This document shows, in pieces, positions 1-38,751 of a stretch of DNA of 38,751 nt. Made by a program: the position numbers and the translations under genes. Origin of the DNA: an uncultured Candidatus Actinomarina sp. (GTDB taxonomy: Bacteria; Actinomycetota; Acidimicrobiia; Actinomarinales; Actinomarinaceae); contig CACOKA010000006.1 of NCBI GenBank assembly GCA_902627635.1, positions 1-38,751 on the forward strand. Reading direction: 5' to 3'. The notes under the pieces were generated by a model, which did no database searches, was not told where the DNA came from, and saw only the letters and a list, made by a program, of their open reading frames with translations. Position 1 is the first letter of the stretch; each line of letters opens with the position of its first letter.

Positions 1-1
1 G

Positions 2-694
2 GAAATTGTTCTAATTAGGCACGGTCAGCCAAAGTGGGTCGATGGTGATCAATATGATCTTAATCCTGGTTTAACAGAACTAGGAAAAATACAAGTAGAA
101 AAATCTGCTTCGATATTTTCTGAAAATAGCTTTGATGAACTTTGGGTATCACCATTGAAAAGAGCACAGGAAACAATGTTTCCTTTTGATGAAAAAGGTG
201 TAGCTCAAAGCATTAAAACTTTTGACTGGCTTGAGGAAGCCCTTGATGATGAAGAAAAAGAGCTTTTTGGTAAGTCCGGTGGTGACATAGAAAAGTTTTT
301 TGAACAGAGAAATGCCATGTCATTCGAGCAGTGGTACGAAAGTGTTCATGGTGAATATATGAAGGGATTTAGCTCAAATATATTTAACAATCTTGATAAG
401 TATTTAAACTCGATTGGGATCACAAAAGTAAAAAATGACTTCGACTCATTGTTTAATATAGCTGAGTCCAAAATTGAAAAGCTATTAATCATTTCACATG
501 CTGGAACAATGTCAGCCTTGCTCTCGTATTTCTTAGATTTAGATTTGTTTCCTTGGACATGGCGAAAATATCTTCCAAGACATGCTGGCCATACTACCTT
601 GAAATCAAGTCAAATATCATCGGGACACTTTTTTCGATTAAAAGAATTCAATAATGTAACATTCTTAAATTCCGAAGAAGAAAAAACATATTAA
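2..694 (+). CDS. Histidine phosphatase (phosphoglycerate mutase-like) family protein, 5' truncated by window edge
   Basis: Frame of the 155..694 ORF stays open to the window start and reads EIVLIRHGQPKW...LTELGKIQVEKSA...LWVSPLKRAQET, with the RHG motif and a later ISHAGT motif. Confidence 0.85.
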   Translation, partial: EIVLIRHGQPKWVDGDQYDLNPGLTELGKIQVEKSASIFSENSFDELWVSPLKRAQETMFPFDEKGVAQSIKTFDWLEEALDDEEKELFGKSGGDIEKFFEQRNAMSFEQWYESVHGEYMKGFSSNIFNNLDKYLNSIGITKVKNDFDSLFNIAESKIEKLLIISHAGTMSALLSYFLDLDLFPWTWRKYLPRHAGHTTLKSSQISSGHFFRLKEFNNVTFLNSEEEKTY

Positions 695-719
695 AAATTA
701 AAGTAATAAAATTCTTTAT

Positions 720-1388
720 ATGCCGTATACAAAGATACTTCCTGATGTAGATATTCCGAGAAATACCCCAAGAAAAAAAAGATTTTTTCTTCAAAAATTA
801 GCATATTTCTTGTTACTTTTTGAAGATATAAAAGCTGTTGGGAGCTTTCTTGATAATAAAAGAGTTATAGTTGTTGCTGCACCTCATCAATCTTTTAAAG
901 ATGAGTATCTTATGATTCTTATGATCTTAGCTTTAGATATTAAAGTTTCCTATCTTTCTGCTAAGTGGACAATGCGTAAACTACCAAATCCTTTTACAAA
1001 TACAAAAGACATTGATAATCAAGGAATCAGTTGGCCACTAGGGTGGCTGCAGGAAAGATTATTTAAAAGGTTTGGAGCAATTCCTGTTGATAGGAAAGAA
1101 GGCTCTGGTCAGTATAATCTTGTCGTTGAGGAACTAAAGAAAATTGATAATTTTTTACTAATTGTTACTCCAGAAGGAAGGTTTGATGCAGAGAGATTTA
1201 GATCAAGCTTTGTGTATCTTGCAAAAGAACTTGAGGCTGAAGTAATGCCTGTACAAATTGACTATGAAAATAGACAATTAAAATTTTTACCATCATTTGA
1301 TATGGCTGGAACAAAAGATGAAATCATCAAAAGGATGCGATTAAAATTTGATGGTATAAGGGGTAAAAAGAAAATATTTAGAGCTTGA
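720..1388 (+). CDS. PlsC-like 1-acylglycerol-phosphate acyltransferase
   Basis: HQSFKD (HX4D) followed by FGAIPVDRKEGSG and TPEGRF motifs. Confidence 0.7.
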   Translation: MPYTKILPDVDIPRNTPRKKRFFLQKLAYFLLLFEDIKAVGSFLDNKRVIVVAAPHQSFKDEYLMILMILALDIKVSYLSAKWTMRKLPNPFTNTKDIDNQGISWPLGWLQERLFKRFGAIPVDRKEGSGQYNLVVEELKKIDNFLLIVTPEGRFDAERFRSSFVYLAKELEAEVMPVQIDYENRQLKFLPSFDMAGTKDEIIKRMRLKFDGIRGKKKIFRA

Positions 1389-2188
1389 TGGAAGAAAAAA
1401 TCTACAGCCTTATTCGTGAAAGAGGGCCATGGTTCCTTAAAAAAAATATTTTTTCTAAATTGATATTTAATTTTTTATCAAAGTATTTAAGAATTGATGA
1501 ATCTATCTATGTTGGTGACCATATACAAAGTATGTCAGGACCTGAAGCTTTTGAATGGCTTGGAGATACATATACAAAGAATTGTGAAGTAAGTGGATTA
1601 AATAATATTCCTAAAGACGGAAAATGTTTAATTGTTGCCAATCATCCAATGGGCCCTGCTGATGCTGTGGCAATGTATCATAATATCTACAAGAAAAGAA
1701 AAGATGCATTCTTTTTTGCAAATGAATTATTTGTTTATTTATTAGGTGCTTTTGATGACATGATGGCTCCTGTTGTTTGGGATAAAGAAAAACAAATACA
1801 TACAGCAACAAAAAAAACCATTGAAAGAATGAGAACATTTTTTTCTCAGGAAAGAATTGGAATATTGTTTCCATCTGGAAGATTATCAAAATTTACTATC
1901 TTTGGTTTAGAGGAAAGGCCTTGGCAAAAAACTCCTGTAAACATTGCTGAGAGAAATAATTGCTTATTAATTCCCGCATATATACAAGGACGAAATTCAT
2001 GGTTTTTTTATTTTGCTTCAATGATAAATAAACAGTTAAGAGATATATCCCAATTAAATGAACTTCTAAACAAGAAAAATAAAAAAATTAGAATAATTAT
2101 TGGTAAACCAATTTCTAGAAATCAATTACCAGAAGATGACGGTGATGCAATCAAAGAATTAAAGAAATTATCTGATTCGTTAAAGTAA
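1388..2188 (+). CDS. Lysophospholipid acyltransferase family protein
   Basis: ANHPMGPADA motif and FPSGRLS; ATGA overlap with the upstream acyltransferase stop. Confidence 0.7.
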   Translation: MEEKIYSLIRERGPWFLKKNIFSKLIFNFLSKYLRIDESIYVGDHIQSMSGPEAFEWLGDTYTKNCEVSGLNNIPKDGKCLIVANHPMGPADAVAMYHNIYKKRKDAFFFANELFVYLLGAFDDMMAPVVWDKEKQIHTATKKTIERMRTFFSQERIGILFPSGRLSKFTIFGLEERPWQKTPVNIAERNNCLLIPAYIQGRNSWFFYFASMINKQLRDISQLNELLNKKNKKIRIIIGKPISRNQLPEDDGDAIKELKKLSDSLK

Positions 2189-2195
2189 TTACTTT

Positions 2196-3185
2196 TTAGG
2201 AAACAGTCTCTCCTGTAGATGGACTAACACCAAGATTTCCCACCATATATCCAAATAGCAACGGTGTTGTTACTAATCCTCCAAGTCCATAAAATCTCCA
2301 TGAAAGCTCATAACCACCTGTTATTTCAATTAATAATATATATAACACAACAGTTAAGCCATAAAGTGAACCTACTAAAGCTGTAGATATTTGAATTTTT
2401 CTATCATGATTAGTTTTGTAATACCAAGTAGCTATTTGATTGACGAAGAAAGCTATAAACACACCTGCTATAAAAGTTCCAATTAATAATTGGAAATCTC
2501 CGAGTAAAAAAATTAAAGCTTGATACATGAATGAAATTAAGAATATTAATGCCATATTCCTTGGAGAAACATTAAATCTAATTGCATAAACAAAAACAAC
2601 CGAACCAAGCATGGCTTGAAAAAATACTGATGCTGCAGAAAATGCTTGGTAGATAAATTCATTATTTTGAAAAAACATATATGGCTCAAAAAATGGGTTC
2701 ACAAATTGAGTAATATAAACCACTAATCCATAGCTTGAAGCTAGAGCAAATATAGAAGCTGTATCTAAATATTCTCTATCTGGTCTAGATGCAAAAACGT
2801 GATCTAACATTAAAAATGCTCCTAAGAATAACATTAGGTGAGAAGGTGTAATTAATGGTTCTATGCCGACTTCAATGCCAAGAAAAGTATGCCATATAGC
2901 ATCCGAACCTCCACCAATTGCAAATATAGAAGCTCCTAATATTCCCACATCGAATTTATAATCCTTCATTTTATTTTTAACGTATACAGCAGACAAAACA
3001 ACAACGCCAAAACCTGAATATAAAATACCGTGCCATGGAGTAAAAAAAGATTCAAGCTCATCTATTACATACCTATGTGCACTGGCATCGACCCATGCTC
3101 CAATAAACATCCAAAGCATCGCAAAGATCATTAAATTTCTATATTTTGGATCGGTGATTGGAGTTGGGGACAGCTTATTGAACAT
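2196..3185 (-). CDS. Polytopic membrane protein of unknown function with His/Asp motifs in membrane segments
   Basis: 329 aa, many hydrophobic segments; WVDASAHRY, FTPWHGILYSGF, SDAIWHTFLGIE, TPSHLMLFLG. Confidence 0.7.
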   Translation of the reverse strand: MFNKLSPTPITDPKYRNLMIFAMLWMFIGAWVDASAHRYVIDELESFFTPWHGILYSGFGVVVLSAVYVKNKMKDYKFDVGILGASIFAIGGGSDAIWHTFLGIEVGIEPLITPSHLMLFLGAFLMLDHVFASRPDREYLDTASIFALASSYGLVVYITQFVNPFFEPYMFFQNNEFIYQAFSAASVFFQAMLGSVVFVYAIRFNVSPRNMALIFLISFMYQALIFLLGDFQLLIGTFIAGVFIAFFVNQIATWYYKTNHDRKIQISTALVGSLYGLTVVLYILLIEITGGYELSWRFYGLGGLVTTPLLFGYMVGNLGVSPSTGETVS

Positions 3186-3252
3186 ATAAATATTTTATCA
3201 CGAAACATTATTCAAATTTGATTGGATATCTTCTACAAAATAAAATTACTGT

Positions 3253-4416
3253 ATGGACAAATTTCAGAGGACTTTATCACTAAATAAATCAATCTTATTG
3301 GGCCTTAGTTCCATGATTGGCGCTGGTTTGTTTTTTAACATTTCACCCACATCAAAAATTGCATCGTACTCCTCAATATTGGGGTTGTTGCTTGCAGGAA
3401 CTATTGCGTACGCAAATGCTAGTTCATCTGCCCAACTTGCAAGGCTTTTCCCTGAAACAGGAGGGACTTATCTTTATGCAAAAAATGTTCTTGGGAAGTA
3501 TCCATCTTTAATTGCTGGATATTCATTTACTATTGGTAAGTTAATTAGTTGTACTGCGGTAGCTTTAACACTTGGAAATTATCTTTATCCAGAAAATCCA
3601 AAAGTTGTATCAATAATATTTATTTTTTTTGTCACACTAATAAATTATTTTGGAATCTCAAAGACTGTGAATATTGCCAGATGGTTTGTATACACAATAG
3701 TTCTAATACTTATTTTTTACATTATATCTGTTACAACCTCAAGTAATTTTTCATTTGACATACCTCTTGGAAAGGGTTTTTCATTTAAAAATCTTATTCT
3801 AAGTGGAAGTATCTGGTTCTTTGCATTTACAGGGTACTCAAGACTTGCAACATTTGGTGAAGAGGTCGATAATCCAGAGAAAATTATACCTAAGGCAATA
3901 CTTGTTGGTTTAGGAATTACATTATTTTTATATGTTTCTACATCATTTGTTACACTTGGGATTGTAAATCCAAGTATCATTGAGAATTCCTTAACTCCAT
4001 TAAAAGTGGCTTTTGACTTGAGTCGATTTTCTGAGTTTTCATATCTAATTGTTATTGCATCAACTATTGCTACAGGATCTGTGTTACTCGCTCTTTTGCC
4101 AGGTATAAGTAGGGTACTGGTGGCAATGGCAAGAGATAAAAAAATTCCAAGCTTTTTTATGACCATCCATCCAAAGCAAAATTCTGCTTATGTGGCAGAT
4201 ATATTCGTTGGTTTTATTGTTGTGGTTGGTATTTTAAATTTTGATGTATTGTTAGCTGTAAAATTGAGTGCGATATTTATATTAATTTATTATTCAATTA
4301 CAAATATTTGTGTCATTAAACTTGAAAAATCTAAAAGAATATTTCCTATATATATATCTGTATATGGACTACTTCTTTGTGTTATTCTTGGAATCTTTCT
4401 TGTAATTTATTTTTAA
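3253..4416 (+). CDS. APC superfamily amino acid permease
   Basis: SMIGAGLFF near N-terminus, LARLFPETGGTYLYAKNVLG, about 10-12 hydrophobic segments. Confidence 0.85.
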   Translation: MDKFQRTLSLNKSILLGLSSMIGAGLFFNISPTSKIASYSSILGLLLAGTIAYANASSSAQLARLFPETGGTYLYAKNVLGKYPSLIAGYSFTIGKLISCTAVALTLGNYLYPENPKVVSIIFIFFVTLINYFGISKTVNIARWFVYTIVLILIFYIISVTTSSNFSFDIPLGKGFSFKNLILSGSIWFFAFTGYSRLATFGEEVDNPEKIIPKAILVGLGITLFLYVSTSFVTLGIVNPSIIENSLTPLKVAFDLSRFSEFSYLIVIASTIATGSVLLALLPGISRVLVAMARDKKIPSFFMTIHPKQNSAYVADIFVGFIVVVGILNFDVLLAVKLSAIFILIYYSITNICVIKLEKSKRIFPIYISVYGLLLCVILGIFLVIYF

Positions 4417-4442
4417 ATCTGATCGGAGTTATTCTTATAAAT

Positions 4443-4523
4443 ATGGATGTTAAAAGAATTGTTGCTCTTGCTTTTGTTCTCCTAATCCCTATGTTTGTAG
4501 GGTTTCTATATTTGGTTCTCTAG
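4443..4523 (+). CDS. Candidate 26-aa single-TM microprotein MDVKRIVALAFVLLIPMFVGFLYLVL
   Basis: ATG...TAG read directly; hydrophobic; TATTCT followed by 7 nt before ATG suggests a leaderless promoter. Confidence 0.4.
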   Translation: MDVKRIVALAFVLLIPMFVGFLYLVL

Positions 4524-4600
4524 TTTCACAAACTTAATTATTATGTGAAAATTATTGCACAATCTTGCACGTTTGTGATTTTATATCTATAATTAATAAA

Positions 4601-4663
4601 TAGGCCGACTGCTTGTATGCGTTATTGAGTCACTCAAACACTCTTCCAAATGTAGTTGGCCTA
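4601..4663. other. Long-stem inverted repeat (possible RNA structure or operator)
   Basis: TAGGCCGACTGC (4601-4612) pairs with GTAGTTGGCCTA (4652-4663): 12 bp with two G-U pairs on the + strand; loop contains TTGAGTCACTCAA. Confidence 0.55.
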
Positions 4664-4680
4664 TGCCCTAAAATAATCTT

Positions 4681-5172
4681 ATGAATAATATTCTATCTAT
4701 CAAGAGAACTAAGAATCTTGATTTTCCAAGAGATGAAGTATGGAATTTAATAACTACTCCAAATTATTTAAATGAGACTCATCCATTTTGTAAAAACAAT
4801 ACTGTTGTCAGATGGCCAGGTATCGGATCAAAAGATATTTTAGAGTATCTAAGTGGGCTTACATTTGAAAGAGAGTTTACTCAATGGGATGAAAATGGTT
4901 ATGACTTAATAATTGGAACCAAGAATGGAAAAAAGTCGAGAGTGAAATGGAGGCTATCAGGTAATGAAGAATTATCTGAATTATCTATTGAGATTAACAC
5001 CTACCCCCTTAAAAAATTTCCCGGTCCTTTGTATATAATTCCCTTTATTTTTCAAATTAATCCTATGTTGAATCGATATCTAGATTCAGTTTTAGGAGGT
5101 ATTGAATATTTTTTACAATATAAAAAACCTGTTCCAAGAAATCATTTTGGAACTCATAAATGGTTTTCTTAA
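4681..5172 (+). CDS. SRPBCC (START-like) family protein
   Basis: N-terminal pattern FPRDEVWNLITTPNYLNETHPFCKNN...WPGIGSKD typical of SRPBCC folds. Confidence 0.6.
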   Translation: MNNILSIKRTKNLDFPRDEVWNLITTPNYLNETHPFCKNNTVVRWPGIGSKDILEYLSGLTFEREFTQWDENGYDLIIGTKNGKKSRVKWRLSGNEELSELSIEINTYPLKKFPGPLYIIPFIFQINPMLNRYLDSVLGGIEYFLQYKKPVPRNHFGTHKWFS

Positions 5173-5173
5173 G

Positions 5174-5212
5174 TTATTTTTCGTCTTCGCATCCACACTC
5201 TGGACAAAACAT
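5174..5212 (-). CDS. Candidate 12-aa Cys-rich microprotein MFCPECGCEDEK
   Basis: ORF read directly; AAGGAG Shine-Dalgarno 5 nt before ATG, overlapping the end of the upstream PPOX gene. Confidence 0.35.
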   Translation of the reverse strand: MFCPECGCEDEK

Positions 5213-5214
5213 AT

Positions 5215-5583
5215 CTACTCCTTTTCTTCAATTTTAATTATTGCACGATTTTCGTTAGAACCTCTAATAAACATTTTAGACATTGATCCATACTTTTTTA
5301 TGATTGTATTAAGGGCTGCTTGTTTCTTTTCTTCATCATAAATTATTGACGCTCTTACCTCAAGCGGTTCAGAAAGCACACTACTGCCAATTTGATCTGT
5401 AACATAAATTGTTGCTCTTCCATTGTTATTTATTCTTTTCACTTTTCCTGCTGATTTACTTGAAGTAATAACTAAGTAATTTTCGTATGCTGCAACCCAT
5501 ACTGGAGTTTTCACGGAGGTGTCATTTCTTTTATATGTGATTAAATTGATATATTCTTGGTCTGCAAAATCTAAAAGGTTCAT
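5215..5583 (-). CDS. PPOX-class (F420-dependent-like, Rv2061-type) oxidoreductase
   Basis: YINLITYKRNDTSVKTPVWVAAYENYLVITSSKSAGKVKRINNNGRATIYVTD matches the split-barrel flavin/F420 family pattern. Confidence 0.75.
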   Translation of the reverse strand: MNLLDFADQEYINLITYKRNDTSVKTPVWVAAYENYLVITSSKSAGKVKRINNNGRATIYVTDQIGSSVLSEPLEVRASIIYDEEKKQAALNTIIKKYGSMSKMFIRGSNENRAIIKIEEKE

Positions 5584-5585
5584 GT

Positions 5586-5714
5586 TTAAAAATAATTTAG
5601 TAATAGTGATGGTAATTGAATTAATCTTCGAGCAATGTAGGAATCAGAAAATATTAAAAAAAATATGAGTAATGACAAAATTATAAATCTAAACAATAAT
5701 CTCCTCTGGTGCAT
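5586..5714 (-). CDS. Candidate 42-aa single-TM protein MHQRRLLFRFIILSLLIFFLIFSDSYIARRLIQLPSLLLNYF
   Basis: Starts 5 nt after the acyltransferase stop and ends 2 nt before the PPOX start; sub-ORF of the 5586..5801 track ORF. Confidence 0.4.
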   Translation of the reverse strand: MHQRRLLFRFIILSLLIFFLIFSDSYIARRLIQLPSLLLNYF

Positions 5715-5719
5715 ATTAA

Positions 5720-6808
5720 CTATTTGTTTCTTAAACCAAATAGCGGTCTTAAAACCTTGATATTTTTTATTGAATGATAAATAGTTAAGCTTAAAAAACA
5801 TATTAAAAACAAAACAAGAGGGAACTTAACTATTGGATGAATGTCAATTTCTGAAAAAAAGTACATTAATGACATTTGTACAGGTAAATGAACAATATAT
5901 AAAGGATAAACAGCTGTTTTATAGTAAGTTAATTGGGGCGAATCATTATTTAGATAAACAGCTGCTAAACCTAACAATAAAAATATAAAGTTAAATGATT
6001 CAAATGCTAAAAGTCGATTATCTAACGCATAACCATTTTCAAAATTGTTAAACAATCTATATAGATAAGACCCTGTTGCAAAAAATAAATGTATTCGCCA
6101 ATTTCTTTTATTTGATTCCCAGAATGATTCTTCCTGAGAAGTTAAAATTATTCCAATTAAAAACCATAAAAAACCTAGCAGTAGTCCATGATCAGTGTTT
6201 GCATATTCGTTGTAGTAATCACCATATGTTTCTGTATAAAACCTCTGTGAATTTAGATAATCTCCTTCCGCTACGATAGGTATTGCAAATACAAATATTC
6301 CTCCAGGTTTGTTTAATATTTTCGAGAAAAAATTTTTTGTAGAAAATAAATTTAAAACTGGAACAATCAGTAAACAATAAATTATTAGGTTAATTAAAAA
6401 CCATAGATGAAGACCGTTATACTCAAATGCTAAAAGAATTGCTTCAATGAAATTGATATCAAACTTAAAATATTTTCCTGTTATGAAAGCTGATGAGCTT
6501 GCAAAAAATAGTGTTCCAAATATCCAAGGTAAACCAATAATTTTTCCCCTCTCTTTTAGGATTTCTAATTTCTTTCTTTTTTGAAATGAAAGCCTTAAAG
6601 CAATTCCTGCAATAAGAAAAACTAAGGGTATTCTCCAAGTATTCATTAAATTCAATAATGGCCATATTTCATCAGTCACTTTTTTATTCTTAACAAAAAG
6701 AATATATGGTGCCACTGAAGTGAATGACAAACCAAGATGATAAATTATTAAAAGAAAAAGAGCTATTGACCTTAATGCATCAATATCATATCTTCTTTTG
6801 TCCAGCAT
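5720..6808 (-). CDS. Acyltransferase 3 (OafA/YrhL-type) membrane protein
   Basis: RRYDIDALRSIALFLLIIYHLG signature; about 10 TM segments. Confidence 0.8.
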   Translation of the reverse strand: MLDKRRYDIDALRSIALFLLIIYHLGLSFTSVAPYILFVKNKKVTDEIWPLLNLMNTWRIPLVFLIAGIALRLSFQKRKKLEILKERGKIIGLPWIFGTLFFASSSAFITGKYFKFDINFIEAILLAFEYNGLHLWFLINLIIYCLLIVPVLNLFSTKNFFSKILNKPGGIFVFAIPIVAEGDYLNSQRFYTETYGDYYNEYANTDHGLLLGFLWFLIGIILTSQEESFWESNKRNWRIHLFFATGSYLYRLFNNFENGYALDNRLLAFESFNFIFLLLGLAAVYLNNDSPQLTYYKTAVYPLYIVHLPVQMSLMYFFSEIDIHPIVKFPLVLFLICFLSLTIYHSIKNIKVLRPLFGLRNK

Positions 6809-6830
6809 ATATTAAATATTAAAGGACTCT

Positions 6831-7475
6831 TTAATTTATTGATTTTCCAGCTTTGAAGTCTACAAACTGTCTGATCGCATACGGTTCACCATAATAGTCA
6901 GTAAATTCGTCCATAAGTGGCATGAACTTTTCATATACATTTTCATTGGCATTAAGTTTTTCATCAAAACTATGCTTTGCATCATGGGAATTCCAAAATT
7001 CAAACAAAACAACTGATTTTTCGTCAATTTTAATTGATCCATAAGAAATAATTCCCTCATCCCCTTCAAGTTTTGGTAAATAAATTTCTTTTTGAAGATT
7101 CATATATTCATCAGCATTTTTTACATCTAATTTTGCAAATGCCAAAAACATAGTATCTTTTGGATCATCAACTAACGAATCCTTTAAATTCTTACCAGTA
7201 AACAATTCACCTTCATAGACTCTTGGAAAACTTGCAAGTAGGTCTTGGATTTGCAACAAATTTTCGTTTCTAATTTGTGCAAATTTTTCTGCAGTCTCCT
7301 TATCCTTCATAAATGCAATACCAAGGTTTACATTATCTTTTGGATTGAAGAAGGCAATAGAATACATGTCTCCTTTTAGTACTTCTAAAGCTGGAAAGCC
7401 AGTATTTTCAAAAAAATCTTTAAGTTCTCCTAGCTTTCCTTCTTTAAACAGTATTGTTACCGCAACAGCATACAT
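6831..7475 (-). CDS. Tandem dimeric alpha/beta-barrel (ABM-like) domain protein
   Basis: Two similar halves: MYAVAVTILFKEGKLGELKDFFENTGFP... and DTMFLAFAKLDVKNADEYMNLQKEIYLPKL...VVLFEFWNSHDAKHSFDEKL. Confidence 0.55.
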   Translation of the reverse strand: MYAVAVTILFKEGKLGELKDFFENTGFPALEVLKGDMYSIAFFNPKDNVNLGIAFMKDKETAEKFAQIRNENLLQIQDLLASFPRVYEGELFTGKNLKDSLVDDPKDTMFLAFAKLDVKNADEYMNLQKEIYLPKLEGDEGIISYGSIKIDEKSVVLFEFWNSHDAKHSFDEKLNANENVYEKFMPLMDEFTDYYGEPYAIRQFVDFKAGKSIN

Positions 7476-7477
7476 GC

Positions 7478-8020
7478 TTAGGCGTTTGGTTCAGCGCTTA
7501 CCATTGCGTTTCTCAATGCTATCCAGAAAACAATTATTAACGGAAATGCTGTGTCTGCAAGGTCATGTAGATCATTTCTATCTACAAGAGTGAATATAGC
7601 AGCTAAAATTTGAGACGTACCTCCTAGTAAAGTCGCATAAAGACCCCATTTTGGAAGAACTGATTTATAACCCCAAAATGCAATGAAATGATATAAACCA
7701 ATAAAGAAATGTGTTCCAACAATATAAATATCTAACTCCAGACCTTGCCTAGTTGACTCAAATGCAGTGTAAGAATCTGTAATGCTTTGTACCGAAGCTA
7801 TTAACAAAAAAGGAAACATTAGTGACCTTTCTTGAGCTGTCAAAAGCTTCAAAGAGTAGTACAGAAATATAATTGCAAGAATTGGAAAGAATCCTTGAAG
7901 TAATCCCAATAATTCAAAATTTTCTGTACCAAAAGCAACTCCTATAGCTATGAAGCTAACAATAAAAACATTCGCTAAAGGTCTTGCAATTCTTAAGTCT
8001 TCTTGTGTTAATTTAAACAT
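7478..8020 (-). CDS. Uncharacterised multi-TM membrane protein (180 aa)
   Basis: 5-6 hydrophobic segments; strong SD (AGGAG) before ATG; tightly packed in operon. Confidence 0.75.
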   Translation of the reverse strand: MFKLTQEDLRIARPLANVFIVSFIAIGVAFGTENFELLGLLQGFFPILAIIFLYYSLKLLTAQERSLMFPFLLIASVQSITDSYTAFESTRQGLELDIYIVGTHFFIGLYHFIAFWGYKSVLPKWGLYATLLGGTSQILAAIFTLVDRNDLHDLADTAFPLIIVFWIALRNAMVSAEPNA

Positions 8021-8028
8021 GCTATCTC

Positions 8029-8388
8029 CTATCCATTCGTATTAGATATATTCATACCACCAATAGCAAGTTCCATATCCTTACCATTTTCCTGATCATA
8101 AGTCTCAGCTGATATACCTGTTCTTTCTTCTACCTTCGCTTCAAATTCCTTATTCCCAGCGTCAACATCATAAGTTTTCAACCATGCATCTCTTGACTCT
8201 TTAGAGGGAAATAGATTTATAGCAACATAGTAGACACCATCATCTTGTTGTTGATAAGCCCAATAGAATTTTGCACCTGTTGCATCAACAAATTCTTTTG
8301 AATATTCATTCCAAACATCTTTCCATACTTGATAAACCTCATCATTATGTTGTTTGTATTTTGTTATGTTGATTGATATTTGCTCCAT
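8029..8388 (-). CDS. Small soluble ABM-like/ferredoxin-like protein (119 aa)
   Basis: SINITKYKQHNDEVYQVWKDVWNEYSKEF...YYVAINLFPSKESRDAWLKTY; GGAG upstream of ATG. Confidence 0.55.
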   Translation of the reverse strand: MEQISINITKYKQHNDEVYQVWKDVWNEYSKEFVDATGAKFYWAYQQQDDGVYYVAINLFPSKESRDAWLKTYDVDAGNKEFEAKVEERTGISAETYDQENGKDMELAIGGMNISNTNG

Positions 8389-8390
8389 AA

Positions 8391-9044
8391 TTATTTACTC
8401 CAATCTGATAATTTACCAGCTGGAAAGCTGGCCATATTTCTCCAGATGCTACATTCTCCAGTAACAATTGTTGGAGGCGTTTTAATATAATTTTGTGCAT
8501 CAGCCATAATTTTTTGAAACGATTCTGCTGATGCATCAAGGGCTTCTTGGCTATCCCAATTACTTACCGTAATTGATTTACCACCAATATCTACAGCAAA
8601 AGCACCCAGTAATCCTTCAGTACCCTCATATCCTGCATAAACAGTATTTTGCAACCAATCCATTCCTTCGTCATATTTTTCTTCAATATACTCAGCACCA
8701 TAACCAATTCGAACAACAAAAGATTGTCCTTGTCTGTCACCTTTCATGATGTTTACATATTGTTGACCCGCAGTCATTTTTCCAAAAGAAATTTCTGGTG
8801 GTCCTGCGGCAAGATCTTTTAAGCCTCCTAAAGCCTCAGACAATCGCTCGCTTGATGCATTCATTGCGTCTTCAGTTAGCCAAGTTGACCAGGACATAAG
8901 CTGACCATCACTATTTTCACACAACGCAACTTGTAATAATCCAGGTACCTCCATAAATTCATCCACTTTTTCTTCTGCATAGGATATTGCGTCTCCCATT
9001 TTGCCTTCTTGTATTGGGACAAGTGTCAATCTAAAAAACAACAT
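8391..9044 (-). CDS. Tandem dimeric alpha/beta-barrel (ABM-like) domain protein (217 aa)
   Basis: Internal duplication: WSTWLTEDAMNASSERLSEALGGLKDLAAGPPEISFGKM vs VSNWDSQEALDASAESFQKIMADAQNYIKTPPTIVTGEC; AAAGGAG SD. Confidence 0.6.
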   Translation of the reverse strand: MLFFRLTLVPIQEGKMGDAISYAEEKVDEFMEVPGLLQVALCENSDGQLMSWSTWLTEDAMNASSERLSEALGGLKDLAAGPPEISFGKMTAGQQYVNIMKGDRQGQSFVVRIGYGAEYIEEKYDEGMDWLQNTVYAGYEGTEGLLGAFAVDIGGKSITVSNWDSQEALDASAESFQKIMADAQNYIKTPPTIVTGECSIWRNMASFPAGKLSDWSK

Positions 9045-9063
9045 ATTAACTCCTTTCTGTTTT

Positions 9064-9591
9064 TTAACTTAAAACTTCTTCTTTGCTGTATACATAAGAA
9101 AACGCTAAAAGTGTTAACGGTAAACCAATAATCCAACCAAATTGTGCAGCTTCAGGAAGGACAACGCCAAACGTAATAGATGCTTCTTCAAGTAAGAAGT
9201 TGACTACCATGACAATAAATGCAGCCTTACCCCATATTGGAAAAAGATCTCCAACATTAGTTAAAAGCATATAAACAAGTATTGCTTGCCAAATACCTGA
9301 AGTATAATTCAGCTCCATATCCATAGTTGAACCTACTACAACTTGAAATAAAATATCAAACATACAAATCAAGTAAATAAGATTAAACACTTTGGATCCA
9401 TCAGTTCGGTCATATAATCTTTTCGTAAAATATATACCCGTTAATATACCAATTGAAATAAACCTCCAGACAATAGTGTTTAGTAGCTCGCTTTCAGGAA
9501 TAACTCCAGAAAAACTGAGAAAACCTACTAAAAATACTGCTACTGCAATTCTTGGTACCTGAACTGCAAAAGTCTTTTCTTGTTGAGTCAT
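9064..9591 (-). CDS. Uncharacterised multi-TM membrane protein (175 aa)
   Basis: About 5 hydrophobic segments; SD AGGAG; cotranscribed context. Confidence 0.75.
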   Translation of the reverse strand: MTQQEKTFAVQVPRIAVAVFLVGFLSFSGVIPESELLNTIVWRFISIGILTGIYFTKRLYDRTDGSKVFNLIYLICMFDILFQVVVGSTMDMELNYTSGIWQAILVYMLLTNVGDLFPIWGKAAFIVMVVNFLLEEASITFGVVLPEAAQFGWIIGLPLTLLAFSYVYSKEEVLS

Positions 9592-9606
9592 TTTATCTCC
9601 TATCTT

Positions 9607-10185
9607 TTATTCTGTGCTCGATGACATTTTGTCACCCCAAGCAACATAACTTCCATAACCTAATCCAACTACCATTGCTATCCATCCAATTCCAAATATT
9701 GGTTGTATAGATTCTGGTATTGCATAATCAAAAAACATATTTGCACCTGAGAAAATAATTATTGAAATAAACCCGAAGATACTTAGATATTCATAAATTG
9801 GTCTGAACACTCCGGTGCCTCTCATTGTTAAGTTATAAATTAATGAATTAAAGCCCCAAAAGAAGTACATTGGAACAAATCCACCATTGTCGAGTGTGTA
9901 TTCTGGTGAGGATATTTCAATAAATGTTCCTACAAGGATTACTCCACCTAATATTGCTGAAGCCTCTCTCCAATAATCTGGTACCTGATCTTTAACTAGA
10001 TAATATCCAGCAAGGATTATTGAAAAAAGCGAAAATCCCCATAAAAAATTTAAAAGATTACCTAATCCAACAGGTACATCTAATTCTCCAAACCCAACTA
10101 CTAGCAAAAACACGTTACAAACAATAAATCCCAAAGAATTTTGCCTTGCAAGTTGGCCTATTGGCTGTGTAAAAAACGTTTTCAT
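9607..10185 (-). CDS. Uncharacterised multi-TM membrane protein (192 aa), first gene of operon
   Basis: About 5-6 hydrophobic segments; GGAAGG-type SD before ATG; ends in a soluble tail WGDKMSSSTE. Confidence 0.75.
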   Translation of the reverse strand: MKTFFTQPIGQLARQNSLGFIVCNVFLLVVGFGELDVPVGLGNLLNFLWGFSLFSIILAGYYLVKDQVPDYWREASAILGGVILVGTFIEISSPEYTLDNGGFVPMYFFWGFNSLIYNLTMRGTGVFRPIYEYLSIFGFISIIIFSGANMFFDYAIPESIQPIFGIGWIAMVVGLGYGSYVAWGDKMSSSTE

Positions 10186-10251
10186 AAAACTTCCTTCCCT
10201 AAGTTCCCTCTAAATTGTTAATAAATATGAGCTTCCCCCATACTCAAGCTG

Positions 10252-10304
10252 ATTATATAAAGAAAATTAAGAGCTTGTTGTTGATTTTAAGGAATTTACC
10301 TTAA
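10252..10304 (-). promoter_or_regulatory. Putative promoter and upstream palindrome of the six-gene operon
   Basis: Minus-strand TATAAT (10252-10257) with no good -35 at the expected spacing, and upstream dyad TTAAGG-N6-CCTTAA at 10287-10304. Confidence 0.45.
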
Positions 10305-10315
10305 TTAACATTCTA

Positions 10316-11608
10316 TTAATAATTGGAAAGTGCATCAGAAAGACTATCAATAAGTCTCTGTATATCCTCAATATTTACACTTTCATTTGGTGCGTGAGCA
10401 TTACCTTCTTCATCTCCTGCTCCAATCAAAACAATCTCGGCGTTTGGAAATTGTTCTGTGAATATATTTGCGAAAGGTATGGAGCCCCCAACACCCATAA
10501 ATGCAACATCATTGTCCCAGAATTTATCGAAAGATTTAATTAATTGTGTTGAAAACTCTTTTTCAGGATCTACAAGTACACCTTTTCCTTTTGCTTCAGG
10601 GATAAATTCAACATTTGCATTCCATGGAGTATTCTCTTTTATGTGTTTATCAAGCATATTCATTGCATGATCTGGATCTTCTGTTGGCGGTAATCTCAAA
10701 CTTACTTTTGCTCTAGCTTTTGGAATAAGTAGGTTAACTGATTCTTCAACAGGTGGTGCATCGATAGCTAAAATGCTCAATGCTGGTTCAAGCCATAATC
10801 TTTTTGAATAACTATCCATTTCAAATAAATTCACACCGTTAGAAGAGAGGGAATTTTGTACAAACTCTTCAGATAATTCATATACGTCTTGGTCAGTTGG
10901 TGTTAATCCATCAATTAATAATTCTCCTTTTTCATTATGAAATGATGAAATAATTTTACTTAATACCATAAATGCATCAGGTACGACCCCACCTCCAAGA
11001 CCTGAGTGAACGGGATTCATCTTTTGATCGACAACGATAATTCCATCAACCAAGCCTCTTAAGGAGGTAGTAATAGTTGGTACACCTGACTTAATGTTTC
11101 CAGAATCTGCAATAACAATGACGTCTGCTTCTAAGTCTTTTTTATTTTCTTCTATAAACTCTGCCATGAAAGGGGAACCAATTTCTTCTTCACCTTCAAT
11201 AAATATTTTTATATTTACTGGGACATTATCAATCAATTTCTTAACAACTTCATAATGAGTTACAACTCCTGCTTTATTATCCCCTGAGCCTCTTGCAAAT
11301 AGTCTTCCATTGATAATCTCTGATTTAAAAGGATCTGTATCCCATTTGTTAATGTCACCAACTGGTTGAACATCGTGGTGTGCATAAAGAAGTACAGTCT
11401 TTTTTGATGGGTCAATTTCAGTCTGGGCAAGAACTGCAGGTTTACTGTTTTTACTCGATGTGACTCTAGCATTTAGACCTAATCCCAAAAACAGATCAGA
11501 AATAAAATTTGCTGAATCCAAGACGTCTTTTTGGTTTTCATCAAGAGAACTGATTGAGGGAATTTCAACCAATGTTGATAATAGTTGAGTAATATTGGCG
11601 TTTTTCAT
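10316..11608 (-). CDS. M20 family metallopeptidase (dipeptidase-like)
   Basis: KTVLLYAHHDVQPVGDINKWDTDPF, ARGSGDNKAG, EGEEEIGSP, GAGDEEGNAHAPNES. Confidence 0.9.
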   Translation of the reverse strand: MKNANITQLLSTLVEIPSISSLDENQKDVLDSANFISDLFLGLGLNARVTSSKNSKPAVLAQTEIDPSKKTVLLYAHHDVQPVGDINKWDTDPFKSEIINGRLFARGSGDNKAGVVTHYEVVKKLIDNVPVNIKIFIEGEEEIGSPFMAEFIEENKKDLEADVIVIADSGNIKSGVPTITTSLRGLVDGIIVVDQKMNPVHSGLGGGVVPDAFMVLSKIISSFHNEKGELLIDGLTPTDQDVYELSEEFVQNSLSSNGVNLFEMDSYSKRLWLEPALSILAIDAPPVEESVNLLIPKARAKVSLRLPPTEDPDHAMNMLDKHIKENTPWNANVEFIPEAKGKGVLVDPEKEFSTQLIKSFDKFWDNDVAFMGVGGSIPFANIFTEQFPNAEIVLIGAGDEEGNAHAPNESVNIEDIQRLIDSLSDALSNY

Positions 11609-11664
11609 ATGTACTTATTTTAAAAGATATATTTATTTTTTACTAAACAACTTATAAACATAAA

Positions 11665-14280
11665 CTATTCGTAAGAAATAGCCTGAAGAATGTTCTGTCT
11701 TGATGCTCTAATTGCTGGAAGGATTGCAGCAATTACTCCAGCAATAATTGAAATTCCAATCCATAATGCTGTTTGTGGAACAGATACTGCAAATACAGTA
11801 AAACCTTCATCTGCAAGTGTTTGGATAAGACTCCATGCAAAAAATATTCCCAAACTTGTTCCTAAGGCTGCACCAAATATTGAAATTATTGATGATTCAA
11901 TGAAAATCATTCTTCTAATTTGTTTTCTATAAGTTCCAATAGCTCTCATAAGGCCTATTTCTCTGGTCCTTTCAAACACAGAAAGAGACAATGTATTAGT
12001 AATACCAAACAATGCAACAAAGATTGATATCGATAAGAATCCGTAAATTACATTTAAAAGTAGCTGAATTTGATTATTTGCTTCTTCAACGAGACCATCT
12101 TCATCTCTTATTTCTACCCCTGGATATTCATCAACAATTGCATTAATTTTTTCCTCTAATTCTGGAGTCTTTTTATCAACATTAAAATATAGTTCTGTAT
12201 CTAAGGATTCATCTGCAAAAAAAGAGTTGTTTTCAAGTAGAACAAAAAATTCAGCTGGGGGTTGTGTCGTCCAGTCAAATATATAAGAGACCGTAAAAGT
12301 TCTTTCTCCTTCTTCGGGGATTGTTAAGACAACTTCGTCTCCAACAAAAAGCTCTTCTCTTTCTGCTGTTTGTTTTAGTATGCCGATTGCATTTTCACCA
12401 AGAAAGTCTTTTCTCTCACCAGATATATCATCTGTTTTTACGAGATCAAACACAGTCTCATCAACAGCTCCTAGTATTAAAGGCCTATCGTTGAATCCAA
12501 CGACTGTAGCTCTTGTTCTTGATAGCTTAGTTACTTCATCAAGTTGCAGAAGCTCATCTGACAAACCTGTTGGGATGCCTGGAGAGGCAAAAACATTTGC
12601 TGCACTGACTTGGTAATCGGCAAGAATAACTTCACTGATTAGTGACTCTGCCTGAGCTTTAAATGAGGTTGTTATGACGTTAGCTAATGAAATTAGCGTA
12701 AGTCCAATCATTAATGCTGACGCAGTAGATGCGGTTCTTCTAGGTGTTCTTTTAGAGTTTTCTGTTGCTAATTTTCCTAAAATTCCAAATAATAAATTGT
12801 AAATCTTATCAAAGAAGAAAACGAAAGGTTTAGTTATCGATGGAGTGATAACTGAAATTCCGATAAATATTACGCCTGCACCAAGTCCAACTTGCTGTAG
12901 AGATGATAAAGTAGGAACGTCTAGAAAATCATACAAAACTCCAAACAACACTCCAAATCCAACTACAGAAATTAGAGAACCAAATAAAAGTCTTACAAGT
13001 AAAGATTTTCTTTGAGGTGTTGAAACACTGTCTCTGATTGCTTCCATTGGGCTAACCTGTGATGCTTTTCTAGCTGGAAGTAGAGAAGAAAAAATTGTAA
13101 CAGTAATACCAATAACTAATCCAACAACTGCTGCCTCTGTAGTGAGAACTAGGGGTCCGTCAGGAAGACCAAATTCAAAATACTGCAATCCTTCTTTTAC
13201 TGCGACGGCTAGACCAATTCCAAGTGCGATACCAAGTCCTGATCCGATTATTGACATAAACAATGATTCAGATATAACCAATCTATAAATTTGTCTTTTG
13301 GACGTGCCAAGAGCTCTAAGTAAAGATAATTCTTTAGTTCTTTGAAGCAAAAGTATTCTAAATGTATTTTGAATAATAAAAGCGCCGACAAAAATTGCTA
13401 TTCCTGCAAAGACGTTAAGTATTGTATTGAAAAAGTCAAGACCTTGTTTAATTGAATCAGCTTGTTCAGCTGCAGCCTCTTGGGCATTAATTACATTTAA
13501 GTTTTCTGAATCTAAGTTTGTTATGTCATTTTTTACATTATTAATATCAAAATTATTTTCTATAACTACATTAATAAGATCTACTTCACCTTTTGAATCA
13601 AGAAGTGCTTGGGCAGTTCTAAATTCAAATAAGGCAAAAGTTGCCCCACCTGGTGCTCCAACGTTAGCAAACTCAGCTATTCCAACAATTGTAAATGATG
13701 CAGGCGTTGCTCCAGCTAAAACTGTCACTCTATCTCCTACTAAAAAGTTATGATTTTCAGCAGTCAGGACATCCATGACTACCTCTTTTCTATTTGTTGG
13801 AGGTTGCCCCTCTACTAGTGACCACTGCTGTGCATAGGGGTTATTATCCCAAGCTGCACCAAATGTAGGAGCAAATCCATTAGAAATTAATACTGTTTCA
13901 CCATCTACAATTTTTATGAATTGTGCAAAACCCAATACTTCACCCCATGCAGCCTTCACGCTAGGTAAATTAGTTATTTCTTGAATTCTATTGTCAGGAA
14001 TCTTTTTAACTTCAAAAGATATGGGCCCTTGTCCTCCGTCTCCGCTAAAGCCTTGTGCAAAATCCTCTTGTATTGGTTGTACAACTAGATCAACCCCTTC
14101 GTATATTCCTGAAAATAAATTATCAAATGCAGATTTATTACTTTCTGAAAAAATATTTGAAGCAATGATTACCGCAACACCAAGAATTATGGAGGATGTA
14201 GTCAAAAAGATTCTTACTGGATAAGTTTTTAAGTTTTTCCAAGCAATCAGAAAAAGTGGGCGTTTTGTAAATCCAAACAT
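11665..14280 (-). CDS. FtsX/MacB-like ABC transporter permease with two FtsX domains
   Basis: 871 aa; LLLQRTKELSLLRALGTSKRQI and SVFERTREIGLMRAIGTYRKQI, both hallmark FtsX-domain motifs. Confidence 0.9.
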   Translation of the reverse strand: MFGFTKRPLFLIAWKNLKTYPVRIFLTTSSIILGVAVIIASNIFSESNKSAFDNLFSGIYEGVDLVVQPIQEDFAQGFSGDGGQGPISFEVKKIPDNRIQEITNLPSVKAAWGEVLGFAQFIKIVDGETVLISNGFAPTFGAAWDNNPYAQQWSLVEGQPPTNRKEVVMDVLTAENHNFLVGDRVTVLAGATPASFTIVGIAEFANVGAPGGATFALFEFRTAQALLDSKGEVDLINVVIENNFDINNVKNDITNLDSENLNVINAQEAAAEQADSIKQGLDFFNTILNVFAGIAIFVGAFIIQNTFRILLLQRTKELSLLRALGTSKRQIYRLVISESLFMSIIGSGLGIALGIGLAVAVKEGLQYFEFGLPDGPLVLTTEAAVVGLVIGITVTIFSSLLPARKASQVSPMEAIRDSVSTPQRKSLLVRLLFGSLISVVGFGVLFGVLYDFLDVPTLSSLQQVGLGAGVIFIGISVITPSITKPFVFFFDKIYNLLFGILGKLATENSKRTPRRTASTASALMIGLTLISLANVITTSFKAQAESLISEVILADYQVSAANVFASPGIPTGLSDELLQLDEVTKLSRTRATVVGFNDRPLILGAVDETVFDLVKTDDISGERKDFLGENAIGILKQTAEREELFVGDEVVLTIPEEGERTFTVSYIFDWTTQPPAEFFVLLENNSFFADESLDTELYFNVDKKTPELEEKINAIVDEYPGVEIRDEDGLVEEANNQIQLLLNVIYGFLSISIFVALFGITNTLSLSVFERTREIGLMRAIGTYRKQIRRMIFIESSIISIFGAALGTSLGIFFAWSLIQTLADEGFTVFAVSVPQTALWIGISIIAGVIAAILPAIRASRQNILQAISYE

Positions 14281-15008
14281 CAGATATTTGTTAATGCTGT
14301 AACCTCTGCAACAATTTCTTCTTGGGTTGGTTGATTTAAATCACTAGCAATGCTTCCATCCTTTAACATAATTACCCTACTTGCATAAGAGGCAGCGTAC
14401 GGGTCGTGAGTAACCATGATTATTGTTTGATTTAATTCCTCAACAACAGACTTCATGAACGTTAAGAGCTCTTTACTTGATTTAGAGTCTAAGTTTCCAG
14501 ATGGTTCATCTGCAAAGATAACTTCTGGTTTTGTTGCCATTGCTCTAGCCGCAGCAACTCTCTGCTGCTGACCACCAGATAGCTCATTAGGTCTATGAGT
14601 TAGTCTGTCAGATATATCAACTGTTTCCACAACTTGTTTAATCCAGTCCATATCTGGTTTTCTACCAGCGATAGATGCTGGTAAAGTGATATTCTCTTCA
14701 GCTGTCAAGGTTGGTATTAAATTGAATGCTTGGAATACAAAACCAAAACTGTCTCTTCTAATTTTTGTCAATTGTTTATCATTTAAAGTTGATATATCTT
14801 GATCTTTAAGAAGAATTTGACCTGATGTTGGTCTGTCTAAACCAGCTAAGCAATGAAGTAACGTCGACTTTCCCGATCCAGAAGGACCCATTATTGCCGT
14901 AAATTCGTTTTCATTAAATTGGACATCTATATTATCAAGTGCTGTAACGCTGGTTTCTTTTTCTCCGTATACTTTTGTTAACTTTGTAGCTTGTATTATG
15001 TTTTCCAC
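14280..15008 (-). CDS. ABC transporter ATP-binding protein (LolD/MacB-type)
   Basis: Walker A GPSGSGKST, signature LSGGQQQR, Walker B VIFADEPSGNLD; overlaps the permease start. Confidence 0.93.
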   Translation of the reverse strand: MENIIQATKLTKVYGEKETSVTALDNIDVQFNENEFTAIMGPSGSGKSTLLHCLAGLDRPTSGQILLKDQDISTLNDKQLTKIRRDSFGFVFQAFNLIPTLTAEENITLPASIAGRKPDMDWIKQVVETVDISDRLTHRPNELSGGQQQRVAAARAMATKPEVIFADEPSGNLDSKSSKELLTFMKSVVEELNQTIIMVTHDPYAASYASRVIMLKDGSIASDLNQPTQEEIVAEVTALTNI

Positions 15009-15072
15009 CTAATAGAGAATAGGAGAAATAAAAAATATACTTAAATGAATTTTGTTTCTTAAGTTTAATTTG

Positions 15073-15078
15073 GTATCT
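15073..15078 (+). promoter_or_regulatory. Putative -10 element (TATCTT) of leaderless trpL-like transcript
   Basis: TATCTT followed by 7 nt (aataaat) then ATG; TTGTTT 16 nt upstream as weak -35; no SD. Confidence 0.4.
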
Positions 15079-15086
15079 TAATAAAT

Positions 15087-15128
15087 ATGAAAAATGTAAT
15101 TAACTGGCATTGGTGGACAACTACATAA
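15087..15128 (+). CDS. Trp-rich leader peptide MKNVINWHWWTTT
   Basis: atg aaa aat gta att aac tgg cat tgg tgg aca act aca taa: three Trp codons in a 13-aa ORF directly before an attenuator terminator. Confidence 0.8.
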   Translation: MKNVINWHWWTTT

Positions 15129-15178
15129 GTAGGTGCCCCTGTTAGTTAGTTATTAAACCGGGCGCAGCCCGGTTTTTT
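15106..15178 (+). ncRNA. Tryptophan-type transcription attenuator (trp leader-like RNA), orphan
   Basis: Region 1 GGCATT (15106-15111) can pair with region 2 GGTGCC (15133-15138); region 2 GTGCCC (15134-15139) can alternatively pair with region 3 GGGCGC (15160-15165), which belongs to the terminator. Confidence 0.75.
15156..15178 (+). terminator. Intrinsic terminator of the Trp attenuator
   Basis: AACCGGGC-gca-GCCCGGTT followed by a T-run on the + strand. Confidence 0.9.
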
Positions 15179-15209
15179 TATTACTGTCACTGAAATTAGA
15201 TCTCCGGGC

Positions 15210-15680
15210 TCAACCCAGAATTGTGGTGGTTATCTCCTTCCACTCAGATACTAAAGGGCCTGTTTCGGACAGTACTAATGTATCAAACGTAATAGTTACG
15301 GGAATGAGGTTGTCAAAGTCCTTAGAAGGATAAGATTTTGGTAACTCGTTCCCGTAATAAAGTGACAGATGAGGAATCCATAGACTCGGCCATCCCTCTA
15401 TATCGATTATTGAGTTTTGAAAATTTGTATTATCTGTGGATGTTAAGAAAAGTCTCTGAAAATATGTTGTTCCCTCCTGAATTGTATCAAATGTAATATC
15501 AAATCTTTTTTTTGTTATGTTTTCAAATACATCCTTGGCTGTGTCTTTTGTACTTAAATTTGTCACCAGTGTGACATGGGGCTCAAAGTATTCTTTACCT
15601 TCATAATCTGAGAGAGTTCTAATTATTTTTTTTATCTCTGATAATTGTTCTGAAGAGGATTCAACCCATATTGAGTACAT
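15210..15680 (-). CDS. 2H phosphoesterase / cyclic phosphodiesterase-like protein
   Basis: Two H-x-[ST] motifs: PHVTLV and PHLSLYYG; FQRLFLTS. Confidence 0.75.
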   Translation of the reverse strand: MYSIWVESSSEQLSEIKKIIRTLSDYEGKEYFEPHVTLVTNLSTKDTAKDVFENITKKRFDITFDTIQEGTTYFQRLFLTSTDNTNFQNSIIDIEGWPSLWIPHLSLYYGNELPKSYPSKDFDNLIPVTITFDTLVLSETGPLVSEWKEITTTILG

Positions 15681-15687
15681 AAAACTA

Positions 15688-16509
15688 CTAAATTTTAACT
15701 TTTTTTAATTTGCTAACAAAAAAACAAAGAATAAAAATACCTGTTGCAACCAATGACATTGTTGGTCCCGATGGCAAATTCAAAAAGTAAGACAAATATA
15801 GACCTGTAACGGATGAGGTAATCCCGAAGAATATACTCACAAATATTGATGTAACGAACGTATTGGTTACCAGTTTTGATGCTGCTGCTGGAATAAGTAA
15901 CATACTGAGTACCAAAATTATTCCAACTGTCTGGAGAGATGCAACAATCGATACAGATAAAATTATCAGAAATAAATAATTTAAAAAATTTATATTTAAA
16001 CCTTTAACTTCTGCTCCAACAGGATCAAAAGAATAAAACAATAATTGTTTAAAAAAGATAATTACAAGACTAACTACACCAACACACATTGATACGACTA
16101 TTCCAACATCAAAACTACTAACTGCTAGTATTTGTCCAAAAAGTAAATCTTCTAAGTTTATAGTGACATCAAGAATGGATATCAAAACAAATCCGAGAGC
16201 AAAAAAAGATGAAAAAATAATTCCTATAGAAGTATCTTCACCAATATTTGAATTTTTAATTATATATCCAAGAAAAATTGCAATTAGTATTGAAGCGGGA
16301 ACTCCTAATTCGGAAATACTAAAACCAAAGAACACTCCAATTGCAATGATCGGTAGGGTTGCATGAGCCATTGCGTCTGCCATAAACCCCATATTTCTGT
16401 TTATTGCAAAAGGTCCTAATAAAGAAAGCATTACCCCAGATGCAGTAGCGGTTACAATTGAGCGGATCATAAATTCATATTGAAATGGCTCAGTCAGAAT
16501 CTCAATCAT
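15688..16509 (-). CDS. znuB: Zinc ABC transporter permease
   Basis: ABC-3 family: NRNMGFMADAMAHATLPIIAIG; likely start MIEILTEPF at 16509, shorter than the track ORF. Confidence 0.88.
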   Translation of the reverse strand: MIEILTEPFQYEFMIRSIVTATASGVMLSLLGPFAINRNMGFMADAMAHATLPIIAIGVFFGFSISELGVPASILIAIFLGYIIKNSNIGEDTSIGIIFSSFFALGFVLISILDVTINLEDLLFGQILAVSSFDVGIVVSMCVGVVSLVIIFFKQLLFYSFDPVGAEVKGLNINFLNYLFLIILSVSIVASLQTVGIILVLSMLLIPAAASKLVTNTFVTSIFVSIFFGITSSVTGLYLSYFLNLPSGPTMSLVATGIFILCFFVSKLKKVKI

Positions 16510-17293
16510 TATTTTTACTATGACTTTCTGGAGTATGAAATTTAAACATTTCGTTATGGGAACCATACATTTCTTCAATTACTTCTTCAGTCAGTACTTC
16601 TGAGGGGTCTCCATAAGCACAGCAATGCCTATTTAGACATAATACTTCATCAAATTTTTCCTCAAGGTTGTTGATGTCATGTGTGGCAATCAAAATAGTT
16701 TTACCATCTAAATTGATATCACTTATTAGATTCATGATATCTTCCTGAGCACCAACATCAACCGCACTGAAAGCTTCATCTAGTAGTAAAATATCAGCAT
16801 CCTGAGCTAATCCCCTCGCAATTAATACTCTTTGAAACTCACCTCCGGATAAATTATTTATATTTTCATTTATTTTCTCAATGAGTCCTACGTTTTTTAG
16901 AGCTTCTTTAATTTTTTTATTTATCTTTTTTCTAGAAAATAAATTTAATGAATCTTTCTGGATTAAACCCATTTCTACAACTTGCTTTACAGAAAGAGGA
17001 AAATTTTTATTCAGAAAATCTTTTTGGGGAACATAGCTGATTGATCCTTTCGCATCTTGGGGGTTCATTCCTTTAATCTTAAGTGACCCATCAACGATAG
17101 GAACTAAACCAGCAATAGCATTAAATAAAGTGGATTTACCTCCGCCATTTGGCCCAACTACAGCTACTTTTTTTCCTTTTTCAATAGAAAAAGTTACGTC
17201 ATCTAAAGCCTGAGCATTACCAATTTGAACACAGCAACCATCTGAAACAATGATTGCTGTATCATTAAAACTATTTTTTTCAATATTGTTCAA
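16502..17293 (-). CDS. znuC: Zinc ABC transporter ATP-binding protein
   Basis: Walker A GPNGGGKST, signature LSGGEFQRV, Walker B ILLLDEAFSAVD. Confidence 0.9.
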   Translation of the reverse strand: MNNIEKNSFNDTAIIVSDGCCVQIGNAQALDDVTFSIEKGKKVAVVGPNGGGKSTLFNAIAGLVPIVDGSLKIKGMNPQDAKGSISYVPQKDFLNKNFPLSVKQVVEMGLIQKDSLNLFSRKKINKKIKEALKNVGLIEKINENINNLSGGEFQRVLIARGLAQDADILLLDEAFSAVDVGAQEDIMNLISDINLDGKTILIATHDINNLEEKFDEVLCLNRHCCAYGDPSEVLTEEVIEEMYGSHNEMFKFHTPESHSKNND

Positions 17294-17336
17294 CTGGATA
17301 CGTCTCTTAAGTTAATGAAAGTCACCTAAAGTCAAC

Positions 17337-18332
17337 TTAATCAGCATTTTTCAAATTCTCTACAATTAATTCGACAGCACTTATTAAAAAGTCGGCATAG
17401 GACTGGCCCTCTTTCAAGGTTTCAACCCACAATCCTTCAACAGCTTTAATACCCGTTTCTGTAACAATTGTTTCTGCATAAACTGATGGGGCTTCAGCTT
17501 CAATGAAAATGACTTTTACATTATTGTCTTCAATAACATCAATTACATCAACTAATTGAGATGGTGATATTTCATTTGCAGAGTCTACATCTGGAATGAT
17601 GGTTGATAAAACCTCTAATCCAAATTTAGCCTCTAGATATCCAAGGGACTCATGTGTTGTAATTAATTTTCTGTTCTGTGAGGGTACTGTTGATAATAAA
17701 TCAGAAACTTGACCTGATAAACCGCTCAATTCGGTTTTATAGGTTGTTAATGAAGATTGATACTCAGATTGATTTTCTGGATCAAATTCAGATAATTTTG
17801 ATTCAATATATTCAACTGCATATACAACTCTACCTGGGTCAAACCAGAAATGAGGGTCATATGCGCCGTGATTGTGACCTTCGTGTTCATCATGACCTTC
17901 TTCATCATCATGACCTTCTTCATCACCATGATCATCATGCCCACCTTCTTTAAATTCTATTGGAAAAACGTTTTCACCAATTTCAGCGAGAATATTTTGA
18001 CTACATGCTGAGTTTTCCAATAGTTTTACTACAGCTGCGGGTTCATATTTTAAACCTGTATAGAAAACGAGATCGGCATCAGCAATTGTTCCTGCATCTT
18101 GAGGGGCAGGTTCATAAGTATGTGGATCTGCTTCGGGTGGCATTAATACTGTAAGATTTACATTATCCCCAGCTACTTGATCAACAAATTCACCCATCAT
18201 AGGAGTAGTGGCTACAACATTGAGATTTCTATCTCCCAGTTCTGGACATCCAGCTTCAGACCCTCCGGTGCATGCGATTAACACAATAGAAAGTGCTATC
18301 ACACCAAATTTAAAAAATTTATTGTTATTCAA
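17337..18332 (-). CDS. znuA: Zinc ABC transporter substrate-binding lipoprotein
   Basis: Lipobox LIAC; MPPEADPHTYEP; His/Asp-rich loop GGHDDHGDEEGHDDEEGHDEHEGHNHGAYDPHFW. Confidence 0.92.
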   Translation of the reverse strand: MNNNKFFKFGVIALSIVLIACTGGSEAGCPELGDRNLNVVATTPMMGEFVDQVAGDNVNLTVLMPPEADPHTYEPAPQDAGTIADADLVFYTGLKYEPAAVVKLLENSACSQNILAEIGENVFPIEFKEGGHDDHGDEEGHDDEEGHDEHEGHNHGAYDPHFWFDPGRVVYAVEYIESKLSEFDPENQSEYQSSLTTYKTELSGLSGQVSDLLSTVPSQNRKLITTHESLGYLEAKFGLEVLSTIIPDVDSANEISPSQLVDVIDVIEDNNVKVIFIEAEAPSVYAETIVTETGIKAVEGLWVETLKEGQSYADFLISAVELIVENLKNAD

Positions 18333-18356
18333 GATTCTCCTTCTAGTTTCAATAAA

Positions 18357-18371
18357 TGAGATTAAGTCTCA
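18357..18371. promoter_or_regulatory. Secondary Zur/Fur-type box
   Basis: TGAGATTAAGTCTCA, 7-1-7 dyad with one mismatch pair, just upstream of znuA. Confidence 0.5.
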
Positions 18372-18392
18372 ATTAGATAATTGTCAAGAATA

Positions 18393-18411
18393 AATGAGAA
18401 TTATTCTCATT
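18393..18411. promoter_or_regulatory. Zur/Fur box
   Basis: AATGAGAATTATTCTCATT, a perfect 9-1-9 palindrome between divergent znuA and zur-like genes. Confidence 0.85.
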
Positions 18412-18447
18412 TTTTATTTTTCATAAATTCTGTATAATTGATTGCGT

Positions 18448-18882
18448 ATGAAAGATTCAAAACAAATATTATCAGATCATAAAGTTTCAGTTACTAATCC
18501 AAGGATTCTGGTTATCGAGGCGTTGCTTGAAAATAACAATCCATTAACTGTAGATGAACTTCAGCTAAAGCTAAAAAATAAAGTTGCAAAATCAACTCTC
18601 TACAGGGTTTTAAATGATTTAAAAAAAATAAATATATTAAATGAATTTACGAATCCAGAAAATGCAACTGTTGTTGAGCTTTTACTTGAGGATGACTCCC
18701 ATCACCATCATTTGTTTTGTAGTGATTGTGGAGAAATTATAGATATTCAAATGGGTGATGAGTTTGAAAGAACTTTATCCAAAGAAATTAAAAGATTAGA
18801 AAAGAAATTTAATTTTTCGATTGAGGATCACAGGCTTGAATTATTTGGAAAGTGTACAGATCTTTGCGAAAATTGCAGCTAA
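18448..18882 (+). CDS. zur: Fur-family regulator, probably Zur
   Basis: DDSHHHHLFCSDCGEIID and C-terminal CTDLCENC; divergent from znuACB; ATG 9 nt after TATAAT. Confidence 0.82.
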   Translation: MKDSKQILSDHKVSVTNPRILVIEALLENNNPLTVDELQLKLKNKVAKSTLYRVLNDLKKINILNEFTNPENATVVELLLEDDSHHHHLFCSDCGEIIDIQMGDEFERTLSKEIKRLEKKFNFSIEDHRLELFGKCTDLCENCS

Positions 18883-18887
18883 GTTTA

Positions 18888-19064
18888 TTACAGAATAATT
18901 CCAACTAATGAAGCTTGAATCAACATGGAGTCAACAGCCATAAAAGAGTGATAATCTAATAACCTATTTACAACAGGTAAAATGATACTTTCTGATGCAT
19001 CGGTTTCGACAGCTAAATAAGCTGCTTCATATCCTTGAGTAGTTAGATTGCATATAACACACAT
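18888..19064 (-). CDS. Unannotated 58-aa ORF MCVICNLTTQGYEAAYLAVETDASESIILPVVNRLLDYHSFMAVDSMLIQASLVGIIL
   Basis: Complete ORF with tandem stops (TAATAA), SD-like AGGGA upstream; fills an otherwise empty intergenic region; CxxC near N-terminus. Confidence 0.6.
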   Translation of the reverse strand: MCVICNLTTQGYEAAYLAVETDASESIILPVVNRLLDYHSFMAVDSMLIQASLVGIIL

Positions 19065-19102
19065 AATAATTTCCCTGTTATTCCATATTTTATAAAATTA
19101 TC

Positions 19103-19117
19103 TGTTTATTGTAAACA
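19103..19117. promoter_or_regulatory. Palindromic operator-like site
   Basis: TGTTTA-TTG-TAAACA, perfect 6-3-6 dyad 4 nt before the ATG of the 413-aa gene. Confidence 0.5.
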
Positions 19118-19121
19118 CTAG

Positions 19122-20363
19122 ATGGATTATATTATCCCAGTAACTCTTGGACATGGCGTAGTAAATGTAGGGGATTTGCCAATACCGTTCGACATGGTTC
19201 TAAATACTTCAGCATTAGTTGTTCTTATTACTTTTGTTTATTTAAAGGTTTCATGGAAAGAATCAATTATTTCTCATCGGGAGGAAATATTTAACGATAA
19301 ACAAAGTTTATTTGGAAAATTGTTTGGCATTTTAATTTTATTTTTGCTTGTTGCCCCAGGTGTAATTAGTAATGAGTCAGCCAAAACATCAATAGCTCCA
19401 CTGATATTATGGGTATTTTTATGGATTGGTGTTCCCGTTCTTGGCCTGTTGTTTGGAGATATATATGCGAAATTTAATCCTTTAAATCTCTTTCCAGTTT
19501 CCTCAAACAAGCCTCAATCAGTTTATTTTGCTTGTGTTTTGTTTATTGGTCTAACCTGGTTTGAGCTGGTGTGGAGAAAACCTGGAAACCCTTTTAATAT
19601 TGGGGTTGTATTTATGTTGCTTTTTATCAGCGTAAATTTATTGAGATATTTTTTGAAAAAATCATTAATTGAAGTTGATCCGTTACTTTTACTTCATTAT
19701 TTATACAGTAAGTTGAAGCTAATCAACTCGAGACCTTACTTTCGATCATTGCTTGATAACATTGGAAATCTTGCAAGGCTTAGAGGTATTGAGTATTTTG
19801 TACTTTTAATGATAGGTACCGTAACTTACGATGGTCTTAGAGAAACCACTTTCTGGTATGAACAATTCGGATCAAGAATAAACGACATGGGATTCTCAAC
19901 AATGATGTTCGTTTTTATGAATCTAACAACAATTCTGTTTTATCGTTTTGCATGTTTCTTTGCAATAAAAATCGGAGGGTCTGATCTTGAGCTCAACAAA
20001 GTGTCAAACCTGTTTGGACATACAATGTTACCTATTGCTTTTGCATATCACGTTACACATTATTTAACTCTCTTACTATTTGAATCTCAAACATTCTTTT
20101 ATCGATTGAACGATCCCATAGGGACTGGTTTAAATTTATTTAATGCTCAAGAACCATCTATAAACTATTTTGTCGAACCTATAGTAATTTGGAGTATTCA
20201 GGTAGGTGTTACCCTTTTAGGCCATATGCTAAGTGTTGTTTTAGCTCATGATCTAGCAGTAAAACTTTTTGGTCATCAACAAAGTGATAAAACCCAATAC
20301 ATATTTTTATTCATTACAGTTGCATTGACGCTTCAGGCTTTATTTGTTTTAAGTGTCGGATAA
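19122..20363 (+). CDS. Polytopic membrane protein; resembles the actinobacterial family often labelled fenitrothion hydrolase
   Basis: N-terminus LGHGVVNVGDLPIPFDMVLNTSALVVLITFVYLKVSW; about 10 TM; His motifs FGHTMLPIAFAYHVTHY and GHMLSVVLAHDLA. Confidence 0.6.
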   Translation: MDYIIPVTLGHGVVNVGDLPIPFDMVLNTSALVVLITFVYLKVSWKESIISHREEIFNDKQSLFGKLFGILILFLLVAPGVISNESAKTSIAPLILWVFLWIGVPVLGLLFGDIYAKFNPLNLFPVSSNKPQSVYFACVLFIGLTWFELVWRKPGNPFNIGVVFMLLFISVNLLRYFLKKSLIEVDPLLLLHYLYSKLKLINSRPYFRSLLDNIGNLARLRGIEYFVLLMIGTVTYDGLRETTFWYEQFGSRINDMGFSTMMFVFMNLTTILFYRFACFFAIKIGGSDLELNKVSNLFGHTMLPIAFAYHVTHYLTLLLFESQTFFYRLNDPIGTGLNLFNAQEPSINYFVEPIVIWSIQVGVTLLGHMLSVVLAHDLAVKLFGHQQSDKTQYIFLFITVALTLQALFVLSVG

Positions 20364-21632
20364 CTTTTTCTCTATACTTGCAACACGCTCAGCTATTGGA
20401 GGATGAGAATAATAATAAGAACTATATAAAGGGTCTGGTGTAAGGTTGCTCGCATTATCTTTAGTAAGTTTTAGAAGACCTGAAATCATATATTTTCCAT
20501 CGGTATATTTAAAAGAAAAATCATCCGCTGCAAATTCTCTTTGTCTTGATAGATATGAGGTAATTGGTCGAGTGAAAAAGGTATAGGTTCCAGCAACAAG
20601 GTAAAAAAGAATAAATTTGGAATATAAAGTAATGTCATTTAACCCGTGAGATACAAAAAAGTTTTCTGACTTAAAAACTTCGCTTAAAATATAAAAACCA
20701 ATGAAGCCAAAAACTAATGAGCTAATAAGTGACTTTCTAATATGTCCAAGTTTATAGTGGCCTAACTCATGACCTAATATTGCTTCCATTTCATCGGGTG
20801 TGATTGTTTCTAGTAATGTGTCATAAAAAACTATTCTCTTATTGTTGCCAAAGCCAGTAAAAAAAGCATTGCCGTGTGAGCTTCTTAAGCTAGCGTTCAT
20901 AACAAAAAGACCTTTTGCTTTAAATTTCACTTTCTCTAAAAGTTTTTCTATTGGTTTTTTAAATTGTTCATCATCAAGAGGCTCAAATTTGTTAAATAAA
21001 GGCATTATAAGTACTGGATAAAGAAAGAAAATAATCAACTGTATTGAAAATACAGCACCAAAAGCAAAAATCCACCAATTGCTTCCTAAATTTTCAATTA
21101 TTCCAATGACGACGGCATAAATTGAACAAGATATTACAGATGAGATAATCAGATTTTTAAAAATATCTGTCACAAACGTTTTTTTGGTTGTCTTATTAAA
21201 ACCATATTTTTCCTCAATCACAAATGTTGAATAAATAGCTAATGGGATTTCGAGTATTTCTGAAATAATAATAATAAAAAAACCGAGAAGAATAGCACCT
21301 AGTATGTTTGATGAAGTTATTCCGAGAACAATTTGAGTTAACCAACTAAGCAATCCCCCAAGGGTTAGAAGAAATAGGATGAATATACTTACAAAAGAAA
21401 CAAGGATCTGAAACTTTAACCTGTCAAGGTTGTAGTCTGTAGATTTTTTATATTCCTCACTATTAACAATATTTTCAAATCTTTTTGGAACTCTTCCTTC
21501 GTTTTGTTTTATAGAGTTTATGTTTCGATATTTTAAATATGTCTCAATTGTAAATTTCAACCCTATAAACAAAATAAATAGCGTTGTGAAATTAATTGAT
21601 TCTATAGTGTTGAGAATTTCCATATCAAACAA
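20349..21632 (-). CDS. M48 family metalloprotease (Ste24/CAAX prenyl protease-like)
   Basis: HEXXH motif in ILGHELGHYKLGHI; SYLSRQREFAADDFS. Confidence 0.9.
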   Translation of the reverse strand: MFDMEILNTIESINFTTLFILFIGLKFTIETYLKYRNINSIKQNEGRVPKRFENIVNSEEYKKSTDYNLDRLKFQILVSFVSIFILFLLTLGGLLSWLTQIVLGITSSNILGAILLGFFIIIISEILEIPLAIYSTFVIEEKYGFNKTTKKTFVTDIFKNLIISSVISCSIYAVVIGIIENLGSNWWIFAFGAVFSIQLIIFFLYPVLIMPLFNKFEPLDDEQFKKPIEKLLEKVKFKAKGLFVMNASLRSSHGNAFFTGFGNNKRIVFYDTLLETITPDEMEAILGHELGHYKLGHIRKSLISSLVFGFIGFYILSEVFKSENFFVSHGLNDITLYSKFILFYLVAGTYTFFTRPITSYLSRQREFAADDFSFKYTDGKYMISGLLKLTKDNASNLTPDPLYSSYYYSHPPIAERVASIEKKLSDT

Positions 21633-21634
21633 TA

Positions 21635-21880
21635 TTAACTGTTTTGAGGGTATCTAAATAATTTTTTGATAGTAAAAATAAAAAAACTAAGACTTGATAA
21701 GAGTAAAGAGATCATTGATATTGGTAGCCCTAAATTATCCTGTACAACGCAACCGTTGATTCTCTCTTGTTCTATGCACTCACCTCCACCAAGTACTTGA
21801 TAAATAATCCCGAAAACAAAAAATAAAAGCAAAAAAAATAAACCAGTTTTTAGAAGATTATCTAGGTTCCTTATCTTCAT
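21635..21880 (-). CDS. Small two-TM membrane protein of unknown function
   Basis: 81 aa, two hydrophobic segments; overlaps the uppS stop. Confidence 0.55.
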   Translation of the reverse strand: MKIRNLDNLLKTGLFFLLLFFVFGIIYQVLGGGECIEQERINGCVVQDNLGLPISMISLLLSSLSFFIFTIKKLFRYPQNS

Positions 21881-22641
21881 TTACCAAATCTTCTATCCCG
21901 CTGAACATATTCTCTAAGACACCTTAGGAAATCAATCTTCCTGAATTCAGGCCAATAAACATCTTGGAATACAACTTCAGAATAAGCACTTTGCCATAGT
22001 AAAAATCCAGACAGTCTTGATTCACCGCTAGTTCTAATTATCAAATCAATATCTGGTGAGTCAGGAGAGTACAAATGGTCTCTTATTTGTTCATCATTAA
22101 TGCTCTTTATTAAATCATCTATTTCTAATTCTTTATTTTCTATAAGCAAGCTCTTTATGGCATCAACTATCTCCTGCCTTCCACCGTAGCCCAAAGCAAT
22201 TGTAAGGATTTTTTCACCTCCACCTCTGATTTCTTGCAATTGTTTAATTGAGTTTTGAAGATATTCAGGAAGTAAATCAATGCTTCCTACAAAATTTATT
22301 TTAAAATTATCAACTAAGTCATCTATAAGTAATTCTTGAAATAGTTCATTTAAAACAAGATAGTAAGAATTTAATTCCTCCTCAGGTCTTGATAAGTTCT
22401 CTTTAGAAAGTAACCAACTTGTAACATGATTAATTCCAAGCTCATCACACCAGGCTAAACACTCTTTAAATCGGACCATTCCAATCCTATAAGAAACTTC
22501 ATAAGTTAGAAGGTTTTCCCTTCTTGCGTAACGTCTATGTCCATCATGAATTAGGCCAATGTGTTGTGGAAGGTTTTCGTTTTTTATTTTGTTTTGAAGT
22601 CTATTTTCATATACAGAGTAGACAAATCTAGGAGTGACCAT
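21877..22641 (-). CDS. uppS: cis-prenyltransferase (isoprenyl diphosphate synthase, UppS family)
   Basis: HIGLIHDGHRRYAR, SWLLSKENLSRPEEEL, DLIIRTSGESRLSGFLLWQSAYSEVVF. Confidence 0.88.
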   Translation of the reverse strand: MVTPRFVYSVYENRLQNKIKNENLPQHIGLIHDGHRRYARRENLLTYEVSYRIGMVRFKECLAWCDELGINHVTSWLLSKENLSRPEEELNSYYLVLNELFQELLIDDLVDNFKINFVGSIDLLPEYLQNSIKQLQEIRGGGEKILTIALGYGGRQEIVDAIKSLLIENKELEIDDLIKSINDEQIRDHLYSPDSPDIDLIIRTSGESRLSGFLLWQSAYSEVVFQDVYWPEFRKIDFLRCLREYVQRDRRFGK

Positions 22642-22643
22642 AA

Positions 22644-24068
22644 TTAACTACAAATTGCTTCAACGTCTTCTATAGATTTTGGTGCTTCCTCAGTCAAATT
22701 AATTGGCTTATCATCAGTACAGACAATATCGTCTTCAATACGGATCCCGATTCCAAGAAGGTCTTTTGGGATTTTGTGCTTTATAGATTTGGCATCTTTA
22801 ATTTCTTCATTTTCTAATTTTGTCGCTTTTTCCATACCAAGAAGCTTTCTTCTTTCTCTTATTTCTTTTGGGTCTCTTTCAAGTAATTTAAACTCGATTT
22901 CGGGTTTGTTTGGTCTTATATAGATACCCGGCTCAACTGTGGTAACCATACCTGGAATTAGTTTTCTTGGCTTGTTGTTTTCTTCTACACTTCCTGCATC
23001 GTGAACGTCTAAACCTAACCAGTGACCTGTTCCATGCATAAAAAATTCGAAATAATGCATCATAGAAATTGTTTCATCAACCCCCATTGGGACCAGTCCT
23101 AAATCAACCAATGATTGAGAAATTGATGACACTGTTAATTTATGTATATCAGACATAGTATTTTTGGTGTTGACACTATTAATCCCAAGGGTTTGAGCTT
23201 TTAGTACTTCTAGATAAACATCTTTTTGTGGAGCTGAAAATTTTCCATTTATTGGAAATGTTCTAGTTACGTCCGAAGAATACATGTTATATTCTGCTCC
23301 AGCATCAATTAAAACTAAACCGCTATTGTCCACTTTTTCCCTGTTTGTTGAGTAATGAAGAATGCAAGCGTTATCTCCAGATGCAACGATTGAGGGGTAG
23401 CCAAGTCTTTCAGCACCTAGATCATAAAATGTTTTTTCCATTTCTGCTTCAATTTGGTACTCAAACATATTTTTTTGAGCGTACTGCATTGCCACTTTGT
23501 GTCCTTCAACTGTAATTTCACAAGCTTTTTTCAAATAATTGATTTCATCTTCATTTTTTACAAGTCGAAGCTCAGAAAGTATTGGAGAAAGCGGTCTTAT
23601 TGATGCATCACTCAAACTAGCTCCTCTTTGGTCGTATGGTGTTGCCTGATTTATTATTTTTTTATCATATTTTTCAAAAATCTCATTTGAATAGTCGCAA
23701 TAAATATCTTGTATTCCCGAAAGTAATTTAGGGGCTATTTTTTCATAATCATCATAAGTAAATGCCTCTGTTGCGCCAAAATATTTTTTTGCACCCTCTG
23801 GTCCAAATCTTTTTCCATCCCAGGTTTCCATTTCAACATTTCTATCCTGAACAAACATATAAAGATCGGGTTGTTTATCTTTAATGATGATTATTGCATG
23901 TGCAAATGGCTCAGGCCAAGCTGTTAGGTAATGAAAGTTTGAATCTTGCCTGAAATCGAAAGCAACATCATTGTTTCTATAAACAGTATTATTCCCATGT
24001 AAGAGAACAGCTCCTTCAGTTATTTTTTTTGAAAGGTTTTCTCTATTAAATTTAGATAATTCCATCAT
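22644..24068 (-). CDS. pepP: Xaa-Pro aminopeptidase (M24B)
   Basis: N-terminal AMP_N-like region DFRQDSNFHYLTAWPEP; GLVLIDAGAEYNMYSSDVTRTFPINGKFS; HGTGHWLGLDVHD; TVEPGIY. Confidence 0.9.
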   Translation of the reverse strand: MMELSKFNRENLSKKITEGAVLLHGNNTVYRNNDVAFDFRQDSNFHYLTAWPEPFAHAIIIIKDKQPDLYMFVQDRNVEMETWDGKRFGPEGAKKYFGATEAFTYDDYEKIAPKLLSGIQDIYCDYSNEIFEKYDKKIINQATPYDQRGASLSDASIRPLSPILSELRLVKNEDEINYLKKACEITVEGHKVAMQYAQKNMFEYQIEAEMEKTFYDLGAERLGYPSIVASGDNACILHYSTNREKVDNSGLVLIDAGAEYNMYSSDVTRTFPINGKFSAPQKDVYLEVLKAQTLGINSVNTKNTMSDIHKLTVSSISQSLVDLGLVPMGVDETISMMHYFEFFMHGTGHWLGLDVHDAGSVEENNKPRKLIPGMVTTVEPGIYIRPNKPEIEFKLLERDPKEIRERRKLLGMEKATKLENEEIKDAKSIKHKIPKDLLGIGIRIEDDIVCTDDKPINLTEEAPKSIEDVEAICS

Positions 24069-24113
24069 TCAAATAAGGATAATGTAGATGGGTAGAAAAT
24101 TGCTAGTAGATTT

Positions 24114-24575
24114 TTATATCAAATAAGAATCGAGTAATTTTGAAATTAAAATTGCCTCTTTATTTCCATAAGAAATGATTAACACAACGTTATCACCTGC
24201 AATAGAAGCAGCTATACCATCAACATATAGATTATCTATAGCTTCGGCAACAACTTGAGCAGCGGCAGTTGTTGTTTTTATAATTACCTGGTTAGAAACT
24301 GGTTCGACACTTAAAACAAAGTCTCTTAAAGCTTTTTTTGCAATTGATTTTTGAGCATTATTTACATCGTCTTTTGGAAGAATATATTTCAAATTATTAT
24401 TTGAATCTCTTTTTTTACTTGCTCCAATTTCTGTTAGGTCTCTAGAGAGGGTAGCTTGAGTAATTGAGATACCTTCTTTTTTCAATATTCCTTTTAATTG
24501 ATTCTGGGAAGTAATTTTTCCTTCTTCGATTAAATCAGCAATTAATTTTTGTCTTTGTAAAGTTGATTTTGACAT
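24114..24575 (-). CDS. argR: Arginine repressor
   Basis: SKSTLQRQKLIADLIEEGKITSQNQLKGILKKEGISITQATLSRDLTEIGASK and C-terminal VAEAIDNLYVDGIAASIAGDNVVLII. Confidence 0.92.
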   Translation of the reverse strand: MSKSTLQRQKLIADLIEEGKITSQNQLKGILKKEGISITQATLSRDLTEIGASKKRDSNNNLKYILPKDDVNNAQKSIAKKALRDFVLSVEPVSNQVIIKTTTAAAQVVAEAIDNLYVDGIAASIAGDNVVLIISYGNKEAILISKLLDSYLI

Positions 24576-24576
24576 T

Positions 24577-24610
24577 TGTATAAATATACATTATTTTGGA
24601 TATTTATACA
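24577..24610. promoter_or_regulatory. Tandem ARG-box-like operator
   Basis: TGTATAAATATACA (24577-24590) and TGGATATTTATACA (24597-24610), both TGNATNNNNATNCA, spaced 20 bp, immediately upstream of argR. Confidence 0.65.
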
Positions 24611-24611
24611 A

Positions 24612-25985
24612 TTAAAGTTTTTTATAAACTTCTTTGGCTAATTTGATTGCTTCCTCTTTTGATACTTCACCTTCATTAATTCTTTGTTCATACAACGATT
24701 CCATAATTTTTCCTAAAGATGGTCCTGGTTCAATTTTTAAAATTTTCATAATTTCATTTCCATCCACTGGAGGTCTCAACTTCTTAAGTTCTTCTTTTTC
24801 TTTAACTTCTTTTATTCTTTTTTCTAAATCATCAAGATATTTATATATTGTTTCAGCTTTGTCATTGTTTTTTGTTGTAACATCGCATCTCACCAATTCA
24901 TTTAGTTCATCAAGAACGTCTCCAGCATCAATAATATATCTTCTTACTGCTGAGTCAGTCCAACCCATTTTGTAAGTATGAGGTCTTAAATGATTTTCTA
25001 CTAATAAAGCAACTGACGAAATCAATTTTTTTGGATATTTTAGTTTTGATAGTATTTCTTTTGTCATTCTTGCACCCACAACCTCGTGATGCCTAAAGTG
25101 AACCTTTCCGTTATCGATACCTTTTGTTGCTGGTTTTGCAATATCATGTAATAACGCACCCAATCTTAAGATTAGATCAGATGATACTTTGCTTGTTACT
25201 TGTAAAGTATGTTCGTAGACGTCTTTATGATGGTGGTTGGGATCAACTTCAATTTTTAAATCTCTAATTTCAGGAATAATATAATCAATCAAATTGCTCT
25301 CAACTAGTGCCTGAATTCCCATTGCTACATTATCTCCAGTTACTAATTTTGAAAACTCATCTCTTATTCTCTCTTTACTTACAATTTCTACTCTTTCAAT
25401 GTTTTGTTGTATTGATTTAAATGTTTCATTATCAGGAGCAAAACCATGAGTACTTATGAATCGACATAGTCTAATCATTCTTAGTGGATCATCTGAAAAC
25501 GACTGATTTGGATTGTCAGGTGTTTTTAGTTTTCCTTCTGAAAGATCTTTAAGTCCGTTGTATGGATCAATTAATTCATTTTGCTCAATATCAAATGCAA
25601 TTGCATTAACTGTAAAGTCTCTTCGAATTAAATCTTCATTAATATCTTTGGAGTCTGTTATTTCTGGTTTCCTAGAGTTTTCATTGTATATATCGCTCCT
25701 GAATTGCGTAATATGTACAGTTAAATCCTCCAAGGCTGTTTCAATTGTTCCATACTTTATACCAATACTTGTGGTCTTATAATTATTATCCTCCAGTAAT
25801 TTTTTTGACTCTTCAGGCGTTGCGTTTGTTGTAAAATCAAAATCTTTTGTGTCGATATCCAAAATAAAATCTCTGACAGCACCCCCAACTAAGTAGAAAC
25901 TAAATTGATTGTCATTAAATAATGTGGACAGTTCCATTAAAAATGGGTTCTCTTCAATTCGGTTTATTAGAGTTGTTGGTACCAT
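24612..25985 (-). CDS. pcnA: CCA tRNA nucleotidyltransferase (with HD domain)
   Basis: FYLVGGAVRDFILDIDTKDFDFTTNATPEE; LLHDIAKPAT; RRDFTVNAIAFD. Confidence 0.92.
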   Translation of the reverse strand: MVPTTLINRIEENPFLMELSTLFNDNQFSFYLVGGAVRDFILDIDTKDFDFTTNATPEESKKLLEDNNYKTTSIGIKYGTIETALEDLTVHITQFRSDIYNENSRKPEITDSKDINEDLIRRDFTVNAIAFDIEQNELIDPYNGLKDLSEGKLKTPDNPNQSFSDDPLRMIRLCRFISTHGFAPDNETFKSIQQNIERVEIVSKERIRDEFSKLVTGDNVAMGIQALVESNLIDYIIPEIRDLKIEVDPNHHHKDVYEHTLQVTSKVSSDLILRLGALLHDIAKPATKGIDNGKVHFRHHEVVGARMTKEILSKLKYPKKLISSVALLVENHLRPHTYKMGWTDSAVRRYIIDAGDVLDELNELVRCDVTTKNNDKAETIYKYLDDLEKRIKEVKEKEELKKLRPPVDGNEIMKILKIEPGPSLGKIMESLYEQRINEGEVSKEEAIKLAKEVYKKL

Positions 25986-26021
25986 ATTGATAGCTTAGAA
26001 GATGTATAGAAACAATAAAGT

Positions 26022-26456
26022 ATGAATTCAGAAGTTGATTTTGCAGCTGGTGGCATCGTTTTAATTGACGACAAGATACTGCTTGTAAAAAATAGATTAA
26101 GTGAAGAATATGCGGGTGATTACGATTCTGGATTTTGGGGTTATCCAAAAGGTCATTTAGACGATAAAGAAACACCAACAAAAGCTGCAGAAAGAGAGGT
26201 TTATGAAGAAACTGGTTTTAAAGTTTCTGCTGTTGGAAAAAAACCTATTGCAGAATCCCGTTATGAGATAAAAAAAGATGGTAAACCAGTCAAAAAAACT
26301 GTCTGGTTTTATGAAATGAATGTTGTTGAAAGTTTCTCAAAAGAGCCTGATGATGAAATAGAGGAGATTGCCATTGTTCCCTTTGAAGAGGCCTATAAAT
26401 TATTAGCATATGAAGAAGATAAAAAAATTTTAAAATATGTATTCAACAGAAAATAA
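26022..26456 (+). CDS. Nudix hydrolase
   Basis: Nudix box GHLDDKETPTKAAEREVYEETGF. Confidence 0.92.
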   Translation: MNSEVDFAAGGIVLIDDKILLVKNRLSEEYAGDYDSGFWGYPKGHLDDKETPTKAAEREVYEETGFKVSAVGKKPIAESRYEIKKDGKPVKKTVWFYEMNVVESFSKEPDDEIEEIAIVPFEEAYKLLAYEEDKKILKYVFNRK

Positions 26457-27144
26457 AAAAATTCATTACTTTTACAACGGAATTTTTTATACAAGGAGTA
26501 TTAATGAATTTGTTAATGATATTTTGTTCCAAAAAATTTACGGAGGAGAGGGTCTTTTAAAAAAAATATTAAAAATATCAAAAAATTCAAACATTAGTTT
26601 TAGTTCGTCAATGGTAAATGAAAATTCAATTAAACCCTGGATTAAATCAGGATGGACCATCAATCATAAATTAAATGTTTGTGTATTGAACCTAAGAAAT
26701 TCAAACTACAGATATCCGAATGACAATAAACATATAGAAATTAAAAAACTTGAAAATAAAGATATAGAATATTTGCTTGAATTAGATCATAAAATATTTG
26801 AAGATTATTGGAAAAATTCTAAATCAAGTCTTGAGGAAACTATGAAGAGCTGTAACAACAATTATTTATTTAAAAGTGGAGGCGAAAATAACCTTGATGG
26901 TTATGCAATTTTAGGAGAGACTAGAAAGTTTACTTATCTTCAACGAATAGGAATAGTAAAGAGCTCTCAAGGATCGGGTCTTGGAAATAATTTACTTAAT
27001 TGTGTAATTAATTTTGCTGTTGAAAAAAAATTTATAAATATGAAACTTAATACCCAAAGCGACAATATTGCAGCTCTAAATCTATATAAAAAAAACAAAT
27101 TCGAGATTTCACCAAGGAAGCTTGTAATTATGAAAACTTCATGA
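26437..27144 (+). CDS. GNAT family N-acetyltransferase
   Basis: YLQRIGIVKSSQGSGLGNNLLNCVINFAVEKKFINMKLNTQSDNIAALNLYKKNKFE. Confidence 0.8.
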   Translation: MYSTENKKIHYFYNGIFYTRSINEFVNDILFQKIYGGEGLLKKILKISKNSNISFSSSMVNENSIKPWIKSGWTINHKLNVCVLNLRNSNYRYPNDNKHIEIKKLENKDIEYLLELDHKIFEDYWKNSKSSLEETMKSCNNNYLFKSGGENNLDGYAILGETRKFTYLQRIGIVKSSQGSGLGNNLLNCVINFAVEKKFINMKLNTQSDNIAALNLYKKNKFEISPRKLVIMKTS

Positions 27145-27172
27145 ATAGTTTTACATAGCTTATGATTAACTT

Positions 27173-27457
27173 ATGGAAGAAGATAGCTTTGTTGAATCGG
27201 TTGAGAGCTTAATAAAAAGTGTAAAAGATCTTATTGTTCGACCTGTAAAAAGACTTACTGGTTTTGCATCTTTAGGTTTGCTACTTGTTGTATTATTAAT
27301 CACTGCAGTAATATTTTTATTCTCAGGAATATTAAAGATTATGCAAGGACTTGGTCTTTTACTAGGCGTTAACCCTACTGGATTTGCAATGGGTGCACTC
27401 GGCTTAGTATTTATGATTTTGTCATTGAATAGTTACAGAAAGAAAAAAAATGGATGA
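27173..27457 (+). CDS. Small two-TM membrane protein
   Basis: 94 aa with two hydrophobic segments; overlaps the trxB start. Confidence 0.6.
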   Translation: MEEDSFVESVESLIKSVKDLIVRPVKRLTGFASLGLLLVVLLITAVIFLFSGILKIMQGLGLLLGVNPTGFAMGALGLVFMILSLNSYRKKKNG

Positions 27458-28364
27458 TTTAGCAATAATTGGTTCTGGTCCTGCTGGGTATACAGCTGGA
27501 ATTTATGCTGCAAGGGCCAACCTAGAACCAGTCTTGTTTGAAGGGTTAGAGTCTGGTGGACAGTTAATGCTCACTACAGATGTTGAAAATTATCCAGGTT
27601 TTGATCAAGGAATTATGGGTCCTGAAATGATGCAGGTATTTAAAAATCAAGCCGAAAGGTTTGGAACAAAAATTTTAACTGAGACTGTAGATTCAATAGA
27701 AAAGATTGAAAATGGATTTAAGCTAACAACTTCGAAAAATACTTATGAGTTCAAAACTGTAATTATTTCATCTGGAGCATCGGCGAACTGGCTTGATATA
27801 AAGGGAGAAAAAGAGCTACAAGGACATGGTGTTTCGGCTTGTGCGACTTGTGACGGTTTCTTTTTCAAAGATAAAAATGTAATAGTTGTTGGTGGAGGAG
27901 ATTCAGCTATGGAGGAAGCTTTATTTCTAACTAAATTCGCAAAAAATGTAACTGTTGTCCACAGAAGAGATTCATTTAGAGCAAGTAAAATTATGCAAGA
28001 CAGGGTACTTAGTCATGACCAAATTGATGTCTTATGGAACAAAGAAGTTGTGGAAATTAAAGGTGATGGTCAAGTTTCATCTGTTCTTCTCAAAGATAGT
28101 CAAACAAGCGAAATTGAAGAAAAAGAAATTGATGGAGTTTTCATAGCTATAGGACACACACCAAATGTAAGTTTTTTAAATGGATTTCTAGAGCTTGATG
28201 AAAAAGGATATATAAAAACTGGGTCTACTACTGCTACTAGTACTAGTGTCCCTGGTGTCTTTGCAGCAGGAGATGTTGCTGACTCAATTTATAGACAAGC
28301 CGTAACTGCAGCCGGTACCGGATGCCAAGCAGCAATTGATGCTGAAAGGTGGCTTGAAAATTAA
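27450..28364 (+). CDS. trxB: Thioredoxin-disulfide reductase
   Basis: GSGPAGYTAGIYAARANLEPVLFEG, CATCDG active site, VVGGGDSAMEEA. Confidence 0.95.
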   Translation: MDDLAIIGSGPAGYTAGIYAARANLEPVLFEGLESGGQLMLTTDVENYPGFDQGIMGPEMMQVFKNQAERFGTKILTETVDSIEKIENGFKLTTSKNTYEFKTVIISSGASANWLDIKGEKELQGHGVSACATCDGFFFKDKNVIVVGGGDSAMEEALFLTKFAKNVTVVHRRDSFRASKIMQDRVLSHDQIDVLWNKEVVEIKGDGQVSSVLLKDSQTSEIEEKEIDGVFIAIGHTPNVSFLNGFLELDEKGYIKTGSTTATSTSVPGVFAAGDVADSIYRQAVTAAGTGCQAAIDAERWLEN

Positions 28365-29304
28365 ATTTGATTTATCTTCTATTGTTGATAACTTATCGAA
28401 TGAAGAAGTTGAAGACTTGAAAAATAAATTAAATTATGTTGGCTACTCAACCAATCAGGATGTTAACGAATTAAAAACAGTTGTTGAAATATTTGTCGAT
28501 GACAATAATTTAGAAAACATAAAAAATAAAGAAGATCTTTGGAAAGAGCTCATTAATTTTGGATACAAACTTGGAGACAGAATATTAAGTTTTAATACTA
28601 AAGAACTTTATGGTTCAGATGTTGAAGAACTCCAAGAACTTTTATCAAGAATGGGTTTTTATTCCGAACCAATCAACGGAATATATTCAAATTCTGTTGT
28701 TGAAGCTGTAACAAGATTCCAAGAAAACAGAGGCTTAACTATTGATGGGGTGGTTGGGCTTAATACTGTTTATGAAATTAGAAATTTGGTAAGGCCTGGT
28801 CAAGAGATCTCATTAAACGAAGCAATAAAGTCAATTTCACCAAACCTTACTACTGGAACAATAGGTTTTAATGTTTGTTTTGATGTTCCAAATTTAGGAA
28901 GTTATAAAGAACAAATAAAATTTTATGATCAGATAAAAAAGAGTTGCATAAATCATGGAATTATTTCAATATTTGCATCAGAAATTAATGAAGAACTAAA
29001 CCTTAAAAATAAAATTCAATATATTAACAATCTTCAACCCACTTTGTTTGTTTCATTTAATAACTCAGAAGAAGAATCAGTTAATTTCTTTAAAGGAAGG
29101 TTTTCTGAGAGTGTTGTTGGAAAAAAAGTTGCAGAACATTTATCTGAAACTTTAAAAATTGAATCAATAGGTAAGTCCTCAAACATTCTTAAAGAAACAA
29201 AATCAGTTGGAATCGTCATAAATGGTAAATTTTACCAAAAATTAGAAATTGATAGTTTAATACAATCATTGGTTGATTCTTTAAAGAATCAATTTGAAAA
29301 CTAA
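28354..29304 (+). CDS. CwlM-like protein: peptidoglycan-binding domain(s) plus degenerate amidase_3-like domain
   Basis: DVEELQELLSRMGFYSEPINGIYSNSVVEAVTRFQENRGLTIDGVVGLNT; synteny trxB-cwlM-parB. Start TTG at 28354 with AAGGTGG SD is more plausible than 28336. Confidence 0.7.
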   Translation: MKIKFDLSSIVDNLSNEEVEDLKNKLNYVGYSTNQDVNELKTVVEIFVDDNNLENIKNKEDLWKELINFGYKLGDRILSFNTKELYGSDVEELQELLSRMGFYSEPINGIYSNSVVEAVTRFQENRGLTIDGVVGLNTVYEIRNLVRPGQEISLNEAIKSISPNLTTGTIGFNVCFDVPNLGSYKEQIKFYDQIKKSCINHGIISIFASEINEELNLKNKIQYINNLQPTLFVSFNNSEEESVNFFKGRFSESVVGKKVAEHLSETLKIESIGKSSNILKETKSVGIVINGKFYQKLEIDSLIQSLVDSLKNQFEN

Positions 29305-30098
29305 TTTATTTTATTAACAAACTTATCAAGCTTATCTTTTGAATCAAAGGTAAAAGATAACTTATACTTTTCTTTGCTTTTATTTATTTTTACTTTTGAT
29401 CCTGTTTTGTCCTCAAAAAAGTTTTTATAGTGAGTTACTTCTTGATCAGAAATTTTCTCACTACTAAGATCTCTTACTTTATCTTCTACCGCCCTACTTG
29501 AAAGCTTCAGGGAAATAATTTCATTTAGAATAGAGTTTTGTAAATTATATTCTAAATTAATGAGTGGACGTACTTGCCCCATTGAGACTTTTTCTTCTTT
29601 TAGAGCTTGATAAACTGTGTTGCTTAAATTTGTTAAACGTAGAATATTAGAAACGTGTGCTCTACTTTTACCAACCAATAGTCCTATTTCTTCAGGGCTT
29701 AGATTGAATTTTTCTGATATTTCTTTATAACCCATTGCTTCGTCAATATGGTTTAATCTTTCTCTTTGAATGTTCTCAACCAGGCCAACAATTGCTGCGT
29801 CTCTCTCACTTATGTCTTTTATGAGACAGGGTACTTTTTCTAGGCCGACCATTTTTGATGCTCTCAATCTTCTCTCTCCAGCAATTAACTTATATTTATT
29901 TGGCTCCACTTCTTGAACAATTAGTGGCTGAAGTAAGCCATTTTTTTTGATTGAATTTTTTAACTCATTTAGTTTATTTTCGTCAAATGTTGTTCTTGCT
30001 TGAGAATTGCTCTCACTAATATTTTGGACATTTATTTCTCTTACCTTATATTCTCTTACATTTGTATCAGTTATAAGACTGCTCAATGATCTTTTCAT
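29301..30098 (-). CDS. parB: Chromosome partitioning protein ParB
   Basis: GERRLRASKMVGLEKVPCLI, VENIQRERLNHIDEAMGY, HTH LVGKSRAHVSNILRL. Confidence 0.94.
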   Translation of the reverse strand: MKRSLSSLITDTNVREYKVREINVQNISESNSQARTTFDENKLNELKNSIKKNGLLQPLIVQEVEPNKYKLIAGERRLRASKMVGLEKVPCLIKDISERDAAIVGLVENIQRERLNHIDEAMGYKEISEKFNLSPEEIGLLVGKSRAHVSNILRLTNLSNTVYQALKEEKVSMGQVRPLINLEYNLQNSILNEIISLKLSSRAVEDKVRDLSSEKISDQEVTHYKNFFEDKTGSKVKINKSKEKYKLSFTFDSKDKLDKFVNKIN

Positions 30099-30852
30099 TA
30101 ATATTCATCCTTTCTAATAATTCATTAGCTAATTGATAAAACTCTTTTTTCGATTTGTTGTCATTGGTAAAATCTTCAACGGTTTTTAAATAATATGGGC
30201 TATCAGCAACATCTGCCGAGCTTGAAACTTTTGTATTTAAGAGTTTATCTGCCAACAAATACTCGAGTTCTTTTTCAAAATCAAGATAGCTTGATCTTCC
30301 ACTTTCTATTTGGTTTAATACAACCCCTAGGAAAACGGGGTTAACTTTTATTTGTTTTGAAATTGTTTCTTTTGCAAAAGACATTGCTTGAGAAACTCCT
30401 TCTATTGCTAAAAATTCTGGTTTTGTTGGTATTAAATAGAAATCAGAAGCACACAATGCTTCTTGTACAAGTGAACTCATTGTTGGAGGTGTATCAAAAA
30501 TTACTATATCAAAATCTTTAAAAACGGATGATTGCAGAGCCTTTTCTAGAACTGAACCTCCGATTATTTTTTCATTATTAAATTTTAGAATTGATTCATT
30601 TGAGGGAATTAAGGCTAAATTATCACTAAGAAAAGCGATTTCTTTTTCAAATTTTCCTTCCATAAGTTCCTGTGAAGTAAGTATTGATTTATTTTGTTTA
30701 TCAAAATCAAGATACGTTGACGTATTACCTTGTGGATCTAAATCAATAATTAGTGTTTTTATTCCATTGTTCGAATATATTTTTGCAATATTTACAACAA
30801 TAGTCGTTTTTCCAACACCGCCCTTTTGACATAATATGGATAAAGATTTCAC
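30067..30852 (-). CDS. parA: Chromosome partitioning ATPase ParA
   Basis: KGGVGKTTIVVNIA deviant Walker A, DLDPQGNTSTYL, IFDTPPTM. Confidence 0.95.
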   Translation of the reverse strand: MKSLSILCQKGGVGKTTIVVNIAKIYSNNGIKTLIIDLDPQGNTSTYLDFDKQNKSILTSQELMEGKFEKEIAFLSDNLALIPSNESILKFNNEKIIGGSVLEKALQSSVFKDFDIVIFDTPPTMSSLVQEALCASDFYLIPTKPEFLAIEGVSQAMSFAKETISKQIKVNPVFLGVVLNQIESGRSSYLDFEKELEYLLADKLLNTKVSSSADVADSPYYLKTVEDFTNDNKSKKEFYQLANELLERMNINEKIIEQSYN

Positions 30853-31466
30853 ATATCAGTTATAACATCTATATAACGAAAATTATTTTTATTTATAAGA
30901 AACTTTTCTTGTTTCACGTGAAACATTGTATTAAACATTTCTGACGATTTTGAGCTAGATGAGACAAATACGATCAAATTATTATCTTTGAGTTGTTTTT
31001 TTTCTAACGTTTTCAGAATATTAGAGGTTGAAACATAGCATCTCATTACAATTATTGAGTTTTTTGCATCTTTTAGAATTGTTTTTGCATCTTTTTTTAT
31101 GGGTTTAACATTGTTCAAATTTAATATCTTCACTAATCTTTCCAGCTCATATATTCTTTTTTGTTTGTTGTCTACTAATGAAACATTTGTTTTGTTTACA
31201 ATTGAGATGGGTATGCCAGGTATTCCAGCTCCTGTCCCAAGATCAATAATTTCACATTCACTTAAATTTTTGAATTTTTTAATTAATTTTGCAAAATAAA
31301 GTGAGTGAATTATAAATTCATCCCAAATAAATTGATCTGTTTTTTTACTAATTAAACCCGTTTTTATGGCAGTATTTTTTAGCCATTCATGATATTCAAA
31401 TAATTTATCTTGATGTTTTTTAAAGTCTTCTAAACCCCACTCTGGTATCTGGGGTTCAAAATTCAT
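30849..31466 (-). CDS. rsmG: 16S rRNA (guanine527-N7)-methyltransferase
   Basis: IDLGTGAGIPGIPISI, SLVDNKQKRIYEL; position next to parA. Confidence 0.9.
   Translation of the reverse strand: MNFEPQIPEWGLEDFKKHQDKLFEYHEWLKNTAIKTGLISKKTDQFIWDEFIIHSLYFAKLIKKFKNLSECEIIDLGTGAGIPGIPISIVNKTNVSLVDNKQKRIYELERLVKILNLNNVKPIKKDAKTILKDAKNSIIVMRCYVSTSNILKTLEKKQLKDNNLIVFVSSSSKSSEMFNTMFHVKQEKFLINKNNFRYIDVITDM
30910..30925. promoter_or_regulatory. parS site
   Basis: Exact TGTTTCACGTGAAACA 16-bp palindrome inside rsmG. Confidence 0.95.
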
Positions 31467-32215
31467 TCTTCTTCGTTGCTACTAGGTGCAAAAACTACTG
31501 ATCTATATGGCTCTCTACCTTCAGAATATGATCTAATTCCATTTATTTCTGCAACAGCATCATGAAGGGTCTTTCTATCTACAGAGTTCATTGGTTCGAG
31601 CATAACTTCCTGTTTGTCCTCTAATATTTGTTTGGTAAGTCTCTCAGCATAAATTGTAAGAGCCTCTTTCCTTTTTAAAGCATAATCTGCCACATCAAGT
31701 CTTAGTCTTGTTCCAGCACCCGTTTTTCTTTGAATTGCTGTTCGTGTTAGTTCATGAAGTGACCGAATAATAATTCCTTTTTCCCCTACAAGGGCTTCGG
31801 TTTGTTCTCCTTTAACGTTTACAACAAGATTTTTATCTTCAACTTCCCCTTCAACTTTTCCATCAAGCCCAAAAGAGTCAATTAGTCCTTGTAAAAAGTC
31901 AACTGATACCTTTAATTGTTCATTGGGGTCTGCTTCAACCCTTGGTTTTTTTGGCTCATAGCTTCTTTTTTCTCTTTTTCTGCTGTCTCTTTTGTTCCTT
32001 TGTTTGTATTGTCTTGAGTTATTGTTTTTAAATCCAGATCTAACTGAGATTCTTACAAGGGCTTTTGTCCCTCCGACCCCAAAAACTCCGCCTTCAGGTT
32101 CGCGTAAAATACTTATGTTGGCTTCAGTTGCATCCTCTAAATTAAGCTCTTTCAAACCTGCTTTAATTGCATCATCAATGGTTTTTGCTTCAACCTCTAC
32201 CCATTTGTCTGACAT
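31463..32215 (-). CDS. jag: Jag/KhpB (SpoIIIJ-associated) RNA-binding protein with KH and R3H
   Basis: WVEVEAKTIDDAIKAGLKELNL, GEKGIIIRSLHELTR, MNSVDRKTLHDAVAEINGIRSYSEGREPYR. Confidence 0.93.
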   Translation of the reverse strand: MSDKWVEVEAKTIDDAIKAGLKELNLEDATEANISILREPEGGVFGVGGTKALVRISVRSGFKNNNSRQYKQRNKRDSRKREKRSYEPKKPRVEADPNEQLKVSVDFLQGLIDSFGLDGKVEGEVEDKNLVVNVKGEQTEALVGEKGIIIRSLHELTRTAIQRKTGAGTRLRLDVADYALKRKEALTIYAERLTKQILEDKQEVMLEPMNSVDRKTLHDAVAEINGIRSYSEGREPYRSVVFAPSSNEEE

Positions 32216-33033
32216 TATTTTCTCCTTCTTTTTTTTCTGTTTTTGCGAGGGTCTTCTTGCTGCTTGGTTTTTGGTGTTTCCTCGTTCTCTTCATTCTCTT
32301 TTTCAGTTTTGTCACTTGTTTCCTCTTTATCTTCTATACGAATAATTAAGGCTTGTTGACCAATTCTAAAAATATTTCCTGTTAAGAAATATACGACAAG
32401 ACCTGATGGCAAAGTCCATGAAATGAACCCGAAAAATATTGGCATAACCTTTCCAATCATTTGCATTTGCTGTGCTTGTGGGTTGTCGCTTTTTCCTTGT
32501 TTCTTTGTAATTTGTTGTTGTTGAAATAGTGCGGTTGCAACAACCATTAAAATAAGAACAATGTATGGAACTCTTTCTACCCATCCTGATATTTCAGATG
32601 CAGGTATTTGAAGATCCATGTTAAAGAAAAGAATATTTATATTGTTTTCTAGATCTGAAAATAAAGATTCAGATTTTGGTATAAATAAGAGCGGTTCTCT
32701 CAACACCCTAAACAAAGCAAACCAAACTGGCATTTGTACTAATAAAGGAACAACACAACCAAGTGGGTTGATTCCTTTTTCTTTGTAAAAAGCTGCTATT
32801 TCTTTGTTTAATTCTTCTTTATTGTCTTTATGTTTTTTCTGTAGCTTTTTCAGCTCAGGTTGAACATCTTGCATTCTTTTAGTGGACCTTGTTTGTCTAA
32901 GGGTTAATGGGAAAATAATTATATTAATTATGACCGTCAAAATGGCTATGGAAATACCATATGAAGGGACATATCCGTAAACAAATGAAAGCAAAAAGCC
33001 AATAGCTAGTGCGAAAGGTTCAATTATTGCCAA
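32215..33033 (-). CDS. yidC: Membrane protein insertase YidC
   Basis: PLTLRQTRSTKRMQDVQPELKKLQKKHKDNKEELNKEIAAFYKEKGINPLGCVVPLLVQMPVWFALFRVL. Confidence 0.95.
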   Translation of the reverse strand: MAIIEPFALAIGFLLSFVYGYVPSYGISIAILTVIINIIIFPLTLRQTRSTKRMQDVQPELKKLQKKHKDNKEELNKEIAAFYKEKGINPLGCVVPLLVQMPVWFALFRVLREPLLFIPKSESLFSDLENNINILFFNMDLQIPASEISGWVERVPYIVLILMVVATALFQQQQITKKQGKSDNPQAQQMQMIGKVMPIFFGFISWTLPSGLVVYFLTGNIFRIGQQALIIRIEDKEETSDKTEKENEENEETPKTKQQEDPRKNRKKRRRK

Positions 33034-33236
33034 TTTTTACCAAACTTTCTATATACGGGATTACACTTATAAATCCTTTCTACAAAAATAGGGAGGGTCC
33101 TAATTAAACCTTTATTTTCAAAGCTTTCTCTTATCGCGCTTGAACAAGTTGGGTAATATAAACAATTTCCCTGACCAATGCCAAAGAGTCCAAGCAGTGA
33201 ACGAAACACTGTAAACAAAATGTTTGTTATCTTCAT
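33024..33236 (-). CDS. yidD: Membrane protein insertion efficiency factor YidD
   Basis: CLYYPTCSSAIRESFENKG...CNPVYRKFG; synteny. Confidence 0.88.
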   Translation of the reverse strand: MKITNILFTVFRSLLGLFGIGQGNCLYYPTCSSAIRESFENKGLIRTLPIFVERIYKCNPVYRKFGKNWQ

Positions 33237-33556
33237 TTTTTAATTAGTTTGGGATGAGAAGAAATTATTTTTTGTATTTCTAAAATCTTTAAATTTAAGT
33301 TTTTTTTCGATCCAATAATGTAAATATCAAAACTTTCTTTATCTTCTAAACCCCTAACTGCCTCTTTAATCCTTCTTTTAAATTTATTACGTTCTACTGC
33401 GGTTGTCTGCTTACTTGAGATGCTTATACCAAGTCTTGAAACTTTTTCTTGGTTTTTCTCTATATAAACCCTTAATCCTCTTTCAGTAAAACAATTTGTT
33501 TCTTTTTTCAGTCTGAAAAAATCATTTTTCTTATTCAGTGCAGTAAATCTAACCAA
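33233..33556 (-). CDS. rnpA: Ribonuclease P protein component
   Basis: RLGISISSKQTTAVERNKFKRRIKEAVR; synteny with rpmH. Confidence 0.93.
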   Translation of the reverse strand: MVRFTALNKKNDFFRLKKETNCFTERGLRVYIEKNQEKVSRLGISISSKQTTAVERNKFKRRIKEAVRGLEDKESFDIYIIGSKKNLNLKILEIQKIISSHPKLIKK

Positions 33557-33561
33557 TAAGC

Positions 33562-33696
33562 TTATGCAGAAAGTGTTTTTCTACCTTTTCTTCTTCTTCT
33601 TTTAAGAATTTCTCTACCAGCTCTGGTGCTCATTCTCGATCTAAAACCGTGTTTTCTACTTCTTTTTCTATTACTAGGTTGATAAGTTCTTTTCAT
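33562..33696 (-). CDS. rpmH: 50S ribosomal protein L34
   Basis: Translated by hand: [44 protein letters not shown], 44 aa; AGGAAG SD; below the ORF-track cutoff. Confidence 0.97.
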
Positions 33697-33967
33697 TTTT
33701 CTTCCTGTTTAAACACAATATATTAAAAAATTATTTAAACAAAGTAAATTAATATTTAATTTAAAAGTTCGCGAAAACAAAACTATCTTCGCGAAAACAA
33801 AACTAACTAGGTTTTATAATCTGAAATTCACTTATTATCTTTCTTATTATTTCCTCTAATAAACTCAACAATCATTAGGTTTTTAGTTGGTGTGTGTTTG
33901 TTTTCTAAAAATTAATATGTTTTTGCCACTCTATGATTTACGAAGGAATTTAGTTAGATTGTTCAGA
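33697..33967. other. Candidate oriC region (rpmH-dnaA intergenic)
   Basis: AT-rich, flanked by divergent rpmH and dnaA; contains a 20-bp tandem repeat. Confidence 0.6.
33768..33805 (+). repeat. Two copies of TTCGCGAAAACAAAACTA with a 20-bp period
   Basis: Exact 18-nt repeats at 33768-33785 and 33788-33805. Confidence 0.95.
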
Positions 33968-35272
33968 ATGAGTAATTTACTTAAAGAGTTTAAATCTGAA
34001 ATACACAAACTAGATTTATCTAAAACTGAAAGATATTGGTTAGAACAAGTAAATTTTGAAATTGACAATGAGTCTTTAAGTATTTTCGTAGGATCAGACT
34101 TTGTAAAATCATCAATTGAGAAAAAACTATATAAAAAAATCAAAAAAACATTCAACATAAGCACGGGATTTAAAGAATGTGTTTTTATTTTGGATAAGAA
34201 TATGAAAAAAGACCTTCAAACCCATGAATTTGAAGAAAAAAATGAAGATCTATTAGAAAATCAAGAAGAGATAAAAAAAGTTCAGACTGATTTATCTGTT
34301 TTTGATGAGATGTTTGTCGGATCCTCTAATAATCTTTCAGTAACAGCAGCAAAAAATGTTGTTAAAGATCCTGGTGGACGTTTTAACCCTCTTTTTGTTT
34401 ATGGATCTCCAGGGGTTGGTAAAACACACCTTCTAAAAACTATTGAAAAAGCTCACTCCTCTTCTTTTTATATTGATTCTGAATCTTTTTTAGATTCATA
34501 TATTCAAGGAATAAAAAATAAAGATATAGATATATTTAAATCAAAAATAAGGTCTGTCGATATTTTACTGGTAGATGATATTCAGTTTTTTATGGGTAAA
34601 AAGGGTGTTTCAGAGGAGCTTTTCCACACTATTAATTATTTTTTAAACAATCAGAAAGCGGTTGTTTTAGTTTCAGATCAAAAACCAAATAAACTTTTAG
34701 GCTTTCCAGATCGCCTAATTTCAAGAATTTTAAACGGTTTAGTTACTGACATTGAAAAACCTGATGAAGAAATGTTTCTTAAGGCGATTGAGAAAGCAAA
34801 TGTTGAACAAGGCGGTTATTTGCTTTCTAAGGAAGAAATTAAAAAAATAAGTGGGTTAAGGGTCGATAGTTTTAGAGACATAAACGGAATTGTTAACCAA
34901 CTCTTAATAAATAAACAAACAGGAAAGGGTAATTTCGATTATATTAAGGAGTTGATTTCTGTTTCTAAGTCCGGATTTGTAGAGTCTATTGGTCCTGATC
35001 ATATATTAGATTACGTTTCAAAGGTTTTTCAAGTTGATAAAAAACTCATATCGTCAAAAAACAGAACATCGAGGGTTAATGAGTCTAGGAGGCTTTTTGC
35101 ATCTTTGGCAAGGAAACATACAGATCTATCATTAAATCAAATAGGTTTATATCTTGGTGGTAGAAGCCACTCAACGGTTTTAAGCTATATTGATAAATCT
35201 AAAGACTCACCTTTAGTTGTCAAAGAAATAAACAATTTCGACAGTTCACTCTCAATTAAAGAGGTTGGTTGA
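33968..35272 (+). CDS. dnaA: Chromosomal replication initiator DnaA
   Basis: GSPGVGKTHLLKTIE, ILLVDDIQFFMGKKGVSEELFHTIN, DLSLNQIGLYLGGRSHSTVLSYI. Start MSNLLKEF preferred to the track start at 33887. Confidence 0.94.
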   Translation: MSNLLKEFKSEIHKLDLSKTERYWLEQVNFEIDNESLSIFVGSDFVKSSIEKKLYKKIKKTFNISTGFKECVFILDKNMKKDLQTHEFEEKNEDLLENQEEIKKVQTDLSVFDEMFVGSSNNLSVTAAKNVVKDPGGRFNPLFVYGSPGVGKTHLLKTIEKAHSSSFYIDSESFLDSYIQGIKNKDIDIFKSKIRSVDILLVDDIQFFMGKKGVSEELFHTINYFLNNQKAVVLVSDQKPNKLLGFPDRLISRILNGLVTDIEKPDEEMFLKAIEKANVEQGGYLLSKEEIKKISGLRVDSFRDINGIVNQLLINKQTGKGNFDYIKELISVSKSGFVESIGPDHILDYVSKVFQVDKKLISSKNRTSRVNESRRLFASLARKHTDLSLNQIGLYLGGRSHSTVLSYIDKSKDSPLVVKEINNFDSSLSIKEVG

Positions 35273-35389
35273 TTCTTTGTCGGTTTTGTTGTCTTTTTAT
35301 TCCTCTAAAATCCTTTTTGTAAATTGGTTTTTTTTCTGTTTATACATGTCAGACGTTCTTATTACTATTAAATTTATAAAAGATTAAAT

Positions 35390-36505
35390 ATGAAGTTTAA
35401 AACACAAACAAGCGTATTAAAGGAAGTGGTTTCTTCCGTTTCTCGAGTTGTTAACCCTAGACCTTCAACACCCGCTCTAACGGGTCTTTATCTTCACGCG
35501 TCAGAAGGTTTTGTAGAGGTTATCGGTTCTGATCTGGATATAACAATTAAGTCAAAGATAGTTGTTGATGTAGATGTTGAAGGAAAATGTCTTGTTAATT
35601 CAAATAAACTATCAGAAATTGTAAGAAAACTTCCTGAAGGAGAGGTTGTATTTTCTGATGTTGGAAGTGAATTAAAAATAGAAACTAAATCATTAGACTT
35701 CACTTTAAGAAAACTAGAAGACCAGGACTATCCAGAAGCATTCTTGAAAAAACACGAAAAAGACGAACAAACACAAGAAGTGTTGGTTTCAGAGTTGTTT
35801 GATTCGTTGAAGAACGTAGGTATTGCTTCTACCCCAGAGGGTGGAAGACCGGTATTAACAGGTGTTTATTTCAACAACCAAGACGAAAAAACAGAACTAG
35901 CAGCAACAGACAGTTATAGATTAGCTACACAACAAATTAGCAACTTCCCAATAAACGATGTGGGAATTATTTCATTTAAATCGTTAAGCGAAGTAATTAG
36001 GCTTTTTGAAAACGAAGAAGAAACACTAAACATTAATTCAAACGAAAAAGATCTTTACTTTTTTAATGAAAAATATTTCGCCTCATTAAGAAAAGTAGAA
36101 GGAACTTTTCCAGAATATCAAAACCTTTTTCCAAAAGAAACACTGTTTACAGCAGAGATTGACAAGAAAGAAATATTAGAAAGTCTTGATCGATCTACCG
36201 TCGTTGCTGAGGGGTATATACCTGTAACCTTTATTTTTGAAAACAACGAAAAATTAACAATCACCACACTTAATAAAGACGTTGGTGGTGGAAACGAAAG
36301 CTTAAATATAAAAATTCTTGGTGTTGAAACAGGGGATATAAACGGCTTTCAAATGTCTTTCAATCCGAATTTCTTAATTCAAGGAATCGAAGTTTTAGAA
36401 GGCAACAAGGTTTACATTAGATTCTCTGGAAACGAAAAACCCGTAGTAGTACAAGGAGAATCAGAGAACTATAAATATCTCTTAATGCCAGTAAGAGCCT
36501 CGTGA
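35390..36505 (+). CDS. dnaN: DNA polymerase III beta sliding clamp
   Basis: MKFKTQTSVLKEVVSSVSRVV...LAATDSYRLA...YKYLLMPVRAS. Confidence 0.95.
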   Translation: MKFKTQTSVLKEVVSSVSRVVNPRPSTPALTGLYLHASEGFVEVIGSDLDITIKSKIVVDVDVEGKCLVNSNKLSEIVRKLPEGEVVFSDVGSELKIETKSLDFTLRKLEDQDYPEAFLKKHEKDEQTQEVLVSELFDSLKNVGIASTPEGGRPVLTGVYFNNQDEKTELAATDSYRLATQQISNFPINDVGIISFKSLSEVIRLFENEEETLNINSNEKDLYFFNEKYFASLRKVEGTFPEYQNLFPKETLFTAEIDKKEILESLDRSTVVAEGYIPVTFIFENNEKLTITTLNKDVGGGNESLNIKILGVETGDINGFQMSFNPNFLIQGIEVLEGNKVYIRFSGNEKPVVVQGESENYKYLLMPVRAS

Positions 36506-36792
36506 AACAAGCAAGTGGACCTGAAAAAATAAACACTGAAGAAAACAGTTTTGGAATAAATTTTAAAAAATCAGAACAGGTTAAAAATCACCTTAACAAC
36601 TCTTCCTACCCCTGGAAGGACGAAATATCTTCAGGACCAGTAATTAATGATATCCTTGTAATTTATGTGGATTCAAAAAGACTAAAAGACATAATCGAAC
36701 TGGAGTCTCTAAAAATAATCAACAATATAGAAAAAAAGCTTGGATTTTCGGTGAATTCTATACGTGTTGAATTGCAAAATAGCCAACAATAA
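36502..36792 (+). CDS. DUF721/DciA-like protein
   Basis: Position between dnaN and gyrB; C-terminal pattern LKDIIELESLKIINNIEKKLGFSVNSIRVEL typical of DUF721. Confidence 0.65.
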   Translation: MKQASGPEKINTEENSFGINFKKSEQVKNHLNNSSYPWKDEISSGPVINDILVIYVDSKRLKDIIELESLKIINNIEKKLGFSVNSIRVELQNSQQ

Positions 36793-36869
36793 TAACGTAT
36801 TTCTACTAAAATAAGAGTTCAGCAAGGGGCTGTACTTAATATAAAAAAGAAGCGTATCTTAGGAGATCC

Positions 36870-38751
36870 GTGCCAAAAAAAGATTCAAAAAGCTATGATT
36901 CTAAAGACATAAAGGTCTTAGAAGGTCTAGAAGCGGTAAGAAAAAGACCAGCAATGTATATTGGTTCGACCGGACCAAACGGCCTCCACCATCTAATTTG
37001 GGAAGTTGTGGACAACTCTGTTGATGAGGCAATGGCGGGAAGGTGTACTCAAATTGATGTAATGCTTGAAAAAAACGGCTCAGTCACAGTAAAAGATAAT
37101 GGAAGCGGAATACCCGTAAAGCCCCACCCTAAAACAAAAAAATCTGCCCTAACAACCGTCTTAACAACACTACATGCTGGAGGAAAGTTTGAGTCAGGAG
37201 CCTACACAGTAAGCGGCGGTCTACATGGAGTTGGTATTTCGGTAGTAAACGCACTTTCTGTTTTTGTGAAGGTTGAAGTAGAAAGGGACGGACATGTATG
37301 GAATCAAAATTTTGATTACGGAAAGCCCACTTCAAAAATTAAAAAAGGAAAAGCTTCCAAAAAAACAGGAACAAAAATAAACTTCTTGGCTGATCCAGAA
37401 ATATTTGATGAAACACAGGTTTTCGAATACAACATTGTTTCGGAAAGATTGAGACAAACAGCATTTTTAAACAAAGGCCTCAAGATTAACCTAACTGACA
37501 ACAGAGTAAAACCAGCAACAAAAGAACAGTTCTTTTATAAAGGTGGTTTAGTTGATTTTGTTGATTATTTAAATGAGGGGTTTGAGGTTCTTCATGAAAA
37601 AACAATTTCATTTTCAGATCAAAGTAAGGACTCAGAAATAGAAGTTGCAATGCAGTGGAAAAACGAAGACGACGTAAATATAAAAAGCTTTGCAAACAAC
37701 ATACATACTCTTGAAGGAGGGACTCACGAAGAAGGTCTTAGAACAGCAGTTACTAAAGCAATAAACGATTTTGCTAAATCTAGAAACCTTCACTCTGATA
37801 TTTCTTTAACAGGCGATGATATAAGAGAAGGCTTAACAGGTGTTGTTTCTGTAAGGGTGAAAGAACCACAATTTGAAGGCCAAACAAAAACAAAACTTGG
37901 GAACACCGAAATGAAATCTAAAGTACAAGTATTAGTAAACCAAGAATTTCCAAAATGGCTTTCAAAAAATACAAAAGAAGGACGAGCTATTGTCGAGAGG
38001 TGCGCTATTGCGGCAAAAGCAAGAATGAGTGCAAAGAAAGCAAGAGAGCTTACTAAAAGAAAAAGCATACTTGAAACATCAGGCCTTCCAGGAAAGCTGG
38101 CAGACTGTTCTTCAACAGATCCATCAGAAAGTGAATTATTTATTGTAGAGGGAGATTCCGCTGCTGGTCCCGCCAAGCAAGCAAGAGACTCAAGAACGCA
38201 AGCAATTCTTCCAATTAGAGGAAAAATTATTAATGTTCAAAAAGTTACAGAGAACAGAGCTTTACAAAATGAAGAAATAAGTTCTCTTATCAAGGCAATC
38301 GGAACAGGAATAAAAGCCGAATATAACGGAGAAGAATCAAGGTACGACAAAATTATATTTTTAACAGATGCAGACGTTGATGGTGCCCATATTAGAACCT
38401 TGTTGTTAACATTCTTCTTTAAATTTATGCCCGGACTCATTAAAGAAGGAAAGGTTTGGATCTCCGAACCTCCACTTTATAGAGCTAAGTCTTCTGGTTC
38501 AATAAATTATTTGAAAGACGATCAAGCCCTTGAAAATTTTAAAAAAGAAAACAAAAATAAGAAATTTGATATCAGCAGATTCAAAGGTCTTGGAGAAATG
38601 AACGCAGGAGAGCTTTGGGACACTGCAATGAATCCAGAAAGTAGAACTCTTATAAAAGTAAGCATTGCTGATGGAAAGGCAGCTGAAGCTAGAGCAGCAA
38701 ACATGTTTGAAATACTAATGGGTAACGACGTTGCAAAAAGAAAGACTTTCA
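36870..38751 (+). CDS. gyrB: DNA gyrase subunit B, 3' truncated by window edge
   Basis: GTG start after AGGAG: MPKKDSKSYDSKDIKVLEGLEAVRKRPAMYIGSTGPNGLHHLIWEVVDNSVDEAMAG; EGDSAAGPAKQARDSRTQAILPIRGKIINV. Missing from the ORF track. Confidence 0.96.
   Translation, partial: MPKKDSKSYDSKDIKVLEGLEAVRKRPAMYIGSTGPNGLHHLIWEVVDNSVDEAMAGRCTQIDVMLEKNGSVTVKDNGSGIPVKPHPKTKKSALTTVLTTLHAGGKFESGAYTVSGGLHGVGISVVNALSVFVKVEVERDGHVWNQNFDYGKPTSKIKKGKASKKTGTKINFLADPEIFDETQVFEYNIVSERLRQTAFLNKGLKINLTDNRVKPATKEQFFYKGGLVDFVDYLNEGFEVLHEKTISFSDQSKDSEIEVAMQWKNEDDVNIKSFANNIHTLEGGTHEEGLRTAVTKAINDFAKSRNLHSDISLTGDDIREGLTGVVSVRVKEPQFEGQTKTKLGNTEMKSKVQVLVNQEFPKWLSKNTKEGRAIVERCAIAAKARMSAKKARELTKRKSILETSGLPGKLADCSSTDPSESELFIVEGDSAAGPAKQARDSRTQAILPIRGKIINVQKVTENRALQNEEISSLIKAIGTGIKAEYNGEESRYDKIIFLTDADVDGAHIRTLLLTFFFKFMPGLIKEGKVWISEPPLYRAKSSGSINYLKDDQALENFKKENKNKKFDISRFKGLGEMNAGELWDTAMNPESRTLIKVSIADGKAAEARAANMFEILMGNDVAKRKTF

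Follow-up and report, generated by a model that had tools for sequence, protein, structure and literature searches.

A probable tryptophan attenuator orphaned by loss of a trpB2-like gene in Candidatus Actinomarina

The 38,751-nucleotide stretch of DNA analyzed here (the window), from the genome of an uncultured Candidatus Actinomarina (OCS155), carries a short plus-strand element that is very probably a classical Trp transcription attenuator of a trpB2-like gene since lost from that genome. The first-pass annotation had described the element as an orphan Trp attenuator; that observation is confirmed and the element is orphaned in the window, but its cis gene can now be named, with trpB2 known in 15 relatives including the nearest one. 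The papers searched contained no mention of this leader or of orphan Trp attenuators.

The leader ORF, MKNVINWHWWTTT, lies at positions 15087–15128 of the plus strand and comprises 13 codons—ATG AAA AAT GTA ATT AAC, then TGG CAT TGG TGG, and ACA ACT ACA before the stop codon TAA—with Trp codons read from the sequence at 15105–15107, 15111–15113, and 15114–15116. Clustered Trp codons in a short translatable ORF are what is expected of a classical Trp attenuator, and the 13-residue ORF with Trp-His-Trp-Trp recognized at the outset was found to be conserved in 32 genomes. Indeed, W-x-W-W is present in every leader except two, namely those of G030 (LNWW) and G026 (WHW), the latter having lost one Trp codon through deletion. 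A −10-like hexamer, TATCTT (15074–15079, plus strand), is located 7 nt upstream of the ATG, and a TAnnnT-type hexamer was seen by eye ~5–7 nt 5′ of the ATG in nearly all aligned leaders, with the surrounding sequence unconserved. Given this spacing, the leader transcript is probably leaderless or nearly so.

Downstream of the ORF, the strong intrinsic terminator of the first-pass annotation was located by sequence and RNA folding at 15155–15179 (plus strand), as AAACCGGGC-GCA-GCCCGGTTT followed by a run of seven T residues, and none of its six G+C stem pairs varies across an alignment of 25 sequences. The leader RNA has a folding energy of −37.3 kcal/mol (z = −4.8), a value equaled by none of 200 shuffles. 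Two mutually exclusive folds are available to it, namely a long 1:2 hairpin together with the terminator, or the 2:3 antiterminator. The 1:2 pairing had been proposed as GGCATT with GGTGCC; a 1:2 hairpin is indeed predicted, but a far longer one, spanning 15096–15153 (plus strand; MFE −23.0 kcal/mol) and pairing most of the ORF with the pre-terminator spacer. Across genomes, the two arms pair in 289 of 348 cells; when the 3′ arm was shuffled 1000 times, the count averaged 241 and never rose above 256, the register having been picked per sequence alike for data and shuffles.

The 2:3 pairing stands as proposed, with region 2 (GTGCCC, 15133–15138, plus strand) forming the 5′ side of the antiterminator and region 3 (GGGCGC, 15160–15165, plus strand) common to the antiterminator and the 5′ arm of the terminator. 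All six pairs of this helix are present in 27 of the 29 leaders, and none of the 15 orphans lacks any of them; pairing holds in 98.6% of cells, compared with 26–42% in slid controls (both helices pooled). Its variants are GTGCCC/GGGCGC, GTGCCT/GGGCAT, and CTGCCC/GGGCAG, with the last of these (G007 and G063) being a compensatory G-C to C-G change. Furthermore, the 2-3-4 module pattern occurs in 28 of the 42 genus genomes, confined to the leader locus and one second, related locus, while the reversed control pattern gave no match in the same 42 genomes; the module is therefore not a product of chance. With the ribosome footprint assumed to reach 15 nt beyond the codon start, the antiterminator energy over all 29 leaders is −6.0 to −11.4 kcal/mol for a ribosome past the last Trp codon and 0 to −2.1 kcal/mol for one at the stop codon. 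As modeled, these energies fit a switch in which a stalled ribosome would free region 2 and a ribosome at the stop would mask it.

A further motif, TGTCACTGAAATTAGATCTCCGGGCTCAACCC (15185–15216, plus strand), was found 3′ of the terminator by a pattern search of the 42 genomes, with the core TGTCACTGAAA..CCGGGC..AACCC. It is present as one copy per genome in 24 of the 42, always at the leader, and the reversed control gave none. All 15 orphans carry it, as do trpB2 leaders of one type (in G062, a trpB2 genome, with one mismatch), whereas leaders whose terminator is directly adjoined by trpB2 lack it. The CCGGGC of the motif could compete with the 5′ arm of the terminator for its 3′ arm. Other identities were considered and set aside: a dispersed repeat, by the single copy per genome; a coding sequence, by single-base indels between genomes; and an operator palindrome, by the symmetry being imperfect, and weak in G024.

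A search at the DNA level, followed by one with a covariance model based on 25 leader copies, detected the leader in 32 of the 42 genus genomes, including all eight that are at least 90% complete. The covariance model found none outside the genus among the 296 genomes of the class that were sampled, and neither the leader nor the motif had a match in viral contigs. Among 4227 Rfam models, none matched the window at its gathering threshold or at an E-value threshold, and the best sub-threshold matches were chance-like. A locus at C1:64042 of G007 was also considered but rejected, since neither the leader there, MKIIINHHSRWSVF, nor the terminator stem agrees with the others. The 32 leader-bearing genomes divide into 15 with trpB2, 15 orphans (defined as having no plus-strand gene after the leader), and two (G007 and G063) with c18, a PEP-utiliser-domain gene (PF00391), as the only gene. 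In these two (L063 and L076), the leader is located directly 5′ of a c18 encoding 745–755 aa with a PEP-utiliser mobile domain. Elsewhere c18 sits behind trpB2, and so c18 has apparently taken over the Trp attenuator in G007 and G063.

In the 15 carriers, a trpB2-like gene encoding 451 aa and having its own Shine-Dalgarno sequence follows the leader directly, which makes the leader the predicted cis attenuator of a lone, putatively indole-salvaging Trp synthase. All 15 products match NCBIfam TIGR01415 (TrpB-like, TrpB2) at 604–616 bits, above the cut-off of 518.85. The same model also gives matches in E. coli, which we take to have ordinary TrpB only. It detected TrpB of either kind in none of the other 27 of the 42 genomes, and trpB2 is missing from every orphan genome. 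Judging from the family assignment alone, TrpB2 presumably makes Trp from salvaged indole and serine. Searches of the genomes, from which all gene absences reported here derive, found no trpA, trpC, or trpE in any of the 42 genus genomes, in agreement with the published report that auxotrophy for Arg, His, and Trp is shared by all Ca. Actinomarinales (PMC7771536). Members of the genus are thus predicted Trp auxotrophs devoid of de novo trp genes. The comparison with trpE leaders elsewhere in the genome, suggested in the first-pass annotation, accordingly has no counterpart in a genus lacking trpE, trpC, and trpA.

At the window locus, the gene order is FtsX and ABC, the leader, trpB2 and c18 where present, then the 2H phosphoesterase, znuB, znuC, and znuA, and finally zur. 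The conserved left-hand neighbors are an FtsX/MacB permease (11665–14280; synteny) and a divergent ABC ATPase (14280–15008, minus strand; profile match and synteny). The right-hand neighbor is, as had been recognized, a convergent 2H phosphoesterase or cyclic phosphodiesterase-like gene (15210–15680, minus strand; Pfam PF07823, 2.9e-8). The annotation of zur as the next plus-strand gene, with no trp gene downstream, also holds: no plus-strand gene lies 3′ of the leader in the window before zur at 18442, and a Trp-related gene on the same strand, absent here, is present (trpB2) in the 15 relatives. The nearest relative, G012, is 94% identical to the window in FtsX DNA, 98% in the leader ORF, and 100% in the hairpin and terminator, and retains trpB2. 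Alignment with G012 and G006 places the junction at 15216–15217, with ~1.35 kb missing: the relatives read ...CAACCCAAAAAGCTAAGGAG-ATG-trpB2-TAAAGTGGTTATCTCC, compared with ...CAACCCAGAATTGTGGTGGTTATCTCC in the window, the gap beginning just 3′ of the motif (...CAACCCA) and ending at the 2H gene end.

Since G012 combines a near-identical leader with trpB2, the orphan state of the window is best read as loss of its cis target, and, by the same sequence comparison, as young. Recent separation from a trp gene, named beforehand as something that would count against the first-pass annotation, is therefore borne out for the window, with G012 keeping trpB2; poor conservation of the Trp codons, raised alongside it, is not, with these codons and the alternative pairings being kept in orphan leaders. 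That trpB2 was lost rather than gained is argued from how implausible it would be for a Trp leader to have arisen before its gene. The source genome, with 812,883 bases, is 77% complete, such that trpB2 might still lie elsewhere in it.

The locus also recombines. The trpB2 genes of G012 and G006 are 95% identical although their FtsX genes are only 72% identical, and znuB is 100% identical between the orphan G018 and the trpB2-bearing G012, although FtsX is 73% identical. Among G000, G012, G018, and G006, identity leaps from 72% to 95–100% from one gene to the next, which argues that alleles with or without trpB2 move between species through homologous recombination. The FtsX-leader-trpB2-2H-znu region was observed to be strongly mosaic in all genomes (72–100% identity between neighboring genes), with breakpoints near the leader. 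Because the locus recombines, the FtsX/ABC tree is unfit to date losses cleanly, and the case for old orphans is built instead on shared junctions and on the types of leader. In one contig, L132 (BOWN01000001.1, titled Cryomorphaceae bacterium), an FtsX 94% identical to that of Actinomarina adjoins unrelated-looking sequence; this contig is therefore probably mis-binned or chimeric.

In the proposed mechanism, RNA polymerase would start at or adjoining the AUG. With ample charged tRNA-Trp, the ribosome would reach the stop codon (15126–15128) and cover region 2, allowing the 3:4 terminator to form and to yield a ~90 nt transcript. When Trp is scarce, the ribosome would stall on the Trp codons, regions 2 and 3 would pair, and read-through would follow in place of termination. 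Such read-through would yield trpB2 mRNA in the relatives, whereas in the window it would cover only the motif and sequence antisense to the 2H and znu genes. The window would carry a young empty allele, and a second, older class of empty allele, in 13 genomes, apparently keeps the switch under selection.

Trp attenuators are known in Actinobacteria, in the trp operons of Corynebacterium and in trp and trpS of Streptomyces, with C. diphtheriae having an attenuator before a trpB2A operon (PMC1262725). The Actinomarina leader resembles these in several ways: UGG codons cluster in a short ORF, the 2:3 and 3:4 hairpins exclude each other, and the terminator is GC-rich and followed by a U run. Judged on its sequence, the window leader possesses every feature of classical Trp attenuators except the downstream gene. 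In contrast to these attenuators, any gene that it regulates is a solitary trpB2-like one, within a genus that lacks trpE, trpC, and trpA; about half of the leader-bearing genomes have no gene at all, the start is predicted to be leaderless, and Rfam has no match. In Sinorhizobium meliloti, the 5′ end of the attenuator RNA rnTrpL is the AUG that opens a 14-aa Trp leader peptide, and both the rnTrpL RNA and the peTrpL peptide act in trans (PMC7298713). The Actinomarina transcript may also start at or next to the AUG of a Trp leader peptide. However, rnTrpL retains its cis gene, trpE(G), unlike the Actinomarina orphan, for which trans action is a possibility by analogy. To our knowledge, the cis gene has always still been present where attenuator products act in trans.

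A second attenuator was observed in 11 genomes (L083–L091, L093, and L094; for example, L083 at ~5032–5160), with a Val-rich leader, MQKLNVVQVVVYIHM, and the same GTGCCC / CCGGGCAC / GCCCGG module as the Trp leader. It lies 5′ of genes that, from a reading of the sequence, resemble those for isocitrate lyase and malate synthase (aceA-aceB). It shares leader-peptide logic with the ilvB-type branched-chain leaders of Actinobacteria (PMC1262725, PMC10272879), but precedes glyoxylate-shunt genes of the aceA-aceB type rather than ilv. A literature look-up of the E. coli aceB leader peptide, considered as a precedent, showed that it is not one. GTGGTGG encodes Val-Val in the Val leader and Trp-Trp, one frame apart, in the Trp leader, which suggests a common origin of the two, with the sensed amino acid altered by frameshift.

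Thirteen orphans carry a leader of type C (MxKxxNWxWW..), never found with trpB2, and fall on one side of a branch of the leader tree, with weak support (54/72). Averaged over nine distinct type C leaders, the ORF is 80% identical, the stretch from ORF to T-run 82%, the terminator stem 94%, and the motif 81%, whereas the sequence upstream is at 46–50% and that after the motif at 53%. Variable columns number 0 of 9 in the Trp codons and 19 of 30 in the other ORF codons (Fisher p = 0.001, with the columns not fully independent and the Trp codon of G026 lost by deletion). Similarly, G026 and G024, of the same orphan configuration, are 93–95% identical in the leader and 94% in the motif, but 60% in the spacer and 50% in the bases after the motif. 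By this evidence, the orphan switch has kept its shape for some time, although recombination together with repeated recent losses might produce part of the same pattern; retention without the cis gene looks selected. Some orphan peptides, for example in L013 and L023 (NWHWWSLHR), contain Trp, His, and Arg, the auxotrophies of the genus; this may be coincidence.

One tentative proposal is that a self-contained, relocatable Trp-sensing unit, comprising promoter, ORF, hairpins, and motif, has outlived its Trp gene and been selected as a trans-acting reporter of Trp, with the terminated ~90 nt RNA and/or the 13–14 aa peptide having a target of its own and its amount tracking Trp supply. The always-orphan type C leaders, which keep Trp codons, pairings, terminator, and motif between divergent flanks (46–53% identity), would be accounted for, as would the contrast between G026 and G024. 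The probable leaderless architecture resembles that of rnTrpL (PMC7298713), and in G013 and G060 the unit is located between gltB and an inositol-phosphatase-like gene, with their own ABC-2H locus intact and leaderless. However, the terminated RNA would be almost wholly base-paired, offering scant free sequence for a seed. Moreover, leader and trpB2 were lost together at five loci, and the attenuator unit is therefore dispensable in those lineages.

It is rather doubtful that orphan leaders are non-functional relics decaying after recent gene loss. That account is the best fit for the window itself, whose leader is near-identical to that of the trpB2-bearing G012, and agrees with the missing Trp codon of G026 and with the weaker, more widely scattered 1:2 energies of orphans (−17.9 ± 3.3, compared with −21.0 ± 1.3), but it leaves unexplained the conservation in divergent type C orphans and of a motif beyond the terminator. 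Re-acquisition, whereby the locus flips between trpB2 and empty states by homologous recombination and lineages keeping the leader can use a regained trpB2 at once, would suit the strong mosaicism with breakpoints near the leader and the sharing of orphan and trpB2 alleles by distant backgrounds (G018, G012, and G006). It is nevertheless unlikely, with none of the 13 type C leaders accompanied by trpB2 today and the relocated copies of G013 and G060 lying away from homologous flanks. Antisense action of read-through on the convergent 2H and znu genes, an option raised in the first-pass annotation, is disfavored and improbable: although read-through in the window would enter the 2H gene and znuB, the right-hand neighbor varies among orphans (2H, a zinc-transporter-like c17, znuB directly, or, in G013 and G060, the inositol-phosphatase-like gene), the leader in the last two lying elsewhere. 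A chance ORF beside an ordinary terminator, with only the shortness of the ORF in its favor, is excluded for practical purposes by conservation, covariation, and trpB2 synteny.

Attenuators are usually regarded as cis parts that are expected to vanish along with their gene. This genus of streamlined ocean bacteria offers a ready-made series of states—trpB2 behind the leader, trpB2 and a second gene behind it, the second gene alone behind it, a bare leader, a bare leader at another locus, and no leader—that makes functions of attenuator RNAs and peptides in their own right directly testable by comparative transcriptomics. The leader also suggests how these Trp auxotrophs may control indole salvage.
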